This document shows positions 1-64,000 of a stretch of 64,000 bases of DNA, in pieces. How positions within the stretch are numbered: the stretch's first letter is position 1; each line of letters opens with the position of its first letter. Source of the DNA: Prochlorococcus marinus XMU1402 (GTDB lineage Bacteria; Cyanobacteriota; Cyanobacteriia; PCC-6307; Cyanobiaceae); NCBI RefSeq assembly GCF_017696205.1, contig NZ_JAAORD010000001.1:868001-932000 (forward strand). The letters are read 5' to 3'. The notes under the pieces are model-generated. The model saw only the letters and a list, made by a program, of their open reading frames with translations. It made no database searches and was not told the DNA's origin. The position numbers were made by a program, and so were the translations under genes.

Positions 1-591
1 AATAATATTAATTTTCACTGTCATACAAAATTTAGTGATGGAAGTTTAGAACCATATGAACTTTTAGATCAAGCTTATAAAAATAACTTGAAATTTTTAT
101 CAATAACCGATCATCATACAATTAAAGCTCATGAATATATAAAAAAAAATAATATACTCAAAAATTATCCTAAAGATTCCTTTACATTAATTTCGGGAAT
201 AGAAATTAATTGTTTGATTTTAGGATGTTTAGTACATGTAATTGGATTGGGAATAGATATAAAAAGTAAATACCTAAATCCCTACATCCTTGGAGAGTCT
301 CCAATAGGTAATGATTTAAATATTAAATCAGTTATAAAATCAATAAATTTAGCTGGTGGTTTATCATTTCTTGCACATCCAGCGAGATACAGGATTCCCT
401 TTTATAAATTAATTCCAGAGGCCAAAATACAAGGTATTGATGGAATAGAGGTTTGGTACGATTATGAACTTAATGAAGTATGGAATCCTAGTTTATTTGT
501 ATGTTCAGAAATAGATAAATTAGCAGATAAATATTCAATGCTAAAAACATGCGGAACAGATAGTCATGGACTTTCGCTATTAGGTAGATAA
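1..591 (+). CDS. PHP-domain metal-dependent phosphoesterase, 5'-truncated by window edge
   Basis: The reading frame is open from base 1, so the gene starts before the window; a TTG at 88 is only an internal codon. The visible part holds the PHP motifs: HCHTKFSDGS (about residues 6-15 of the visible frame), ITDHHT, a central AHPARYR and a C-terminal CGTDSHG, which supply metal-binding His and Asp residues. PHP proteins of this stand-alone type hydrolyse phosphoesters such as nucleotides; the exact substrate cannot be told. The stop at 589-591 meets the end of the convergent cobN two bases later. Family call is secure, function is not. Confidence 0.85.
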   Translation, partial: NNINFHCHTKFSDGSLEPYELLDQAYKNNLKFLSITDHHTIKAHEYIKKNNILKNYPKDSFTLISGIEINCLILGCLVHVIGLGIDIKSKYLNPYILGESPIGNDLNIKSVIKSINLAGGLSFLAHPARYRIPFYKLIPEAKIQGIDGIEVWYDYELNEVWNPSLFVCSEIDKLADKYSMLKTCGTDSHGLSLLGR

Positions 592-592
592 T

Positions 593-3500
593 TTAGAATT
601 CATTTTTTTCAATTATTGAATCAGTATTAATAATTATGTTCTTTAAATTTTCAATGACATCTGATGAAGAATTATTCCACATTTTTCTATTTACAATTTC
701 AAGAAATCTTTGTGCAATATCTCTTAAAGCCCATGGATTATTCTCTAGAAAGAAATTCCTAAGATCCAGATCACATAACCATGATTTATAAACTTCATCA
801 TAACACCAATCTGAGACTACTTCAGTAGAAGCATCAAAAGCATATAAGTAATCTAGTGTAGCTGAAAATTCAAACGCTCCTTTATAACCATTATCCTTCA
901 TTCCATTTATCCATTTAGGGTTAAGTATTCTTGATATAACAACTTTATTAATTTCATCTTGTAATTTTGAAATTTTGGATAATCCAAATTTTGATAAATC
1001 ACCATGATACATTTCAGGAAATTTACCGCTCAATTTTTTTACTGCTGAAGATAAGCCACCCTGAAACTGATAATAATCATCAGAATCTAAAATATCATGT
1101 TCCTTATTATCTTGGTTATGAACAACTAACTGAACATTTTTAAGAGCATTTTCTAATGATTTTTTATCCTCTATAGGTTCAAGATTATCACTGTAAATCC
1201 ACTTACTCCAATTAAGAAAAGATTCTCCAAAATCATCAATATTTTCCCAATTAGAATTAGAAATTAGTTCTTGTAGTCCAGCTCCATATGAACCTGGCGC
1301 TGAACCAAATATACGATTAATTGAATCACCATCCCTTGATGCCCCAGCAAGAGGGTTAAATTTATCATCCTCATTAAGATTAGAAACAAGATTTATTGCT
1401 TTAGAAGTTAATTTTACTAACTGTGGAAATGCATCTCTAAACATTCCTGAAATCCTTAAAGTAACATCAACCCTTGGTCTTTCGAGAACAGATAAAGGAA
1501 TGATTTCTAGATCTACTACTCTTCTAGAGGGCCCATCCCAAATAGGCTGTACTCCTAATAAATATAGTATTTGACAAATGTCTTCACCACCATTTCTCAT
1601 TGTGGATGTTGCCCATACAGATATTGCTATATTTTTTAAATCTTCTCCATTATCTTGTTTGTATAAATCAAGTATTTGTGAGGCGGATTGACAACCAACA
1701 CTCCATGCTGATTCAGTTGGCAGTCCTCTCGAATCAACTGAAAAGAAATTTTTACCAGTGGGTAAAGCTTCAGTTTTACCTCTCGTAGGGGCTCCAGATG
1801 GACCACTTTTTACATATTGTCCATTTAACGAATTAATAAATGATAATTTCTCATTATATGAAGAATTAATGATTGGATATAGAATCTCTTTTTTTAATAA
1901 TAAAAAATACTTATTATGTTTTTTTTCATTAAAGAAATAGTCTATTATTTTCTGATTTTTATATTTCTCAAGATTTTTTATATTGATATTCTTTTTGTAA
2001 AAAAACAAATATATTAAATACTTTGCTTGTTGTTCCAAAAAATCAATAGCCATTCTAAAGTTTAAAATGTTTTTGTTGGAAAAAGTCAATAATATTTTTT
2101 TATCCTTTTCACTTAACTTTTGATCATATATATTCGTCCAAGGATCCAAATCTAGTTTTAAATGTTTTGCTATATATTGAACAATCCCAATTCTATTGGC
2201 ATTTGGCACTCTAGCGACACACAAGAATAAATTTATTTCATTAATGTCATTCTGCCTATTACCAAAAATATGCAAACCTGTCCTAATTTGAGATTCTTTA
2301 ATTTTGCAAAGAAAAGAATCAATCTCTTCAATTTGATTATTTTTATTATTTAAAGTGATTTCGTTAAAATCTTTTTTAATTAATTCAAAAATGGATTTTT
2401 CTATAATTTCAATCCGATTAGAATTTAATAATTTTGCTTCAAAATATTCGTCTAAATAATTTTCTAATATTGAATATTTTCCATATAATTCTGACCTATC
2501 CAAAGGAGGGGTTAAATGATCAATAATTGTTGCAGCAGTTCTTCTTTTAGCTTGGGATCCTTCCCCAGGATCATTTACGATAAAAGGATATATGTTTGGA
2601 ATTGCTGGACAAATAATATTTGGAAAACATTTATTACTGAGACCTATAGATTTGCCAGGTAACCATTCAACAGTCCCATGTTTACCAATATGGCAAATAG
2701 CATTTGCGTTAAAAACTTTTTCAATCCAAAAATATTGTGCTAAATATCTATGGGGAGGTGGAAGATCGGGAGAATGAATATCTCTATCAGTGAAAGAGTC
2801 ATAACCTCGTTGAGGTTGAATCAATAATGTTATTTTTCCAAATCTAATACCATTTATTGAGAAGCCTTCATTATCAAGATCGATCGCTTCTGATGGTTTG
2901 CCCCAACGGTTAACAATAATATTTTTTGGTTCAAGTTCTAAATAATTCCAATATTTTAAATATTCACTAAGTGGTAAGTAATCTAATGGTTTATTATTTT
3001 GAGATTCAATATCATTAGTTCTAGTTTTTATAAGTATTGACATTAATACCGAAGAATCTTGAGGGTAATTACAAGATCCAAGATCATAACCTTCTTCTTT
3101 TAACCAGTTAAGAATATTTATTATCGAAGATGGTGTATTAAGACCAACACCATTACCGATTCTTCCATTCTTTACTGGATAATTACTTATTATTAAACAG
3201 ATTTTTTTTTCAAAATTATTAAGTTGTTGAAGTTTCACATAATTTGTTGCGAATTTTGAAATCCATTTAATACCTACTTGATCAGCTTTGTAACTGGTTA
3301 TTTCACTGTAGAGTGTATTTTTTTTAGAAATTATTTCTTTAAATGCTGAAGGACAGGTAGTAATCCTTCCATCAAATTCAGGAATAATTATTTGCATCAA
3401 TAAATCAGATGAATTCATTCCAATGGATGAATTTAACCAATTTTTTCTTGATCTATTTGAAGAGAGAAGCTGTAAAATTGGAATTTTAAGAGAAGTAAAA

Positions 3501-4330
3501 ATATTTGTAGAATTTTCAATTAATTCGTTATTTTTGATTTGAGATGAAGAAAATGAAGTTGTGGTAATTATTAATTTAATATCTTCCTTTTTAAAAATTT
3601 CTATTAATTTCTTTTGAATAATATGATCTTTTAGTGTTGAAATAAATAACGTTTTAGGCGATAGTCCGCATCTTCGTAACTGCAAGTTAAGTTTTTCGTT
3701 TACTTCAATTTCATTAGCCAAAAAAAGTGATTTATAGGATATTATTCCAATCTTTTCTCCTTTTTCAATTTTCCAATCATATAAATAAGGATCTGGATAA
3801 AAACTAATATTCAAAAACTCATCAGGAATTAATGTTTCATTTACCTTTAGATAATTTAAACAATTAAGAAATTTTCTATAATTCTCCATTCCTCCCGATC
3901 TCAGTAATCTAGAAATATTTAATGCAATATTTTTATCTATACTACTTATTTCACTTAAGGACACTTCCTGATCAACGGTACCAGATAGGATTACTAACTT
4001 CCTTTTTTTATTGACTGCTTGCCAATTTAAAAGTTGTTCAATTCCATAGTTCCATGTACCTTTATCGCCAAAAATTCTTAGTATGACAACTTTTGCATAA
4101 TTAATTGTTTTTAATAAATAATTATCTATTTGAGCTGATGAATTTAAATTAGAAATTTCTAAAGCTCTTATATTATTTTTTAATGAAGCAAATTCTTTTT
4201 CTAACAATAATTTTGATATGAGATTTAAATCAGCTTTTACACTTGTTATAAAAATAAAATCTGCCGCTGGTTGCTCAATTAAATCATCATTATTCTTTTC
4301 ATTTCCTGCTACATTTAATATCCTGTGCAT
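593..4330 (-). CDS. cobN: Cobaltochelatase large subunit CobN
   Basis: A 1245-residue protein of the CobN/ChlH large-subunit family, which inserts cobalt into the corrin ring in the aerobic-type B12 pathway with an AAA+ partner. Visible family blocks include NRWGKPSEAIDL, QPQRGYDSF, HSPDLPPPHRYLAQYF, GKHGTVEWLPGKS and, near the C-terminus, SATLDYLYAFDAST. It is distinct from ChlH at 49005, which has its own version of the same blocks ([15 protein letters not shown]). Length is normal for CobN. ATG start at 4330; it is divergent from ilvE with a gap of about 70 bases that must hold both promoters. MetH, a B12 user, lies nearby, and cobU is at 20.1 kb. Confidence 0.9.
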   Translation of the reverse strand: MHRILNVAGNEKNNDDLIEQPAADFIFITSVKADLNLISKLLLEKEFASLKNNIRALEISNLNSSAQIDNYLLKTINYAKVVILRIFGDKGTWNYGIEQLLNWQAVNKKRKLVILSGTVDQEVSLSEISSIDKNIALNISRLLRSGGMENYRKFLNCLNYLKVNETLIPDEFLNISFYPDPYLYDWKIEKGEKIGIISYKSLFLANEIEVNEKLNLQLRRCGLSPKTLFISTLKDHIIQKKLIEIFKKEDIKLIITTTSFSSSQIKNNELIENSTNIFTSLKIPILQLLSSNRSRKNWLNSSIGMNSSDLLMQIIIPEFDGRITTCPSAFKEIISKKNTLYSEITSYKADQVGIKWISKFATNYVKLQQLNNFEKKICLIISNYPVKNGRIGNGVGLNTPSSIINILNWLKEEGYDLGSCNYPQDSSVLMSILIKTRTNDIESQNNKPLDYLPLSEYLKYWNYLELEPKNIIVNRWGKPSEAIDLDNEGFSINGIRFGKITLLIQPQRGYDSFTDRDIHSPDLPPPHRYLAQYFWIEKVFNANAICHIGKHGTVEWLPGKSIGLSNKCFPNIICPAIPNIYPFIVNDPGEGSQAKRRTAATIIDHLTPPLDRSELYGKYSILENYLDEYFEAKLLNSNRIEIIEKSIFELIKKDFNEITLNNKNNQIEEIDSFLCKIKESQIRTGLHIFGNRQNDINEINLFLCVARVPNANRIGIVQYIAKHLKLDLDPWTNIYDQKLSEKDKKILLTFSNKNILNFRMAIDFLEQQAKYLIYLFFYKKNINIKNLEKYKNQKIIDYFFNEKKHNKYFLLLKKEILYPIINSSYNEKLSFINSLNGQYVKSGPSGAPTRGKTEALPTGKNFFSVDSRGLPTESAWSVGCQSASQILDLYKQDNGEDLKNIAISVWATSTMRNGGEDICQILYLLGVQPIWDGPSRRVVDLEIIPLSVLERPRVDVTLRISGMFRDAFPQLVKLTSKAINLVSNLNEDDKFNPLAGASRDGDSINRIFGSAPGSYGAGLQELISNSNWENIDDFGESFLNWSKWIYSDNLEPIEDKKSLENALKNVQLVVHNQDNKEHDILDSDDYYQFQGGLSSAVKKLSGKFPEMYHGDLSKFGLSKISKLQDEINKVVISRILNPKWINGMKDNGYKGAFEFSATLDYLYAFDASTEVVSDWCYDEVYKSWLCDLDLRNFFLENNPWALRDIAQRFLEIVNRKMWNNSSSDVIENLKNIIINTDSIIEKNEF

Positions 4331-4401
4331 TTTATATATAAATAAGGTTTAGAATAAGTAAGTAGGATAAAACAAGTTTACCTTAATTAAATAAATTGAA
4401 T

Positions 4402-5316
4402 ATGCATGAATTTCTTCCATACGCCTGGTTCGAAGGTAAATGTATTCCATTTAAAGAAGCAAAAATATCAATAGCTACTCATGCACTACATTATGGTACG
4501 GCTGCATTTGGAGGAATGCGAGCGATACCTAACCCTACAAATAAAGAAGAATTCCTTTTATTTAGAACTGATAAACACATAAAAAGATTATCTCAAAGTG
4601 CAAAATTACTCTTAACTGATATATCTGAAGAATATATTTTTAAAGCCTTAGAGGAAGTTATAAAAAGAAATAAGCCACAAAAACCTATTTATATTAGACC
4701 ATTCGTATATACAAGCGATTTAGGTATAGCTCCAAGGTTACACAATATTGAAACAGATTTCTTTATGTATTGTATTGAACTAGGAGATTATCTATCCCCA
4801 GATGGGGTTTCATGTAGAATGAGTAGTTGGACTAGACAAGAAGATAGATCTCTCCCATTGAGAGGAAAAATAAGTGGAGCTTATATTACTAGTTCATTAG
4901 CTAAAACAGAAGCTAGTTTATCGGGTTTTGATGAAGCTCTGCTATTAAATTCAAGTGGTAAGGTAAGCGAAGCTAGTGGTATGAATTTATTTATTGTAAG
5001 GAATGGAGACTTAATCACTCCTGGTGTTGATCAAGATATTCTTGAGGGTATTACTAGAGCTAGTGTAATTGAATTAGCAAAATCATTTGGAATAAATGTA
5101 ATTGAAAGGCCTGTTGATAAAACAGAATTATTAATAGCAGATGAAGTTTTTCTAACTGGTACAGCAGCAAAAATTACACCAGTTAAAAAAATTGAATCAA
5201 GTGAATTAAATGGTGACAAACCAATAATGAATAAATTAAAAAGTAAGCTTATAGAAATAACAGAAGGTCGTTCTCAAGACTATGATAATTGGGTGACAAG
5301 AATTTCTCTAAAATAA
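4402..5316 (+). CDS. ilvE: Branched-chain amino acid aminotransferase
   Basis: Class IV PLP aminotransferase catalysing the last step of Leu, Ile and Val synthesis (2-oxo acid plus glutamate). I chose ATG 4402, giving MHEFLPYAWFEGKC; a TTG two codons earlier is less likely. Visible signatures are HALHYGTAAFGGMRA at the N-terminus, KISGAYITSSLAK in the middle (with the likely PLP lysine), SEASGMNLF and LEGITRASVIELA, then LTGTAAKITPV. About 304 residues, normal for the family. It sits 13 bases before metH and is probably cotranscribed with it. Confidence 0.93.
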   Translation: MHEFLPYAWFEGKCIPFKEAKISIATHALHYGTAAFGGMRAIPNPTNKEEFLLFRTDKHIKRLSQSAKLLLTDISEEYIFKALEEVIKRNKPQKPIYIRPFVYTSDLGIAPRLHNIETDFFMYCIELGDYLSPDGVSCRMSSWTRQEDRSLPLRGKISGAYITSSLAKTEASLSGFDEALLLNSSGKVSEASGMNLFIVRNGDLITPGVDQDILEGITRASVIELAKSFGINVIERPVDKTELLIADEVFLTGTAAKITPVKKIESSELNGDKPIMNKLKSKLIEITEGRSQDYDNWVTRISLK

Positions 5317-5329
5317 TTTTCACCTAAAA

Positions 5330-8300
5330 ATGGAATCTTTCAGAACCTATCTAAATAGAGATGAAAAGCCATTAATAATTTTTGACGGAGGTACTGGAAC
5401 ATCATTTCAGAACTTAAATCTTACAGCAGACGACTTTGGAGGAAAAGAATTAGAGGGTTGTAATGAAAACCTTGTTTTATCCTCACCAAAGATAGTTGAA
5501 AAGGTCCATAATTCATTCTTAGAAGCAGGTTGTCATGTTATAGAAACTAATACTTTTGGTGCCTCATCAATAGTTCTTGATGAATATGATATTAAGAATA
5601 AGGCCTATGAGATAAATAAAAATGCTGCACTAATAGCAAAAAAAGCTGCTGCAAAATATGCATCAGTTGATAAGCCAAGATTTGTTGCTGGTTCAATTGG
5701 ACCAACCACTAAATTACCCACATTAGGGCATATAAATTTTGATGAATTAAAGGAATCATATAAAGAACAGATATATGGTCTTACGGATGGAGGAGTTGAT
5801 CTACTTTTAATTGAAACTTGTCAAGATGTATTGCAAATAAAATCTGCCTTATTAGCTTCTAAAGAAGTACTTGATAGTAAAAATATAGATATACCTATAA
5901 TGGTATCTATAACAATGGAAACAACAGGTACTATGCTTGTTGGATCTGACATTGCCTCTGCATTAACAATATTAGAGCCGTTTAATATAGATATCCTTGG
6001 ACTAAATTGTGCTACTGGTCCAGAACAAATGAAAGAACATATTAAATATTTATCTGAAAATTCTCCCTTCGCTATAAGCTGTATTCCCAACGCAGGACTT
6101 CCTGAAAATATTGGCGGTGTTGCTCATTACAGATTAAAGCCAATAGAATTAAAGATGCAGTTAATGAATTTTATATATGACTTTAATGTTCAATTAATAG
6201 GTGGATGTTGTGGGACAACACCCGAACATATTAAATATCTTTCTTCAATAATAGATGAAATTATTGATAACGAAATGCCAAATAAAAATGGTAAGAACAA
6301 TTTAAGTGGCTATATTCCTTCTGCATCATCAATATATAATTCTGTACCGTACAAACAAGACAATTCTATTTTGATTGTAGGCGAAAGATTAAATGCAAGT
6401 GGATCTAAAAAGGTAAGGGAGTTGTTAAATAACGATGATTGGGATGGACTAGTATCAATTGCCAAGCAACAACAAAAAGAAAATGCACACGTTCTTGATG
6501 TGAATGTTGATTATGTAGGGAGAGACGGAGTGAAAGATATGAAAGAAATAACATCAAGACTTGTTACCAATATAAATTTACCATTAATGATTGACTCTAC
6601 AGATGCTGACAAAATGGAAAGTGGATTAAAGTCAGCGGGTGGTAAATGTATTATAAATTCAACCAATTACGAAGACGGTAATGAAAGGTTTGATCAAGTT
6701 CTAAATTTAGCCTTGGGGTATGGTTCAGGTCTTGTTGTAGGAACTATTGATGAAGATGGAATGGCAAGGAATGCAGATAAAAAATATGACATTGCTAAAC
6801 GAGCAATTAATAGAACCAGGGAATGCGGTTTGTCTGATTATGAGCTCTTTTTTGATCCATTAGCTCTTCCAATATCTACTGGGATAGAAGAAGATAGATT
6901 AAATGCTAAAGAAACAATTACTGCTATATCAAAAATTCGTGAAAATTTTCCTGAGATTCACATCATACTTGGGATATCAAACATTAGTTTTGGTCTTTCA
7001 CCATTATCCAGAATTAATCTAAATTCAATATTTTTAGATGAATGCATTAAAGCAGGATTGGATTCTGCTATCATCGCACCAAATAAAATTTTGCCATTAT
7101 CAAAAATTTCTGAAGAAACCAAAAAGCTTTGCTTAGATTTGATATATGACAAAAGAAAATTTGAAGATGATATTTGTATTTATGATCCATTAGTAGAATT
7201 AACAAAAGCTTTTCAAGATTTATCTATTCAAGATTTCAAAAAAGCATCTTCAGAAAATAAAAACCTAACTCTGGAAGAAAGCCTAAAAAATCATATTATT
7301 GATGGAGAAAAAATAGGTTTAGAGGATCAACTAAATAAAGCTTTAAAAAAATATAAACCTCTAGAAATAATTAATACCTTTCTACTAGATGGGATGAAAG
7401 TTGTTGGTGATTTATTTGGCTCAGGTCAAATGCAATTGCCATTTGTACTCCAATCCGCCGAAACAATGAAATTTGCCGTTTCAATTTTAGAACCACATAT
7501 GGAAACTGTGGAAGAAAACATATCAAATGGAAAACTCTTAATTGCAACAGTCAAAGGCGATGTTCATGATATAGGAAAAAATTTGGTTGACATAATACTT
7601 ACAAATAATGGTTATGACGTAATAAATCTTGGAATAAAGCAAGATGTTTCAGCAATTATAGATGCACAAAAAAAGCACAATGCAGATTGCATCGCTATGA
7701 GCGGATTACTTGTTAAATCAACTGCTTTTATGAAAGATAATTTAGAAGCTTTTAACAATGAAGATATTAGTGTACCAGTAATATTAGGAGGTGCAGCCTT
7801 AACCCCAAAATTTGTAAATGAGGACTGCAGCAAAATATATAAAGGGAAAATTTTATACGGAAAAGATGCGTTCACTGATCTTAAATTCATGAATGAATAT
7901 ATGGACAATAAAAAAAAGGGAAATTGGTCAAATACAGAGGGATTCATCAATAATGAGGGAATAGATATTAATTTAGCCTCATCAAAGTCCAACTCTCAAG
8001 CTGTTAAAAAATCAATATCTATAGATATAGAGACTTCTAAATTAAATTTAAAAGAAAATTTTATAAGATCTAAATTTATAAATGAAGAAGAACCAATTCA
8101 AGCTCCTTTCTTGGGAACGAAAGTCTTGAACGAGATTGATATAGATTTAAATAAGTTAATTTTTTATTTAGATACAAAAGCTCTTTTTAGCGGACAATGG
8201 CAAATAAAAAAAGGAAAAAACCAAAGCGTAGATGAATACAATAACTATTTGGATTCATATGCTAAACCATTGCTAGATAGATGGTTAGAGACAATTGTAG

Positions 8301-8896
8301 AAAAAAAACTTATTTCACCCAAAGCAGTTTATGGATATTTCAGATGCGGTAGAAAAGATAATAGTATTTTCTTATTTGATGATAAATCATTAAATAAAAT
8401 TTCCGAATTTAATTTCCCAAGACAAAAATCTGGGAATAATTTATGCATAGCTGATTTTTATTGTGATTTGAAAAAGGATAAACCGATAGATATATTTCCT
8501 ATGCAGGCAGTAACGATGGGCGATATTGCCAGTGAATATTCTCAAAAATTATTTAAAGAAGATAAATATAGCGATTATTTATTATTCCATGGACTTACAG
8601 TGCAATTAGCAGAAGCTCTAGCTGAGTATGTCCATGCATTAATTCGTATTGAATGTGGTTTTAGGACTGAAGAACCAGACAAAAATAGAGAAATACTAGC
8701 TCAAAAATATAGAGGAGCTAGATATTCATTTGGTTATCCTGCATGTCCAAAAGTATCTGATTCAAACATACAATTATCATTGTTGGATGCAAAAAGAATA
8801 AGCTTGACCATGGATGAATCTGAACAACTTCATCCAGAACAAAGTACTACAGCTATCATTTCACTGCACTCAAAAGCTAAATATTTCAGCGCTTAA
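5330..8896 (+). CDS. metH: Cobalamin-dependent methionine synthase
   Basis: A full-length 1188-residue modular enzyme that moves a methyl group from methyltetrahydrofolate to homocysteine through B12. Order of modules: homocysteine-binding barrel with zinc cysteines (GLNCATG and GGCCGTTPEH, about residues 225-295), folate-binding barrel starting near VGERLNASGSKK, cap and B12-binding domains with DVHDIGKNL, where His746 is the expected cobalt ligand, and a C-terminal reactivation domain with RIECGFRTEEPDKN and YRGARYSFGYPACP. The start is ATG 5330, 13 bases after ilvE. No cobalamin riboswitch was recognised upstream. Together with cobN and cobU this implies that the cell makes its own B12-type cofactor. 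Confidence 0.96.
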   Translation: MESFRTYLNRDEKPLIIFDGGTGTSFQNLNLTADDFGGKELEGCNENLVLSSPKIVEKVHNSFLEAGCHVIETNTFGASSIVLDEYDIKNKAYEINKNAALIAKKAAAKYASVDKPRFVAGSIGPTTKLPTLGHINFDELKESYKEQIYGLTDGGVDLLLIETCQDVLQIKSALLASKEVLDSKNIDIPIMVSITMETTGTMLVGSDIASALTILEPFNIDILGLNCATGPEQMKEHIKYLSENSPFAISCIPNAGLPENIGGVAHYRLKPIELKMQLMNFIYDFNVQLIGGCCGTTPEHIKYLSSIIDEIIDNEMPNKNGKNNLSGYIPSASSIYNSVPYKQDNSILIVGERLNASGSKKVRELLNNDDWDGLVSIAKQQQKENAHVLDVNVDYVGRDGVKDMKEITSRLVTNINLPLMIDSTDADKMESGLKSAGGKCIINSTNYEDGNERFDQVLNLALGYGSGLVVGTIDEDGMARNADKKYDIAKRAINRTRECGLSDYELFFDPLALPISTGIEEDRLNAKETITAISKIRENFPEIHIILGISNISFGLSPLSRINLNSIFLDECIKAGLDSAIIAPNKILPLSKISEETKKLCLDLIYDKRKFEDDICIYDPLVELTKAFQDLSIQDFKKASSENKNLTLEESLKNHIIDGEKIGLEDQLNKALKKYKPLEIINTFLLDGMKVVGDLFGSGQMQLPFVLQSAETMKFAVSILEPHMETVEENISNGKLLIATVKGDVHDIGKNLVDIILTNNGYDVINLGIKQDVSAIIDAQKKHNADCIAMSGLLVKSTAFMKDNLEAFNNEDISVPVILGGAALTPKFVNEDCSKIYKGKILYGKDAFTDLKFMNEYMDNKKKGNWSNTEGFINNEGIDINLASSKSNSQAVKKSISIDIETSKLNLKENFIRSKFINEEEPIQAPFLGTKVLNEIDIDLNKLIFYLDTKALFSGQWQIKKGKNQSVDEYNNYLDSYAKPLLDRWLETIVEKKLISPKAVYGYFRCGRKDNSIFLFDDKSLNKISEFNFPRQKSGNNLCIADFYCDLKKDKPIDIFPMQAVTMGDIASEYSQKLFKEDKYSDYLLFHGLTVQLAEALAEYVHALIRIECGFRTEEPDKNREILAQKYRGARYSFGYPACPKVSDSNIQLSLLDAKRISLTMDESEQLHPEQSTTAIISLHSKAKYFSA

Positions 8897-8905
8897 TCTA
8901 AATCT

Positions 8906-9124
8906 TTAGTTGTTTTCTAAATACTCAATAATTTCTTCTTGAAGTTCTTCCATCGTTTCATTTTCACCTAAATCAAGTCCCTCACCTGCCGCGTCCTGTG
9001 TTAACTCAAGATAATATGAAGCGCCATCACTAGATAAAAATTCTAATGCGGAAGTTTCATCACTATCTTTAAAAGCTTCATAAAGAGCTTTAAATGCTAT
9101 GTTTTCAGTAAAGTCCCAATCCAT
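8906..9124 (-). CDS. Small acidic conserved protein, function unknown
   Basis: A 72-residue, strongly acidic soluble protein (MDWDFTENIAFKALYEAF at the start, many Glu and Asp near the end). No membrane segment or cofactor motif is seen. The composition and clean ATG start with convergent placement against metH suggest a genuine gene conserved in marine cyanobacteria, but I do not recognise a named family. It runs opposite to DUF2237 at 9224, leaving a roughly 100-base shared promoter region. Confidence 0.75.
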   Translation of the reverse strand: MDWDFTENIAFKALYEAFKDSDETSALEFLSSDGASYYLELTQDAAGEGLDLGENETMEELQEEIIEYLENN

Positions 9125-9223
9125 AATGAAAAAAACCTTATTAGAATTATTACCTCCTTACCCCCTATACTCGTCAACCTTTTTTAAAGAAATGTTGGTG
9201 TTTTATTATTATTAAAAAAATCT

Positions 9224-9607
9224 ATGAACATAAATAATCAAAATCAGTTAAATGTCCTTGGAGAAAAAATTGAGATTTGTAGTTGCGCACCTATGACAGG
9301 GTGGTTCAGGGATGGATTTTGCAACTATGACAAGAATGATGGTGGGAATCATTCCATATGTTGTGTGATGGATGATAATTTCCTGAAATATAGTAAATCA
9401 CAAGGTAATGATTTAATTACTCCTATGCCTATTTATTCCTTCCCAGGACTAAAGGATGGTGATCATTGGTGTATTTGTCTTGATAGGTGGAAGCAAGCAT
9501 TATTAGACGGTCTTGCACCAAAAGTCATATTAGAATCAACTAATATTGTAGTTTTAGAATCAGTACCTCTTGAAAAATTGAAAGAATATCAATTTAATAA
9601 AAAGTAA
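9224..9607 (+). CDS. DUF2237 family protein
   Basis: A 127-residue protein with the DUF2237 signature: CSCAPMTGWFRDGFC near residue 18, then CVMDDNFLKYSKSQGNDL, PGLKDGDHWCICLDRW and LAPKVILESTN. The conserved cysteines (CSC, C, CC, C-I-C) and Trp suggest a compact soluble fold, but no reaction is established for the family. Family members occur in many bacteria as single small genes. The gene precedes the HIT-type phosphorylase-like gene by 48 bases. Confidence 0.85.
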   Translation: MNINNQNQLNVLGEKIEICSCAPMTGWFRDGFCNYDKNDGGNHSICCVMDDNFLKYSKSQGNDLITPMPIYSFPGLKDGDHWCICLDRWKQALLDGLAPKVILESTNIVVLESVPLEKLKEYQFNKK

Positions 9608-9655
9608 TTACAAGTTTATTTTTTTTTTTAAAATGGTTATGATAAATTTTTTTTA

Positions 9656-10486
9656 ATGAGTTTAGAAATATATTGGAAAAAAGCATTAGAACAAACTCGA
9701 TTATCAATTGATGATGAATCTTTATATCCTCTCAAAACTGATATAATTACAAGAGATTTATATGAAAAAGACGACTTCATAATTAGGAAACTCGATACTT
9801 CAAAATTTATTAAAAAAAAAATTTATGGTCCTAAGCAAAATCCGTTTTGTCCTTGGGAAAAGATACTAGAAATTGATAAAATTGGTGATAATCATCAACT
9901 AATATTAAATAAGTACCCTGTACAAAAAGGTCATATTTTACTTATTACAAATAAATGGAAACCTCAAAATGGATGGTTAGATATTAAAGATTGGAGAGCG
10001 ATCCAACAAGTTAATAATGATACTAGTGGATTATGGTTTTTCAATAGTTCTCCAATTGCGGGAGCAAGTCAACCTCACAGGCATTTTCAACTTCTGCGTA
10101 GATCTAAAGGTGAGATATCATGCCCTAGAGAAAAGTGGTTTTTAGAGATGAACTCTTATCAAGATCTAGATAGTAAGCTTAAAAAAAATATTATTGTATC
10201 CAAATTTAATTTTTTAGAAAATCCATCATGTCTTTTTGAGTTTTACTTAGAATTATGCAAGAAATTGGGACTTGGGGATCCTATTAGTGATAAGAAACCG
10301 ATATGTCCCTACAATATTTTAATAACTAATAAATGGATCGCTATTATAAAAAGAAAAAATGATCATATTCATGGTTTCAGTATTAACGGTTTAGGATTTG
10401 CAGGATATCTACTAGTAACTGAAAATTCAAATATTAATTATTTAAAGAAATTTGGCCCTGAAAAACTTCTAGAAAGTTTTGTTTGA
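9656..10486 (+). CDS. HIT-superfamily Ap4A phosphorylase-like (ATP adenylyltransferase) protein
   Basis: A 276-residue protein of the ATP adenylyltransferase/Ap4A phosphorylase group, which cleaves dinucleoside tetraphosphates. The catalytic histidine-triad-like stretch is QPHRHFQLL near residue 140, preceded by LNKYPVQKGHILLITNKW and SSPIAGAS. A second nucleotide-binding block, CPYNILITNKW, and HIHGFSINGLGFAGYLL are near the C-terminus. Length is slightly below the yeast enzymes but fits cyanobacterial homologues. It likely controls stress nucleotides, although the substrate is inferred only from the family. Confidence 0.8.
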   Translation: MSLEIYWKKALEQTRLSIDDESLYPLKTDIITRDLYEKDDFIIRKLDTSKFIKKKIYGPKQNPFCPWEKILEIDKIGDNHQLILNKYPVQKGHILLITNKWKPQNGWLDIKDWRAIQQVNNDTSGLWFFNSSPIAGASQPHRHFQLLRRSKGEISCPREKWFLEMNSYQDLDSKLKKNIIVSKFNFLENPSCLFEFYLELCKKLGLGDPISDKKPICPYNILITNKWIAIIKRKNDHIHGFSINGLGFAGYLLVTENSNINYLKKFGPEKLLESFV

Positions 10487-10489
10487 ATA

Positions 10490-10666
10490 CTAATTAGTTA
10501 CCTCAACTTCCTTATCCCTGCTTATTTGGTTTTCTAGAACTTCTATAGATGCTGTTACTGATGCAATTTTACGTTCAAGTGAATCCTTAATATAGTTGAG
10601 CATTTCTAATTTCTTGTGTTGATAAAAACTCTTTTTTTCTTTAGATGACTTGGAACAATTAAACAT
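10490..10666 (-). CDS. Small coiled-coil-like protein, 58 aa
   Basis: A 58-codon ORF read on the minus strand from ATG 10666 to TAG 10490. It starts MFNCSKSSKEKKSFYQHKK and continues with a heptad-like charged helix containing LERKIASVTASIEVLENQI. It ends three bases after the stop of the convergent HIT gene. The balanced amino acid use and helical pattern look like a real protein. No family is recognised. Confidence 0.5.
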   Translation of the reverse strand: MFNCSKSSKEKKSFYQHKKLEMLNYIKDSLERKIASVTASIEVLENQISRDKEVEVTN

Positions 10667-10811
10667 TTTTTTATTTTTATTATAAAAAGATACTTAATTG
10701 ACTTGTGACAGAAAAATAAATTGGTTTTAATTTAAAAACAATATTCCTTATGGACTTTCAATATTTTTTGAATAAAATTAAATAAATTCCATACTCTTCA
10801 AGAAAATATTA

Positions 10812-11822
10812 TTGAATAGTCCTGAAAATTCAAATACAAAAAGAATTTCAATTGATTTACCTGAGGAACTAATTTCCAGGTTTGATCAATTACGAAAAGA
10901 GTGGGGATTTAGAGCAAGAGGACCTGTAATAGAAAAGATACTTAAAGAACTTCTTCAAGAAGATGATTTACTACCTAAAAACCAACAGCAAGAAATAGAC
11001 TTTAACGATAAGAATACTAATGAAAATTTAAATATTGATGAAGATACTGCATTGGTATTAATTAAATCAGACGTAAAAAAAGAAGTTAATGAGATATCTT
11101 TAAATAAAAGATCTACAAATAACAATCAATATAAAGAAACAGCCAACTCAAATATAAGCCTTCCCAATTTCGTTGAAAAAAAAGTAAAGAATCTAAGAAG
11201 AAGTATTAATAGTGAAAAATTAAAGGAGAATATTAATGATATACAAATTAATACAATCAAAGAAACTGAATTAATAAAATGTCGAATTGAGTTAATTAGT
11301 CATTGGAAAACACTATATGGATCAGTTCCTAATGACCATGTAGTAGAAGCTTCAATAGATTGGTTTGAAAGGGATATATGGCCAAATCTTGATGGGACTG
11401 AAAATCTACCCTTTACTTGGAGTGCAGCCAATAAATTAATGTCAGAATTATGCCCATTTTGGATAAAGAAAAATCCATCACTTGAAATTGTTTTATTAAT
11501 GATTGGCGTTTTAGAAGACCCTTTTGCAACATCAGATCTGATAAATAGAATACCAACACTTATGAGAAGGTTTGTAAGTAGATTTAAGCGAAATAATAGA
11601 TCAAATTCATTTGAAACTTTGGACTCAACAATGACAGTACATGGAGCACTTAAATTATTGAATTTATCAACATCAGCAGGATCAGCTCATACATTCCGTA
11701 AAATTAGGGAGGCCTATAAATCAATAGCCTTAGAGACACATCCAGATGCTGGAGGATCAACAGATCAAATGAGAAAATTAAATGAAGCGTATCAATTGCT
11801 AAAAAATCTATATAGAGACTAG
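10812..11822 (+). CDS. Ribbon-helix-helix / J-domain fusion protein
   Basis: A 336-residue protein with a TTG start at 10812; there is no better start in frame. Residues about 8-50 (TKRISIDLPEELISRFDQL, then RARGPVIEKILKELLQ) match a CopG/MetJ-type ribbon-helix-helix DNA-binding fold. A low-complexity Asn/Lys/Glu linker follows to about residue 130, then a helical region with WFERDIWPNL and FTWSAANKLMSELCPFW. The last 60 residues form a J domain with the HPD triad at about 310-312 (LETHPDAGG) and KLNEAYQLLK. J domains stimulate Hsp70/DnaK. Combining both in one chain is unusual. Palindromic repeats follow directly downstream. Confidence 0.85.
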   Translation: MNSPENSNTKRISIDLPEELISRFDQLRKEWGFRARGPVIEKILKELLQEDDLLPKNQQQEIDFNDKNTNENLNIDEDTALVLIKSDVKKEVNEISLNKRSTNNNQYKETANSNISLPNFVEKKVKNLRRSINSEKLKENINDIQINTIKETELIKCRIELISHWKTLYGSVPNDHVVEASIDWFERDIWPNLDGTENLPFTWSAANKLMSELCPFWIKKNPSLEIVLLMIGVLEDPFATSDLINRIPTLMRRFVSRFKRNNRSNSFETLDSTMTVHGALKLLNLSTSAGSAHTFRKIREAYKSIALETHPDAGGSTDQMRKLNEAYQLLKNLYRD

Positions 11823-11835
11823 TATAGTAATTCCC

Positions 11836-11880
11836 ATATAAGACTAATTACAAGTCTAATTAATAGTCTCATATAAGATA
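11836..11880. repeat. AGACT/AGTCT palindromic repeat, copy A
   Basis: The stretch reads AGACTAATTACAAGTCT at 11841, then AATTA and TAGTCTCATATAAGAT. It aligns with copy B at 12015 over about 40 bases and shares TAGTCTCATATAAGAT exactly with copy C at 12576. Each copy begins with an AGACT...AGTCT inverted repeat. Function unknown; it may be a protein-binding site or a structured RNA remnant. Confidence 0.65.
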
Positions 11881-12014
11881 GCTGTTAAGCAAAAATTTCT
11901 AATTTTAATAAATTATTTTTATTCAAATTTATGTAAGCAAAAAATATGTATTAATGAAATTAAGACAAAATTTTTTTTTAAAAAATAAAAATTTCTTTGT
12001 ATAGCAATTCTTAA

Positions 12015-12059
12015 ATAAGACTTATTATTAGTCTACTATATAGTCTCAAAATAGATAAG
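12015..12059. repeat. AGACT/AGTCT palindromic repeat, copy B
   Basis: This copy reads AGACTTATTATTAGTCT and then TATAGTCTCAAAATAGAT. It is a diverged direct repeat of copy A, with the same order of AGACT, AGTCT and TAGTCTCA blocks and the same spacing. Confidence 0.6.
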
Positions 12060-12194
12060 TAAGATAAATAAATTAATCGATTTGAATGAATCATGTCCAA
12101 ACTGCTTATGCTTAATGCCTGGGAAAAATTAAAAATTGAATAATAAATCAATAAATTATGTCCTTTAAATGTCCAATAAATTAATAAGGACTAG

Positions 12195-12218
12195 AAAGCC
12201 TTGCTATAACGGCTTTTT
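12195..12218 (+). terminator. Terminator-like hairpin with T tract
   Basis: AAAGCC pairs with GGCTTT across a 10-base loop, and the + strand continues with T residues. It lies about 370 bases after the J-domain gene and just beyond the stop of the minus-strand gene at 12249, so it could end transcription from either side. Confidence 0.5.
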
Positions 12219-12248
12219 ATGTGCCTCCGTACTGCCTTAAAGACAGTA

Positions 12249-12497
12249 CTACTTGGTTTGGAGCTTTTGCATAGCAGTTTGTTTATCAATGCTAGGGACA
12301 TCGCTTAATCCATTTGCGTCAAACCAAGGGGCACTAGCCCAATCAAACCCTTCTCCAAAAGTGTTATCAGGTGCAGTTATATACCAATGACATGAAGCGT
12401 CTGGAACATCAACAGAACATTTTGACCAATCGTCTGACCATTGGGGAACCTGTACCCAAAGCACTGAAGATAATAAAAGTGACAGTATATTTATCAT
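12249..12497 (-). CDS. Small exported Trp-rich protein, 82 aa
   Basis: The protein starts with a short hydrophobic signal-like segment (MINILSLLLSSVLW). The mature part is rich in Trp and Asp, with VPQWSDDWSKC, ASCHWYIT, GFDWASAPWFD and two cysteines that could form a disulfide. No family is recognised. The gene is isolated: palindromic repeat C lies in its promoter region and copies A and B lie beyond its 3' end. Periplasmic or extracellular location is inferred from the signal-like start. Confidence 0.65.
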   Translation of the reverse strand: MINILSLLLSSVLWVQVPQWSDDWSKCSVDVPDASCHWYITAPDNTFGEGFDWASAPWFDANGLSDVPSIDKQTAMQKLQTK

Positions 12498-12558
12498 GTA
12501 CTTAATAATACAACATTAATTAGTTTTATAGGATTATTATTTATCTTATATAAGAATT

Positions 12559-12595
12559 ATAAGTAGACTAGTTTCTAGTCTCATATAAGATTAAG
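12559..12595. repeat. AGACT/AGTCT palindromic repeat, copy C
   Basis: AGACTAG-TTT-CTAGTCT is a perfect 7-base inverted repeat, followed by CATATAAGATTAAG. It shares TAGTCTCATATAAGAT with copy A. It lies upstream of the minus-strand gene starting at 12497 and just outside the stop of pheT. On the minus strand it is followed by TATAAT-like bases, so it may overlap the promoter of the small exported protein. Confidence 0.65.
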
Positions 12596-12602
12596 TATAC
12601 AA

Positions 12603-15047
12603 TTAATTCCTCAATTTAGTTTTAAAACATTTTTCTACATTAGAAATGATATTTGAATGTATTGATGTAATATCTGATTCCAATAACGTTTTATCTTTAT
12701 CTCTATAAGTTAATCTAAATGTATAACTTACATGATCATTACCAAGTTTATAATCTTCAAAAATATCAATTAAAATTACATCTTCTAGGAGATTTTTTCC
12801 TGTTTTTCTAATTTGTGATGTTATATCGCTAATTAAAAATTTCTTATTGAAAACAAAATTAATATCCCTTTCTATTTTCGGAACAATTGGGTATTGCTTA
12901 AATATTGGAATCCAATTATTTTTTCTTGTACTAGCTCCCAAAAGATTTACTACGTTTATGCTAAATAAATAAACTTTTTTTAATGACTTCTTCTCTAGTA
13001 TTAATTCGGGATGAATTTCACCAAAATAACCTGCATCTTTCCCTTCAATAATTAATTTTGCAGTTCTTCCCGGATGTAGAAAATCTATTGAATCGGTTGG
13101 TTTATCAACAATTTTTATATTCAAACAAGATAAGGCCTCCTTTAACTTTCCTCTAGCCTGATAATAATTAAGATCATTACTCTTTCCCGAATTTACCCAT
13201 TTTCCAAATTTTCTATCGCCATAAATTGCACCATTCAGCACTTCCTCTTGAATGAACTCAGTATTCTTGTGAAAAATATTTCCTATTTCAAATAAAAAAC
13301 AACTAGTTTGTCCAGCTTTTATATTACGGTTTACAATTTTCAAATGTTCTTTCCAGATATTATCTCTTAGGCAGCTAGTTTCTAATAACAATGGATTAGA
13401 AATCTTTATAAGTGTTTCTTTATCTTCTGGAACAAGAGAGTAGCTAAGTACTTCGTTAAAACCATTTTCTGTAAAACCATTTTTTACTTTTCTCAATGCC
13501 AACTGTTCTGACGACAATTTTCCAGGATTAATTGGATTAGGAAGGTTCAAGTCGAATCTGTCATAACCTATTAATCTCGCAATTTCCTCAATTAAATCTA
13601 TCTCTCTTATTAAATCTTGTGATCTATTAGGAATAACCGCTACATCCCAGCCATATTCTTTACTCTTTAAAGTACAACCTATAAGTGTTAATTTATCAAC
13701 TATTTCAGTATCAGTTAAATTTCTTTTATCAAATTGATCGTTGATGATTAATGGACCAAGAATTTTATGTATTCGATTTCTCCTTAATTTAATAAAAACA
13801 TCCTCATCATTTTTTAAATTCGAAGTATTTATGATTGGTAACTTAATAGAATAATATTCTTCTAAAAGATTAATTGCTCTGGTAACTGCACTTATTGTAT
13901 TTTTTGATGAAATGCCTTTTTCATATCTGCTGCTAGATTCTGTTCTTATTCCAACTGCTTTTGATGATTTTCGTATAGTAACTGGATTAAAAACAGCGCC
14001 TTCAAGATAAATAGAAGAGGTAGTATTGGTTACGGAAGTCTCTAAACCACCTATAACCCCAGCAATAGCGACAGGTTTATCGCAACAAGTAACTACTGTA
14101 ATATTTTCATTTAATTCATATTTTTTACCATCTAAACATACAAGGCTTTCGTTATCTATGGCTTTACGTACAGAGAAGTCTTCTGGAGAAACTTCTTTTC
14201 CAATTAATTTTGATAGTTTTTCTTTATCAAATGCATGCAAAGGTTGTCCTTGTTCTAAAAGAATATAGTTTGTTATGTCAACTAGAAGATTAATCGACTT
14301 TATTCCTGATTTTTCTATACGGTCTTTAAGCCATTTTGGCGATAATATATCTCCATTTACTCCATCAATACAACTTATTGTATAAATGCAATCAGATGTT
14401 ATGGCTTCTTGGCAAAGTTTATTCCCTTTAAGTAAATGAATATTGTATTTACTGTTTATTTTTGGAAAATGTAACGTGGATTCTAAAAGGGCTGAAATTT
14501 CGCGGGCTATACCCACAACAGACATTCCGTCTGGTCTATTAGCAGTAATAGCTAAATCATATATAAAATCATTTAATTGAAGTAATTCAGACCCTGGAGT
14601 GCCCAATTCATATTTTATAGCTAAACCTTCATCAATGATCTCTATCCCTTCGCTTGAGTCTTCTAATCCTAGTTCCTGCAGAGAGCATATCATTCCTTCA
14701 CTCATAACACCTCTAATTTCACTTCTTTTAATAGTTAAATCAACTGCTTTTAATTTTGTACCGACAGTAGCAACATAAACATAAATATTTGGCTTAATAT
14801 TGCGAGCACCACAGATAATTTGTAAATTCTTTGAAATACCAATATCGACTTGGCAAATTGAGAGTTTGTCAGATCCTTCGTGTTTTAAAACAGATAAGAC
14901 CTTACCTAAAACAACACCATTTACATTTTCGGAACAATCTTCTAATGATTCAACCTCAAATCCACCAATTGACAATTTCTCAGACAGATCTAAAGGAGTA
15001 GAAGAAATTTCTACTAAATTTTTCAACCAATTATGAGAAACTTTCAT
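12603..15047 (-). CDS. pheT: Phenylalanyl-tRNA synthetase beta subunit
   Basis: An 814-residue PheT, the tRNA-binding and editing subunit of the alpha2-beta2 enzyme that charges tRNA-Phe. It begins with MKVSHNWLKNLVEIS, then an EMAP/tRNA-binding domain (about residues 40-150, with KLSICQVDIG and IICGARNI). The B3/B4 editing region follows, with GQPLHAFD, then B5 with LIGYDRFDLNLP, the synthetase-like core, and a C-terminal ferredoxin-fold anticodon-binding domain containing FPIVPKIERDINFV-like text near 715. Length is normal. Divergent from rpmG. Confidence 0.96.
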   Translation of the reverse strand: MKVSHNWLKNLVEISSTPLDLSEKLSIGGFEVESLEDCSENVNGVVLGKVLSVLKHEGSDKLSICQVDIGISKNLQIICGARNIKPNIYVYVATVGTKLKAVDLTIKRSEIRGVMSEGMICSLQELGLEDSSEGIEIIDEGLAIKYELGTPGSELLQLNDFIYDLAITANRPDGMSVVGIAREISALLESTLHFPKINSKYNIHLLKGNKLCQEAITSDCIYTISCIDGVNGDILSPKWLKDRIEKSGIKSINLLVDITNYILLEQGQPLHAFDKEKLSKLIGKEVSPEDFSVRKAIDNESLVCLDGKKYELNENITVVTCCDKPVAIAGVIGGLETSVTNTTSSIYLEGAVFNPVTIRKSSKAVGIRTESSSRYEKGISSKNTISAVTRAINLLEEYYSIKLPIINTSNLKNDEDVFIKLRRNRIHKILGPLIINDQFDKRNLTDTEIVDKLTLIGCTLKSKEYGWDVAVIPNRSQDLIREIDLIEEIARLIGYDRFDLNLPNPINPGKLSSEQLALRKVKNGFTENGFNEVLSYSLVPEDKETLIKISNPLLLETSCLRDNIWKEHLKIVNRNIKAGQTSCFLFEIGNIFHKNTEFIQEEVLNGAIYGDRKFGKWVNSGKSNDLNYYQARGKLKEALSCLNIKIVDKPTDSIDFLHPGRTAKLIIEGKDAGYFGEIHPELILEKKSLKKVYLFSINVVNLLGASTRKNNWIPIFKQYPIVPKIERDINFVFNKKFLISDITSQIRKTGKNLLEDVILIDIFEDYKLGNDHVSYTFRLTYRDKDKTLLESDITSIHSNIISNVEKCFKTKLRN

Positions 15048-15149
15048 AAATATTTTTTTAATCTATGATGAAAAAAGAAATGAGTATATCTTCAAAAAAG
15101 TTTGTTGAAGATGTACAATAGAAAATTATACAATAAAGTATTAATTAAA

Positions 15150-15344
15150 ATGGCTAAAAAAGGGACAAGAGTTGTAGTGACCCTGGAATGTACTGAAGCT
15201 AGGACAAGCACAGATCCTAAGAGATCAAATGGTGTTTCAAGATATACTACTGAAAAGAATCGTAGAAATACAACCGAAAGATTAGAACTTAAAAAGTTTA
15301 ATCCTCATTTAAACAGAATGACAATTCACAAAGAAATAAAGTAG
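15150..15344 (+). CDS. rpmG: 50S ribosomal protein L33
   Basis: A 64-residue L33 starting at ATG 15150 ([18 protein letters not shown]). The open frame runs further upstream, to about 15102, but those extra 16 codons do not belong to L33. It contains the family's [20 protein letters not shown] and a basic C-terminus. It lacks the four-Cys zinc ribbon seen in some L33 paralogues. It is followed 28 bases later by rpsR, the usual cyanobacterial pairing. Confidence 0.95.
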
Positions 15345-15371
15345 TTAAATCAAATCACATCAAATTAAATC

Positions 15372-15593
15372 ATGCCTAACTCAATTTTTAAAAAACAATT
15401 ATCACCTATCAAACCTGGAGATCCTATTGACTATAAGGATGTAGATCTACTAAAGAAATTCATAACTGAGAGGGGAAAAATCCTACCAAGAAGGATGACA
15501 GGTTTAACCTCTAAGCAACAAAGAGATCTTACATTAGCTGTAAAAAGAGCCAGAATTGTTGCTCTTTTACCCTTCGTAAATCCTGAAGGTTAA
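15372..15593 (+). CDS. rpsR: 30S ribosomal protein S18
   Basis: A 73-residue S18 with the family pattern [31 protein letters not shown] and [16 protein letters not shown]. It is part of the small-subunit platform and binds S6. Second gene of the rpmG-rpsR pair; an RNB ribonuclease follows 45 bases later in the same direction and may share the transcript. Confidence 0.96.
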
Positions 15594-15638
15594 TTACATA
15601 TTGAATATAGTTGGCACTATAATAAATTTCTCAATTAT

Positions 15639-16823
15639 TTGAAAGATTTAACTAATTTAAAAACATATATTATTGACTCTGATGATCCACATGAGGTTGA
15701 TGATGCTATTTCATTAGAAATAAAAGAAGGAGATATAAAAAATTTATGGATACATATTAGTAATCCTTGCAAACTCTTTTTGCATGACTCCAATGTTGAT
15801 CTAGATGCAAGAAAGAAGAATAGCAGTTTATATTTAATTGATCAATATGTCCCAATGCTACCTAAAGATATTCTTGAAAAGGCAAACCTCGCTCAAAATA
15901 AAATTTCGGAAACTATTAGTGCAGCAATAGAATTCAGTGACGATGGATCAATAAATAATTATGAAATAACTGAAGCAATAATAAAACCAAAATATCAATT
16001 AACATATGAAGATGCAAATGAAATATTAGAATTAGAACCTAAAGAAGAAATAGAATTAATTGAGATTAAAAATTTATTAGAAAAAAGTATTACATTTAGA
16101 AAGAAACAAGGAGCAATTATTTTTGAAAGTCCTAATAGTAAAGTTAAATTACATAAGGATAAAGTTGTACTAAATAAATTAGAGAAAACAATATCACAAA
16201 TTATAGTTGCTGAATCAATGATATTAATGGGTTATGTAACAAGTTTATTTATAGATAAATATAATTTAGCGGCTGCATTTAGGATTCAGAAATTAAATTG
16301 TAACCCATCTGAAATACTTAATAGATACAACGATAGTGAAATTAAATATATAATATTAAAGCAATATATGGGAAGAAGCTATATAACAACTAAGCCCGGG
16401 GTCCATGAATCATTAGGCCTTAAAATGTATGTACAATGTACTTCACCATTAAGAAGATACCTTGATTTAATTATTCAAAGACAAGTATATAATAAAATTA
16501 ATAATTACGAACTTTTAAGTACAAATTCAGTCTCTAAGATTATTGATTATTCGAAGAATAGACAGTTAGAGAATAATAATATTTTTAAAAATAATAAATT
16601 TAAGTATTTATCAATATTTTTTAAGAATGCAAATAAACCTTTTTATAAAATAATATTCGTTAAGTGGATTAATCATAAAAGAAATATTGCTTTGGTTTAT
16701 TTCCCAGATTATTCACTAGAAATACTTATTACACTTTTTGTATCAATAGAAATATATAGTAATAAAATTTATAAAGTTAAATATAATATAAATGATAGTA
16801 ATCTTTTAGAGTTTATTTATTAA
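15639..16823 (+). CDS. Minimal RNB-domain ribonuclease (RNase II/R family core)
   Basis: A 394-residue protein starting at TTG 15639. It is almost only the RNB catalytic domain: IIDSDDPHEVDDAIS at residues 11-25 supplies the metal-binding acidic residues (Asp13, Glu19, Asp21, Asp22), and TSPLRRYLDL at about 268-277 holds the catalytic-pocket arginines. The N-terminal cold-shock domains and a recognisable C-terminal S1 domain of RNase II/R are absent or unrecognisable, so it is much shorter than the usual 640-800 residues. It probably degrades RNA 3' to 5', but how it holds RNA is unclear. Located after rpsR and before metG. Confidence 0.85.
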   Translation: MKDLTNLKTYIIDSDDPHEVDDAISLEIKEGDIKNLWIHISNPCKLFLHDSNVDLDARKKNSSLYLIDQYVPMLPKDILEKANLAQNKISETISAAIEFSDDGSINNYEITEAIIKPKYQLTYEDANEILELEPKEEIELIEIKNLLEKSITFRKKQGAIIFESPNSKVKLHKDKVVLNKLEKTISQIIVAESMILMGYVTSLFIDKYNLAAAFRIQKLNCNPSEILNRYNDSEIKYIILKQYMGRSYITTKPGVHESLGLKMYVQCTSPLRRYLDLIIQRQVYNKINNYELLSTNSVSKIIDYSKNRQLENNNIFKNNKFKYLSIFFKNANKPFYKIIFVKWINHKRNIALVYFPDYSLEILITLFVSIEIYSNKIYKVKYNINDSNLLEFIY

Positions 16824-16890
16824 TAATATTATAAATATAATAGGTTGTTATTAGTTTAAAAATATCTGTTAGAATTAATAAAAAAACTTT

Positions 16891-18435
16891 ATGACTTTTG
16901 TCATTACTACCCCTTTATACTATGTTAATGATAAACCTCATTTAGGAAGTGTATATACAACAATAATTTGTGACTCAATAGCTAGGTACAAAAGGCTTAT
17001 AGGTGAAGATGTTATTTTCATCACTGGTGTAGATGAACATGGTTTAAAAATACAAAGAACAGCTAATGAAAAGGGTATTAAACCAAAATCACATTGTGAT
17101 GAAATCTCAGAAGTTTTTAATGTTAATTGGAAAAAATGGAATATATCTTTTGATAAATTTATAAGGACAAGCTCAAAAGATCATGAATTTGTTGTTAATG
17201 AATTTTATGAAAGAGTAAAAGAATCTGATGACATCTACATGGGAGTTCAAAAAGGTTGGTATTGTGTAGGTTGTGAGGAATTTAAAGATAATCCAGAAAA
17301 CTCATCAACATACAAGTGCCCAATACATCAAAAAAATCTAGAATGGAAAAATGAAGAGAATCTTTTTTTTAGGCTATCGAAATATCAAAAAGAAATTGAG
17401 AAATTAATCAACGAACCTTCTTTTATAGAGCCAATAGAAAGAAAGAATGAAATTATAAATTTCGTCTCTAGAGGTTTAAAGGATTTTTCAATTTCAAGAA
17501 CAAATGTCACATGGGGAATAACTGTCCCTGATTACGATAATCATACCTTTTATGTATGGTTTGATGCTTTACTTGGATATGTAAGTGCCATCAGTTCTGA
17601 TGCGACAGAAAATTCATTGGACAAATCAATTAATGGAGGATGGCCAGCTGATATTCATTTAATTGGTAAAGATATTCTGAGATTCCATGCTGTATATTGG
17701 CCCGCAATGCTCATTTCTGCGAAAATGAAAGTCCCTAAAAAAGTTTTTGGGCATGGGTTTCTTACAAGAGAAGGACAAAAAATGGGTAAAAGCTTAGGAA
17801 ATGTACTCGACCCTGATTTATTGCTTAAAAATTATGGAAATGATCCTGTAAGGTGGTACCTCATCAAAGACATATCACTAGGAAATGATGGAGATTTTCA
17901 AGATAAAAGATTTGTTGACATTATCAATAATGACTTAGCTAATACAATTGGTAATTTATTAAATAGAACATCATCTATGTCTAGAAAATGGTTTGATAAT
18001 AAAGTGCCAAATAATGAAAAAATTTTAAGTGAAAATCAATTAGAGAACTCTACCAAAATTGCAGTCGAAAACTATATTTATAACTTTGATAACTACAAAT
18101 TAGATCTAGCAGCTAATGAAGTACTTAACCTAGCAATTAATACAAATTTGTATTTGAATGATAATCAACCATGGCTATTAATAAAAGAGAAAGAGAATCT
18201 ACCTCTAGTTAAAGAAATTATTTATAACGTCTTAGAAAGTACCCGAATAATAGGATTATTATTACTACCTTTATTGCCCGATTTATCTTCAAAAATTAAT
18301 GAACAACTAGGTTCTATATACAGAGAAGAAATTCCTTGGAAAAAACAATTAAATTGGGGATTATTAGTTTGCAACTCTAGTCTTCCTAAACCCAGTCCAA
18401 TAATAAATAAGCTTGAGTATGAGCAACATTTATAG
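16891..18435 (+). CDS. metG: Methionyl-tRNA synthetase
   Basis: A 514-residue class I synthetase charging both tRNA-Met types. The HIGH-equivalent lies in TTPLYYVNDKPHLGS at residues about 6-20, the zinc-knuckle region is CVGCEEF with CPIH, and the KMSKS loop reads KMGKS (in EGQKMGKSLGN, near residue 300). The short C-terminus lacks the dimerisation domain of longer bacterial enzymes, as is common in cyanobacteria. ATG start at 16891. It overlaps the next gene by 17 bases, so the two are likely translated from one message. Confidence 0.96.
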   Translation: MTFVITTPLYYVNDKPHLGSVYTTIICDSIARYKRLIGEDVIFITGVDEHGLKIQRTANEKGIKPKSHCDEISEVFNVNWKKWNISFDKFIRTSSKDHEFVVNEFYERVKESDDIYMGVQKGWYCVGCEEFKDNPENSSTYKCPIHQKNLEWKNEENLFFRLSKYQKEIEKLINEPSFIEPIERKNEIINFVSRGLKDFSISRTNVTWGITVPDYDNHTFYVWFDALLGYVSAISSDATENSLDKSINGGWPADIHLIGKDILRFHAVYWPAMLISAKMKVPKKVFGHGFLTREGQKMGKSLGNVLDPDLLLKNYGNDPVRWYLIKDISLGNDGDFQDKRFVDIINNDLANTIGNLLNRTSSMSRKWFDNKVPNNEKILSENQLENSTKIAVENYIYNFDNYKLDLAANEVLNLAINTNLYLNDNQPWLLIKEKENLPLVKEIIYNVLESTRIIGLLLLPLLPDLSSKINEQLGSIYREEIPWKKQLNWGLLVCNSSLPKPSPIINKLEYEQHL

Positions 18436-19042
18436 ATTAATATTTTTCATACCATTTTTTATACTTGGTTGTACTCAAAATATAAATGATGAAAATAAAC
18501 TAATACAAAAAGTAGACAGTTTAAATATGAATATTTTCTCTAAAAGAGGAGATAAAATATATTCAATTACAAGTCCAAATTCAAGTTACGACAATGTTGA
18601 ATTAAAATTCGAATTAAAAAAACCTATCATAAATATTTTTAATGGGGAAAAAACTAAATATATTATTAGTTCAGAAGAATCCACATTATCAAACAACAAT
18701 AAACTCTTGGAATTAAAAGGAAACGTTAAATTAAAAACTCTTAAAAAAGATGAGGATATTTTATATGCTGATAATTTTATTTGGAATATAGAAAAGACTA
18801 AATATCTATTAAAGGGTAATATAAGATTTGAAAACAAAAATATTATCTTAAATTCAGGAAAAGCCATATTGGGTTCAGATAACATAATTGAATTTTTCAA
18901 TCCAGTAAAATATATAGTAAAAGATGAAAATAACGATAATAAATATGAAATAAATTCAGAAAATGCCTACTACAACTTAAATACTGAATCAGTAAGTTTT
19001 AAAGCAAAAGATAAAAAAGTTAAATCAATAATTTATTTTTAA
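18419..19042 (+). CDS. lptC: LptC-like outer-membrane lipopolysaccharide export lipoprotein
   Basis: I chose ATG 18419 (MSNIYRLIFF); a TTG two codons earlier is also open. The start is a lipoprotein-type signal with a cysteine in ILGCTQ near residue 19. The body shows the beta-jellyroll repeat pattern of LptC/OstA proteins (YIISSEESTL, KLLELKGNVKLKT, ILYADNFIWN, KYLLKGNIRFE), which form a bridge carrying LPS across the periplasm. Sequence identity within the family is low, so the name is a structural-pattern call. Overlaps the 3' end of metG. Confidence 0.7.
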   Translation: MSNIYRLIFFIPFFILGCTQNINDENKLIQKVDSLNMNIFSKRGDKIYSITSPNSSYDNVELKFELKKPIINIFNGEKTKYIISSEESTLSNNNKLLELKGNVKLKTLKKDEDILYADNFIWNIEKTKYLLKGNIRFENKNIILNSGKAILGSDNIIEFFNPVKYIVKDENNDNKYEINSENAYYNLNTESVSFKAKDKKVKSIIYF

Positions 19043-19665
19043 ATTTTATTTTTTGAAAGAATATTATTAATTTTTTTCGACCAGTTATATATCCATTTTT
19101 CATCCGACTTAGTAAAACATTTAGTGCTCCAGCCTCCTATTAATATAAAAGCCTTATTATTTATAGGTACAACTAAGATAGATGGAATATCAGCACAAAA
19201 ATTAAAAAATTCATCTCTTCCAGGATAAAATTTAGTGTTAGCCAAAGATATTAATTTCATATCTTTTATTGATCTCAGACAAGTTTCTCCAGGTTTAAAC
19301 TCATTACTTGAAGTAATTCCTCTTCTTAATATATTTGTGCCATCATTATGTATTAATATTGTTGCTGCTGCTGTAGAAGTTAATATCGCTTCAGAGCCCC
19401 AAGCAAGTTCATGAATAACTTCATCTGGCATGTTTCTATCGAAGAAAAACTTATTTTCTCCTTTTAAATCAGCTTTCTCACCAGCTAAAGGTTCGAATTG
19501 TTTAAATAAAAAACCTATCAAAATAATAATTAATGAACCTATTGCAGCTAATACTTGAGCTCTTTCAAGCTCAGGAGTAATTATTTCAATTGAAATGAAA
19601 TTTGCTATCTGAAAAATAAAGAGTATTGCACCGATTAATATTAATGATTTCCCATTGAATTCCAT
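19039..19665 (-). CDS. Complex C cofactor assembly (CCB2/CCB4-like) membrane protein
   Basis: A 208-residue protein with two N-terminal membrane segments (about residues 7-27 and 39-55). A soluble part follows with AWGSEAILTSTAAATIL, the RGI...PGETCLRSI region and IPSILVVPINNKAFILIGGW. This matches the cyanobacterial/plastid CCB2-CCB4 group, needed for attaching heme ci to cytochrome b6 of the b6f complex. It overlaps the 3' end of the lptC-like gene by four bases, in the opposite direction. Confidence 0.75.
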   Translation of the reverse strand: MEFNGKSLILIGAILFIFQIANFISIEIITPELERAQVLAAIGSLIIILIGFLFKQFEPLAGEKADLKGENKFFFDRNMPDEVIHELAWGSEAILTSTAAATILIHNDGTNILRRGITSSNEFKPGETCLRSIKDMKLISLANTKFYPGRDEFFNFCADIPSILVVPINNKAFILIGGWSTKCFTKSDEKWIYNWSKKINNILSKNKI

Positions 19666-19776
19666 ATATTAAATATGTTAATTCTATTTAAATTATGCAA
19701 ATATTATATTGTTTAGTACATTTAAAATGACTCAAACATATTGTTTTTAATATATAATTAACCAAAACCCCCCAAA

Positions 19777-20088
19777 ATGAACTTAAACATCAATAAATAT
19801 ATACTTTCGCTTGTTTTTGTTGGCTTAATTTTTATTCTTATTCCCTCGAATACATACGCAAAAGAAATTAATGGTATGAACAAATTTTTTGGTATTACTC
19901 AACAGAAGACAATTATAAATTACGAGAAAAGTCAACCTTCATCCATTGACAACCCTGTAGTGGATCCAAACTTTAACACTATGAGATCAAAAGATACTGA
20001 GAGTTCAACTGCTACATATATAGTTATTGGTCTGTTAATTGCTGCCACAATTATTCCCCTCGCAACATGGTGGTATTTCTCTAAATAA
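19777..20088 (+). CDS. Small secreted/membrane protein, unknown
   Basis: A 103-residue protein. Residues about 8-28 form a hydrophobic signal peptide with a likely cleavage after SNTYA. A polar middle follows (VVDPNFNTMRSKDTESS), then a single C-terminal membrane helix (YIVIGLLIAATIIPLATWWY). It is therefore likely anchored by its C-terminus facing the periplasm or lumen. No family recognised. A good ATG start is preceded by an AT-rich promoter-like region; cobU follows after 19 bases. Confidence 0.7.
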   Translation: MNLNINKYILSLVFVGLIFILIPSNTYAKEINGMNKFFGITQQKTIINYEKSQPSSIDNPVVDPNFNTMRSKDTESSTATYIVIGLLIAATIIPLATWWYFSK

Positions 20089-20107
20089 TAGAAATTTTAA
20101 ATATTCC

Positions 20108-20659
20108 GTGGATTTAATTATCAGAGATAATATATCTAACATTATTTTTATTACTGGAGGAACAAAGAGTGGCAAAAGTGAATTCGCAGAACACTTAGCA
20201 AAAAAAGTAAAACAAATATCATATATTGCCTTATCTGAAAAAAATATTGATGATAAAGAATGGCAAGAAAAAATTAATTCACATAGAAAAAGAAGGCCCA
20301 ATGATTGGAAATTAATAGAAACTACAGATCTATTAAATGTATTAAGTAAGGAAGATGGCCCATTATTAATAGATTCTATTGGCGGATTTGTTATGGAAAG
20401 TATTGGGAAAGAAAATAATGAATGGTCAACGAAGATGAATTTACTTATAAATCTTTTAATGAAAAGAAAAAGTATAACATTTATTGTTGGCGAACAAGTA
20501 GGTTGGAGTCTGGTCTCTGAATATAAAATTGGTAATACCTATATTGAAAGAATCGGCGAGCTTCAAAAGAGAATAACTAAAATATCAAAAGATAATTGGC
20601 TGACAATAAACGGTAGAGCAATCAAAATAGATGAAATAAGCATGGAAATACCTACTTAA
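20108..20659 (+). CDS. cobU: Adenosylcobinamide kinase/guanylyltransferase
   Basis: B12 nucleotide-loop assembly enzyme that phosphorylates adenosylcobinamide and adds GMP. Walker A is GGTKSGKS at residues 17-24, and the family's histidine block HRKRRPNDW follows at about 60. I chose GTG 20108 (183 residues): a longer frame is open from 20039, but it overlaps the preceding gene by about 50 bases and its extra N-terminus does not look like CobU. The downstream trmL starts two bases after the stop. With CobN it supports a complete corrinoid pathway. Confidence 0.88.
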   Translation: MDLIIRDNISNIIFITGGTKSGKSEFAEHLAKKVKQISYIALSEKNIDDKEWQEKINSHRKRRPNDWKLIETTDLLNVLSKEDGPLLIDSIGGFVMESIGKENNEWSTKMNLLINLLMKRKSITFIVGEQVGWSLVSEYKIGNTYIERIGELQKRITKISKDNWLTINGRAIKIDEISMEIPT

Positions 20660-20661
20660 AA

Positions 20662-21144
20662 TTGGAAGTCGCTCTTTTTGAACCTAGAATCCCTCAAAAT
20701 ACTGGTAATATTGCCAGGTCATGTGCTGCATTTAATATACCTTTAAATCTCATAGAGCCCTTAGGTTTTAAACTAGAAGATAAATATTTAAAAAGAGCAG
20801 GATTAGATTATTGGCCTCTAGTTACTGTTAATAAGTATGGGAATTTTGACAAATTCCTTGCATCGAAAGAAAAAAAAAGAATAATCTCTTTTAGTAAAAA
20901 AAATGGGATATATCTAAAGGATTTTAGATTTCATAAAGATGATATTTTACTTTTTGGGAGGGAAGATTCGGGATTACCAGATTGCATTATTGATAAAAGT
21001 GACATTTTAATATCAATATTTATGCCAAATTTACAAACTAGAAACAATGATCAAAAAGGTGTTAGGAGTCTAAATCTTTCCGTAGCATGCGGTATCGCTA
21101 TATATGAGGCCCATAAACAAATAAATTTTCAATATACTAATTAA
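20662..21144 (+). CDS. trmL: tRNA (cytidine/uridine-34 2'-O)-methyltransferase, SPOUT family
   Basis: A 160-residue SPOUT methyltransferase acting on the wobble base of tRNA-Leu isoacceptors in characterised members. Motifs: FEPRIPQNTGNIARSCAAF at residues 5-23, LLFGREDSGLP near 100 and RSLNLSVACGIAIYEA near 137, which build the knotted SAM site. TTG start at 20662, two bases after cobU. Complete length. Confidence 0.93.
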   Translation: MEVALFEPRIPQNTGNIARSCAAFNIPLNLIEPLGFKLEDKYLKRAGLDYWPLVTVNKYGNFDKFLASKEKKRIISFSKKNGIYLKDFRFHKDDILLFGREDSGLPDCIIDKSDILISIFMPNLQTRNNDQKGVRSLNLSVACGIAIYEAHKQINFQYTN

Positions 21145-21173
21145 GTACAACCAATGCCTTACAATATTCCCAT

Positions 21174-21247
<74 letters not shown>

Positions 21248-21313
21248 TTTTAATACTTTTGATTGAAGAATTTAGGTGAAATTTTTAATTGACTTAAACT
21301 AGTACAGAAAGTA

Positions 21314-21610
21314 ATGTTTAATCCACTCAGTACAGTCTTAGATAAAAAGAAATCTAAAGCAAAATATCCAGAAGCTAGAGTAATAGTTCTTGATGATAGT
21401 TTTAATACTTTTCAACATGTCGCGAACTGCCTTCTGACAATTATCCCAGGCATGAGTCGAAAAAAGGCGTGGGATCATACCATCAAAATTGACAAGACAG
21501 GATCGGCGGAAGTTTGGAGAGGTAATCTTGAACAGGCAGAGTTGTATCATGAGCAACTATTCAGAAAAGGATTAAAAAGGCTCCGATCGAGAAAACATAA
21601 AAATAATTAG
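21314..21610 (+). CDS. clpS: ATP-dependent Clp protease adaptor ClpS
   Basis: A 98-residue N-recognin adaptor that passes N-degron substrates to ClpC/ClpA. Core motifs: ARVIVLDDSFNTFQHV (residues about 21-36), LLTIIPGMSRKKAWDHT and NLEQAELYHEQLFRKGL. Cyanobacteria often have two ClpS types; the LDDSFNT form, in place of the usual NDD.NT, may indicate the second type with altered specificity. Last gene before the micro-gene cluster. Confidence 0.88.
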   Translation: MFNPLSTVLDKKKSKAKYPEARVIVLDDSFNTFQHVANCLLTIIPGMSRKKAWDHTIKIDKTGSAEVWRGNLEQAELYHEQLFRKGLKRLRSRKHKNN

Positions 21611-21702
21611 ATTGGCAGAAATTTTTTGGTTACAAATTTGAACCTTTCAAGGGTTAAAAGATTTTCAAAGAATTAGCAAAATAAAGATGAATTTTTGAAT
21701 AT

Positions 21703-21861
21703 ATGATTATTGACTCTTTAAGAATTAATAATGTTTTAGGAAAAGAACCACCCCTTATGTCAAACAAAGAAGAATTCAAAGTTGATACAGCTAGATATAA
21801 ATGGAACTAGTTAATCACTCAAGGTTGGAGGAGAGCAAAACCAGTTCGGAAAGAATCTTAA
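21703..21861 (+). pseudogene. Small ORF interrupted by an in-frame TAG
   Basis: ATG 21703 gives 35 codons ending at TAG 21808-21810 (internal Met at 21757). The same frame stays open and protein-like for 16 more codons (LITQGWRRAKPVRKES) to TAA 21861. The joined product would be about 52 residues with a basic C-terminus. Its final TAA overlaps the stop of the opposite small ORF in the 4-base TTAA, as in another convergent pair nearby. It could be a recent nonsense mutation; no family recognised. Confidence 0.4.
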
Positions 21862-21989
21862 TAACCAATATTATTACTAGGATTTGTTATGTAAATTATC
21901 AGATTTAAGACATAATTAGCGGGTAAATTTAGTGGCTTCAAAAGTAGCAAAGCCATTCCTTGAGTTACATTAATTCCTTTATCTTCCAT
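21858..21989 (-). CDS. Small hydrophobic peptide, 43 aa
   Basis: Minus-strand ORF from ATG 21989 to TAA 21858. It begins MEDKGINVTQGMALLLLK, continues with a hydrophobic stretch and ends NPSNNIGY. The amphipathic Leu-rich centre could be a membrane helix. An element resembling the AGTCTCATAT repeats lies just upstream of its start. No family recognised. Confidence 0.45.
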   Translation of the reverse strand: MEDKGINVTQGMALLLLKPLNLPANYVLNLIIYITNPSNNIGY

Positions 21990-21997
21990 AAAAAAGG

Positions 21998-22028
21998 ATA
22001 GTCTCATATTAATTATAAAAAGACTGTC
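21998..22028. repeat. Diverged AGTCTCATAT element with inverted AGACT
   Basis: ATAGTCTCATATT is followed after an A/T spacer by AGACTGTC, so the ends form an imperfect inverted repeat. The first 12 bases match the core of repeat copies A and C at 11.8 and 12.6 kb. It lies just outside the start of the small ORF at 21858-21989. Confidence 0.4.
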
Positions 22029-22220
22029 AAATAAAAACTATAAAAACTGAAAGAAGGTAATAAGAATTTATTGTTTAAAGATATTTAAGTTATATTAAAT
22101 TCATAAGTATATTTGAAAAAAAAAAAAAATAGATTTAGCGATACTTGTTATTTCCTCTTAAATCAAAAAAATCTATGAATTAATACTATAATTACTTTTT
22201 TAATTTATTATAGATAATTA

Positions 22221-22370
22221 ATGAAATATCTAATGGTAAGCAAAAGATCCAGAGCTTTATTATGTATTGGAATAGTTTCCATTAGTATTGGATTAATATC
22301 AAAAAAAGTAGTAAATTATCCAACAGGAGGGTGTACGAAAGGGATTCATGAATTAACTTTTAATATTTAA
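22221..22370 (+). CDS. Small membrane peptide, 49 aa
   Basis: ATG 22221 to TAA 22370. The basic start (MKYLMVSKRSRA) is followed by a hydrophobic helix (LLCIGIVSISIGLIS) and a short tail with two-glycine and Cys residues (YPTGGCTKG). It ends 24 bases before the convergent thioredoxin-like gene. Probably a single-pass inner or thylakoid membrane peptide; no family recognised. Confidence 0.5.
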   Translation: MKYLMVSKRSRALLCIGIVSISIGLISKKVVNYPTGGCTKGIHELTFNI

Positions 22371-22393
22371 TCAAATAACTTTTAACTTGTTTC

Positions 22394-22783
22394 TTAATAC
22401 TTAAATCCAGTCAACTTTGATAATTCTTTTAGTGAAAGTACACCTAAAATTAGTTTTCCATTTATTTCCCATGTAGGAAACCCTTGAATTTTTTTATCAA
22501 TGCATATTTGAGTTTTACTATTTATACCATCTCTTGCACATTCAACTACATTAAGTTCATTATAAGCTTGCTTACCAAATAGTTCACTTTGATTAAGGCA
22601 ATTAGGACACCAATATGCTGAATATTTAACTACACCATTTTTATTTAGGTATTTTGCTAACTCAATAGATTCCTCTGTACTTTCTGTAGTGACTATAAGT
22701 TCTCTTTGATTATACAAATGGGAACTAAATACAACATTTGGTAAAGTAAGAAAAGCTAGGAGTGGAATTAGTAAGCTTTTCAT
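22394..22783 (-). CDS. Exported stand-alone VKOR-type thioredoxin-like domain
   Basis: A 129-residue protein with a signal peptide (residues about 1-20, hydrophobic LLIPLLAFLTLP) and a thioredoxin-like domain. The redox pair is CPNC at residues 59-62 (YSAYWCPNC), followed by QSELFGKQA, NVVECARDG, CIDKKIQGFPTWEINGK and LSLKELSKLTG. This is the pattern of the thioredoxin domain normally fused to the C-terminus of cyanobacterial VKOR, which supports disulfide formation in the periplasm or lumen; here it stands alone. It starts inside the stop of the upstream 50-aa gene (ATGA overlap). Confidence 0.82.
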   Translation of the reverse strand: MKSLLIPLLAFLTLPNVVFSSHLYNQRELIVTTESTEESIELAKYLNKNGVVKYSAYWCPNCLNQSELFGKQAYNELNVVECARDGINSKTQICIDKKIQGFPTWEINGKLILGVLSLKELSKLTGFKY

Positions 22784-22932
22784 TTATTTAATACTTTTCC
22801 TCCATATTTTTTAACTATCTTATCAAGCAAAATTCGTATATCTTTATTTTTAAGTTTCTCCATTTGTTGAAGATTTTCAAGAAGATCAAAAATTTGATCC
22901 TGTGTGTCTTCATTTAATTCAGTTACTGCCAT
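22780..22932 (-). CDS. Small helical protein, 50 aa, coupled to the thioredoxin-like gene
   Basis: ATG 22932 to TGA 22780-22782. The product starts MAVTELNEDTQDQIFDLLE and is a charged, probably all-helical soluble protein ending in KKYGGKVLNK. Its TGA overlaps the ATG of the thioredoxin-like gene in ATGA, typical of translational coupling. No family recognised, but the coupling supports a real gene. Confidence 0.6.
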   Translation of the reverse strand: MAVTELNEDTQDQIFDLLENLQQMEKLKNKDIRILLDKIVKKYGGKVLNK

Positions 22933-23023
22933 TAAGATTTAGAGTTTTAATATTGCAATTTTAGATCAAAAGTAAATTTACATACTTTATTGTATTTATA
23001 TTTTTTTATTGCTATTTTTTTGA

Positions 23024-23064
23024 AGCGGGCTAAGGTTCATATCTCCACGAGGATTTAGTCCGCT
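23024..23064 (+). other. Strong intergenic hairpin
   Basis: AGCGGGCTAA pairs with TTAGTCCGCT over 10 positions (one G-T pair) around a 21-base loop. It is GC-rich against the AT-rich surroundings and is not followed by a clear T run, so it is not a simple terminator. It could be part of a small RNA or of the 5' region of the minus-strand pair beginning at 22932. Confidence 0.5.
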
Positions 23065-23189
23065 GAATTTTAAAGATTCAATTTATTTTACGATACCTCT
23101 TTAAGTAAGTTGATTAGCAATAGTTTCTCAAATATTTATTATTGCTTAATTTCTAAATATTATTAAAAAAATATGGTCTATACAATAGA

Positions 23190-23200
23190 AGTGTGACACT
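23190..23200. promoter_or_regulatory. Palindromic AGTGT-N-ACACT site at the 3' end of the RHH gene
   Basis: AGTGTGACACT is a perfect palindrome around a central G. It has the same sequence, apart from the centre, as the two sites upstream of the RHH regulator gene (23583 and 23605). It lies two bases outside the regulator's stop codon. Confidence 0.5.
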
Positions 23201-23202
23201 AT

Positions 23203-23568
23203 TTATTCTAAAATATTGTTATTTTGCTTCATGACTTTTTTAAAGTACTTAAACTCAATAAATTCATGCATCATTTTGATATCATCAGATAATATTTTTT
23301 TATTAACTGCATAGTCGTCACAATTACCTATAGATTTATTATTTTTTGATAATTTTTCTTTTCTAAAGAAAAGATTTGTAAATTCATTTTTTTCTTGACT
23401 ATTTGAGCTAAAAGATTCATTCAATACTCCTCGAGACCTCAAAGCCTCTTCGACCAATAAACCTGTGACTTTTGACTGACTAAATTCATTAGCTGCGCAC
23501 AATTTTTCTATAATTTCATGAATTTCTTCACTTGGTAAAAAACCAATTCTTTTCCTCGGAGAGGGCAT
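23203..23568 (-). CDS. Ribbon-helix-helix type putative regulator
   Basis: A 121-residue basic protein. Residues about 5-48 (RKRIGFLPSEEIHEIIEKL, then SQSKVTGLLVEEALRSRG) look like a CopG/Arc ribbon-helix-helix domain; the rest is polar, Lys/Asn-rich and less structured. Two AGTGT-N-ACACT palindromes lie 15-47 bases upstream of its ATG and one lies beyond its stop, suggesting autoregulation. No toxin partner of ordinary size is adjacent; the neighbouring 50-aa gene at 23646 is divergent. DNA binding is inferred from fold pattern and context. Confidence 0.65.
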   Translation of the reverse strand: MPSPRKRIGFLPSEEIHEIIEKLCAANEFSQSKVTGLLVEEALRSRGVLNESFSSNSQEKNEFTNLFFRKEKLSKNNKSIGNCDDYAVNKKILSDDIKMMHEFIEFKYFKKVMKQNNNILE

Positions 23569-23582
23569 AATATTAAAAAATT

Positions 23583-23615
23583 AGTGTCACACTTGCGCAT
23601 TACAAGTGTTGCACT
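23583..23615. promoter_or_regulatory. Paired palindromic operators between divergent genes
   Basis: AGTGTCACACT (23583-23593) and AGTGTTGCACT (23605-23615) are centred 22 bases apart, about two helical turns. They lie between the RHH gene and the divergent gene at 23646. The second sits between a possible -35 (TTGCGC, 23593) and -10 (TATATT, 23615) reading to the right, so binding would block that promoter. Confidence 0.55.
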
Positions 23616-23620
23616 ATATT
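23593..23620 (+). promoter_or_regulatory. Possible sigma-70 promoter for the 50-aa gene
   Basis: TTGCGC and TATATT are separated by 16 bases, 26 bases before the ATG at 23646. It overlaps the second palindromic operator. Confidence 0.4.
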
Positions 23621-23645
23621 TGATTTAAGTCAACTAATTTTTGCT

Positions 23646-23798
23646 ATGCATATTTTAATATTTCCTGCCGGATTTATTCTTTGGTACCTGGCTTATGAAG
23701 CAAAACCTATAATTAATGATGAAGTAACACTTCATTGGGAAGAGAAAAATACAAATAAAAGAAATAAACTTCTAAATATAATCAACGAAAGCTTTTAA
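23646..23798 (+). CDS. Small membrane peptide, 50 aa
   Basis: ATG 23646 to TAA 23798. A hydrophobic N-terminus (ILIFPAGFILWYLAYEA) is followed by a polar tail (VTLHWEEKNTNKRNKLLN). It is probably a single-pass membrane peptide with a charged cytoplasmic tail. It is divergent from the RHH gene with palindromic operators between them, and its stop overlaps that of the next minus-strand gene in TTAA. Confidence 0.55.
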   Translation: MHILIFPAGFILWYLAYEAKPIINDEVTLHWEEKNTNKRNKLLNIINESF

Positions 23799-23974
23799 AA
23801 CTCGCGGTCAATAGATTTTGACCATTCTTTGTGCTTATAATCTAGATCTGAGATTAGCTGTTTTTGATAAGTAAATTTGAGTTGATTTTCATTAAGAGAT
23901 TTTTTTGTGATAATCATCTCTTTAGAGAAAAAATTAGGAGTGCTAGAACTACTAATCTTTTTTTTGAAATCCAT
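23795..23974 (-). CDS. Small basic protein, 59 aa
   Basis: ATG 23974 to TAA 23795. The product begins MDFKKKISSSSTPNFFSKE and ends in DLDYKHKEWSKSIDREF, soluble and basic. Its stop codon overlaps the opposite gene's stop in a shared TTAA. No family recognised; protein-like composition supports it. Confidence 0.5.
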   Translation of the reverse strand: MDFKKKISSSSTPNFFSKEMIITKKSLNENQLKFTYQKQLISDLDYKHKEWSKSIDREF

Positions 23975-24142
23975 ATAAATTATTCATCTATATTTTTTAT
24001 ATGACTCAAATGGTTATAGTCTTATATTTTTTATATTTATTTTATATTTCCTTAATATATATTTTTAGCATGTTTGTAAAACTATATTAATTAATTTATT
24101 TAAAAAAAAAAGGTTATATTTAAACAACATATATACCCTATT

Positions 24143-24313
24143 ATGAATCTTAAGGAGAGAGGCATTACAGTTGGAGATTTAATAATCATATTAATGATCA
24201 TCATTACTTCTACAATATTAATTAAATCAATTAGCAAGGATAATAAAACACTTAATTATAGTAATCAAGAGAAAGTTTCATACAAGAAAACTTATTATCA
24301 AAAATTTATTTGA
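24143..24313 (+). CDS. Small single-pass membrane protein, 56 aa
   Basis: ATG 24143 to TGA 24313. Starts MNLKERGITVGDLIIILMI with one hydrophobic helix (about residues 9-29) and a Lys/Tyr/Asn-rich tail. The N-terminus resembles type IV pilin-like or small membrane peptides common in marine picocyanobacteria, but lacks a clear processing site. Function unknown. Confidence 0.6.
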   Translation: MNLKERGITVGDLIIILMIIITSTILIKSISKDNKTLNYSNQEKVSYKKTYYQKFI

Positions 24314-24427
24314 AAACTTATTTTAATTATTTTTTTATAGAAACTGTTAATTAATTCATGTAACTATTATTTATCTATACTTTAAATTTAAAGAATTCAT
24401 AATTTTCTGATAAAGCGATTACATATT

Positions 24428-24604
24428 TTAAATATCTTGATGAAATGATTTTGAATTTTCCCATTTTAAATTATCTTTTAAATCATTGATATCATTTGAT
24501 ATTGAAACTAAATTAACCATTTGAAGAATTTGAGTTTTATTAAGCCTATTCATAGCAATAAGTTTATTAAGCATTTCCAAAACAGATTTATCATTAATAT
24601 TCAT
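24428..24604 (-). CDS. Small helical protein, 58 aa
   Basis: ATG 24604 to TAA 24428. It begins MNINDKSVLEMLNKLIAMN and continues with a repeating hydrophobic pattern (LNKTQILQMVNLVSISNDI) and an acidic/basic tail. It is probably a helical soluble protein. No family recognised. Confidence 0.5.
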   Translation of the reverse strand: MNINDKSVLEMLNKLIAMNRLNKTQILQMVNLVSISNDINDLKDNLKWENSKSFHQDI

Positions 24605-24796
24605 TGTTTGTATAAAAATATGATACTTAAATTCAAATACTTTATCTTAAAGTTTTAAAAATTACTCTTAAAATTTTATAATATATTAAATGCTAAATAA
24701 AAAACATTTATAAAAATAATTAAATAGAAAAATCTCGCTGCCGAAAAAATCTAAAGCTCACTTTCTTATAAATTCGTTTATTGTAAAAGAAAAAAA

Positions 24797-24967
24797 ATGA
24801 AAAAAAACCATAGGAATGAATATCTTAATAGAGATGAAGTTAATGAAATGATTGAATCAGCTATTAGAAGACACAATAGAAGATCCACAATAATATCAAG
24901 TGTACTTGGCTGGATTTTAATAGGGGGTTATTCGTTTGGACTTTTTCAAGCAGTACAAAACGTATAA
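24797..24967 (+). CDS. Small membrane-anchored protein, 56 aa
   Basis: ATG 24797 to TAA 24967. The polar, basic N-terminal half (NRDEVNEMIESAIRRHNRR) is followed by a C-terminal hydrophobic helix (TIISSVLGWILIGGYSFGLF). Likely a tail-anchored membrane protein. A good purine-rich stretch precedes the start. No family recognised. Confidence 0.55.
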   Translation: MKKNHRNEYLNRDEVNEMIESAIRRHNRRSTIISSVLGWILIGGYSFGLFQAVQNV

Positions 24968-25029
24968 TAAATTTTTTCTTTAAACAGAACTTGCTAGATG
25001 GTAAATTAATGTAAGTATAGTTATTTATT

Positions 25030-25251
25030 ATGAGGGAATATATTGAGGCAAATCTAACAGTAATAAGAAAATATTTTAAAAAACGAAAAAAATTTACTTC
25101 AAAATTGAATCATGCTTCAATAATGGAAGAATTTAAAGAATGGAGCAAAGATCCAATACCTGAAACAGAGTCAATATGGACTTTACCCGACTTAACGAGA
25201 AATGAAAGACTAAATAATTTTTGTCGCTCAATTAAAAAGGAAATAAAATAA
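25030..25251 (+). CDS. Small basic soluble protein, 73 aa
   Basis: ATG 25030, 73 residues, Lys-rich N-terminal half (RKYFKKRKKFTSKLNHAS) and a Trp-containing middle (EFKEWSKDP, ESIWTLPDL). No membrane helix. It meets the convergent gene ending at 25258 with a 6-base gap. Function unknown. Confidence 0.6.
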   Translation: MREYIEANLTVIRKYFKKRKKFTSKLNHASIMEEFKEWSKDPIPETESIWTLPDLTRNERLNNFCRSIKKEIK

Positions 25252-25257
25252 ATTTTT

Positions 25258-25416
25258 TTAACTACCTAGTTGTATATGATTTGCCTTTAAGTAAAAATAA
25301 CCGGCAAAACCAACTATATTCAATACTATTACGAAAATCCAAGCTCCAATTGGTTGATTAGAATCAAATTTTTTTATTTTAACTTTATCCTTAAGTCTTT
25401 CTATATATTTAGCCAT
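25258..25416 (-). CDS. Small membrane protein, 52 aa
   Basis: ATG 25416 to TAA 25258. A basic amphipathic N-terminus (MAKYIERLKDKVKIKKFD) leads into one membrane helix (PIGAWIFVIVLNIVGFAGYFY). The arrangement suggests a peripheral or single-pass thylakoid or inner-membrane peptide with its basic end in the cytoplasm. No family recognised. Confidence 0.6.
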   Translation of the reverse strand: MAKYIERLKDKVKIKKFDSNQPIGAWIFVIVLNIVGFAGYFYLKANHIQLGS

Positions 25417-25494
25417 AATTAAAAATATTGATAAGAATTTTACTAATTATAGAGAGTTGAATTTAAAGGAATCTTAAATAAAATTGAATTTCAT

Positions 25495-25620
25495 TTAATT
25501 CGATTTATTATTGTCAAGCCTGTTAATGGGATATTTAATTAACTCCTTTTTGAGATTTTTTAAAAGTTTATTATGATTCAAAATTGTAAATTTCTTAGTA
25601 AAGGAATAATGCCATTTCAT
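25495..25620 (-). CDS. Possible small basic peptide, 41 aa
   Basis: ATG 25620 to TAA 25495. Very Lys/Asn-rich (NLKKELIKYPINRLDNNKS near the end). It could be a real micro-protein or chance coding in AT-rich DNA. It lies in the gap before the peroxiredoxin promoter. Confidence 0.3.
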   Translation of the reverse strand: MKWHYSFTKKFTILNHNKLLKNLKKELIKYPINRLDNNKSN

Positions 25621-25636
25621 TGAATTAAAAAAAAAC

Positions 25637-25690
25637 TTGCTAATTCATTATTAATAAAATTATAATACTTATTACGGTCTTTCAGACCAT
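25637..25690 (+). promoter_or_regulatory. Promoter and 5' hairpin of the peroxiredoxin gene
   Basis: TTGCTA (25637) and TATAAT (25661) are spaced by 18 bases, giving a likely start near 25673. A short hairpin GGTCT-TTC-AGACC (25676-25688) then sits at the very 5' end of the message, which could protect it from decay. Confidence 0.5.
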
Positions 25691-25719
25691 AAATAATTTA
25701 AATAAGGACAAATTTTTTC

Positions 25720-26304
25720 ATGAGCTTAAGAGTTGGCCAAGAAGCACCAGACTTTAGTGCTACAGCAGTATATGATCAAGAGTTTAAGGAGATTACACTT
25801 TCAGGTCTAAGAGGTAAATGGGTTGTTTTATTCTTTTACCCACTAGATTTTACATTTGTATGTCCAACTGAAATTACTGCATTTAGTGATAGATACCAAG
25901 ATTTCTCGGCACTTAATACGGAAATACTTGGAGTATCAGTTGATAGTAAACACTGTCATTTGGCTTGGATACAAACCCCAAGAAATGAAGGTGGAATAGG
26001 TGATATTAACTATCCGTTAGTTTCTGATTTAAAAAGAGAAATTTGCCAAGCGTACAATGTTCTTAATGATGATGGAGAGGCAGATAGAGGTTTATTCCTA
26101 ATCAATCCCGAAGGAGTAGTTATGCATACGACTGTTAACAAAGCACCAGTAGGCAGAAATGTTGATGAAACACTAAGGATTCTCCAAGGTTATCAATACG
26201 TTGCAGCAAACCCAGATGAAGTATGTCCAGCAAACTGGACTCCAGGGGAGAAAACAATGTTAGAGGACCCCAAAGGTAGTAAGGAATATTTTTCTGCGCT
26301 ATAG
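25720..26304 (+). CDS. Typical 2-Cys peroxiredoxin
   Basis: A 194-residue Prx1-type thiol peroxidase. The peroxidatic cysteine is Cys48 in FTFVCPTEI and the resolving cysteine is Cys169 in [12 protein letters not shown] at about 91-94 and YF near the C-terminus (KEYFSAL) are both present, features that in this family go with sensitivity to overoxidation. It reduces peroxides, likely using thioredoxin. It has its own promoter upstream and a strong hairpin terminator about 70 bases after the stop. ATG 25720. Confidence 0.95.
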
Positions 26305-26319
26305 AAGGGTTAGAAACAT

Positions 26320-27072
26320 TCAAGTAAGTATCGAGTAGTAAATAATTATAAAAATATAAAAAATAAACATATTCAAAAAGGGGATAACATCCCCTTTTTG
26401 AGGTTTAGGGACCATCCAATCGCTTAAATTAGTTTTATATGATAGAAAAGACCACGAAAAAAAAGAAATTTCTATGGCGACTAAGATAAATAGATTAATC
26501 AAATTTAAGTCATTTAAACCAAAATATCTATAAATATGAAACTGATCATCAACGCTAATATTATTAATTTGAAAATGCCAAAGATAAAGAGAAATCAAAA
26601 TAAAATTTACCAATATTATTTTTTTTAATAAAAACCTAGATTTCTTAAAAATTAATGAAATAGAAATTAAAAAAATGAAAAGACTTAACTGTAGAATTTC
26701 CAGTTTTGGTACATTAATTCCTCCAAGAAATAAATTAAATATAAGATCAAAATTTATATATAAATAATCAGCTATAAAGTAAGAGAGAAATATTAAATTT
26801 ATTGCTACTAAGAATAATAATTTTTTTCCTTTGATTATATTTTTAGTATGAAGTTTATTCTTGTTAAAATTATAGTTTGTATAGTTTTTTAAAGAGTTTA
26901 AACACACCAAAGATGGACATATAATGCCGCTCAAATAGTAAAGGATTGAATAAAAGGAAATATCTTTTATATTTAATGAATACAAATTAAACCATTGTTT
27001 TTGTACAAATGGAAGAATAAGTAAAAATGAAAATGTAACTAATAATTTCGTTGTATTGTTTTTAATTATCAA
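26320..27072 (-). CDS. Multi-pass membrane protein, unknown
   Basis: A 250-residue, very hydrophobic protein with about six to seven predicted membrane helices (for example LLVTFSFLLILPFVQ, FYSILYYLSGIICPS, LFLVAINLIFLSYFIADY, LFILVAIEISFFSWSFL, MFIFYIFIIIYYSIL). A loop near the end reads SDWMVPKPQKGDVIPF. No family recognised. It follows the ftsH-like gene by 38 bases and is probably in its operon. Its last 27 codons contain a perfect palindrome that also serves as the peroxiredoxin terminator. Confidence 0.7.
   Translation of the reverse strand: MIIKNNTTKLLVTFSFLLILPFVQKQWFNLYSLNIKDISFYSILYYLSGIICPSLVCLNSLKNYTNYNFNKNKLHTKNIIKGKKLLFLVAINLIFLSYFIADYLYINFDLIFNLFLGGINVPKLEILQLSLFIFLISISLIFKKSRFLLKKIILVNFILISLYLWHFQINNISVDDQFHIYRYFGLNDLNLINLFILVAIEISFFSWSFLSYKTNLSDWMVPKPQKGDVIPFLNMFIFYIFIIIYYSILT
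26374..26400 (+). terminator. Perfect 12-bp hairpin with T run, terminator of peroxiredoxin
   Basis: CAAAAAGGGGAT-AAC-ATCCCCTTTTTG forms a perfect 12-pair stem with a 3-base loop and is a canonical intrinsic terminator on both strands. It ends the peroxiredoxin message but lies inside the coding end of the opposite membrane-protein gene. Confidence 0.8.
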
Positions 27073-27110
27073 GAAAATATTAAATTTTTTTTTAATTTAA
27101 AACAATTAAA

Positions 27111-28865
27111 TCAAACTTTCAACAATTTATAAGTTGTTAATTTAAAAACTTTTTTATCTATAGTTTCTTTATCTAAAAGTATATCAACTAATTTATCAAG
27201 TAAAGCTCTATTATTTTTCAATATTTTTATTGAATTATTTAATGAAATTTTAGAAATATTTATGATTTCATTATCTATTCTAGAACTAGTATTTTCTGCG
27301 ATGAGGGGCTTTCTTCTAAATAATCCATCTCCTAAAAACATTTCATTATTGCCAGAATCCATTGAAATTGGACCAATAATTGAAAATCCATATTTCGTAA
27401 CCATTTCCCTTACAATATTTGTCGCATAAGAGATATCATTTAAGGAGCATTGTGTAATTTCACTTTCACCAAAAACTATAGTTTCTGCTGCTCTTCCAGC
27501 TAGAGCAATTTCAATCTTTGAAAATAATAATTTTTTTGAAATCAAGCCACTAGAAATTACATCTTCGTCAGGGGAAATTTTTGTATATCCTCCTAAAGAT
27601 CCTGATCTAGGTAAAATCGTAATCTTATCAACTGATTCAATTCCATTTTTCACAGCAGATACAATCGCTCTGCCTACTTCGTTATAAGCAATAATTTTTT
27701 TCATATTAGGAGAAGTTATTAATGAACTTCTCAGGCCAATGGTAATTTTATCAAGAGCATTTTCTATATGAAGATCACTGATTATTTTAGATTCATCTCT
27801 TGCACAGTGAATAGCACTCTCATTCATTAAATTTGCAAGATCTGCTCCCGAAAATCCAACTGTTCTAGAAGCCCAATATCCTAAGTCAACTTCGCTTGAA
27901 AGTGGTTTGGAAAGTGAGTGAACTGAAAGAATTTTTTTTCTTCCGTCTAAATCTGGAAGCATTACTTCAATTTTTCTATCAAATCTACCTGGTCTTAATA
28001 ATGCTGCATCCAAAATATCTGGTCTATTTGTTGCAGCTAAAACAATAATCCCGGAATTATCAGCAAAACCATCTAATTCAGTTAAAAGTTGATTGAGAGT
28101 TTGTTCTCTCTCATCATTACCACCTCCAATACCAGACCCTCTTTGCCTACCAATAGAATCAATTTCATCGATAAAAATTATACAAGGAGATTTTTCCTTA
28201 GCCTTAGAGAATAGATCCCGCACACGACTTGCTCCAACACCAACAAAAAGTTCTACAAACTCTGATGCCGATATTGAGAGAAAAGGGACTCCTGATTCAC
28301 CGGCAATTGCTTTAGCCAATAATGTTTTACCCGTTCCTGGTGGACCAATTAAAAGAACTCCCTTAGGAACTTTTGCTCCAAGATTTTCAAATTTTTTTGG
28401 TTCTTTCAAGAAAGTTATTACTTCTTTTAATTCCTCAGCTGCTTCAGGAACACCAGCTACATCATCGAATCTCGTTTCTACATCATCAATAGTTACAAAT
28501 TTAGCTTGATTTTTAGAAAAACCAAAGGCTCTGGAAGCCAATTTCGATGTACTTCTCAAGATTAAGACTATAGCTAATATAAAAATCAGGAAAAGACTTG
28601 TTGAAGCGAACTTGTTAGCAGCTGAAGCATCTTTTCTACTGTTATTTATAGTGAGATCAACTTTATTTTCAGTAGCCTTTTCAATGATTAATTGATCGTT
28701 GTAAAGGATAGGAATTTTAATTTTATCGCCATTTTTATACAAAACATCAATTTCTCTCTGTCTCGGATAAAAAAATATTGATTCTATTTTTCCCGTCTCT
28801 ATATCCTTTAGAAGATCCGAATAACTTGATTTAGAATTTGAATATGAGAATTTTGATCTAAACAC
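27111..28865 (-). CDS. FtsH-like AAA+ protein with inactivated protease site
   Basis: A 584-residue FtsH homologue with GTG start at 28865; a stop three codons upstream excludes extension. One membrane helix is at about 87-104. The AAA module is intact: Walker A GPPGTGKT (174-181), Walker B with IDE at 232-234, and the second region of homology ([12 protein letters not shown]). The zinc motif HEXXH, which should read HEAGH, is NEVGR (395-399), so both histidine ligands are lost; the third ligand, Asp477, remains. The usual first N-terminal membrane helix is missing too. Normal FtsH degrades membrane proteins; this one probably keeps only ATP-driven remodelling, like plant FtsHi. Confidence 0.9.
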
Positions 28866-28996
28866 TAATTTTTACAAGTGATTAATAAAGCATATATGCT
28901 TATTTGAAAAATTGACGTATATAAACAAAATATACTCAAAAGTTTTGGAGATAACCAGTTAAGGGTTATATTAATATATGGAAATAAAGAAACAGA

Positions 28997-29167
28997 ATGG
29001 CTGTACCAAAGAAGAAAAAATCAAAGAGCAAAAGGAACCAAAGGCACGCTGTTTGGAAAGGGAAGGCAGCAATGGCAGCTCAAAAAGCTATATCTTTAGG
29101 TAAATCAGTTTTAACTGGGAAAGCTCAAGGATTTGTTTACCCTATTGAAGACGAAGAAGAAGAATAG
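28997..29167 (+). CDS. rpmF: 50S ribosomal protein L32
   Basis: A 56-residue L32 from ATG 28997. It begins [20 protein letters not shown] and has an acidic end (IEDEEEE). Cyanobacterial L32 lacks the four-Cys zinc ribbon, as here. It is divergent from the ftsH-like gene. Confidence 0.93.
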
Positions 29168-29170
29168 CTT

Positions 29171-29497
29171 TTAAGATCCTAATTTAAATGCCTCAAGTAC
29201 AATTGCATAAATTGCACCTATCCTTAATTTATCAACTACGGTCCATACATAATAAAAATTTGAGTTAGAGGAAGGCTTAATTCTTATAATGATTTCAATA
29301 AAAACAATAATTATTGGAACCATAATCAACTCATTTTTACCTTCAGATATAAACTTTGTTAGAAAATTGGCGAACAAAAAATAACCTGTCAAAACAGAAA
29401 TTAGACCAATAGATTTTGTTCTCCAAGTATCACTTAGAAACCCAAAAAATAAATTATTTAACTTGTAAGTAATTCTTGAAAAATTAGTTTTTTGCAT
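29171..29497 (-). CDS. ycf20: Ycf20 / DUF565 family membrane protein
   Basis: I chose ATG 29497 (MQKTNFSRITYKL), giving about 108 residues; the frame is open to 29521. It has two to three membrane segments (SIGLISVLTGYFLFANFL, IMVPIIIVFIEIII, RIGAIYAIVLEAFKLG) and the FFGFLSDTWRTKS stretch of the family. Ycf20 is plastid- and cyanobacteria-conserved and has been linked to photoprotection (non-photochemical quenching) in algae. The start overlaps the end of the upstream HAD gene by 14 bases. Confidence 0.78.
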   Translation of the reverse strand: MQKTNFSRITYKLNNLFFGFLSDTWRTKSIGLISVLTGYFLFANFLTKFISEGKNELIMVPIIIVFIEIIIRIKPSSNSNFYYVWTVVDKLRIGAIYAIVLEAFKLGS

Positions 29498-30245
29498 TAT
29501 TAAAAGACAATAAATAATCAATTAGAAAGCTACAGTCAACATATGATTTTTTTAGTTTAGGGCCTTTAATTACATTTGCCACATTATTCTCATCTCCAAG
29601 ACTGTCTAAAATACAATCTAATCTAATATTTTCATCAAGAACAATTGGGATATTTGAAGGAACAAAAATGGTAGGTAAGTTAGCTCCTAAGGAAGATTTC
29701 AATCCTGGATTTGAGTCTTCGAAAACAATTGAGTTATTTTTGTTTATACCACTTAATTGAATTGCCTTTAAATAAGGTAATGGATTAGGTTTCTTCAATT
29801 CAACGTCTTCACTTGAAATAATAAACTCAAAAGGATTGAACCCATTAAAAAGGTATTCAACAAGTAGATCAACTTGATTTCTTGAACTTGAAGTAACAAT
29901 AAATTGTCTTATTTTTTTTCTATGTAGTTCATTTATTAATCTAAAAACACCAGTTTTAAAACTAACGCAATTTTTTTTTATAATTTCCAAATAATGAAAC
30001 TGTTTTTTTTCATGAATTTTGAGAATTAAATCTTCTGAGAAATCATAATTATTCGATTTAGCATAATAAGCTATCCTATTTTTGCCTCCATTTATCTTCA
30101 AAAGCTTTATATATTTATTAGTGTCCCAATTCCAATTAATACCAAGGTCATTGAAAGCATTATTAAAAGCAGGTAAATGAGCCTCTAACTCTGTATTTGC
30201 GATAGTACCATCTAAATCCCAATAAACACCCTCAAGATATTTCAC
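29484..30245 (-). CDS. HAD-superfamily hydrolase, CbbY/beta-phosphoglucomutase-like
   Basis: I chose GTG 30245 (MKYLEGVYWDLDGTIANTE); a longer frame reaches 30287 but would overlap the small Ycf12-like gene. About 253 residues. HAD motif I is DLDGTIANTE (with the nucleophile Asp), motif II FIVTSSSRNQ, motif III lysine in LKKPNPLPYL and motif IV FEDSNPGLKSS. Cap domain is of the helical CbbY type. Substrate is likely a sugar phosphate such as xylulose-1,5-bisphosphate, by family inference only. Confidence 0.85.
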   Translation of the reverse strand: MKYLEGVYWDLDGTIANTELEAHLPAFNNAFNDLGINWNWDTNKYIKLLKINGGKNRIAYYAKSNNYDFSEDLILKIHEKKQFHYLEIIKKNCVSFKTGVFRLINELHRKKIRQFIVTSSSRNQVDLLVEYLFNGFNPFEFIISSEDVELKKPNPLPYLKAIQLSGINKNNSIVFEDSNPGLKSSLGANLPTIFVPSNIPIVLDENIRLDCILDSLGDENNVANVIKGPKLKKSYVDCSFLIDYLLSFNNAKN

Positions 30246-30261
30246 CAAAAAAGAATTTCTT

Positions 30262-30339
30262 TTATTTACGGTAAAATACAAGTGCAATAATTGCTGGTCC
30301 TGCTAACGCAACTACAGCTAAAGGAATAAGTGTTGCCAT
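30262..30339 (-). CDS. Ycf12/Psb30-like photosystem II peptide, 25 aa
   Basis: ATG 30339 to TAA 30262. The product begins MATLIPLAVVALAGPAIIAL and ends VFYRK, one membrane helix. The AGPAII pattern with a basic C-terminal end resembles Ycf12 (Psb30), a peripheral photosystem II subunit, though it lacks the GNL-type ending of some members. It lies 17 bases upstream of my chosen HAD start, which supports that start. Name is tentative. Confidence 0.5.
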   Translation of the reverse strand: MATLIPLAVVALAGPAIIALVFYRK

Positions 30340-30420
30340 GATAATGAATATGTTTTGTGATACTATTTTTACAAATAAATGACAAAACTGTACTGATACG
30401 TTACAAGATTGAATTAAATT

Positions 30421-30768
30421 ATGAAATCATGGACATGCATAGAAAATTGTGGAGCTTGTTGTAAATTCGACTTGAACGAAAGAAGCGATTTGGCGGACAA
30501 ACTTAACAAAGAAGATATAGCTTTGATAAATTCGATGACCGCCAAAGACGGTTGGTGTAAAAACCTTGATAGAGATAATAAAAAATGCTTAATTTATGAA
30601 ACCAGGCCACATTTTTGCCGAGTAAATGAATTTTCGACTGCATTTAAAGAATATTTGAAATCTGGCGACAAATTTTTAATAGATTGCTGCAAACAACATA
30701 TTTCATCAAATTATGGATACCAAAGTAAAGAGATGAAAACTTTTAGAATTGCTGTTTCAGCAAAATGA
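30421..30768 (+). CDS. YkgJ-family cysteine-cluster protein
   Basis: A 115-residue protein with eight or so cysteines in the YkgJ pattern: CIENCGACCKFDL at residues 5-17, WCKNLDRDNKKCLIYE, HFCRVNEF and DCCKQH. These cysteines probably bind zinc or an iron-sulfur cluster. Function of the family is not firmly known. Its stop overlaps the ATG of the next gene by four bases (ATGA), tying it to the half-transporter pair. Confidence 0.83.
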   Translation: MKSWTCIENCGACCKFDLNERSDLADKLNKEDIALINSMTAKDGWCKNLDRDNKKCLIYETRPHFCRVNEFSTAFKEYLKSGDKFLIDCCKQHISSNYGYQSKEMKTFRIAVSAK

Positions 30769-31091
30769 ATAGTAAATTAGAAGAAAAAGAAAAAATTATA
30801 GAAAAAAGTTTTTTTTCTATATTTATAACGACTTTTACAACAATCTTTATTGCTGAACTGGGCGATAAAACTCAGATAGCCACATTAATGCTTTCTGCTG
30901 AATCGGGCAAGCCAATAATTGTTTTTCTTGGAAGTTCTCTTGCATTAATAAGCTCTAGTATAGTAGGAGTTCTTATTGGTAAATGGGTATCAAAAAAAAT
31001 ATCTCCTAGCAAATTTGCTTTATTTACTGGAGCATTAATGATATTGATAAGTATTTTTTTAGCTTATGAAACATTCAAAAATTATTTATAA
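30765..31091 (+). CDS. UPF0016/GDT1 half-transporter, first copy
   Basis: A 108-residue single-repeat member of the GDT1/TMEM165/Mnx family of Mn/Ca transporters. It has three membrane helices and the signature ELGDKTQIATLML at about residue 28. Full-size members have two such repeats in one chain; here the second half is a separate gene directly following, so the pair probably works as a heterodimer. The polar N-terminus (NSKLEEKEKIIEKS) is longer than in the partner. Overlaps the YkgJ gene by four bases. Confidence 0.85.
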   Translation: MNSKLEEKEKIIEKSFFSIFITTFTTIFIAELGDKTQIATLMLSAESGKPIIVFLGSSLALISSSIVGVLIGKWVSKKISPSKFALFTGALMILISIFLAYETFKNYL

Positions 31092-31403
31092 ATGATTTTA
31101 AGTTTATTACTATCAACATTTCTAACCGTTTTCATAGCCGAATTAGGTGACAAAACTCAACTTGCCACTTTAACTATAAGCGGAACTTCAAATAAACCAT
31201 TAGCTGTTTTTCTAGGATCTTCTTCAGCACTTGTGTTTGCAAGTTTACTAGGAGCTTTAACAGGCGGTTCTATTTCAAGTTTTTTACCAGAAGTAGTTCT
31301 TAAGTCAATAGCCTCTATTACATTTTTTATAATTGGCATAAGGCTTTTTATCAACTCTTTCACCATCGAAAAAGAAATAAAAGATCAGAAAGAAAATAAT
31401 TAG
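31092..31403 (+). CDS. UPF0016/GDT1 half-transporter, second copy
   Basis: A 103-residue partner with the same topology and the signature ELGDKTQLATLTI at about residue 17. The ATG follows the previous stop with no gap. A short Glu/Lys-rich tail ends the protein. Cation specificity (Mn2+ most likely, Ca2+ possible) is inferred from the family; two adjacent half-genes with opposite insertion would rebuild the full carrier. Confidence 0.85.
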   Translation: MILSLLLSTFLTVFIAELGDKTQLATLTISGTSNKPLAVFLGSSSALVFASLLGALTGGSISSFLPEVVLKSIASITFFIIGIRLFINSFTIEKEIKDQKENN

Positions 31404-31475
31404 TTTTAAGCTTGGATAATTAGGTGTAATAATAAAGTGTATACCTCTAATTTAATTTATAATTTCATTTAGATC

Positions 31476-33698
31476 ATGTTCTCATCTTCTTCAATAATTG
31501 ATAATCTTAATCAGTCAGAAGGGTTAGAATATAAAAAATTATGCAGATTATTAAAAATAACAAAGAAATCTGATAAGGATAAATTAGGTATTGCTTTAAC
31601 AGCTTTAGAAAAACTTGAAATAATTAATAAAAATGAAGATGATGAATATACCTTCATAAAAGATAGTGATCATCTTGTTGCTAAAATAAGATGTAGTAGC
31701 AAAGGCTATTGCTTTGCTGTAAGGGGAAAAGACAAAGAAGATATCTACATCAAAGAAAATCTACTTAACTATGCATGGAACGGAGATAAAGTTTTTGTAA
31801 GGATAATAAAAGAGGGTTATAGAAGAAGATCACCTGAGGGAATAGTTGATTGTATTCTTGAAAGATCAAATCAAATACTTCTTTCTAAAGTTGAAACAAT
31901 AAACAATGATGTATATGCTATCCCAATAGACGATAGGATCCTTTCTAAAATAAAACTTCCAGAAGAGAATAAAAAATACACTTTCAAACCAGACAATAAG
32001 AATATAGTAAAAGTTGAGATTGATAGATTTCCCATAGGTCAAGAAGAAGGGCAAGGTCATGTGATACAAGAACTAAAACTAAACAATAACGAGGAAAATG
32101 ATACAGACTTTGTTTTATCTAAAAGCAATATCGTTAAATCATACAATTTAAAAAATATTGAATCTAAAAAAATTGAAAAAAGGGAGAGGATAGACCTCAC
32201 AGATAAAAACTCTTATTTATTCAAAAGTTGGAATTCTAATAATTCTCCGATGCTCCCAATGATTCAAATAGAGCAAGAAAAAAATAAAAGTACTAAGTTA
32301 TGGATACATACAAATAATGTTGCAGAAAGGGTAGATCTTAATAGTAAAAAATCTCTAGAAATATTATTTAATGGCTTCGAATCATTTCCCTTATTAAATG
32401 ATTGGCAAAACTACCTTAGTGAAGCCATAAGAAAAGATTCTGAATTTAAATTTGATGAAAATAATGAAGCAATTAGCCTCTGTTTGCATTTAAATAGTGA
32501 TAATGAAATAATTGATTGGTCATTTCATCTTACTTTAGTGAAATGTGCTCTTATTGTTTCAAGTGATCATACTAACGCCCTTCTATCTAGAAAAAGTAAA
32601 ACAAGAATAACCTCTCGGGTATTAAAACCTATAAAGGAATATATCGAAGATTTAGATAAAATACTGGAAATATCATGTTCATTCAGACAAAAACATCTGT
32701 TGTTGGGTAAGGTTGAAATTCCTGCTCCAATTAACAAAACAGAACTATTAGAAGAATTTTTTATTCACAATCCAGCTGAATATTCAAAAGAATATTTTCA
32801 AACATTAAATAAAGAAGATTGCCAAACATACCTTTCACCAATACTATATGAAGCTAATTTAATATGGTTCAAACATTCAAATCAATATAGCTTAAAAAGC
32901 GCAGGATATATCTCAAAGGGAATAGATTACGTTAATGCAAATGAAATCATCAAATATTCAGAATTTATTGATAATGAAATAGAGCTTAATGAAGATGGCA
33001 ATTTATCATTTAGTCAAGTAATTAAATTATGTAGCGATGATGATAAAAAAAGAATCTTACATAAACTTCTAATTAATGAATTCAAGGACAACGAAATAAG
33101 TTTGGTTTCTAAAAATCCTAATAATGATGAATCAGAAAAACTATTTATTTCTCCATGGACAATTCCAGGATATGACTTCTCTAATCTTATTAATCAGTAC
33201 TGTATTTTTAATATGATAATAAATGGTAAGAAATCAAAGAAAAATAATATTAATGCGATCAATATATCGGAAAGTAATTCATTAGACTTAGTAAATTGGG
33301 ATATATTTAATTCATCAATTTCAAAGAATTTAGAAATATTATTTAACAATTTTATAATAGATAAACTTAATGAAAATAAGTACAAAGTTAACCAATATAA
33401 ATCTAATATGATAAATATAAAAAAAGTAAGAAAAGCAGAAAAATCTCTAGGTAATATTTATAGTGGGTTTATATTATCAGTACAAACATATGGTTTCTTT
33501 GTTGAGATATCAGAACTAAATGTAGAGGGTTTAGTACATGTCAGCACTCTTAATAATGATTGGTATGAATATAGATCAAGGCAAAATCTATTGATTGGAA
33601 GAAAATCTAAAAAATCATATAAAGTTGGAGATGCAATAGAAGTCAAAATTATAAAAGTCGATATTCTTAAATATCAAATTGATTTAGAATTAACATAA
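31476..33698 (+). CDS. Large RNB-family (RNase R/Zam-like) protein with degenerate active site
   Basis: A 740-residue protein with RNase R-like layout: N-terminal helical and cold-shock regions (for example SSKGYCFAVRG near 70), an RNB-like centre and a C-terminal S1 domain (about 655-735, IYSGFILSVQTYGFFVEI). The catalytic Asp cluster expected after RIDLTD (about 240) is absent: the stretch reads SWNSNNSPMLP instead of an ID...DDA block. The arginine motif SPxRRY is replaced by WTIPGYDFSNL (about 560). It is therefore unlikely to be an active nuclease and may bind RNA. It could correspond to the cyanobacterial gene called zam, but that is uncertain. Confidence 0.75.
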   Translation: MFSSSSIIDNLNQSEGLEYKKLCRLLKITKKSDKDKLGIALTALEKLEIINKNEDDEYTFIKDSDHLVAKIRCSSKGYCFAVRGKDKEDIYIKENLLNYAWNGDKVFVRIIKEGYRRRSPEGIVDCILERSNQILLSKVETINNDVYAIPIDDRILSKIKLPEENKKYTFKPDNKNIVKVEIDRFPIGQEEGQGHVIQELKLNNNEENDTDFVLSKSNIVKSYNLKNIESKKIEKRERIDLTDKNSYLFKSWNSNNSPMLPMIQIEQEKNKSTKLWIHTNNVAERVDLNSKKSLEILFNGFESFPLLNDWQNYLSEAIRKDSEFKFDENNEAISLCLHLNSDNEIIDWSFHLTLVKCALIVSSDHTNALLSRKSKTRITSRVLKPIKEYIEDLDKILEISCSFRQKHLLLGKVEIPAPINKTELLEEFFIHNPAEYSKEYFQTLNKEDCQTYLSPILYEANLIWFKHSNQYSLKSAGYISKGIDYVNANEIIKYSEFIDNEIELNEDGNLSFSQVIKLCSDDDKKRILHKLLINEFKDNEISLVSKNPNNDESEKLFISPWTIPGYDFSNLINQYCIFNMIINGKKSKKNNINAINISESNSLDLVNWDIFNSSISKNLEILFNNFIIDKLNENKYKVNQYKSNMINIKKVRKAEKSLGNIYSGFILSVQTYGFFVEISELNVEGLVHVSTLNNDWYEYRSRQNLLIGRKSKKSYKVGDAIEVKIIKVDILKYQIDLELT

Positions 33699-33760
33699 AT
33701 TTTTATAAAATATATTATGAAAATATTAACCAAAAAAATTTAAGATAACTTTTAAGAATT

Positions 33761-34204
33761 ATGTATAAGAAAAAATATTTATTATTAACTCTTTTTTTTA
33801 TAGTAATTTTTCAAATTTTATTATATACAAATAATAATCAGAAGACTTCATTTAGATACTTTAAATGGACTCTCCAAGAAGTAAGAATAGGAAAATTAAT
33901 CAGCATTTCATTTTTTTCTGGTTTATTTATAAGTACTCTATTGAATACAACAATAACTAGCAGTGGTTTCAGAAAAAATAATTACGAAAATGTGGAAGAT
34001 GATTTTGTATCTAATAGTAATGATGAAGATATGGAACCAAACGTTGAGATGCCACCACAAAGAGATATTAGAGAAACTCAACCAACAATTTCTGTCAATT
34101 ACAGAGTAATTAAAAATATGAATGATAATAATTTAAAAAAAGATCGAAATTATTCAAATCAAGATATTAAAGATGACTGGGATAATGCTGATAATGATTG
34201 GTAG
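33761..34204 (+). CDS. LapA-like membrane protein with acidic tail
   Basis: A 147-residue protein with two hydrophobic helices (YLLLTLFFIVIFQILLY and IGKLISISFFSGLFISTLL), then a long hydrophilic tail rich in Asn and Asp (NDEDMEPNVEMPPQRD, ending in DNADNDW). The helix-loop-helix pattern with VRIGKLISISFFSG resembles the LapA/YciM envelope-assembly group, but the match is weak. Followed 59 bases later by DUF2996. Confidence 0.55.
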   Translation: MYKKKYLLLTLFFIVIFQILLYTNNNQKTSFRYFKWTLQEVRIGKLISISFFSGLFISTLLNTTITSSGFRKNNYENVEDDFVSNSNDEDMEPNVEMPPQRDIRETQPTISVNYRVIKNMNDNNLKKDRNYSNQDIKDDWDNADNDW

Positions 34205-34263
34205 AAAAATAAATTAATTAAAAAATGTTTTTTTAATTTATAATAGGATAAATTATTTTTTTT

Positions 34264-34830
34264 ATGGAAGAAAATTTAAACAAAAATAATGAATTAAATA
34301 AAGAAATATCTGACAACACTACTAAATCAAATTCTGAGGAAATAAAAGGACCTAAATCAGAAGAAGTTGTCAATATGGATATAAATAATGTTGATTCTGA
34401 TACTAAAGTTGTTCTAAAAAATGAAATTAATACTCCCGAAGAACCTACAACAAAACCCAAAAAAGAACTCCCAGTAGAGAAAAAGCCTTTCCAAGAGTTT
34501 ATTAATATACACCTAATTCCTTCACTTACTGAGGAAATTAATCAAAGAGGATTAGAAATAAACAATATTAACCTCACTAACACAAATAGACCTATTGCTG
34601 GAGATAAATGTTGGGTAATAAATTGTGAAATAAAAGATACATGTAACTTTTGGTTATCCTTTGAGAAGGATGACATTAGTTCATTAAAAAGTATTTCTTT
34701 ATCAAAACCTAATCAAAAACCAAGTATTATTGAATCTTTTCTTATTGACGAAAAAAGAATTACCTTAAAATTAATTATTTCACGAGTTCTTCAAAGATTG
34801 AATGGACAAAAGTTAATAGGAGTTAACTAG
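34264..34830 (+). CDS. DUF2996 family protein
   Basis: A 188-residue protein with a disordered Asn/Glu/Lys-rich N-terminal half (to about residue 78) and a conserved folded C-terminal half starting KKPFQEFINIHLIPSL. It continues with RPIAGDKCWVINCEI, FWLSFEKDDI and SRVLQRLNGQKL. This domain is cyanobacteria-specific and of unknown role. It precedes acsF by 80 bases in the same direction. Confidence 0.8.
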   Translation: MEENLNKNNELNKEISDNTTKSNSEEIKGPKSEEVVNMDINNVDSDTKVVLKNEINTPEEPTTKPKKELPVEKKPFQEFINIHLIPSLTEEINQRGLEINNINLTNTNRPIAGDKCWVINCEIKDTCNFWLSFEKDDISSLKSISLSKPNQKPSIIESFLIDEKRITLKLIISRVLQRLNGQKLIGVN

Positions 34831-34910
34831 AAAAACAATAACACCAAGTTAACTTTTCCCTCGAAAATACAAATCATAGTAAATAATAGTATTAATAAAC
34901 CAAATAAAAA

Positions 34911-36095
34911 ATGGCTCAATCTACTGTTGAATCAAAAAATAAAAAAGAAATAAATAATGGAAAGGTACCTGCTAAGGAAACAATTTTGTCTCCAAGGTTT
35001 TATACAACAGACTTTGACGCGATGGCCAATATGGATCTTTCAATTAATAAAGAGGAATTAGAGGCTATATGCGAGGAATTTAGGAAAGATTATAATAGGC
35101 ATCATTTTGTAAGAAATAGTGAATTTGAAGGTGCTGCAGAAAAATTAGAACCTGAGACGAGAGAACTCTTTATAGATTTTCTAGAAGGAAGTTGCACTTC
35201 AGAATTTTCAGGATTTTTACTCTATAAGGAACTTAGCAAAAGGATTAAAGACAAAAACCCTCTTCTTGCCGAATGTTTTGCCCATATGGCCAGAGACGAA
35301 GCTAGGCATGCAGGTTTCCTGAATAAATCGATGAGTGATTTCGGGTTACAGTTAGATCTTGGCTTCTTAACCAAAAGCAAAGAATATACTTTTTTTGATC
35401 CAAGAAGTATTTTTTACGCAACATATTTATCGGAAAAAATTGGATATTGGAGATACATAGCGATTTATAGACATCTTGAAAAAAATCCAGAAAGCAAAAT
35501 TTTTCCACTTTTCAATTATTTTGAACGTTGGTGTCAAGATGAGAACAGACACGGAGACTTTTTTGATGCCTTGATTAAAGCACAACCTCGTTCTGTCCAA
35601 TCAATAAGTAATAAGCTCGATATAAAAATCTTTAAATTTAGTTTCACCCTAAATCATCCAATTTTTGATTATTTTCATAGATTTAGATACTACTTGAATA
35701 ACCTTCCTTTAACTAATAGGTTGTGGTCAAGATTCTTCTTATTAGCTGTTTTTGCAACTATGTATCTAAGAGATTTAGGAATAAAAAAAGATTTCTACAC
35801 TTCCTTAGGATTAGATGCTAGAGATTACGACCAATATGTTATTAACAAAACAAATGAAACTTCTGCTAGGGTTTTTCCTGTTGTACTAGATGTTTATGAT
35901 AAATCTTTTTATGGAAGATTAGATAAAATTGTAGAGAATAACAGGATTCTTTCCGATATTGCAAGCAGTGAGGGAAATACAGTATCTAAAACTTTTAAAA
36001 AATTACCTAAATATTTATCAAACGGTTACCAGTTATTGAGACTATACTTATTAAAACCTCTTGATAGTAAAGATTTCCAACCTTCGATTAGATAA
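34911..36095 (+). CDS. acsF: Mg-protoporphyrin IX monomethyl ester oxidative cyclase
   Basis: A 394-residue diiron enzyme that forms ring E of chlorophyll with O2. Diiron ligand motifs are [28 protein letters not shown] (EARH) and [13 protein letters not shown] (ENRH). The N-terminus carries [17 protein letters not shown], typical for AcsF/ChlE. Membrane-associated with thylakoid. Works downstream of ChlH (49005) in the same pathway. Normal length, ATG 34911. Confirms an oxygenic phototroph. Confidence 0.96.
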
Positions 36096-36126
36096 TCTTT
36101 AATAGAGAGAAGATTTATAGACTCAT

Positions 36127-37551
36127 ATGCTTTCGTCACGAATCAAATCAAATGAAATCGTTTTTGGTAATTGCAATAAAGATTTATTAGAAGAGATTAT
36201 TTTCTATGGGATTGGACTTGGTGCTGATTTTGTTGAAATATTTATAGAGAATACTGACAACTCAAGTGTGTTAGCTGAAGAAGACTTTATTACAAGTGTA
36301 AGTCCATCATTTGGAAAGGGTGCTGGTATAAGAATCTTTAAAGAAAAAAAGGATGGATTTGTAAGTACAAATGATTTAACAAAGCATGGCTTGATGAGAT
36401 CAGTATCTCAAGCTATAGAGATGTTAGACATTACAGACAACAAACAAAGGGGGGGATTTAACGGTTTAAATAGGCATAGGGACTATACTTTATCCAAAAA
36501 AAAATGGATTTATGAAGTCCCATCAATTCATGAAATAAGTGAAAAACTATTAGTCAGTACGAAGTCATTAAAACAGAATAATAAAATAATAACTAGAAAA
36601 GCAAGTTACTCAAGAAATCTGCAAGAAGTAATTATAGCCTCTAGCGATGGAACCTATGCATCAGATATAAGGTTGCATCAAACAGTTGGACTAAACGTAA
36701 TTGCTAGTGATGCCCAATACAAATCTAGTGGAAGTAGAAGATTTGGATCTTCAGGAATGCCTAATGAATTCAGATTATGGGATCACGAAAAAGCAGCTAA
36801 TGATGTGTTTGAAAGTTCAATGAATATGTTGTATGCAGATTATGTTGATGCGGGACAAATGCCTGTTGTATTAGCTAATAAGTTTGGGGGAGTTATATTC
36901 CACGAAGCCTGCGGTCATTTACTTGAAACTACTCAAATAGAGAGAGGTACAACGCCATTTGAGAATAAATTAAATGAAAAAATTGCCCATGAATCTGTAA
37001 CAGCAATTGATGAAGGGATATCTGAAGGATCCTTTGGTTCATTATCAGTAGATGATGAAGGCATGGAACCAGAAAAATCAGTTCTTATTAAAAAAGGAAT
37101 TTTAAAAAAATTCATTTCAGACAGGGCAGGTGAATTAAGAACTGGCCATAAAAGAACAGGGAGTGGAAGAAGACAAAATTATTCTTTTGCTGCAGCTTCA
37201 AGAATGAGAAATACCTATATAGCTAAAGGTGAGCACTCCAAAGAGGATTTAATCAATAGTATTAGTGATGGTCTTTACTGCAAATCAATGGGTGGTGGCA
37301 GTGTAGGTGCTACAGGTCAATTTAATTTTGCGGTAGAAGAAGGATATCTTATTAAAAATGGAAAATTAACTAATCCAGTAAAAGGAGCAACTTTGATTGG
37401 TGAAGCTAAAGAAGTTATGCCAAAAATATCAATGTGCGGAAATGACCTCGAATTAGCTCCTGGATTCTGTGGATCTATTAGTGGGAGTGTCAACGTAACT
37501 GTTGGCCAACCTCATATAAAGGTTGATTCAATCACAGTAGGCGGAAGATAG
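36127..37551 (+). CDS. tldD: TldD-family zinc metalloprotease subunit
   Basis: A 474-residue TldD. The catalytic zinc motif is HEACGH at residues 259-264 (GGVIFHEACGHLLETT). A C-terminal beta domain with GGGSVGATGQFNFAV and GSVNVTVGQPHIKVD follows. TldD pairs with TldE to make a heterodimeric exopeptidase that trims unfolded or leader peptides. tldE starts three bases after its stop, so they are cotranscribed. Confidence 0.93.
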   Translation: MLSSRIKSNEIVFGNCNKDLLEEIIFYGIGLGADFVEIFIENTDNSSVLAEEDFITSVSPSFGKGAGIRIFKEKKDGFVSTNDLTKHGLMRSVSQAIEMLDITDNKQRGGFNGLNRHRDYTLSKKKWIYEVPSIHEISEKLLVSTKSLKQNNKIITRKASYSRNLQEVIIASSDGTYASDIRLHQTVGLNVIASDAQYKSSGSRRFGSSGMPNEFRLWDHEKAANDVFESSMNMLYADYVDAGQMPVVLANKFGGVIFHEACGHLLETTQIERGTTPFENKLNEKIAHESVTAIDEGISEGSFGSLSVDDEGMEPEKSVLIKKGILKKFISDRAGELRTGHKRTGSGRRQNYSFAAASRMRNTYIAKGEHSKEDLINSISDGLYCKSMGGGSVGATGQFNFAVEEGYLIKNGKLTNPVKGATLIGEAKEVMPKISMCGNDLELAPGFCGSISGSVNVTVGQPHIKVDSITVGGR

Positions 37552-37554
37552 GTA

Positions 37555-38907
37555 ATGAATTCAAGAGAAATTACAACTCAAATCTCTAAAGCTGCAGATT
37601 TCCTTAATCTTAAAAAATGGGATTATGGTGCGAGCTTTTCTAATGATTATTCTGTGCAAGTAGATAAAGGTGAGGCTAAACAACTTAAGGCTTCACAAAA
37701 GCAAATTTTAACTTTAAGAGTTTGGAACGAATCTAATTTAGTTGGTATTACAACAACAAGTGATATCAGTGAATCTGGTATTAAAAAGGCTCTTAATCAA
37801 GCAAATATTGCATCTGATTTTGGCAACAAGAATGAAAGTACTGAATTCTCACCACTAGCCAAGGATCCTATTGAAGCTAAGGACACAAAAAAAAGAAATC
37901 CTGTTGGAATTAAAAAATTACTTACGCTTTTAAGAGAAGCAGAAGTAAAATTGTTAGATAGTCATGAATCTATAAAATCTGTTCCATATAATGGTCTATC
38001 TGAGAGTTTTTATGAAAGAGTTTACGCAAATAGTGATGGTGCCTATCGGAGTTATACCAAAAGTCAAGCTGCACTTTATTTATATGCAAGAGCAGAAGAG
38101 AACAATAAAAAACCCCGTAGCTCAGGTTCCGTAAAACTTGGATATGGAGTAGAAGATATAGATATAGATTTGTGCATTAAAGAAGCTTCTAATAAAACAA
38201 TTTCTCATTTAAATTATTCATCTGTTAAAACTGATAAATATTTAATATGTTTTTCCCCAGAGTCATTTTTAACTATCATAAATGCCTTTAGTTCAATGTT
38301 TAATGCTAGAAGCATTTTAGATGGAGTGAGTTTATCTAATAAAAATTCTATTGGAGAGAAGCTATCTACAGAAGCACTTAATATTTATGATGATGGTCTT
38401 CACGAAAAGAATATCTCTTCATCACCATTTGATGGAGAGGGAACCCCTACCAAAAGACTATGTTTAATTAACAGAGGGAAAATTGAAAATTTTATACATT
38501 CTGAATCAACTGCAAGAATATTTAACACAATCCCCACAGGCCACGCTGGACTAGGATCAAAAGTTTCAGTATCTCCAGATTGGATAGTAGTTGAGAAATC
38601 AGAGGAAAACTTTGATCTCAAAACATCATTAGATCACACTACTTATGAGGGAGAATTTGTTTATATTGAAGAGCTAAATGCAATCCATGCAGGTGTCAGA
38701 GCAAGTCAAGGCTCATTTTCACTTCCATTTGATGGATGGCTTTATAAAAACGGCACAAAAATTTCAATTGAATCTGCAACTGTTGCTGGGGATATTAAAT
38801 ATCTTTTGAAAAATATCATAAATATCGAATCAAAACAGGAGGTAACAACCAGTGGGATTTCTCCACATATATGGGTAGATGAATTGTCAATAACTGGCGA
38901 CGCGTGA
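37555..38907 (+). CDS. tldE: TldE/PmbA-family non-catalytic protease partner
   Basis: A 450-residue TldE/PmbA with family blocks such as GIKKALNQANIASDFG, PYNGLSESFYERVYANSDG and HTTYEGEFVYIEELNAIHAG near 365. It lacks the HExxH zinc motif, as expected for this subunit, and partners TldD. Its TGA overlaps the GTG of fmt by four bases, giving a tldD-tldE-fmt run. Confidence 0.9.
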   Translation: MNSREITTQISKAADFLNLKKWDYGASFSNDYSVQVDKGEAKQLKASQKQILTLRVWNESNLVGITTTSDISESGIKKALNQANIASDFGNKNESTEFSPLAKDPIEAKDTKKRNPVGIKKLLTLLREAEVKLLDSHESIKSVPYNGLSESFYERVYANSDGAYRSYTKSQAALYLYARAEENNKKPRSSGSVKLGYGVEDIDIDLCIKEASNKTISHLNYSSVKTDKYLICFSPESFLTIINAFSSMFNARSILDGVSLSNKNSIGEKLSTEALNIYDDGLHEKNISSSPFDGEGTPTKRLCLINRGKIENFIHSESTARIFNTIPTGHAGLGSKVSVSPDWIVVEKSEENFDLKTSLDHTTYEGEFVYIEELNAIHAGVRASQGSFSLPFDGWLYKNGTKISIESATVAGDIKYLLKNIINIESKQEVTTSGISPHIWVDELSITGDA

Positions 38908-39890
38908 AAATTATATTCTGGGGTACACCTGAATATTCTCTTGCGAGCCTTGATATTTTTAATAAATCTAAACACGAGGTAATTGCAGTAGTTAGCCAAC
39001 CGGATAAGAAAAGATCTAGAGGAAGTAAATTAATATCTTCACCAGTTAAAAGATTTGCCGAGCAAGAATCTATAAAAATTTTTACTCCAGAAAAAATAAG
39101 GGGTAATATACAATTTATCAATGAACTTAAATTACTATCTTGTGATTTGTTTATTGTTATTGCTTATGGGAAAATTTTACCCAAAGAGATATTAGAAATT
39201 CCAAAACTTGGTTGTTGGAATGCACATGCTTCATTACTGCCAAGATGGCGTGGTGCTGCTCCAATCCAATGGTCCCTAATGAAAGGCGATGAATTTACTG
39301 GAGTAGGAATTATGAAAATGAATGAGGGACTAGATACTGGAGACTTATTGTTGGAAGAAAAAATTAAAATCGATGATAATGATAATTTAAATACACTTAC
39401 AGGAAAACTTAGTAATTTATCTGCAAAATTATTTTTAAATGCCACATCTTTACTTGAAGATAATATTAAAAAAAAAATTAATACTCAATTAACAAAACAA
39501 TATACTCTTGGAAGAGAAGTTACATACGCAAGAATGATTGAAAAATTAGACTTTAAAGTTGATTGGGGTAATGAGGCAATTATAATTTCTCGACAAATAA
39601 AAGCTTTATACCCACGAGCAAATACAACATTTAAAGGTAAGAACCTAAAAATAATTAAAATCAAAGTTTTGAGTAGTGATAAAATTAAAAATGAAAATTC
39701 CCTTTTCATCAGCAATTATTCAAGGCCTGGTATTATTCTTGCTGTCATAGAAAATGAAGGAATAATAATTTCAACTAAAACTGATCCGATTATTTTGTTA
39801 GAAGCAAAACTTGAAGGCAAAAATATATCCAGCAAAAATCAATTGATACAACAGTTAAAGCCAAAAGTAGGTGAATATCTCTCTGACTAA
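38904..39890 (+). CDS. fmt: Methionyl-tRNA formyltransferase
   Basis: A 328-residue Fmt with GTG start at 38904 in the GTGA overlap with tldE. N-terminal MKIIFWGTPEYSLASLD, then WNAHASLLPRWRGAAPIQW with Asn106 and His108 as the expected active-site residues, and NEGLDTGDLL with the catalytic Asp. The C-terminal OB-like domain binds the initiator tRNA. The initiator tRNA-fMet is at 62716. It formylates Met-tRNA before translation initiation. Confidence 0.95.
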   Translation: MKIIFWGTPEYSLASLDIFNKSKHEVIAVVSQPDKKRSRGSKLISSPVKRFAEQESIKIFTPEKIRGNIQFINELKLLSCDLFIVIAYGKILPKEILEIPKLGCWNAHASLLPRWRGAAPIQWSLMKGDEFTGVGIMKMNEGLDTGDLLLEEKIKIDDNDNLNTLTGKLSNLSAKLFLNATSLLEDNIKKKINTQLTKQYTLGREVTYARMIEKLDFKVDWGNEAIIISRQIKALYPRANTTFKGKNLKIIKIKVLSSDKIKNENSLFISNYSRPGIILAVIENEGIIISTKTDPIILLEAKLEGKNISSKNQLIQQLKPKVGEYLSD

Positions 39891-40597
39891 GTTCTAGATT
39901 CTTTTTTAGAGAATCCCCAAATAAAAGCAAAAATAATCAAAATATAAAAATAATAGTCTGGAAGAATAGTCTCTTTAATTAAAGTATTTAGTAAAAGCTT
40001 AATCCCAATAATTAAAATCGCTACGTAACCGGCTGTTTCTAATCTAGAAAATATATCGAGAAGTTTTAGAAAAATCCCCGAGGTAAATCTTAATGCCAAT
40101 ACCCCAATTACTGCTCCAAAAATAATTAAAATGTATTGATCGCTGATAGCTACTGCAGTAGTAATACTGTCAATGGAAAATGCAAAATCAGTAATTGAAA
40201 GAAGCGCTACAACCCTTAAGAACTTAAAATTTTTTTTATTAATATCTGACCCGTTTTCAGCGTTTTCAATATCTGAATTTAAAAAAACATTAGAGAAAAA
40301 TAAGTATATTAAATAAAAACCAGCAAAAACCCTAATAAGAATAAATTTTAGAAGAACATTGGATAATATGATAAGAATAATTCTAAATAATAAAGATATT
40401 GTTATGCCAATATTTAAGGCTCTTGACCTTAATTCTGTACTGTCGAGGGATTTAGTAAGAGAAGCTAGTGCGACAGCATTATCAGCCGACAATAATAATT
40501 CTAGAGCAATTAATATTGGTAAAAGTGTAAAAATTTCGGACCAACTGTCTACCTGATCTAGTGTTGGTATAAATGAATTTATTGCGGCTGAATCCAT
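39887..40597 (-). CDS. terC: TerC-family integral membrane protein
   Basis: A 236-residue membrane protein with about seven helices and the TerC signature: ALELLLSADNAVALASLTK near residue 32 and SITDFAFSIDSITTAVAIS near 132, with paired acidic residues in the membrane. TerC proteins transport metals (Mn efflux in bacteria) and in plants aid thylakoid protein insertion. Overlaps the end of fmt by four bases, convergent. Confidence 0.9.
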   Translation of the reverse strand: MDSAAINSFIPTLDQVDSWSEIFTLLPILIALELLLSADNAVALASLTKSLDSTELRSRALNIGITISLLFRIILIILSNVLLKFILIRVFAGFYLIYLFFSNVFLNSDIENAENGSDINKKNFKFLRVVALLSITDFAFSIDSITTAVAISDQYILIIFGAVIGVLALRFTSGIFLKLLDIFSRLETAGYVAILIIGIKLLLNTLIKETILPDYYFYILIIFAFIWGFSKKESRT

Positions 40598-40671
40598 CGA
40601 ATATTATTCACAATCAGTATAAAATCTAATATAATGGATCGGTTATTTGTAATCAAGATTGATAACTATAA

Positions 40672-43600
40672 ATGAGTTTAAATACTTTGGTTGATTATAT
40701 TTCGAACTCACAAATTACTTCTGAATTAATAAAAAGAATTTCAAAAAAAAATGAATTAAATATTGTTGGTTCAAGTAGATATGCAAAATCAATAATCCTA
40801 GATAGTATTGCAAAAAAAGAGAAAAAAAATATATTACTAATTTGTCCTAATGTAGAAATTGCCTACAAATGGATTGGTTATTTTGAAAGTATAAATGATA
40901 AAAAAGTTTTATATTATCCTCCAACAGAACATCTACCATACGCATCAATTAATAAATCCAAAGAGATTGAATTTAGTCAGCTTACAGTTTTATCCAAATT
41001 AATAAAAAAAGAGAGAAAGGAACTTAATATCGTTATATCAACAGAGAGATCACTACAACCTCATCTATTAAATAAAAACTTATTTATTGAAAACAAGTTA
41101 GATTTACAAAAGGGTGTTCGAATCGAGATTCAAGAATTAGCAAAAAAACTTACTTTGCTGGGCTATACAAAGGAAAATGTAACTTCAACAGAAGGATTTT
41201 GGAGTAGGAGAGGGGAAATAATAGATATTTATCCTGTCAATAATGAGTTTCCTGTAAGATTAGAATTTTTTGATAATGTAGTTGACAAGATAAGAGAATA
41301 TGATCCCCATTCGCAGAAAACATTAGAAAGTATCAATAATATTGAAATAATACAGGCTGGGTTGGATTTGCTAATAAAAGACAAGTTAAATAATTTATCT
41401 AAGAATAGTATTTTTAATTCAGAAGATATAAAAAAAAATAATCTTGATCGTTATTTAGGAATAATTGAAAAAGAACCATCAAATATAATAGATTTTATAA
41501 ATAGGGAAACAATTCTTGTAATTGATGAATTAGAAGATTGTAAAAAATTTGCTAATAATTGGTATCTAGATTCAGAAAGTAATTTTGATAATTGTTCTTA
41601 TGAAATAAATGAGAACCTTAAAAATAATGATATTAATTTAGAGGCCAAACCTAATTTGCATTTAAAGTTAGACGAAATATTAAATTCACTAGAAAATTTT
41701 AATTTAATAAAATTATATGAATTTGAATCTAAGGACAATATTGAAAATAGATTTTTATTAAACGATAAAAGATTAAATTCATACTCTAAAAATATAGGAA
41801 AATTATCAAATGATATAAATAAAAATATAAAAAACAAAGAAAAAGTATGGATATTATCAGCACAGCCATTGAGAACTAAGACTTTACTATTTGAGCACGA
41901 ATGTAATACAAACTTCTTAAAAAATCCTGATGATATTGATGAAGCATTTAAGTCAATTAACAACTCAACCCCTTTAATTATAAAAAATAAGAACAATTAT
42001 GAAATTGAGGGTTTTTATCTTCCTATGTGGAAAGTTGTCCTCATAACAGATAAAGAATTATTTTCACAACAATATCTTTTTAATAATGTATTCATAAGAA
42101 GAAAAAAAATAAGTGTAAATTCAAATATAAATGTTAACAAGATTACTCCAGGTGATTTCATAGTTCATAAAAATCATGGAATAGGAAAATTTTTAAAAAT
42201 AGAAAAAATAAATATAACTGGAGACGCAAGAGATTATCTAGTCATTCAGTATCAAGATGGGAAGATAAGTGTTGCCGCTGATCAACTCAGTAGTGTTAAC
42301 AGATATAGATCAAGCGGAAAAATAAAACCAAAAATAAATAAATTAGGAGGGACAGAATGGGAAAGAATAAAAGATAGAAATAAGAAACAAATCAAAAAAG
42401 TTGCTGTAGATATCTTAAAACTTTATGCGAAAAGAGAAAAATTAAAGGGGCACATTTACCCAGAAGATGGTCCTTGGCAAGATGAATTAGAGGAATCATT
42501 CCCTTATCAACCAACACCAGATCAAATTACTGCTGTAAAAGAAATAAAATCTGATATGGAAAGCGATAAGCCAATGGACAGGTTAGTTTGTGGAGATGTA
42601 GGATTTGGTAAGACAGAGGTCGCTGTTAGGGCCATATTCAAGGCAATTACATCAGGCAAGCAGGTAATATTACTAGCACCTACAACAATCTTAGCTCAGC
42701 AACATTGGAGAACAATAAATAATAGATTTTCACCTTATCCAATAAAGGTTTCATTACTCAATAGATTCAAAACTCCCAATGAGAGAAAGGAAATTTATGC
42801 AGGGTTAAAAAATAACAAAATTGATCTAGTAGTTGCTACCCACCAAATATTAGGCAAAGAAATCGAAATAAAAAACTTAGGACTACTTGTTATTGATGAA
42901 GAACAAAGATTTGGAGTAAGACAAAAAGAAAAAATTAAAAAAATAAAAACTAACATAGATGTTTTAACTCTCTCGGCAACTCCAATTCCAAGAACTCTTT
43001 ATATGAGTTTATCTGGACTGAGACAAATGAGTTTACTAAATACTCCACCTCCATCAAGAAGATCAATAAAAACATATTTATCTGAAATAGATATGGATGT
43101 TATAAGAACTGCAATTAACCAAGAACTTGATAGGGGAGGTCAAATATTTTATGTTCTTCCAAGAATTTCTGATATTGATCAAGCTGTAAACAAATTAAAA
43201 AATATGTTTCCCAGCTTAAAATTTATTGTTGCTCATGGACAAATGAATGAAACAGAGCTTGAAAATGCAATGATTGCCTTTAATAATGGAGAAGTAGATC
43301 TAATGATATGCACAACAATAATTGAAAGTGGATTAGACATCCCTAAAGTAAATACAATAATTATTGAAGATTCTCACAAATTTGGGCTTTCACAACTTTA
43401 CCAACTTAGAGGAAGAGTTGGTAGAAGCGGTGTACAAGCACATGCTTGGTTATTTTATCCAAATATAAATAAAATTAATAATGCTGCAAAACAAAGATTG
43501 AAAGCGATAAAAGATTTTTCGGAACTAGGAAGTGGATACGAACTTGCAATGAAAGATATGGAAATAAGAGGTGTTGGAAGTTTACTTGGAGAAGAACAAA

Positions 43601-44184
43601 GTGGAAAGGTTAATGCTATTGGATATGATTTATACATAGAAATGCTCCATGAGGCTATTTCAGAAATAAGTGGGCAAGAAATACCTGAAGTTAGCGATAC
43701 ACAAATAGATCTCCCAATAAATGCATTTATACCTGCAACATGGATATTAAATAGGGTAGAGAAACTTGAGGCTTACAAATCTGCTACTGAATGTTCAAAT
43801 AATAATGAATTAACTGAATTAGCTACGGACTGGGTTAATAGATATGGAACCTTACCTCAACCAGTCGAGTCCTTAATTATGATCATGAGACTAAAACTTC
43901 TTGCAAAAAAATGTGGTTTTAGTAAGATCAAACTCAAAAAGCCAAACATCTTGATAGAGACCAAATTAAAAAATTCTACTTTTAAAATTCTTAAAAATTC
44001 TTTAGCAAGTAGTGTTCAAAATAAATTTAATTTTGATGAAGGAGAACAATTATCAGTCATAACGATAAGGGGATTAGGAGTAACTGAAATTCAAAATCAA
44101 ATTGATCAACTAATCTTGTGGTTTGGATCTTTTGAAAGAGAAATAAAGAATTTCGATAAAGAACTTCTTATTAAAAGAGAATAA
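40672..44184 (+). CDS. mfd: Transcription-repair coupling factor Mfd
   Basis: A 1170-residue Mfd that removes RNA polymerase stalled at DNA damage and recruits UvrA. Order: UvrB-like N-terminal region with TSTEGFWSRRGEIIDIYPV, RNA polymerase-interaction domain with GDFIVHKNHGIGKFLKIE near 500. RecG-like helicase motor follows with Walker A GDVGFGKTE (641-649), DEEQ box at 742 (IDEEQRFGVRQ) and motif VI LRGRVGRSG, and a C-terminal TRCF domain. Slightly longer and more divergent than in E. coli, with Asn/Lys-rich middle part. ATG 40672. Confidence 0.96.
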   Translation: MSLNTLVDYISNSQITSELIKRISKKNELNIVGSSRYAKSIILDSIAKKEKKNILLICPNVEIAYKWIGYFESINDKKVLYYPPTEHLPYASINKSKEIEFSQLTVLSKLIKKERKELNIVISTERSLQPHLLNKNLFIENKLDLQKGVRIEIQELAKKLTLLGYTKENVTSTEGFWSRRGEIIDIYPVNNEFPVRLEFFDNVVDKIREYDPHSQKTLESINNIEIIQAGLDLLIKDKLNNLSKNSIFNSEDIKKNNLDRYLGIIEKEPSNIIDFINRETILVIDELEDCKKFANNWYLDSESNFDNCSYEINENLKNNDINLEAKPNLHLKLDEILNSLENFNLIKLYEFESKDNIENRFLLNDKRLNSYSKNIGKLSNDINKNIKNKEKVWILSAQPLRTKTLLFEHECNTNFLKNPDDIDEAFKSINNSTPLIIKNKNNYEIEGFYLPMWKVVLITDKELFSQQYLFNNVFIRRKKISVNSNINVNKITPGDFIVHKNHGIGKFLKIEKINITGDARDYLVIQYQDGKISVAADQLSSVNRYRSSGKIKPKINKLGGTEWERIKDRNKKQIKKVAVDILKLYAKREKLKGHIYPEDGPWQDELEESFPYQPTPDQITAVKEIKSDMESDKPMDRLVCGDVGFGKTEVAVRAIFKAITSGKQVILLAPTTILAQQHWRTINNRFSPYPIKVSLLNRFKTPNERKEIYAGLKNNKIDLVVATHQILGKEIEIKNLGLLVIDEEQRFGVRQKEKIKKIKTNIDVLTLSATPIPRTLYMSLSGLRQMSLLNTPPPSRRSIKTYLSEIDMDVIRTAINQELDRGGQIFYVLPRISDIDQAVNKLKNMFPSLKFIVAHGQMNETELENAMIAFNNGEVDLMICTTIIESGLDIPKVNTIIIEDSHKFGLSQLYQLRGRVGRSGVQAHAWLFYPNINKINNAAKQRLKAIKDFSELGSGYELAMKDMEIRGVGSLLGEEQSGKVNAIGYDLYIEMLHEAISEISGQEIPEVSDTQIDLPINAFIPATWILNRVEKLEAYKSATECSNNNELTELATDWVNRYGTLPQPVESLIMIMRLKLLAKKCGFSKIKLKKPNILIETKLKNSTFKILKNSLASSVQNKFNFDEGEQLSVITIRGLGVTEIQNQIDQLILWFGSFEREIKNFDKELLIKRE

Positions 44185-44257
44185 ATTATTAAATTATTGT
44201 ATAAAACACGCGAAAGAGTTTGATTTCGGTTAGGTTTAAAAAAATTTTTTTGTTTTT

Positions 44258-44419
44258 ATGGGAGAATATATAGACGTCGGAATTCAAACTACTATTTTAC
44301 CTTTATCAATTATTGTTTCGTCAATTTTACTTGGCATATATGCCCTATTTGGAGAAGAGACAGAAAATGATGATGATGATTCTGACTCTGGAAGTGGTGG
44401 TCTAATGCAGCCTATTTGA
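44258..44419 (+). CDS. Small membrane protein with acidic tail, 53 aa
   Basis: ATG 44258 to TGA 44419. One hydrophobic helix (TTILPLSIIVSSILLGIYAL) and then an acidic Asp-rich tail (ETENDDDDSDSGSGG). It follows mfd by 73 bases. The helix plus acidic tail is typical of small conserved thylakoid or inner-membrane proteins in marine cyanobacteria; function unknown. Confidence 0.65.
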   Translation: MGEYIDVGIQTTILPLSIIVSSILLGIYALFGEETENDDDDSDSGSGGLMQPI

Positions 44420-44421
44420 GT

Positions 44422-44790
44422 TTATTTATAAATTATTTGTTTTGACTTCCTCTTAGAGATCCTAAATAATCTATAAATAGAACCTATCATTAAAATAAGA
44501 GCAGTAAAAGAAGAGACAAAAATAAATACCACCAAGAATATTTCATAAATATATGAGAAAAGATCAATTATTAATGAGAAAAATTTATTAAGTGTGGAGG
44601 GTAAATTTTGCAGAAGTAAATTTTTATTAGGAATTAAATAATTTATATAAACTAAAAAAACACTCAAAATAAACAAAAAGAAAGATTCTGTAAATAGTCT
44701 TCTTTTAGATTTTCTTCTTAAATTTAATTTTTTTTTAAAAATGTATTTATCAGACTTAATATTCAAATTTGGGATGTTTAAATCTGCCAT
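44422..44790 (-). CDS. Two-helix membrane protein, unknown
   Basis: A 122-residue protein. A basic N-terminus (FKKKLNLRRKSKRRL) is followed by two hydrophobic segments (FFLFILSVFLVYINYLI and FLVVFIFVSSFTALILMIG) and a basic end. No family recognised. Its stop lies two bases from the convergent gene at 44258. It is the last gene of the minus-strand run that starts with dapB. Confidence 0.65.
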   Translation of the reverse strand: MADLNIPNLNIKSDKYIFKKKLNLRRKSKRRLFTESFFLFILSVFLVYINYLIPNKNLLLQNLPSTLNKFFSLIIDLFSYIYEIFLVVFIFVSSFTALILMIGSIYRLFRISKRKSKQIIYK

Positions 44791-44877
44791 ATATCAAAAC
44801 TAAAAAATAAATTAATAATTACTCTGAAAGAAATTAATCTATAATATCGTGTTTGTATTTAATATGCTAATGAATCT

Positions 44878-45465
44878 TTATTCTGGATTTATTAGTTCAT
44901 TTTTTTCTTGAACTTCAATGGGATTATAAAAATAAATAAAAGAAGATGAAATTAGAATTAAAGAACAAATTGCAAAAAGAGGCGGTAAAAAGAAATTGAA
45001 AAATTTTATTTTGTCATTTGATCGAAATCTTAAATTATTAGAAATATTATTACTTAATTCAGTATTTTTAATTCTTACTTTTGGCGATTCTCTTAACTGA
45101 TCAAAACAATTTATGGTGTCTGTAAGTAATGAATTACCAATCTTTAAAATTAATGGCTTTACATTTGGTTTAGAACTCTTAAGAACAATATTATGTATGT
45201 AAAGATTGTCAGCTTTTATATCAATTAATTTGGACTCATATAATGGGATTTCATTTTTGACTAAAAGATTTGAATAAATATAAAAAGCATTCATAATAGG
45301 CACTAAATGCTCAACTTTACCTTCAATAAGTGGTTTATCAATTATGGTTAATTTCCATTGAGAAATAATTGATATTTGATCGATATTTTCATTATTTGAA
45401 TAATCTGGCAATCCGATTATTTCAAGACTTACTGAAGATTGATGAAATGATAATTTATTTTGCAT
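44878..45465 (-). CDS. DUF4335 family membrane-anchored protein
   Basis: A 195-residue protein with the N-terminal LSFHQSSVSLEIIGLPDYS typical of DUF4335. The soluble domain reaches about residue 150, and a C-terminal membrane helix (LPPLFAICSLILISSSFIYFY) anchors it. It follows the DUF3038 gene by four bases. DUF3038 and DUF4335 genes are regularly adjacent in cyanobacteria, which suggests they work together. Confidence 0.82.
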   Translation of the reverse strand: MQNKLSFHQSSVSLEIIGLPDYSNNENIDQISIISQWKLTIIDKPLIEGKVEHLVPIMNAFYIYSNLLVKNEIPLYESKLIDIKADNLYIHNIVLKSSKPNVKPLILKIGNSLLTDTINCFDQLRESPKVRIKNTELSNNISNNLRFRSNDKIKFFNFFLPPLFAICSLILISSSFIYFYNPIEVQEKNELINPE

Positions 45466-45469
45466 AATA

Positions 45470-45994
45470 TTAAAAGTCGAATAGAAAATTCCTCAACTTT
45501 TTATAACCTTGATTAGAAATACAAAAAGATAAAGTAAGCAAAGACTTTATAATAATTTCATCATTTCCAGCTTGATCAAGAAGCTTTTTTACCCTCATAC
45601 TATCTGAATTAAATCTCTCTTTTATCAACTCTATAAATCTTTTATTAAATTCAACCCAGATAACTGTGTTCTTTTTAGGACCTTCTTTAGAATTAAGTAA
45701 CTCTCTCATAAAAGGATACAAATATCTTGACATTTCAACTGTAATTTTTATTAAGGCATCAAATTCATTTATTTTTATATTGTTATTAACATAAGATTTT
45801 CTCAAAGGATTATTATTCCTTAATTTCCAAATAGTAACTTTATTCGGAAAAACATTATTTAAATTAAGTTTATTTGATATGGCGTACAGAGATTGTATAC
45901 CATTTAAATCAATAGTCTCTAGGATTAATAAAAATAAATCAAGTTTCTCTATAGATTGTCTTGAAACCTGATTTCCTTTAGTTAAAACTGTAAT
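45470..45994 (-). CDS. DUF3038 family protein, start codon unusual
   Basis: The conserved core (QSIEKLDLFLLILETIDLNG, then FNKRFIELIKERFNSDSMRV) needs a start well upstream of TTG 45805, the only ordinary start codon in frame (apart from a CTG at 45889 that would also cut the core). The frame is open up to TAA 46001-46003. ATT 45994 with a nearby AAAGAG gives 174 residues; an in-frame ATG 46024 lies just before that TAA. So it starts with a rare codon or carries an early nonsense mutation. Function unknown; partner of DUF4335 downstream. Confidence 0.7.
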   Translation of the reverse strand: MTVLTKGNQVSRQSIEKLDLFLLILETIDLNGIQSLYAISNKLNLNNVFPNKVTIWKLRNNNPLRKSYVNNNIKINEFDALIKITVEMSRYLYPFMRELLNSKEGPKKNTVIWVEFNKRFIELIKERFNSDSMRVKKLLDQAGNDEIIIKSLLTLSFCISNQGYKKLRNFLFDF

Positions 45995-46039
45995 TGCTCT
46001 TTAATAAAAACATACATAAATCATAACAGAATTATTAAT

Positions 46040-46231
46040 CTATTTTTGAAATAAAAATGAATATAACTTATCTAGTTCTTCAATAGTTAGCATTCCATAA
46101 CTCCATAATAATATTGGTAATGGAGTGTTATTTTTAATAGATAATTTTATACCAAGTTCAATAGTAGATTCATCTAAACCTAATACATTAAATAAATAAA
46201 TTATCATTTCTCTAGATACATAATTATTCAT
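46040..46231 (-). CDS. DUF2949 family small protein
   Basis: A 63-residue soluble protein with the DUF2949 pattern: FNVLGLDESTIELGIKLS, then NNTPLPILLWSYGMLTIEEL and DKLYSFL. Such proteins are conserved in cyanobacteria and have no known role. Five bases separate it from the upstream FAD oxygenase gene, in the same operon direction. Confidence 0.82.
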   Translation of the reverse strand: MNNYVSREMIIYLFNVLGLDESTIELGIKLSIKNNTPLPILLWSYGMLTIEELDKLYSFLFQK

Positions 46232-46236
46232 AAATT

Positions 46237-47391
46237 TTATTTAATACTTGAGAAAATGAGAGATTTAGTCATTTGATTTAGGACTAATTTTCTTGTAAAA
46301 AGAAATTTATTTAAAAGTAAGAATGAAAATTTCCTTATAGGAAATGAAAAAATGTTTTTATTAGCAAAAATCGATATCAATGAGTCAGTTATAAAAATAG
46401 TGACGATAATATCTAAAATCCTGCTTGAAAGATACTTAAATTTAAAAAATGTCAGTTGCATTTTAGTAATAGCAGTATTTTTATTAAAAAGATCATAAAT
46501 AGTATTAACATCTCTCCAGCAAGTATTTAAACCCTGACCACCAACAGGATGAAATGTATGAAATGCATCTCCTACAAAAACTAATTTTTTAAAATTTAAA
46601 ACTGGTAAATTTAAGGATAATGAAACAGGAAAAATATTAAATTCGCCAATTATTTGATCCAACTTAAATTCATATGGCAAGATTGTTGATAAATTATCCA
46701 TTAAAAAATTCTTGTCAGAATTTAACCTTTCAATTGCCTTTAATGAACTGGAAGTCCAAATTACTTGATATAAATTTTTTTCTAAAGGTAATAATGCAAG
46801 TGGGCCTTCTTTTCTAAAAATTTCATAAGCACGCTTTTCACAATGACCTCTAAGAGAAACTTTAAAAGTTAAACAAGACTGACTATAAGATTTTTTTACA
46901 TCAATAAAATCTAAGAATTTTTTATCAAGTGAGTTTGCTCCTGTTGAAAAGAATTGATAGTCAAATAATATTTTTTTACGTAACAATCTCTGAGGTGTCA
47001 TAAAAAAAATATTTTCATAATTATCAATCTCTTGAAAAAATACATCCATGAGATCCGAATGTTTAACTACCCAGCCAATATTTTCAGCAGAACTTATATC
47101 ATCATCTAAGTCAGAGGTTGATAAATTGGTAAAAGCAGAAGTTACGCTATCTGAAATTGAAAGGGTATCAAAGCCAAATAAAAATGGTTCTAATTTTTCC
47201 CAAAGTTTGAATTTAGATAAGATTATTCTTGTTGAGTGAGTAATTGCATAAGTTTTATCTTTATCAATTAATCTATCTTTTGTTAATAAATCAGTTAAAA
47301 AAATATTGCAATTAAATTTTGAAAGCGCAATTGAAAGTAATAAACCAGTGGGGCCTGATCCAACAATTTTAAAATTGAATTTATTTTTCAT
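46237..47391 (-). CDS. UbiH/VisC-family FAD-dependent oxygenase
   Basis: A 384-residue flavoprotein monooxygenase. The Rossmann FAD motif is VGSGPTGLLLSIAL at residues about 7-20, and the second FAD motif is FVGDAFHTFHPVGGQGLN near 270. This is the UbiH/UbiF/Coq6 group that hydroxylates quinone precursors; in cyanobacteria the substrate is uncertain, possibly related to plastoquinone or a carotenoid. The stretch between motifs is diverged. Located between a DUF2949 gene and an unknown membrane protein. Confidence 0.85.
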   Translation of the reverse strand: MKNKFNFKIVGSGPTGLLLSIALSKFNCNIFLTDLLTKDRLIDKDKTYAITHSTRIILSKFKLWEKLEPFLFGFDTLSISDSVTSAFTNLSTSDLDDDISSAENIGWVVKHSDLMDVFFQEIDNYENIFFMTPQRLLRKKILFDYQFFSTGANSLDKKFLDFIDVKKSYSQSCLTFKVSLRGHCEKRAYEIFRKEGPLALLPLEKNLYQVIWTSSSLKAIERLNSDKNFLMDNLSTILPYEFKLDQIIGEFNIFPVSLSLNLPVLNFKKLVFVGDAFHTFHPVGGQGLNTCWRDVNTIYDLFNKNTAITKMQLTFFKFKYLSSRILDIIVTIFITDSLISIFANKNIFSFPIRKFSFLLLNKFLFTRKLVLNQMTKSLIFSSIK

Positions 47392-47410
47392 CAGATTGTA
47401 TAAGCTTCAA

Positions 47411-48052
47411 CTATCTATTCAAATAAATATAGCAAATTTCCTCAAACGCTGGTCTTAATAAATATGGGTACTCACCAACCCATAAGTTAATTTCAGGAAG
47501 CCAAGCATCGGTCAAATAAAAATCTCTGTCAAAATTACGGTTATCAGATGTTATTAGACATCTTATACTCGAACCCACCCTAATTTGACTGTGCTTATTT
47601 TCCATAGGAAAACTTAATTTTTCCAAATAACCATCTTCATCTTCTAATTCAAGTACTAACCAAGTCCTTTTGTTTTCGATAACTTCTAATCGACCTTGCC
47701 TATTAGATTGTTCTCTTGAACTTTCAATTTTTTCTGTTTTATAGATATCTGATATATAGCCATCAAATATAGAATAAAATTTGTATTTTCTTAATTGCAA
47801 ATTTTTTCTACTTGATTCAAGAATTGGACCCCATATGATATACAAAAAGAAACCTACACATAGGAATAACCAGAAATTATTAGTTTGATCTCCAGTTGAA
47901 CTAATAATTAATGTAATAAATCCACCAATTGAAGAAACTATTACTCTTTGAAGAATTTTTCTCGGATTCCCCAACGCGTACTTAAATTGACTTCCTGTAC
48001 CAACTGCAGGAATAAGTTTTGAAATTTGACCTGAATTAATTGGTATTAACAT
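47411..48052 (-). CDS. Conserved cyanobacterial membrane protein, unknown
   Basis: A 213-residue protein starting MLIPINSGQISKLIPAVGTG. Two helices lie near residues 36-55 and 61-77 (VIVSSIGGFITLIISST, LFLCVGFFLYIIWGPIL). A soluble C-terminal part contains RTWLVLELEDEDGYLEKL, SSIRCLITSDNR and DAWLPEINLWVGEYPYL. It does not match a named family that I know. It follows dapB by one base. Confidence 0.75.
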   Translation of the reverse strand: MLIPINSGQISKLIPAVGTGSQFKYALGNPRKILQRVIVSSIGGFITLIISSTGDQTNNFWLFLCVGFFLYIIWGPILESSRKNLQLRKYKFYSIFDGYISDIYKTEKIESSREQSNRQGRLEVIENKRTWLVLELEDEDGYLEKLSFPMENKHSQIRVGSSIRCLITSDNRNFDRDFYLTDAWLPEINLWVGEYPYLLRPAFEEICYIYLNR

Positions 48053-48053
48053 T

Positions 48054-48902
48054 TTAAAAAATTAATTTTTCAAGTCCGTAAACTAAAGTTTCATAATTAC
48101 CAATTTTTTTAATAGCCTGTAAAACTCCTGGCATATAAGCCTTTCTATCAATAGTGTCATGTTTAATAGTGTAAGTTTCACCTGGAGATCCCATAATTAC
48201 TAACTGATGAGCAAGTAATCCTGGTAATCGTACAGAATGTATATTGATTCCTGAATCTCTAAGCCCACCCCGTACTCCTTTTAATGACTCAGACTCTTTT
48301 ACTAAATTCTGATTAAATTTCTTTGGATATTCTTCAATCATTTCTGCAGTTTTTATACATGTCCCACTAGGAGAATCAGCTTTTTGATTATGATGCATCT
48401 CTATTAGTTCAATATTGTCATAAAACCTTGCAGCTACAGATGCCGCCTGCTGAAGAAGAACCATTCCTACTGAAAAATTAGGAATTATTGCACAACCAAC
48501 CGATGCTTTCTGAGCAAAAACAGACAAATCTTGTATTTGCGAAGGGCTTAAACCTGTAGTTCCTACTACTGGTGATACACCGTATGCAATAGCTGATCTT
48601 GTATTTTCATATACAGAATCAGGATGAGTAAAATCAACAAGCACAGGTTTGATTTTTTCATTTCTATAATTTTGACTAACAGAGCATAAAGTTCCTTCAA
48701 AATCATTTGAAACAAAAACATCACAATTTTTTACCTTCAGTAATTCAGAAATATTTGCGCCATTGTTCTTTTCGTTTATGTCGATTGCTGCAACAAGTTC
48801 ACAATCTTTAGAATTTAATACAGTATTAACAACTTCACTTCCCATTCTGCCTAAAGCTCCGGATACAAGTACTGGTATAAGTTTTTTAGAATTTTCAGTC
48901 AT
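48054..48902 (-). CDS. dapB: 4-hydroxy-tetrahydrodipicolinate reductase
   Basis: A 282-residue NAD(P)H enzyme of lysine and diaminopimelate synthesis. N-terminal nucleotide motif [13 protein letters not shown], catalytic and substrate motif [17 protein letters not shown] near 165-181, and [12 protein letters not shown]. Normal length. First gene of the minus-strand run and divergent from chlH with about 100 bases between the starts. Confidence 0.95.
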
Positions 48903-49004
48903 TTTTTTAAAAATTTTTTTTTTAAAGGTTGTTACACGCTATTTATATTGCACACAATAACGTCTTTTCATTCGTAGGCTGGTAGAAATACTTAAAGAAA
49001 ATCA

Positions 49005-52000
49005 ATGTTTACGCAGGTCCGCTCAGCAAACCGCAGAGTATCTCCTGTTGAGGATAACAAACACAAAGTTGTAATAAAAGCAGTTTATGTTGTCCTTGAG
49101 CCACAATACCAAAATTCCTTAACGGAAGCTGCAAAGTCAATAAATAAGATGAATGGGCCAATAGGTATAGACCTTAGTGGCTATCTTATCGAAGAACTTA
49201 GGAATGATAGTAATTTTAAAGATTTTAAAGAAGATATAGCTAATGCAGATATATTTGTTGCTTCGCTAATTTTCATTGAAGACCTTGCTCAAAAAGTAGT
49301 TGATGCAGTTTCTCCTTTTAAAGACAAACTTAAAGCATCAATTGTTTTCCCCTCCATGCCAGAGGTAATGAGATTAAATAAACTAGGTTCATTTAGTATG
49401 GCCCAACTTGGTCAATCTAAAAGTATTATTGGAGATTTAATAAAAAAGAAAAAAGAATCTGATGGAGCAAGTTTCCAAGATTCAATGTTGAAGTTATTAA
49501 ATACACTACCTTCAATTCTTAAATATCTACCAGTAGAAAAAGCTCAAGATGCTAGAACATTTATTCTGAGTTTTCAGTACTGGTTAGGTGGTACCACTGA
49601 GAACTTAAAAAACTTCTTGTTAATGATTTCTGAGAAGTACGCTGTTTCAGAGATCATAAAAGATCAAATAGAAGAATTCAAAATTCAAGACCCTGAAACA
49701 TTTCCAGATTTAGGAATTTGGCATCCTCTTGCTCCTTGTATGTTTGAGAGTCTTAAAGAATATCAAAATTGGGAAAATAATAGGAAAGATATAAATCCTA
49801 AAGATGACAAAACTCCGACAATAGGCTTAGTGCTTCAAAGGAGTCACATCGTTACGGGAGATGATGCTCATTACGTTGCTGTTATTCAAGAACTGGAATA
49901 CAGAGGCGCGAGGGTAATACCTATCTTCTGTGGAGGTCTTGATTTTTCTAAACCAGTTAATGAATTTTATTTTGATACCATAAATAACAATCAACCTATA
50001 GTAGATGGAGTTGTATCTCTAACAGGATTTGCACTAGTTGGTGGGCCAGCAAGACAAGATCATCCTAAAGCTATTGAAGCCCTCAAAAGGTTAAACAGAC
50101 CCTATATGGTTGCACTTCCATTAGTCTTCCAAACCACACAAGAATGGGAAGATAGTGATCTAGGATTACACCCTGTTCAGGTAGCACTTCAGATTGCAAT
50201 TCCAGAGCTTGATGGGGCTATTGAACCTATTATTCTCTCAGGTCGTGATGATGCTACAGGTAAGGCGCATACGCTCCAAGATCGAGTTGATGTAATAGCT
50301 GAAAGAGCAATAAAATGGTCAACTTTAAGAGTTAAACAAAGAAAGGATAAAAAATTAGCCATCACAGTATTTAGTTTTCCACCAGACAAAGGAAATGTTG
50401 GTACGGCAGCATACTTGAATGTTTTTGGTTCAATTTATAGAGTGCTTCTTGAAATGAAATCGAAAGGATATCAAATAGATGAACTTCCAAGTAATTCAAA
50501 AGAATTAATGGAAAAAGTAATTAACAACCCTGAAGCGATGGATGGCTCTCCAGAGTTAAATATTGCTCATAAGATGTCAGTAAAAGAATACGAAGAGTTC
50601 ACACCATATTCTCAAAGACTTGAAGAGAATTGGGGTAAACCTCCAGGGAACCTTAATAGTGACGGACAAAACCTTCTTATCTATGGAAAACATTTTGGAA
50701 ATGTTTTTATAGGAGTTCAACCTACATTCGGTTATGAAGGTGATCCCATGAGATTACTCTATTCAAGAAGTGCTAGTCCTCATCATGGTTTTGCTGCTTA
50801 TTACACGTATGTAGAAAAAATCTGGGGGGCTGATGCTGTTCTTCATTTTGGAACTCACGGTTCACTTGAATTTATGCCTGGGAAGCAGATGGGCATGAGT
50901 GAAACTTGTTATCCGGATTCTCTCATTGGATCATTGCCTAATTTGTATTATTATGCTGCGAATAATCCATCTGAAGCAACAATTGCAAAGAGAAGAGGAT
51001 ATGCTTCAACTATTAGTTATCTGACTCCTCCAGCGGAAAATGCAGGACTCTATAAAGGACTTAAAGAACTAAGTGAACTAGTTGGTTCATATCAACAATT
51101 AAGAGAAAATAGTAGGGGCATTCAAATTGTTAATGCAATTGTTGAGACTTCTAAACAATGTAACCTTGACAAAGATGTTGAGCTTCCTTCAAAAGACGTA
51201 GAAGAACTATCGATAGATGAAAGAGATTTATTTGTTGGTAATGTTTATAAACAGTTGATGGAGATAGAAAGTAGATTGTTACCTTGCGGTCTTCATACTA
51301 TTGGAGAAGCTCCAACAGCAGAAGAAGCTGTTGCTACGCTTGTAAATATTGCATCTTTAGAAAGAGAACAAGAAGGATTAAGATCTCTTCCTGGATTACT
51401 TGCAGAATCCATCGGTCTAACTATTGAACAAATTTATGATGGCAACAACAAAGGTGAACTTAAATTTGTAGAGTTAAATGAAAAAATCATAAATACAGCT
51501 AGAGAGTCGATTTTTGCAATGGTCAACTCTTTAAAAATCATTGATGGCAGAGTTTATTTAGAAAAATCACTTTTATCCAAACTTTTCGATTTACTTAAAG
51601 TTTTTGGTCTAAATCTACCTACTCCTTGGTTAAGAGTCTGTAGATTAAATGGATTTAATGAAGTTAATCAGAAGGAATTAAATAAATTATTTGACTACTT
51701 ACTTTTCTGCCTGGAACAGGTCTGCGCAGACAAAGAAATGGATAGCCTCATTAAAGCACTAGATGGAAATTATGTTTTACCTGGACCAGGAGGAGATCCC
51801 ATAAGAAATCCAGGTGTATTACCTAGTGGTAAAAATATCCATGCACTTGATCCTCAATCAATTCCAACTACAGCAGCAGTAGCTGCAGCGAAGTCCGTTG
51901 TTGACAAATTAATTGAAAGACAAAAGGAAGAGCAAGGAACATGGCCTGAAACAATAGCTTGTGTTTTATGGGGTACTGATAACATCAAAACCTACGGAGA

Positions 52001-53015
52001 ATCACTTGCACAAATCTTATGGTTTGTTGGGGTAAAACCAAAACCAGATTCTGTTGGAAGAATTAACAAACTAGAATTAATACCTTTAGAAGAATTAGGT
52101 AGGCCAAGAATAGATGTAGTAGTTAATTGTTCAGGAGTATTTAGAGATCTATTTATCAATCAAATGGCATTAATAGATCAGGCAGTCAAATTAGCAGCTG
52201 AAGCTGATGAACCATTGGAATCTAATTTTGTAAGGAAACATTCACTAGAACAAGCAGAAAAAGAAGGCACATCTATCAGAGAAGCTTCAGCGAGAGTATT
52301 CTCTAATGCAAGTGGAAGTTACAGTTCAAATGTTAATTTAGCCGTAGAAAATTCAACATGGGAGGAAGAAAATGAATTGCAAGAAATGTATTTATCTCGC
52401 AAAACATATGCTTTTAATGCTGATAATCCAGGTGAGATGAATCAAAAACGAGAAGTATTTGAGTCAGTAATGAAAACAGCAGATGTTACATTTCAAAACC
52501 TTGATTCTTCAGAGATTTCATTAACAGATGTAAGTCACTATTTTGATTCTGATCCAACAAAATTGATCAAGACATTAAGAGATGATGGGAAAGAACCAAG
52601 TAGCTACATAGCGGATACAACCACTTCTAATGCTCAAGTTAGAACACTTGGAGAAACTATCAGATTAGACTCAAGAACAAAACTTTTAAATCCTAAGTGG
52701 TATGAAGGTATGCTCAAATCTGGCTACGAAGGAGTTAGAGAACTTTCTAACAGACTTAATTACACTCTTGGTTGGAGTGCGACAAGCGGTCAAGTAGATA
52801 ATTTTGTATATGAAGAAACTAATGAAACATTTATAAATGACGAAGAGATGAGGAAAAGATTAATGGATCTTAATCCTAATAGTTTCAGAAGAATTGTTGG
52901 AACATTGCTAGAAGTCAATGGTAGAGGATATTGGGAAACTTCAGATGAGAATATAGAACAGTTGAAAGAACTTTACCAAGAGGTAGAAGATAAAATCGAA
53001 GGAGTTAAAGAATAA
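49005..53015 (+). CDS. chlH: Magnesium chelatase subunit H
   Basis: A 1336-residue porphyrin-binding subunit of Mg-chelatase, the first committed step of chlorophyll synthesis, acting with ChlI and ChlD. Motifs include [71 protein letters not shown] and [19 protein letters not shown]. Full length. It shares ancestry with CobN at 593 but is clearly the Mg branch. ATG 49005, own promoter region facing dapB. Confidence 0.97.
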
Positions 53016-53023
53016 TAAATTTA

Positions 53024-53878
53024 TTATTTTCTATAAATCCTATCAGCTACTTTCAAGACTTGATAATTTAGTTTGACATTGTGAACTCTCACAATGTCAA
53101 TATTAAATTGAGAACAAAGACAACTTATTGCAAGTGTTCCTATATCCCTTTCTTTTGGATTTTTCTCATTCAAAATTTCTCCTATAAATCTCTTCCTAGA
53201 TGCACCTATCAAAATTGGCAAATTCCATTTTTTAAATACTTCTATGTTTCTCAAGATTTCCAAATTATGAATGATATCCTTTGAAAAACCAATTCCAGGA
53301 TCCACTATTATATTTCTTTTAGATATATTTTTTTCTAAAGCATTATTTATTAAATTATCAAGAGAGTATTTAACATCAGTCAATACGTTCTGGTAATTAG
53401 AGAGTTGATTCATATTTTGACTATTACCACGACTATGAGTTATGACGAACGGACAGTTGAATTTTGATACAACATCCAAAATTTTTATATCTCTTCTTCC
53501 TCCTGTAACATCATTTATCCAATTAGCACCATTTAAAAGAGCTTCGTAAGCCACTTCAGAATTAAAAGTATCAATAGAAATTAATACATCTGGAAATTCA
53601 GATTTTATTAATTTTAGATATGGGATCAATCTTTTTATTTCTATACTAGACCCAACTTCTTCAGCCCCAGGTCTCGTACTTTGAGCACCAAGATCAATAA
53701 CATCAACACCATTGCTCAAGAAATGATTTACTTGATCCAAAACTTTTTTTGAAGAATTTAAATCTCCTCCATCACTAAATGAATCAGGAGTTAAATTAAT
53801 AACCCCCATAATTGAAGTTTTTTGACCCCAGCCTTTTGGCCAAGGATTTTTCTTATTTATAATTCGCAATTCTTGCAA
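53024..53878 (-). CDS. folP: Dihydropteroate synthase
   Basis: A 284-residue folate enzyme joining p-aminobenzoate to the pterin pyrophosphate. Motifs: [16 protein letters not shown] at about 23-38, [22 protein letters not shown] and [11 protein letters not shown], with SRKRFIG near the end. TTG start at 53878 overlaps the end of tpiA by 26 bases; a second TTG at 53869 is possible. The overlap suggests coupled translation. Confidence 0.93.
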
Positions 53879-54578
53879 AACTATTAGGATCTAATGAAGC
53901 TCCTCCCACCAAAACCCCATCTATATCACTCATTGACATTATTTCATCAATATTATTAGGCTTAACAGATCCTCCATATTGGATAACCACATCCTCAAAA
54001 CCTATTAATTTTCGAATCAAAGAACATATCTTGTTAGCCTCTTTAGCTTCACATGTTTTACCTGTCCCTATAGCCCAAATTGGCTCGTAAGCAACTATAA
54101 GGTTAGATGGATTTGTATTTTCAAGTCCTTGTTCAACCTGTCTAGTGATAACTCTATTAGCTTCTCCTCTCTCTCTTTGCTCCAATGTTTCCCCAACACA
54201 AACTATTGGAGTAAGTCCACTTGATTGAGCAAAAACTGCTCTTTTATTAATCTGTTCATCACTTTCACTAAAATATTTCCTTGGTTCACTGTGACCAACT
54301 ATTGCGTAAGAAACTCTATGTTCAAGAAGCATTTTAGGAGATATTTCTGCCGTAAACGCTCCTTCATCTTCCCAATGAATATTCTGACTAGAAATATCTA
54401 AATAATCAAAATCAGTATGATTAGAAAAGGTTGAAATAGCAGTAAAAGGTGGTGCAATAATAACTTTACGATCATCCTTTATGTTTGTTATTAAAGGTAA
54501 AAACACTTCTAAATAAGACTTGGCTTGAGCACAAGTCATATTCATTTTCCAATTACCAGCAATAATAGATTTTCTCAA
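53853..54578 (-). CDS. tpiA: Triosephosphate isomerase
   Basis: A 241-residue TIM barrel interconverting the two triose phosphates of glycolysis and the Calvin cycle. Motifs: [12 protein letters not shown] with the active Lys, [12 protein letters not shown] with the catalytic His and [14 protein letters not shown] with the catalytic Glu; [10 protein letters not shown] and [13 protein letters not shown] form the phosphate site. ATG 54578. In one transcription unit with folP and probably the S4 protein upstream. Confidence 0.96.
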
Positions 54579-54630
54579 AATACAATCTCCAAGAAAATCA
54601 TAATAATATAAACTGAGGTTAATAATCTAA

Positions 54631-54807
54631 TTAATCAAAAATTAATTCATTTTTTAGAAACATAACTTTATCTCCCTTATTTAGTTTTCTTCCTCTTCTA
54701 GTTTCAATTACACCATTGACTTTAACAGACCCAGATGTAATAAAGATTTTTGCTTCTCCACCTGATGATACCAAATTCTTCCATTTTAAGAATTGATCTA
54801 ATTTCAT
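54631..54807 (-). CDS. Small S4-domain RNA-binding protein
   Basis: ATG 54807 to TAA 54631, 58 residues. It starts MKLDQFLKWKNLVSSGGEAK and contains SGSVKVNGVIETRRGRKL, the alpha-L RNA-binding pattern of stand-alone S4 proteins (YbcJ/YaaA/RqcP group), which bind ribosomes or rRNA. It lies 52 bases before tpiA on the same strand. Too short for most ORF cut-offs. Confidence 0.8.
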   Translation of the reverse strand: MKLDQFLKWKNLVSSGGEAKIFITSGSVKVNGVIETRRGRKLNKGDKVMFLKNELIFD

Positions 54808-54864
54808 TGTTTTGTATGCCCAAAGATATTGATAAAGTAGGATAAATATAATACATAAAGTATC

Positions 54865-56571
54865 TTGCGACTAATACCACCAATCAGGCCATATTCAAAT
54901 AGATTTATTAAAGGTTTTATATGCATGATTATTTACGTTGCTTGTTGGCCATTATTAGCATATTTAGCAGGAAAACTAATCCCGGCAATTGGATCTGGTG
55001 ATCTTTCAAAAGTTTCTAGCATAATAGTCTGGTCTTTATTAGTATTCTTAATTCAAAAAATAGCTCAATTTGGACAGGATGTTTTTATTGCAAAACCATC
55101 CCTAGAAATTAGTGAAGAAATGACAGGAAATTTATTTAGAAAAATTCAAAAAATAGAGATGAATTCCTTTGGGAATATTTCAGCAGGAGACATAATCTAT
55201 AGACTCACGGAAGATGCAGACAGAGTAAGCGAAGTAATCTATAAAACAGCTCAAGATACTTTTCCGTGTACTTTACAATTATTAGCTGTAATAATATACA
55301 TGTTTTATTTAGATTGGTCTCTCACAGTATCAACTTTTGTGATAGCACCATTAGTTATTTTCACAGTTAATAGTTTTGGAAGAAGAGTCTTATTAGCATC
55401 TGAAAAAAGTCAAGAATCAACTAGTAACTTAGCAGGTTTAATAGGTGAATCTATAAATGGAATGGCTACTGTAAGAGCTTTTGCAGCCGAAAATTGGATT
55501 GTAAATAAATTTTATAAAAAATTAAATTCAAATAAAAAAGCGAAATATAAAACATTAAAATTGCTTGCATTTCAGCATCCAGTTGTAGGCTTTGTAGAAG
55601 CATTTGGAATATTAGCAATATTGGGTTTAGGAGCCTCAAGAATTAACCTTGGTCTTTTAACTAGTGAAGAATTTAGTAGTTTTTTTGCTGCAATATTAAT
55701 GCTTATTGATCCAATAAGCCATGTAAGTACAAATTTCAATGACTATAAACAGGCAGAAGCATCCATAAAAAGGTTAAAAAAAATAAATCTAGAACCTTTT
55801 GAAAACGATAATGAAAATTTAACAAGGATATCTAATATTGATGGGAAAATCACTTTCAAGAAAGTTGATTTTGAATATAAAGAAGATAATCAAGTCCTCA
55901 AAAATATAAATTTAGAAATTAAAAAAGGGGAAGTTACAGCTTTCGTTGGATCTTCTGGCGCTGGTAAAAGTACAATGATGGGTCTTATTTTAAAATTTAT
56001 TAACCCAAAAAAAGGAGACATTTTTATTGATGATAAAAATCTTAAATTATTAAATACGAAAGATATCAGAAATAATATTGCTCTAGTACAGCAACAACCT
56101 TTCTTATTTACAGGTAAGATTATCGACGTAATAAGAATGGGTAGGAATTTTACTAAAGAAGAAATTATAGAATCTGCCAAAAAATCAAATGCTCACAACT
56201 TTATTCAAGAGCTTCCTAATAAATATGAAACCAAAATAACTGAAAGAGGATTAAATTTCTCCGGCGGACAGATCCAAAGGATCGCTATTGCAAGAGCAAT
56301 ATTGGGGAACCCAGCGATTTTACTTCTAGATGAGGCAACTAGCGCACTTGATGCAGAATCAGAAGCAGAAGTTCAAGAAGGGCTTAATAGAGCAATGAAT
56401 AATAGGACTGTTATTGTAATAGCTCATAGATTAGCTACTACTCAAGAGGCAGATAAAATAGTTGTCTTTGATAAGGGTGAAATTATTGAGATTGGTAAAC
56501 ATACTGATTTAATTAATAAAAAAGGAATATATAAAGAATTATGTGAAAAACAATTAATTAAGAAGTTATAA
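54865..56571 (+). CDS. ABC exporter, fused membrane and ATPase domains
   Basis: A 568-residue half-size exporter (MsbA/HlyB-like) with TTG start at 54865. The membrane domain with about six helices occupies residues 15-310, with TGNLFRKIQKIEMNSF and NSFGRRVLLASEKSQE. The ATPase domain has Walker A GSSGAGKST (362-370), signature FSGGQ (465-469), Walker B LLLDEATSALD and H-loop AHRLAT. Works as a homodimer to export a lipid, peptide or drug; substrate unknown. Confidence 0.92.
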   Translation: MRLIPPIRPYSNRFIKGFICMIIYVACWPLLAYLAGKLIPAIGSGDLSKVSSIIVWSLLVFLIQKIAQFGQDVFIAKPSLEISEEMTGNLFRKIQKIEMNSFGNISAGDIIYRLTEDADRVSEVIYKTAQDTFPCTLQLLAVIIYMFYLDWSLTVSTFVIAPLVIFTVNSFGRRVLLASEKSQESTSNLAGLIGESINGMATVRAFAAENWIVNKFYKKLNSNKKAKYKTLKLLAFQHPVVGFVEAFGILAILGLGASRINLGLLTSEEFSSFFAAILMLIDPISHVSTNFNDYKQAEASIKRLKKINLEPFENDNENLTRISNIDGKITFKKVDFEYKEDNQVLKNINLEIKKGEVTAFVGSSGAGKSTMMGLILKFINPKKGDIFIDDKNLKLLNTKDIRNNIALVQQQPFLFTGKIIDVIRMGRNFTKEEIIESAKKSNAHNFIQELPNKYETKITERGLNFSGGQIQRIAIARAILGNPAILLLDEATSALDAESEAEVQEGLNRAMNNRTVIVIAHRLATTQEADKIVVFDKGEIIEIGKHTDLINKKGIYKELCEKQLIKKL

Positions 56572-56601
56572 TTCAAGCTTATTTATTAAATTTTTAAATC
56601 T

Positions 56602-56820
56602 ATGAATGAAAATCAAAATGATTCTGGCAATCCAGTTTTAACCTTTGAAGGGAAAAAGTATTTTATAAATCAACTTTCTAAGGAAATAAAAGAATCTATA
56701 AATGCATTACAAATAGCGGAAACTCAACTAAAAATGCATCAAGACACTCTGAAATTGCTAACAATTAGTCGAAACTCTATAGCTAATCAATTAAGAGAAA
56801 AACTAAAAAACATTGAATAA
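56602..56820 (+). CDS. DUF6447-like small coiled-coil protein
   Basis: A 72-residue protein. N-terminal part PVLTFEGKKYFINQLSKE, then a helix with heptad-like pattern (SINALQIAETQLKMHQDTL) and SRNSIANQLREKLK. This resembles the DUF6447 group of small cyanobacterial and proteobacterial proteins. Function unknown. It follows the ABC exporter by about 30 bases and stops three bases before the convergent carB. Confidence 0.65.
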   Translation: MNENQNDSGNPVLTFEGKKYFINQLSKEIKESINALQIAETQLKMHQDTLKLLTISRNSIANQLREKLKNIE

Positions 56821-56822
56821 AT

Positions 56823-59800
56823 TTAATAATTATGGATTTCTTGCAGAGAGTAAGTATCAATCTTATTAAGTTGCAATGCTTTGATTGCTTTAATAGCTGC
56901 CTTGGCTCCCGGAATGGTTGTAAAAGTTGGAATATTATATTCCAAAGCAGCACGTCTTAAATATGCGTCGTCATGGAGAGCCTGCGATCCTATTGGAGTA
57001 TTAATTACTAACTGAACAAGTCCTGAACGAATTAGATCTTCTATATTAGGTCTACCTTCGTGTACTTTTAGTACTTCATCAACTTGAATGCCTAAATCAC
57101 TTAAATATGAAGCTGTACCACTCGTTGCAATTAATTTAAATCCTAAAACCAACAACTCCCTAGCAATTACTTCAAGATATTTTTTATCTAAATCATTCGT
57201 AGACAAAAAAGCTACTCCCTCAGAGGGGACTCCATTTCCTGCTGCCAATTCTGACTTAGCATAAGCAATACCGAAATCTTTGGCTAAACCCATTACCTCT
57301 CCTGTTGATCTCATTTCCGGACCAAGAAGCGTATCAGATCCAGGAAATCTTTTAAAAGGTAAAACAGCTTCTTTCACTGCCTGATATTTTGGAGAGAATT
57401 CTTCTGTAAAATTAACATCATCTAGAGTAGAGCCTTGCATTAACTGGGTAGCTAATTTTGCAACTGGTTTTCCTATAGCCTTTGAAACAAATGGAACAGT
57501 TCTGGAAGCTCTTGGATTAGCTTCTAAAATAAATAATTTATTTTCTTTATTATTTAAATTCGTTACTGCAAATTGTAAATTAATTAAACCAACAACATTT
57601 AATCTTTTAGCAATTAATTTAGTCCAATTTTTTACTACATCTAGAGTGGATTTTGAAAGAGAAATAGATGGCAAACAGCAAGCGGAATCACCAGAGTGAA
57701 TCCCTGCTGGTTCAACATGTTCCATTAAACCAGCAATTACTACTGAACCTGCTGAATCACATAAAGCATCAACATCTATCTCAATAGCATTATTTAAATA
57801 TTGATCAAGCAGTATTGGATGATCAGGCGATACCTTGACTGCTTCAGAGATGTATCTCGATAATTCATTCTCATCCTTTACAATTTCCATTGCCCTGCCA
57901 CCTAAAACATAAGAGGGCCTAACAACTAAAGGAAACCCAATATTCTTAGCCACAGTTTGCGCTTCATTTTGATTACGAGCTATTCCGTTTAATGGTTGCC
58001 TAATATTTAATTCTTTAAGTATTTTTGTAAATTCCTCTCTATCTTCTGCTAGATCGATTGAAATTGGTGAAGTCCCTAAAATTTTTGATCCTGTTCTAGC
58101 ACCATCGTTAGATTTAAGCCACTCATATAAAGGTAAAGATAATTTTAAAGGAGTTTGACCTCCAAATTGAACAATCAAACCATATGGATTTTCAACTTCT
58201 ATTATATTTAGTACATCCTCCAAAGTTACAGGCTCAAAATATAAAATATCGCTAGTGTCGTAATCCGTTGATACGGTTTCAGGGTTACTATTAACCATTA
58301 TTGTTTCAAAACCATTTTGAGAGGCTTGATATGATGCATGACAACAACAATAATCAAATTCTATTCCCTGTCCAATTCTGTTTGGACCTCCACCTAAAAT
58401 CATAATTTTTTTTGAATCATTATTTTTTTTAATTTCACTATCAAAAACTTGAGAATTTAAAAAAATAAAAGGCTCTTCATAAGTTGAATAGTGATAAGGA
58501 GTTGAAGATGAAAACTCTGCTGAGCAAGTATCAACAGTCTTATATATTGGAACAATATTTAAATTTTTTCTGTATCTTCTCACTTCAAAAAAATCAGAAT
58601 TAGTTAATTTTGATATCTGTTGATCTGAAAAACCTAATTGCTTAGCATAAAGCATCAAATCTCTATCTAGACTAGAAAGCTTTTTTTCTCTCAAAAAATC
58701 ATTTTCAAAATTAAAGATATTACGTAATTTTTCAATAAACCATAAATCAATATTCGTAACTTCTTGGATAAAAGAGTTAGTTTTTCCAAGGTGCATTGCT
58801 TTTTTAATTATAAGAATTCTCTCTGATGTTGGATTTCTTAAACTAGTCTGTAATTCATTCTCGTCCTTAGTGTCTTCTATTGAATCACATTCCCATCCAT
58901 GAATACCAACCTCTAAGGACCTTAATGCTTTCTGAAATGACTCTTCAAAAGAGCGGCCGATTGCCATTGACTCCCCAACAGATTTCATGGCAGTGCTTAA
59001 TGTATTTGAAGAGCCTTTGAACTTTTCAAAGGCAAAACGAGGAATTTTTGTAACAACATAATCAATTGATGGTTCAAAACATGCAGGTGTTTTTTTGGTA
59101 ATATCATTAATAATCTCATCAAGTGTATAGCCAACTGACAATAAGGCTGCAATTTTGGCTATCGGAAATCCAGTGGCTTTACTAGCCAAAGCAGAAGATC
59201 TACTCACACGAGGATTCATCTCAATTACAATTACTTCACCATTTGTTGGATTTATTGCAAATTGAATATTACTACCACCAGTTTCAACTCCTACTTCTCT
59301 AATAATTTTCAATGATAGGTCCCTCAATCTCTGATACTCTTTATCTGTTAATGTTTGTGCTGGAGCTACAGTAATGGAATCTCCAGTATGTACACCCATT
59401 GGATCTAGATTCTCAATGCTGCAAACTATTACTACGTTATCTGCCGTATCTCTCATTACCTCTAATTCAAATTCTTTCCATCCAATAAGAGATTTTTCAA
59501 TCAATATTTGATTGCTAGGACTTTCCTCTAAACCTGTACTACACAATTCGATAAATTCTTCTAGGTTGTATGCAATTCCACCTCCTACACCACCTAAAGT
59601 AAATGCAGGCCTTATTATTAGAGGATAAGAATTTATTTTTTTTGATACATCTTTTGCTTCAGTCAAGTTTGATGCTATCCCAGAGGGACATACATTTACA
59701 TTTATTTTTTCCATCGATTCTTTAAATAATTTTCTATCTTCAGCTTTATTAATAGCTCTTAAATTAGCACCAATTAATTCAACATTATTTTTCTTCAAGA

Positions 59801-60119
59801 AATCTGATTCTGATAATTTAACTGCAAGATTCAAAGCAGTTTGACCTCCCATAGTGGGAAGAATCGCATCAGGTTTTTCTTTTAAAATAATCTGAGAGAC
59901 GATATCAGAAGTTAATGGCTCAATATAAGTTTTATTTGCGATGTCAGGGTCGGTCATTATTGATGCCGGATTTGAATTTATTAAAATAATTTCATAACCA
60001 ACTTTTCTCAAAACTTTGCAAGCTTGAGTTCCAGAGTAATCAAATTCGCAAGCTTGTCCTATAACAATCGGGCCTGATCCAAGAATAAGAATTTTTTTTA
60101 GATCACCTCTTTGAGGCAT
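56823..60119 (-). CDS. carB: Carbamoyl-phosphate synthase large subunit
   Basis: A 1098-residue enzyme making carbamoyl phosphate for arginine and pyrimidine synthesis with CarA. Two homologous ATP-grasp halves are visible ([20 protein letters not shown] near the start and [20 protein letters not shown] near residue 580), with [20 protein letters not shown] and [22 protein letters not shown]-terminal MGS-like allosteric domain follows ([20 protein letters not shown]). ATG 60119. Normal length. Confidence 0.97.
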
Positions 60120-60227
60120 AATTTAAAACCTATATTTACTTAATGGTACTTATAAATCATCAGATGTTAATCAAGTTACTTGAAAAGCAACATTTGTTTC
60201 TATAGTATTGAAAGAAAATAATTTTTT

Positions 60228-60866
60228 ATGAGCGAACTTCAACGACTTAAAAGTTTGTTGCCTCCAGAGAATGAAAGTTGGGTATTTATTGAAGCTGCCG
60301 CTGCATTAGATCCACCTTTAATAACACTGGAGGAAATTGGTCGTGACGAAGTAGAAATACAAATAGATTTAGATTCCTGGGAAGACTTTGCCATTGATCA
60401 CAGAAATTTATTATTTTGGCACGAGGTTGGGAAAATTCAAAATGATGCAATTCCAAGAGATGGTTGGGAAATGGCTGCTCTTGCAATAGGACTAGGAGGC
60501 GCAATAGGAGAGTTGTGGGTACAAGATGGATTACTTTTGTTACTGGCTCTTGGCTTATCAAGTTTTGCAGGTTATAGACTATACATAAAGAATAATTCTG
60601 AAAAGAAACTCCAAGATGCTATTTTTGCAGATGAAAGAGCCATAGATCTTGCTTGTAGATTTGGATACAGTATCCCAAATGCTTATAAAAGTCTTGGAGG
60701 AGCCTTAAAGGAGTTAATTGATAAAACTAGAAAAAAGAAAAAAAGAAGTTTCTTTGAGGATAGATTAGATGCCCTAAGAAAAAGTGCTGAAAAAGCTAGA
60801 GCAGAATTATCTCAGCAAGAAGGTTCAGAAAAATCAGTCTCCAGCGAAAATGTATATGGACAATAA
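60228..60866 (+). CDS. DUF3318 family protein
   Basis: A 212-residue protein conserved in cyanobacteria. N-terminal LKSLLPPENESWVFIEAAA and FWHEVGKIQNDAIPRDGWEM belong to DUF3318. Two hydrophobic segments follow (MAALAIGLGGAIGELW and LLLLLALGLSSFAGYRLY), and a Lys-rich C-terminus contains a helix and a disordered tail. Function unknown. It overlaps the start of rsfS by 17 bases. Confidence 0.82.
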   Translation: MSELQRLKSLLPPENESWVFIEAAAALDPPLITLEEIGRDEVEIQIDLDSWEDFAIDHRNLLFWHEVGKIQNDAIPRDGWEMAALAIGLGGAIGELWVQDGLLLLLALGLSSFAGYRLYIKNNSEKKLQDAIFADERAIDLACRFGYSIPNAYKSLGGALKELIDKTRKKKKRSFFEDRLDALRKSAEKARAELSQQEGSEKSVSSENVYGQ

Positions 60867-61200
60867 ACATTTAGTTTTGATGGCAGCTAAAGCTTGTGAC
60901 GAAAAAAAGGCTAAAGATATAAAACTTATAAAAATTGACAAAGTTTCTTTCATAAGTGAATGGATATTAATCGCAGAGGGATTATCTGATGTACAGGTTA
61001 GATCTATAACTAACTCTGTAGAAGGAGAGTTAAGAGAGAAGGCTAAACTAGAACCAATAAGAAAAGAGGGAGTTAATGAAGCTAAATGGGCTTTACTTGA
61101 CTATGGTGATTTGATCGTAAATATTTTTCAGCCAGATATAAGAAAATACTACGATCTTGAATCATTTTGGAGTAATGGAGATAATCTTTCATTCCCATAA
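60850..61200 (+). CDS. rsfS: Ribosomal silencing factor RsfS
   Basis: About 116 residues from ATG 60850 (MYMDNKHLVLMAAKAC); a second ATG lies at 60856. The open frame extends to 60784, but that region belongs to the DUF3318 gene in another frame. Motifs: DIKLIKIDKVSFISEWILI, VRSITNSVEGELRE and WALLDYGDLIVNIFQPDIR. RsfS binds L14 and blocks subunit joining when nutrients are short. Overlap suggests coupling to DUF3318. Confidence 0.92.
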   Translation: MYMDNKHLVLMAAKACDEKKAKDIKLIKIDKVSFISEWILIAEGLSDVQVRSITNSVEGELREKAKLEPIRKEGVNEAKWALLDYGDLIVNIFQPDIRKYYDLESFWSNGDNLSFP

Positions 61201-61209
61201 TTTCCATTT

Positions 61210-61704
61210 ATGAACGAATCTAAATGTCCTGTCCCAAAGGAGCAACAACCCACAAATGAATTCATAGCATTATCAAAATCTAAAATTTTTTCTTGGCCAA
61301 AAACTAAAAAATCATTAATCCTTGTGTTGATTAAATTTTGGATAATTGCATTTGTTATGTTTATTGTTATTTCTTCTGGAAGTATATATTTCAAAACATC
61401 CCTTCTAAAATATATTTTATTAAGTTTATTTAGTAGTTTAGCAATACCTCTCTTAGTATCTATAAGATTATATCTTGGTTGGAATCACGTTTTTAAAAGA
61501 TTGACTTCTGAAAAAGTTGAATACGAAGAATCTGGATGGTATGACGGCCAAGTATGGATAAAGCCATTAGTTTTGAAAGAACAGGAATCGCTTATTGCAT
61601 CAATTGAAGTAAAGCCTATTTTAAAAAATTTAATACAAATTTTATCTATTATTTCAGTTCTAGCTTTATCAGGAATTTTGCTTTTTCAATATAACAATTT
61701 CTAA
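61210..61704 (+). CDS. CGLD27/DUF1230 family membrane protein
   Basis: A 164-residue protein with the CGLD27 N-terminal motif CPVPKEQQPTNEF. It has several membrane helices (LVLIKFWIIAFVMFIVI, YILLSLFSSLAIPLLVS, LIQILSIISVLALSGILL) and the YEESGWYDGQVWIKP block. The family is conserved from cyanobacteria to plastids (green-lineage conserved) and is linked in algae to iron homeostasis. Followed directly by the asparaginase gene. Confidence 0.85.
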   Translation: MNESKCPVPKEQQPTNEFIALSKSKIFSWPKTKKSLILVLIKFWIIAFVMFIVISSGSIYFKTSLLKYILLSLFSSLAIPLLVSIRLYLGWNHVFKRLTSEKVEYEESGWYDGQVWIKPLVLKEQESLIASIEVKPILKNLIQILSIISVLALSGILLFQYNNF

Positions 61705-62670
61705 ATGAGTTCAAATTTCAAAAACCTATATACATCTAATAATCCGCCTTTACAAGCAACATTGATAAGAGGTTCAAATATTGAGTCAATTCATAAAATT
61801 CATGCTGTTATTACTGACAAAAAAGGCAGAGTTTTAATGTGTGCAGGAAACCCAGAATATAAAAGTTTCATAAGGTCATCGTTAAAACCTTTTCAGGCAA
61901 TACCGTTTGTCAGTAGTGGTGCTGCATCAAAAATTAATGATGCTTCAAAATCAATCGCATTAGCATGCGGTTCGCACAGTGGATCAAGAATTCATGCAAG
62001 GGAAGCTTTTAAAATTTTGTGGGAATATGACATCGACATTAATAATTTAAAATGTCCAATAACCAAATCAAGTCCATTACAACATAATTGTTCAGGCAAA
62101 CATGCCGCGTTTCTTGCTACATGTAAAAAGTTGAATTGGCCATTAGAAAGTTATTTAAAAGGGGATCATCCACTTCAAATAGAAATATTCAGAATTGTTT
62201 CAGAATTATTAGAAATCCCCATATCTGAAATAAACGCTGAACGTGATGATTGTGGCGCCCCAACTCTTTACTTAAAACTAATAGAAATGTCAAAGTTATA
62301 TTCTCTTCTAAGCAGTTCTGAAAATGCTGAATTAGAGCAAATCAGTAGAGCTATGACAACTAACCCAATGATGATAAGTGACAATAATAAATTTGATACT
62401 GAAATAATTAAAGGCTCTCATGGACAGGTTATAGGTAAAGGTGGAGCGGAGGGAATACAGTGTCTATCCAAGGTAAATGAAGGGATAGGACTCGCATTAA
62501 AAGTAGAAGATGGTTCAAAAAGAGCAAAACATGCTGTGAGTCTTCACTTACTAAAACAGTTAGAATGGATATCTGACTTAAGGATTCAAGATATTGAAGA
62601 AAAGGTACTTAATTTTTCAGAGGGAGTGCGAATTGAAGTACAAGGTCAATTAAAATTCCAAGAATCCTAA
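61705..62670 (+). CDS. Asparaginase II family protein
   Basis: A 321-residue protein of the Rhizobium-type L-asparaginase (AnsII-like) family, hydrolysing asparagine to aspartate and ammonia. Motifs: RSSLKPFQAIPFV near 51, ALACGSHSGSRIHAREAF near 88, LQHNCSGKHAAFLATC near 129 with key Ser, Lys and His, and ERDDCGAPT. The ATG follows the previous stop without a gap, so the DUF3318-rsfS-CGLD27-asparaginase run is one unit. Specificity is by family only. Confidence 0.9.
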   Translation: MSSNFKNLYTSNNPPLQATLIRGSNIESIHKIHAVITDKKGRVLMCAGNPEYKSFIRSSLKPFQAIPFVSSGAASKINDASKSIALACGSHSGSRIHAREAFKILWEYDIDINNLKCPITKSSPLQHNCSGKHAAFLATCKKLNWPLESYLKGDHPLQIEIFRIVSELLEIPISEINAERDDCGAPTLYLKLIEMSKLYSLLSSSENAELEQISRAMTTNPMMISDNNKFDTEIIKGSHGQVIGKGGAEGIQCLSKVNEGIGLALKVEDGSKRAKHAVSLHLLKQLEWISDLRIQDIEEKVLNFSEGVRIEVQGQLKFQES

Positions 62671-62715
62671 AGAAATAGAAAAAAGAACCCTTTCAGATGT
62701 ATGCTATGTATATGA

Positions 62716-62792
<77 letters not shown>

Positions 62793-62795
62793 TTT

Positions 62796-62822
62796 AAAAG
62801 CAGCTAGCAAGCTGCTTTTTTA
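62796..62822 (+). terminator. Terminator after initiator tRNA
   Basis: AAAAGCAGC pairs with GCTGCTTTT around a short TAGCAA-type loop, followed by T residues. Position directly after the tRNA fits an intrinsic terminator. Confidence 0.8.
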
Positions 62823-62907
62823 ATTTTTGCAATTAGTCCACAAATTAATAAGACTTAATTAAACCAAGGTATTACTTATCACATAAATAGTTGCTTATCT
62901 AAAATTA

Positions 62908-63006
62908 CTAGAGATCTTTTTGCATGGAAAATTTTAAATCAACTCTCACTATTAAACCAACAATGATAAAAATTATTCCAATGTAAGAGTTTAAAGAAAG
63001 CTCCAA
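62908..63006 (-). CDS. Possible micro membrane peptide, 32 aa
   Basis: TTG 63006 to TAG 62908. One hydrophobic helix (NSYIGIIFIIVGLIVRV) followed by a short charged tail ending FSMQKDL. The size and layout resemble the tiny single-helix photosystem-type peptides, but I cannot match it to one. TTG start and small size keep confidence low. Confidence 0.3.
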   Translation of the reverse strand: MELSLNSYIGIIFIIVGLIVRVDLKFSMQKDL

Positions 63007-63162
63007 AATATATATAGATTTCTAATAATAACTTTAGCTCATAAATCTTTTTTGCAAAATAGTTTCATAAAAAAGAACATTAAATCAACAGAAATTTAAC
63101 TTTTTGCCATATTGAAAAAGTAAGTTTTTAAAAATATAGTGAAATTAATTATTTGGAAATTA

Positions 63163-63309
63163 ATGCAGGATTTACTACAGCACGATTTAGGTTCCAGTTT
63201 GCTTTCAATAGCAGTTATTCTTGGCTGGCTAGGTTTATTTTTTGTCTTTTTAAGAATATTAACAATTTTAATAAAAAGAGTTCTTGAATCAATATTCAAA
63301 AAATCTTAA
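63163..63309 (+). CDS. Small membrane protein, 48 aa
   Basis: ATG 63163 to TAA 63309. Starts MQDLLQHDLGSSLLSIAVIL, one long hydrophobic region (SIAVILGWLGLFFVFLRIL) and a basic C-terminus (IKRVLESIFKKS). Likely a single-pass membrane protein. No family recognised. Its ATG follows a purine-rich TTTGGAAATTA stretch. Confidence 0.55.
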   Translation: MQDLLQHDLGSSLLSIAVILGWLGLFFVFLRILTILIKRVLESIFKKS

Positions 63310-63379
63310 TTATTAAAACAATTTAATAATTAAGGATTTACACCTAAATCATACATCAATAAGTATAATAACCTAAAAA

Positions 63380-63769
63380 ATGTCAATTTTAGATAAGGCC
63401 AAAATAGGTGATTCTGTTCAATTAAGTTTAGAAAAATCAAAAGATAGACTTACTAAAGAAATTATTGCTGCTGTTACCAATTCTTCGGTGGCTACAATTA
63501 ATGATTTTAGAATAACTGATGGCAAAGGTATTGGTGTAGTCGTGCAACTATCTAATGGTAAAGAGCAATGGTTTTTTGAAGATGAAATTGACCTTCTTGA
63601 CGAAAACGGAAATGTAATAAAGAAAGTTAACGATACTAAACAGAAAAATACTTTGATATTCAATACTTTAGGAGGATTAAATTATGAAAATAAGAATAGG
63701 GTTAAAGAGTTAGTTAATCCAGCTAACTTTTTTCTGTGGCTAGTCGTATCCATTAAAGATATTTTTTAA
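63380..63769 (+). CDS. DUF2862 family protein
   Basis: A 129-residue protein with the DUF2862 core: KIGDSVQLSLEKSKDRLT, then TDGKGIGVVVQLSNGKEQW and FFEDEIDLLDENG (about residues 46-75). The core is an SH3-like small beta barrel, also found in PetP, a cyanobacterial cytochrome b6f subunit. Here a C-terminal extension of about 50 residues follows, ending in NPANFFLWLVVSIKDIF, which may be a membrane-contacting helix. Role unknown. Confidence 0.75.
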   Translation: MSILDKAKIGDSVQLSLEKSKDRLTKEIIAAVTNSSVATINDFRITDGKGIGVVVQLSNGKEQWFFEDEIDLLDENGNVIKKVNDTKQKNTLIFNTLGGLNYENKNRVKELVNPANFFLWLVVSIKDIF

Positions 63770-63847
63770 ATATTAAAAAAATTTTTATAAGATAGAGATA
63801 ATTTACTTAAAAGTTAATTACAGATTTAAGAAATTCTAAACTCTGAG

Positions 63848-64000
63848 ATGTTTAAAAATATTATTGAAGTTAGAGATTTGTCAAAGTCGTTTGACATCTC
63901 TTCTAAAGACCCTGGATTAAAAGGGACGATTAAACATTTTTTTAGAAGAGAAACAAAAAGTTTAAAGGTTATAAAAAATGTAAGTTTCGAAATAAAAGAA
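63848..64000 (+). CDS. ABC transporter ATP-binding subunit, 3'-truncated by window edge
   Basis: ATG 63848; 51 codons are visible to the window end, with no stop. The beginning IIEVRDLSKSFDISSKD and GLKGTIKHFFRRE, then LKVIKNVSFEIKE, is typical of ABC-2 type export ATPases (NatA/viologen-exporter-like group). The Walker A lies beyond the window. Substrate unknown. Confidence 0.75.
   Translation, partial: MFKNIIEVRDLSKSFDISSKDPGLKGTIKHFFRRETKSLKVIKNVSFEIKE

Follow-up and report, generated by a model that had tools for sequence, protein, structure and literature searches.

A protease-dead FtsH4 with a conserved ATPase module in Prochlorococcus-like genomes

In Synechocystis, FtsH1 and FtsH2 are type-B proteins that pair with the type-A protein FtsH3 (PMC9020784), and the FtsH1/3 complex is essential (PMC11287208). 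During PSII repair, the ATPase of the type-B subunit is required, while its protease activity is reported to be dispensable (PMC9020784); here and below, literature statements refer to excerpts of the papers cited. Arabidopsis has FtsHi proteins with the motifs TEVGV, NEAAM, REAAV, and WAAGR (PMC11266112), and for P. marinus strain SS120 a single FtsHi is on record (Mishra 2019, PMC6460958; Mishra and Funk 2021, PMC8197885). Prochlorococcus FtsH4 has been described as related to Synechocystis FtsH1, a match less obvious, in the view of that study, than the other pairings (PMC6300248), and a 2024 paper treats it as the homologue of Slr1390 with "presumably parallel functions" (PMC11262661). In strain MED4, isoforms 1, 2, and 3 were described as making up a balanced FtsH pool (PMC6300248), and the FtsH4 transcript seems to be low. 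In the literature, all Prochlorococcus FtsH proteins are credited with protease functions by homology; the FtsH4 sequence contradicts this in at least 92 genomes.

We analyzed a window of 64,000 nucleotides from Prochlorococcus marinus XMU1402, a 1.70-Mb genome with four FtsH genes. The gene at 27111-28865 (minus strand, GTG start, 584 aa) passed the cut-off of the FtsH family model (TIGR01241, 648.9 bits, cut-off 600) and matched the AAA Pfam model. Primer fits identify it as Prochlorococcus FtsH4: the published MED4 primers for FtsH1, 2, and 3 best fit the three other FtsH genes, with 5 to 8 mismatches, and the FtsH4 reverse primer fits the window gene best (4 mismatches). The FtsH4 forward primer does not discriminate (8 mismatches in two genes, 9 in the others), but both FtsH4 primers match locus L122 exactly, at the published spacing of 203 bp (PMC6300248).

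A reading of the window made from its letters alone (the sequence-only reading) had claimed that HExxH is replaced by NEVGR while the ATPase motifs are intact. The codons bear this out: residues 395-399 (27669-27683, minus strand) are encoded by AAC GAA GTA GGC AGA, and the AAA module on the same strand is complete, with Walker A (GPPGTGKT, residues 174-181, 28323-28346), Walker B (FIDE, residues 231-234, 28164-28175), the second region of homology (SRH), and an FVG pore loop (residues 207-209, 28239-28247). Whereas active M41 zinc peptidases combine HExxH with an Asp as third ligand, the window FtsH4 keeps only the latter, Asp477 (27435-27437, minus strand). The other three FtsH genes of this genome read HEVGH, HEAGH, and HEVGH, and FtsH1-3 likewise keep HExxH in all 18 cases from six further dead-clade genomes; the presumed type-A partner FtsH2 retains HEAGH in the window genome and in each of these six.

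To place this loss, 120 orthologues were read from 400 genomes of the family, comprising the 63 genomes of the window's genus that had the gene and 57 others, chosen with a preference for small-genome genera; low-scoring alignment rows, mostly AAA-only matches, were left unused. Zinc ligands are lost in 92 of the 120 and HE[IV]GH is kept in 28 (18 HEIGH, 10 HEVGH), a ratio that does not represent a natural frequency since the 57 were so chosen. Within the genus (68 genomes searched), all 63 orthologues, each from a different genome, read NE[VAI]GR, so NEVGR is not a product of chance or error; the probability of a sequencing or assembly error, or of a mutation private to one strain, is practically nil. 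Conservation across strains, which the sequence-only reading had left to be checked, is thus established. The relatives found with HExxH all lie outside the dead clade, so the refuting observation named by the sequence-only reading, HEAGH in close relatives, did not turn up.

Dead motifs vary by genus, reading NExGR in g1; NEVGK and HEAGR in g39; NEAGK, NEIGR, HEIGK, YEIGR, NEVGR, NTIGR, and NEIGI in g11; HEIGK and HQIGK in g17; RESAR in g27; QQVGR and RNASK in g4; and QIIGK and QIIGR in g56. Across the 92 dead copies, the first His position holds Asn (69), Gln (12), His (8), Arg (2), or Tyr (1), and the second Arg (71), Lys (20), or Ile (1), making it basic in 91. Arg and Lys interchange freely there with the charge retained, save in two genomes of g11, where the residue is Ile (G190) or Thr (G178, in which the last ~210 codons of ftsH4 lie at a contig end and read NEIGT; this dead copy stands outside the 92). 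Glu396 is present in 76 of the 92 and is Ile in all 11 g56 genomes read. At position 477, Asp is found in 75, with Gln (6), Asn (4), Glu (4), and His (3) in the other 17, so the sequence-only claim that the third ligand is kept holds for the window gene and fails across the dead clade; the proposal that selection keeps Asp477 is weakened accordingly. No copy among the 92 has lost the Walker A Lys, the Walker B Asp-Glu, or the sensor Asn; the three SRH arginines are intact in 91, and the pore loop reads FVG or FIG in every copy. On these sequences, a standard zinc protease is ruled out for FtsH4 in at least 92 genomes. Two dead copies are strongly diverged (L226 from G003, with RNASK and a long branch of 1.49, and L225 from G190, with NEIGI), and their SRH is also changed, to RAGRFD[KR], possibly a further step of decay or specialization.

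In a tree computed without the zinc columns, the 34 dead rows group as a single clade nested among 30 active rows (ultrafast bootstrap 94, SH-aLRT 94); this tree excludes eight rows of an earlier one, namely the three window paralogues, G003, and four sequences from outside the family. This topology places the death of the FtsH4 zinc site at a single point, the ancestor shared by the Prochlorococcus-like genomes with dead copies. At the second His position, the class of residue changes only twice, one change being from His to basic and the other from basic to Ile; the first His position changes at least seven times. The second His was probably lost before the first, because eight dead copies retain the first. 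The Arg or Lys in its place may offset nearby acidic groups formerly neutralized by zinc, a putative structural role.

Selection on the gene is uneven along its length. Among 31 sequences of the genus, median dN/dS was 0.045 for the AAA module, the lowest of the gene parts, 0.078 for the lumenal part, 0.121 for the membrane-linker part, and 0.115 for M41 (only pairs with dS between 0.05 and 2 entered the medians, here and for the stub discussed below). The sequence-only reading had named relaxed selection as the mark of a decaying gene; what we found was purifying selection, strongest on the ATPase. Whole-gene dN/dS was several times higher in ftsH4 (0.07-0.18) than in FtsH1-3 (0.016-0.032), indicating weaker constraint, though the comparison between genes is rough because dS differs by gene for one and the same strain pair (0.28 to 1.30, window genome versus G316). 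In that pair (L254-L256, L020), dS was 0.28-0.30 in ftsH4 and ftsH2 versus 1.1-1.3 in ftsH1 and ftsH3, a hint that ftsH1 and ftsH3 underwent recombination or allele exchange. Among columns with at least 95% conservation in active copies, 117 of 143 in AAA and 21 of 53 in M41 are still at least 90% conserved in dead ones; the M41 losses include both His and Gly473-Ala474 (of the 34 dead rows, 21% keep Gly473 and 9% keep Ala474). Because AAA columns stay conserved and M41 columns mostly do not, this pattern suggests a motor that was kept and a cutting site that was released rather than a decaying gene. Pooled between genera, median M41/AAA divergence was 2.12 for active and 2.90 for dead copies; within single genera, the ratios did not separate the two (active 2.0 to 4.5, dead 2.0 to 3.3).

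The peptidase domain retains its fold, matching the M41 Pfam model over residues 384-574 (27144-27716, minus strand; 151.3 bits, cut-off 29.9). In a structure model built from 30 sequences (mean pLDDT 74.5), helix 386-407, which bears the dead motif, lies within blocks of mean pLDDT 73 to 90. Model residues 128-579 superpose on a solved FtsH (3kds_F) with Z 36.4 and rmsd 4.8 over 420 aligned residues, and the model also matches the m-AAA protease AFG3L2 (6nyy_E, Z 33.0) and a chain of the Ycf2-FtsHi motor complex (8xku_E, Z 30.5, rmsd 4.2, 444 aligned). As modeled, the fold of FtsH4 is that of FtsH, with only the zinc site gone.

The N-terminus departs from the family in a second respect. FtsH proteins have two N-terminal membrane helices, and the window FtsH4 has one, predicted at about residues 82-109 (28539-28622, minus strand) and equivalent to TM2 of other FtsH; TM1 is absent. 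As the sequence-only reading had it, an in-frame TAA lies three codons 5' of the GTG, and nothing hydrophobic precedes the helix in the structure model; GTG is the start in 53 of 53 loci whose N-terminus matched the motif searched. What did not stand is TM1 loss as a step of inactivation, which we rejected, because most active orthologues of the same family also lack TM1. These active relatives mostly start shortly 5' of an SYS motif or carry longer, non-hydrophobic leaders, and two active rows (L154, L220) have a hydrophobic stretch within a long upstream frame. In orthologues from other cyanobacterial families, the first helix is present, often with a signal-peptide-like end (ALAQ). By this distribution, loss of the first helix is older than loss of the zinc site. 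The region before the helix scores 24.5 bits against a cut-off of 25.5 for the FtsH_ext extracytoplasmic domain, and the model gives residues 11-70 a helix and strands, with block means of pLDDT at 72-85. Having no signal anchor, this FtsH_ext-like domain (28539-28865, ~residues 11-70) would either have to reach the far side of the membrane as an N-tail or remain on the inner side, a puzzle that holds equally for most active picocyanobacterial relatives.

The locus itself is stable. The divergent neighbor of ftsH4 at 28997-29167 (plus strand), which we take from its sequence to be rpmF (ribosomal protein bL32), and the gene at 25720-26304 (plus strand), which we likewise take to be a peroxiredoxin, flank ftsH4 in the same order and orientation at each of the 29 dead loci examined and at most active loci. 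Overall, rpmF is the divergent neighbor in 49 of 50 loci checked (all but L042), and it sits beside FtsH in two of 27 loci from other cyanobacterial families (L286, L287). MrpL32 is a homologue of bL32. Its maturation is carried out by the mitochondrial m-AAA protease, an FtsH relative (PMC9020784), and the resemblance to the adjacency of rpmF and ftsH4 may be chance.

These markers also bear on the genomes in which ftsH4 was missing. Five genomes of the genus have an assembly gap at the locus; four of them also lack matches to the neighboring genes, and in the fifth (G394) a contig starts ~0.65 kb from the gene. Among 16 further genomes with no listed ftsH4, the peroxiredoxin gave a strong match in G178, G073, and G026, always within ~2 kb of a contig start, and the other 13 had weak peroxiredoxin paralogues only. 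We reject true gene loss as far as the assemblies allow, the absences checked being cases of missing neighbors or contig ends. That contigs of the drafts G026, G073, G178, and G394 end at or within ~2 kb of the ftsH4 locus may itself be selection, since these were chosen for lacking a listed ftsH4. Elsewhere in the window, two adjacent membrane ORFs at 30765-31403 (108 and 103 aa, each with an FIAELGDKTQ motif) are presumably half-size relatives of the GDT1/UPF0016 transporter family.

Between ftsH4 and the peroxiredoxin sits a further gene, here called X, which in the window encodes a 250-aa membrane protein (26320-27072, minus strand). In most active marine genomes, X has 904-944 open codons or is still open at the end of the sequence covered, and the long X protein tested (L137) matches UPF0182 (PF03699) with 756.3 bits. 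In the dead clade, X has 251-276 open codons wherever at least 1.4 kb of downstream DNA was covered, except in genus g56, where it is absent from 11 of 11 genomes read (the survey omitted L007-L035, except L001, as well as L043-L115 and L178-L184). The window gene alone had no match to PF03699 up to E 10, but as a family the short X proteins align to the N-terminal third of the ~930-aa UPF0182 protein, residues 1-289 (hhalign probability 99.6, E 2.5e-23, columns 1-289 of 938). Singly, 21 of 23 short rows pass the inclusion threshold of the long profile (L118 and L119 fail); the window row scores 9.4 bits (E 0.00028 in a search of 23 sequences). Composition bias in these matches is large, as is usual for membrane proteins. 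The short X evolves fast (median dN/dS 0.354, median identity 60% across 24 sequences of the genus) and is therefore a weak candidate for an essential partner; judged by its sequence relationships, the gene at 26320-27072 is a fast-evolving relic. The suggestion that this membrane gene is co-conserved with ftsH4 is thus partly upheld, in that short X spans most dead lineages, and partly contradicted by its rapid evolution and its absence from g56.

Full-length UPF0182 follows the state of the zinc site. All 21 tested genomes whose FtsH4-type gene has HExxH gave a UPF0182 match (two lie outside the family, and a contig end truncates the match in G021); in the basal active group (G023, G092, G102, G134), UPF0182 lies ~2.9-3.4 kb 3' of ftsH4. 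None of the 22 dead-clade genomes tested gave a match, four of these being less than 82% complete and having a short ORF instead at their ftsH4 locus, nor did G026, whose ftsH4 is unreadable. The two losses fall on the same branch, which makes up 0.4% of the family tree length, or 1.0% once the dead crown is set aside; because the co-loss rests on this one branch, it is not independent statistical evidence. Literature searches on UPF0182 returned no functional study among the matches listed, and the match between zinc loss in FtsH4 and loss of full-length UPF0182 is a first lead to this family.

How might a dead FtsH4 work? In the FtsH tree, a cyanobacterial clade of 17 rows (100/100) contains picocyanobacterial FtsH4, apart from the adjacent clade that holds the window FtsH1; type names follow PMC6300248, the tree has no Synechocystis sequence, and the branch of the window row is long. 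By this placement and the published assignment (PMC6300248), FtsH4 is on the type-B side of FtsH. Prochlorococcus FtsH2 is a relative of Synechocystis FtsH3. Since FtsH4 is of type B and has lost the protease while keeping the ATPase, a mixed ring in which the type-A subunit does the cutting fits the data. We consider it most likely, with confidence a little above even, that FtsH4 lost its zinc site once, was kept as a working ATPase, and now forms the non-cutting half of a mixed hexamer with FtsH2. FtsH4 would assemble with the HEAGH-bearing FtsH2, as suggested by homology to Synechocystis FtsH1, grip and pull substrates, and complete the ATP sites of its neighbors, and cutting would be left to the FtsH2 sites alone. 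Ligand loss, the single dead clade, the intact and constrained ATPase motifs, and the intact paralogue sites were read from sequence, and from them we infer the ATPase activity, the assembly with FtsH2, the half-active ring, and the structural role of Arg/Lys. The missing TM1 counts against the mixed ring in that it makes the route of the N-terminal domain across the membrane a puzzle; so do the weaker constraint relative to FtsH1-3, the Ile and Thr exceptions to the basic residue, and the seemingly low FtsH4 transcript in MED4.

The sequence-only reading had instead proposed a stand-alone membrane motor free of proteolysis, a homohexamer that would, like the Ycf2-FtsHi import motor, pull or refold membrane proteins uncut. 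The intact motor residues of the dead copies, the structural match to 8xku_E, and the private short membrane protein downstream in most of the lineage are consistent with such a motor, but bacterial FtsH fits the model as well or better (3kds_F), type-B relatives act as mixed rings (PMC9020784), and the membrane partner is dispensable, as the g56 genomes show. Given the type-B placement and a type-A partner that keeps HEAGH, we regard the homohexamer as unsupported and unlikely; a half-active mixed ring is simpler, the type-B members studied forming rings with a type-A partner. It is decidedly doubtful that ftsH4 is in slow decay with an ATPase that is harmless or marginally useful. Its dN/dS above that of FtsH1-3, the long branches into several dead genera, and the very diverged RNASK copy of G003 point that way, but the frame is open in 92 of 92 copies read, the absences checked reflect missing neighbors or contig ends, AAA dN/dS is low, and motor residues are invariant across genera at a mean AAA distance of 0.41. 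An active protease with an unusual metal site, built from Glu396, Asp477, and new ligands, would account for the persistence of these two residues in most dead copies and for an M41 domain mostly predicted with good confidence; with Arg or Lys as second ligand in 91 of 92, Gly473 and Ala474 rarely kept, and Ile for Glu396 throughout g56, it is highly improbable.

More speculatively, FtsH4 and UPF0182 may once have been one functional unit in picocyanobacteria, with the large extracytoplasmic part of UPF0182 and the cutting site of FtsH4 lost in one linked step. FtsH4 would then have specialized entirely as an ATP-driven unfoldase or motor, docked in most lineages to the membrane stub, and Arg/Lys would hold the protease ring together in place of zinc, a scenario that we think quite unlikely.

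Among published systems, a dead FtsH in SS120 is already in print; in the excerpts cited, the two reports (PMC6460958, PMC8197885) give its presence in one strain and do not give motif, gene, phylogeny, or neighborhood. This FtsHi is very probably the orthologue of the window FtsH4; the ftsH4 orthologue of G010 reads NEAGK. Loss across the lineage, the basic residue at the second His position, and the connection with UPF0182 were not found in print, as judged from titles and abstract openings among the matches listed.

FtsH4 emerges as a bacterial equivalent of the FtsHi proteins of plants: its sequence marks it as inactive, strains conserve it, and its AAA module is under purifying selection. 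Plant and algal FtsHi (FtsHi1-5, Ycf2-FtsHi motor) have likewise lost HExxH with ATPase motifs intact, and chains of the motor complexes (8xku, 8xks, 8xqw) match the FtsH4 model by fold; this is a likeness of motif and fold, and the Arabidopsis motifs given in the excerpt of PMC11266112 lack the near-fixed Arg/Lys of the FtsH4 clade. Synechocystis FtsH1 (slr1390), the type-B subunit of FtsH1/3, is on the same side of FtsH as FtsH4 and colinear with it across AAA and M41, and the rpmF neighbor of FtsH4 recurs at two loci of an outside family. FtsH4 differs in lacking the zinc ligands and, by an older step common to most active picocyanobacterial relatives, the first helix. The closest functional parallel is an engineered protease-dead type-B FtsH of Arabidopsis (Zhang 2010, in PMC9020784), in which the protease is off, the ATPase is on, and the complex works. 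That protein was made in the laboratory, whereas the dead FtsH4 of Prochlorococcus arose once naturally and then spread through its lineage. One of the most abundant photosynthetic lineages would thus naturally repeat the Arabidopsis experiment, a type-B FtsH with ATPase on and protease off, and the active and dead orthologues at one locus allow the role of a non-cutting subunit to be tested.
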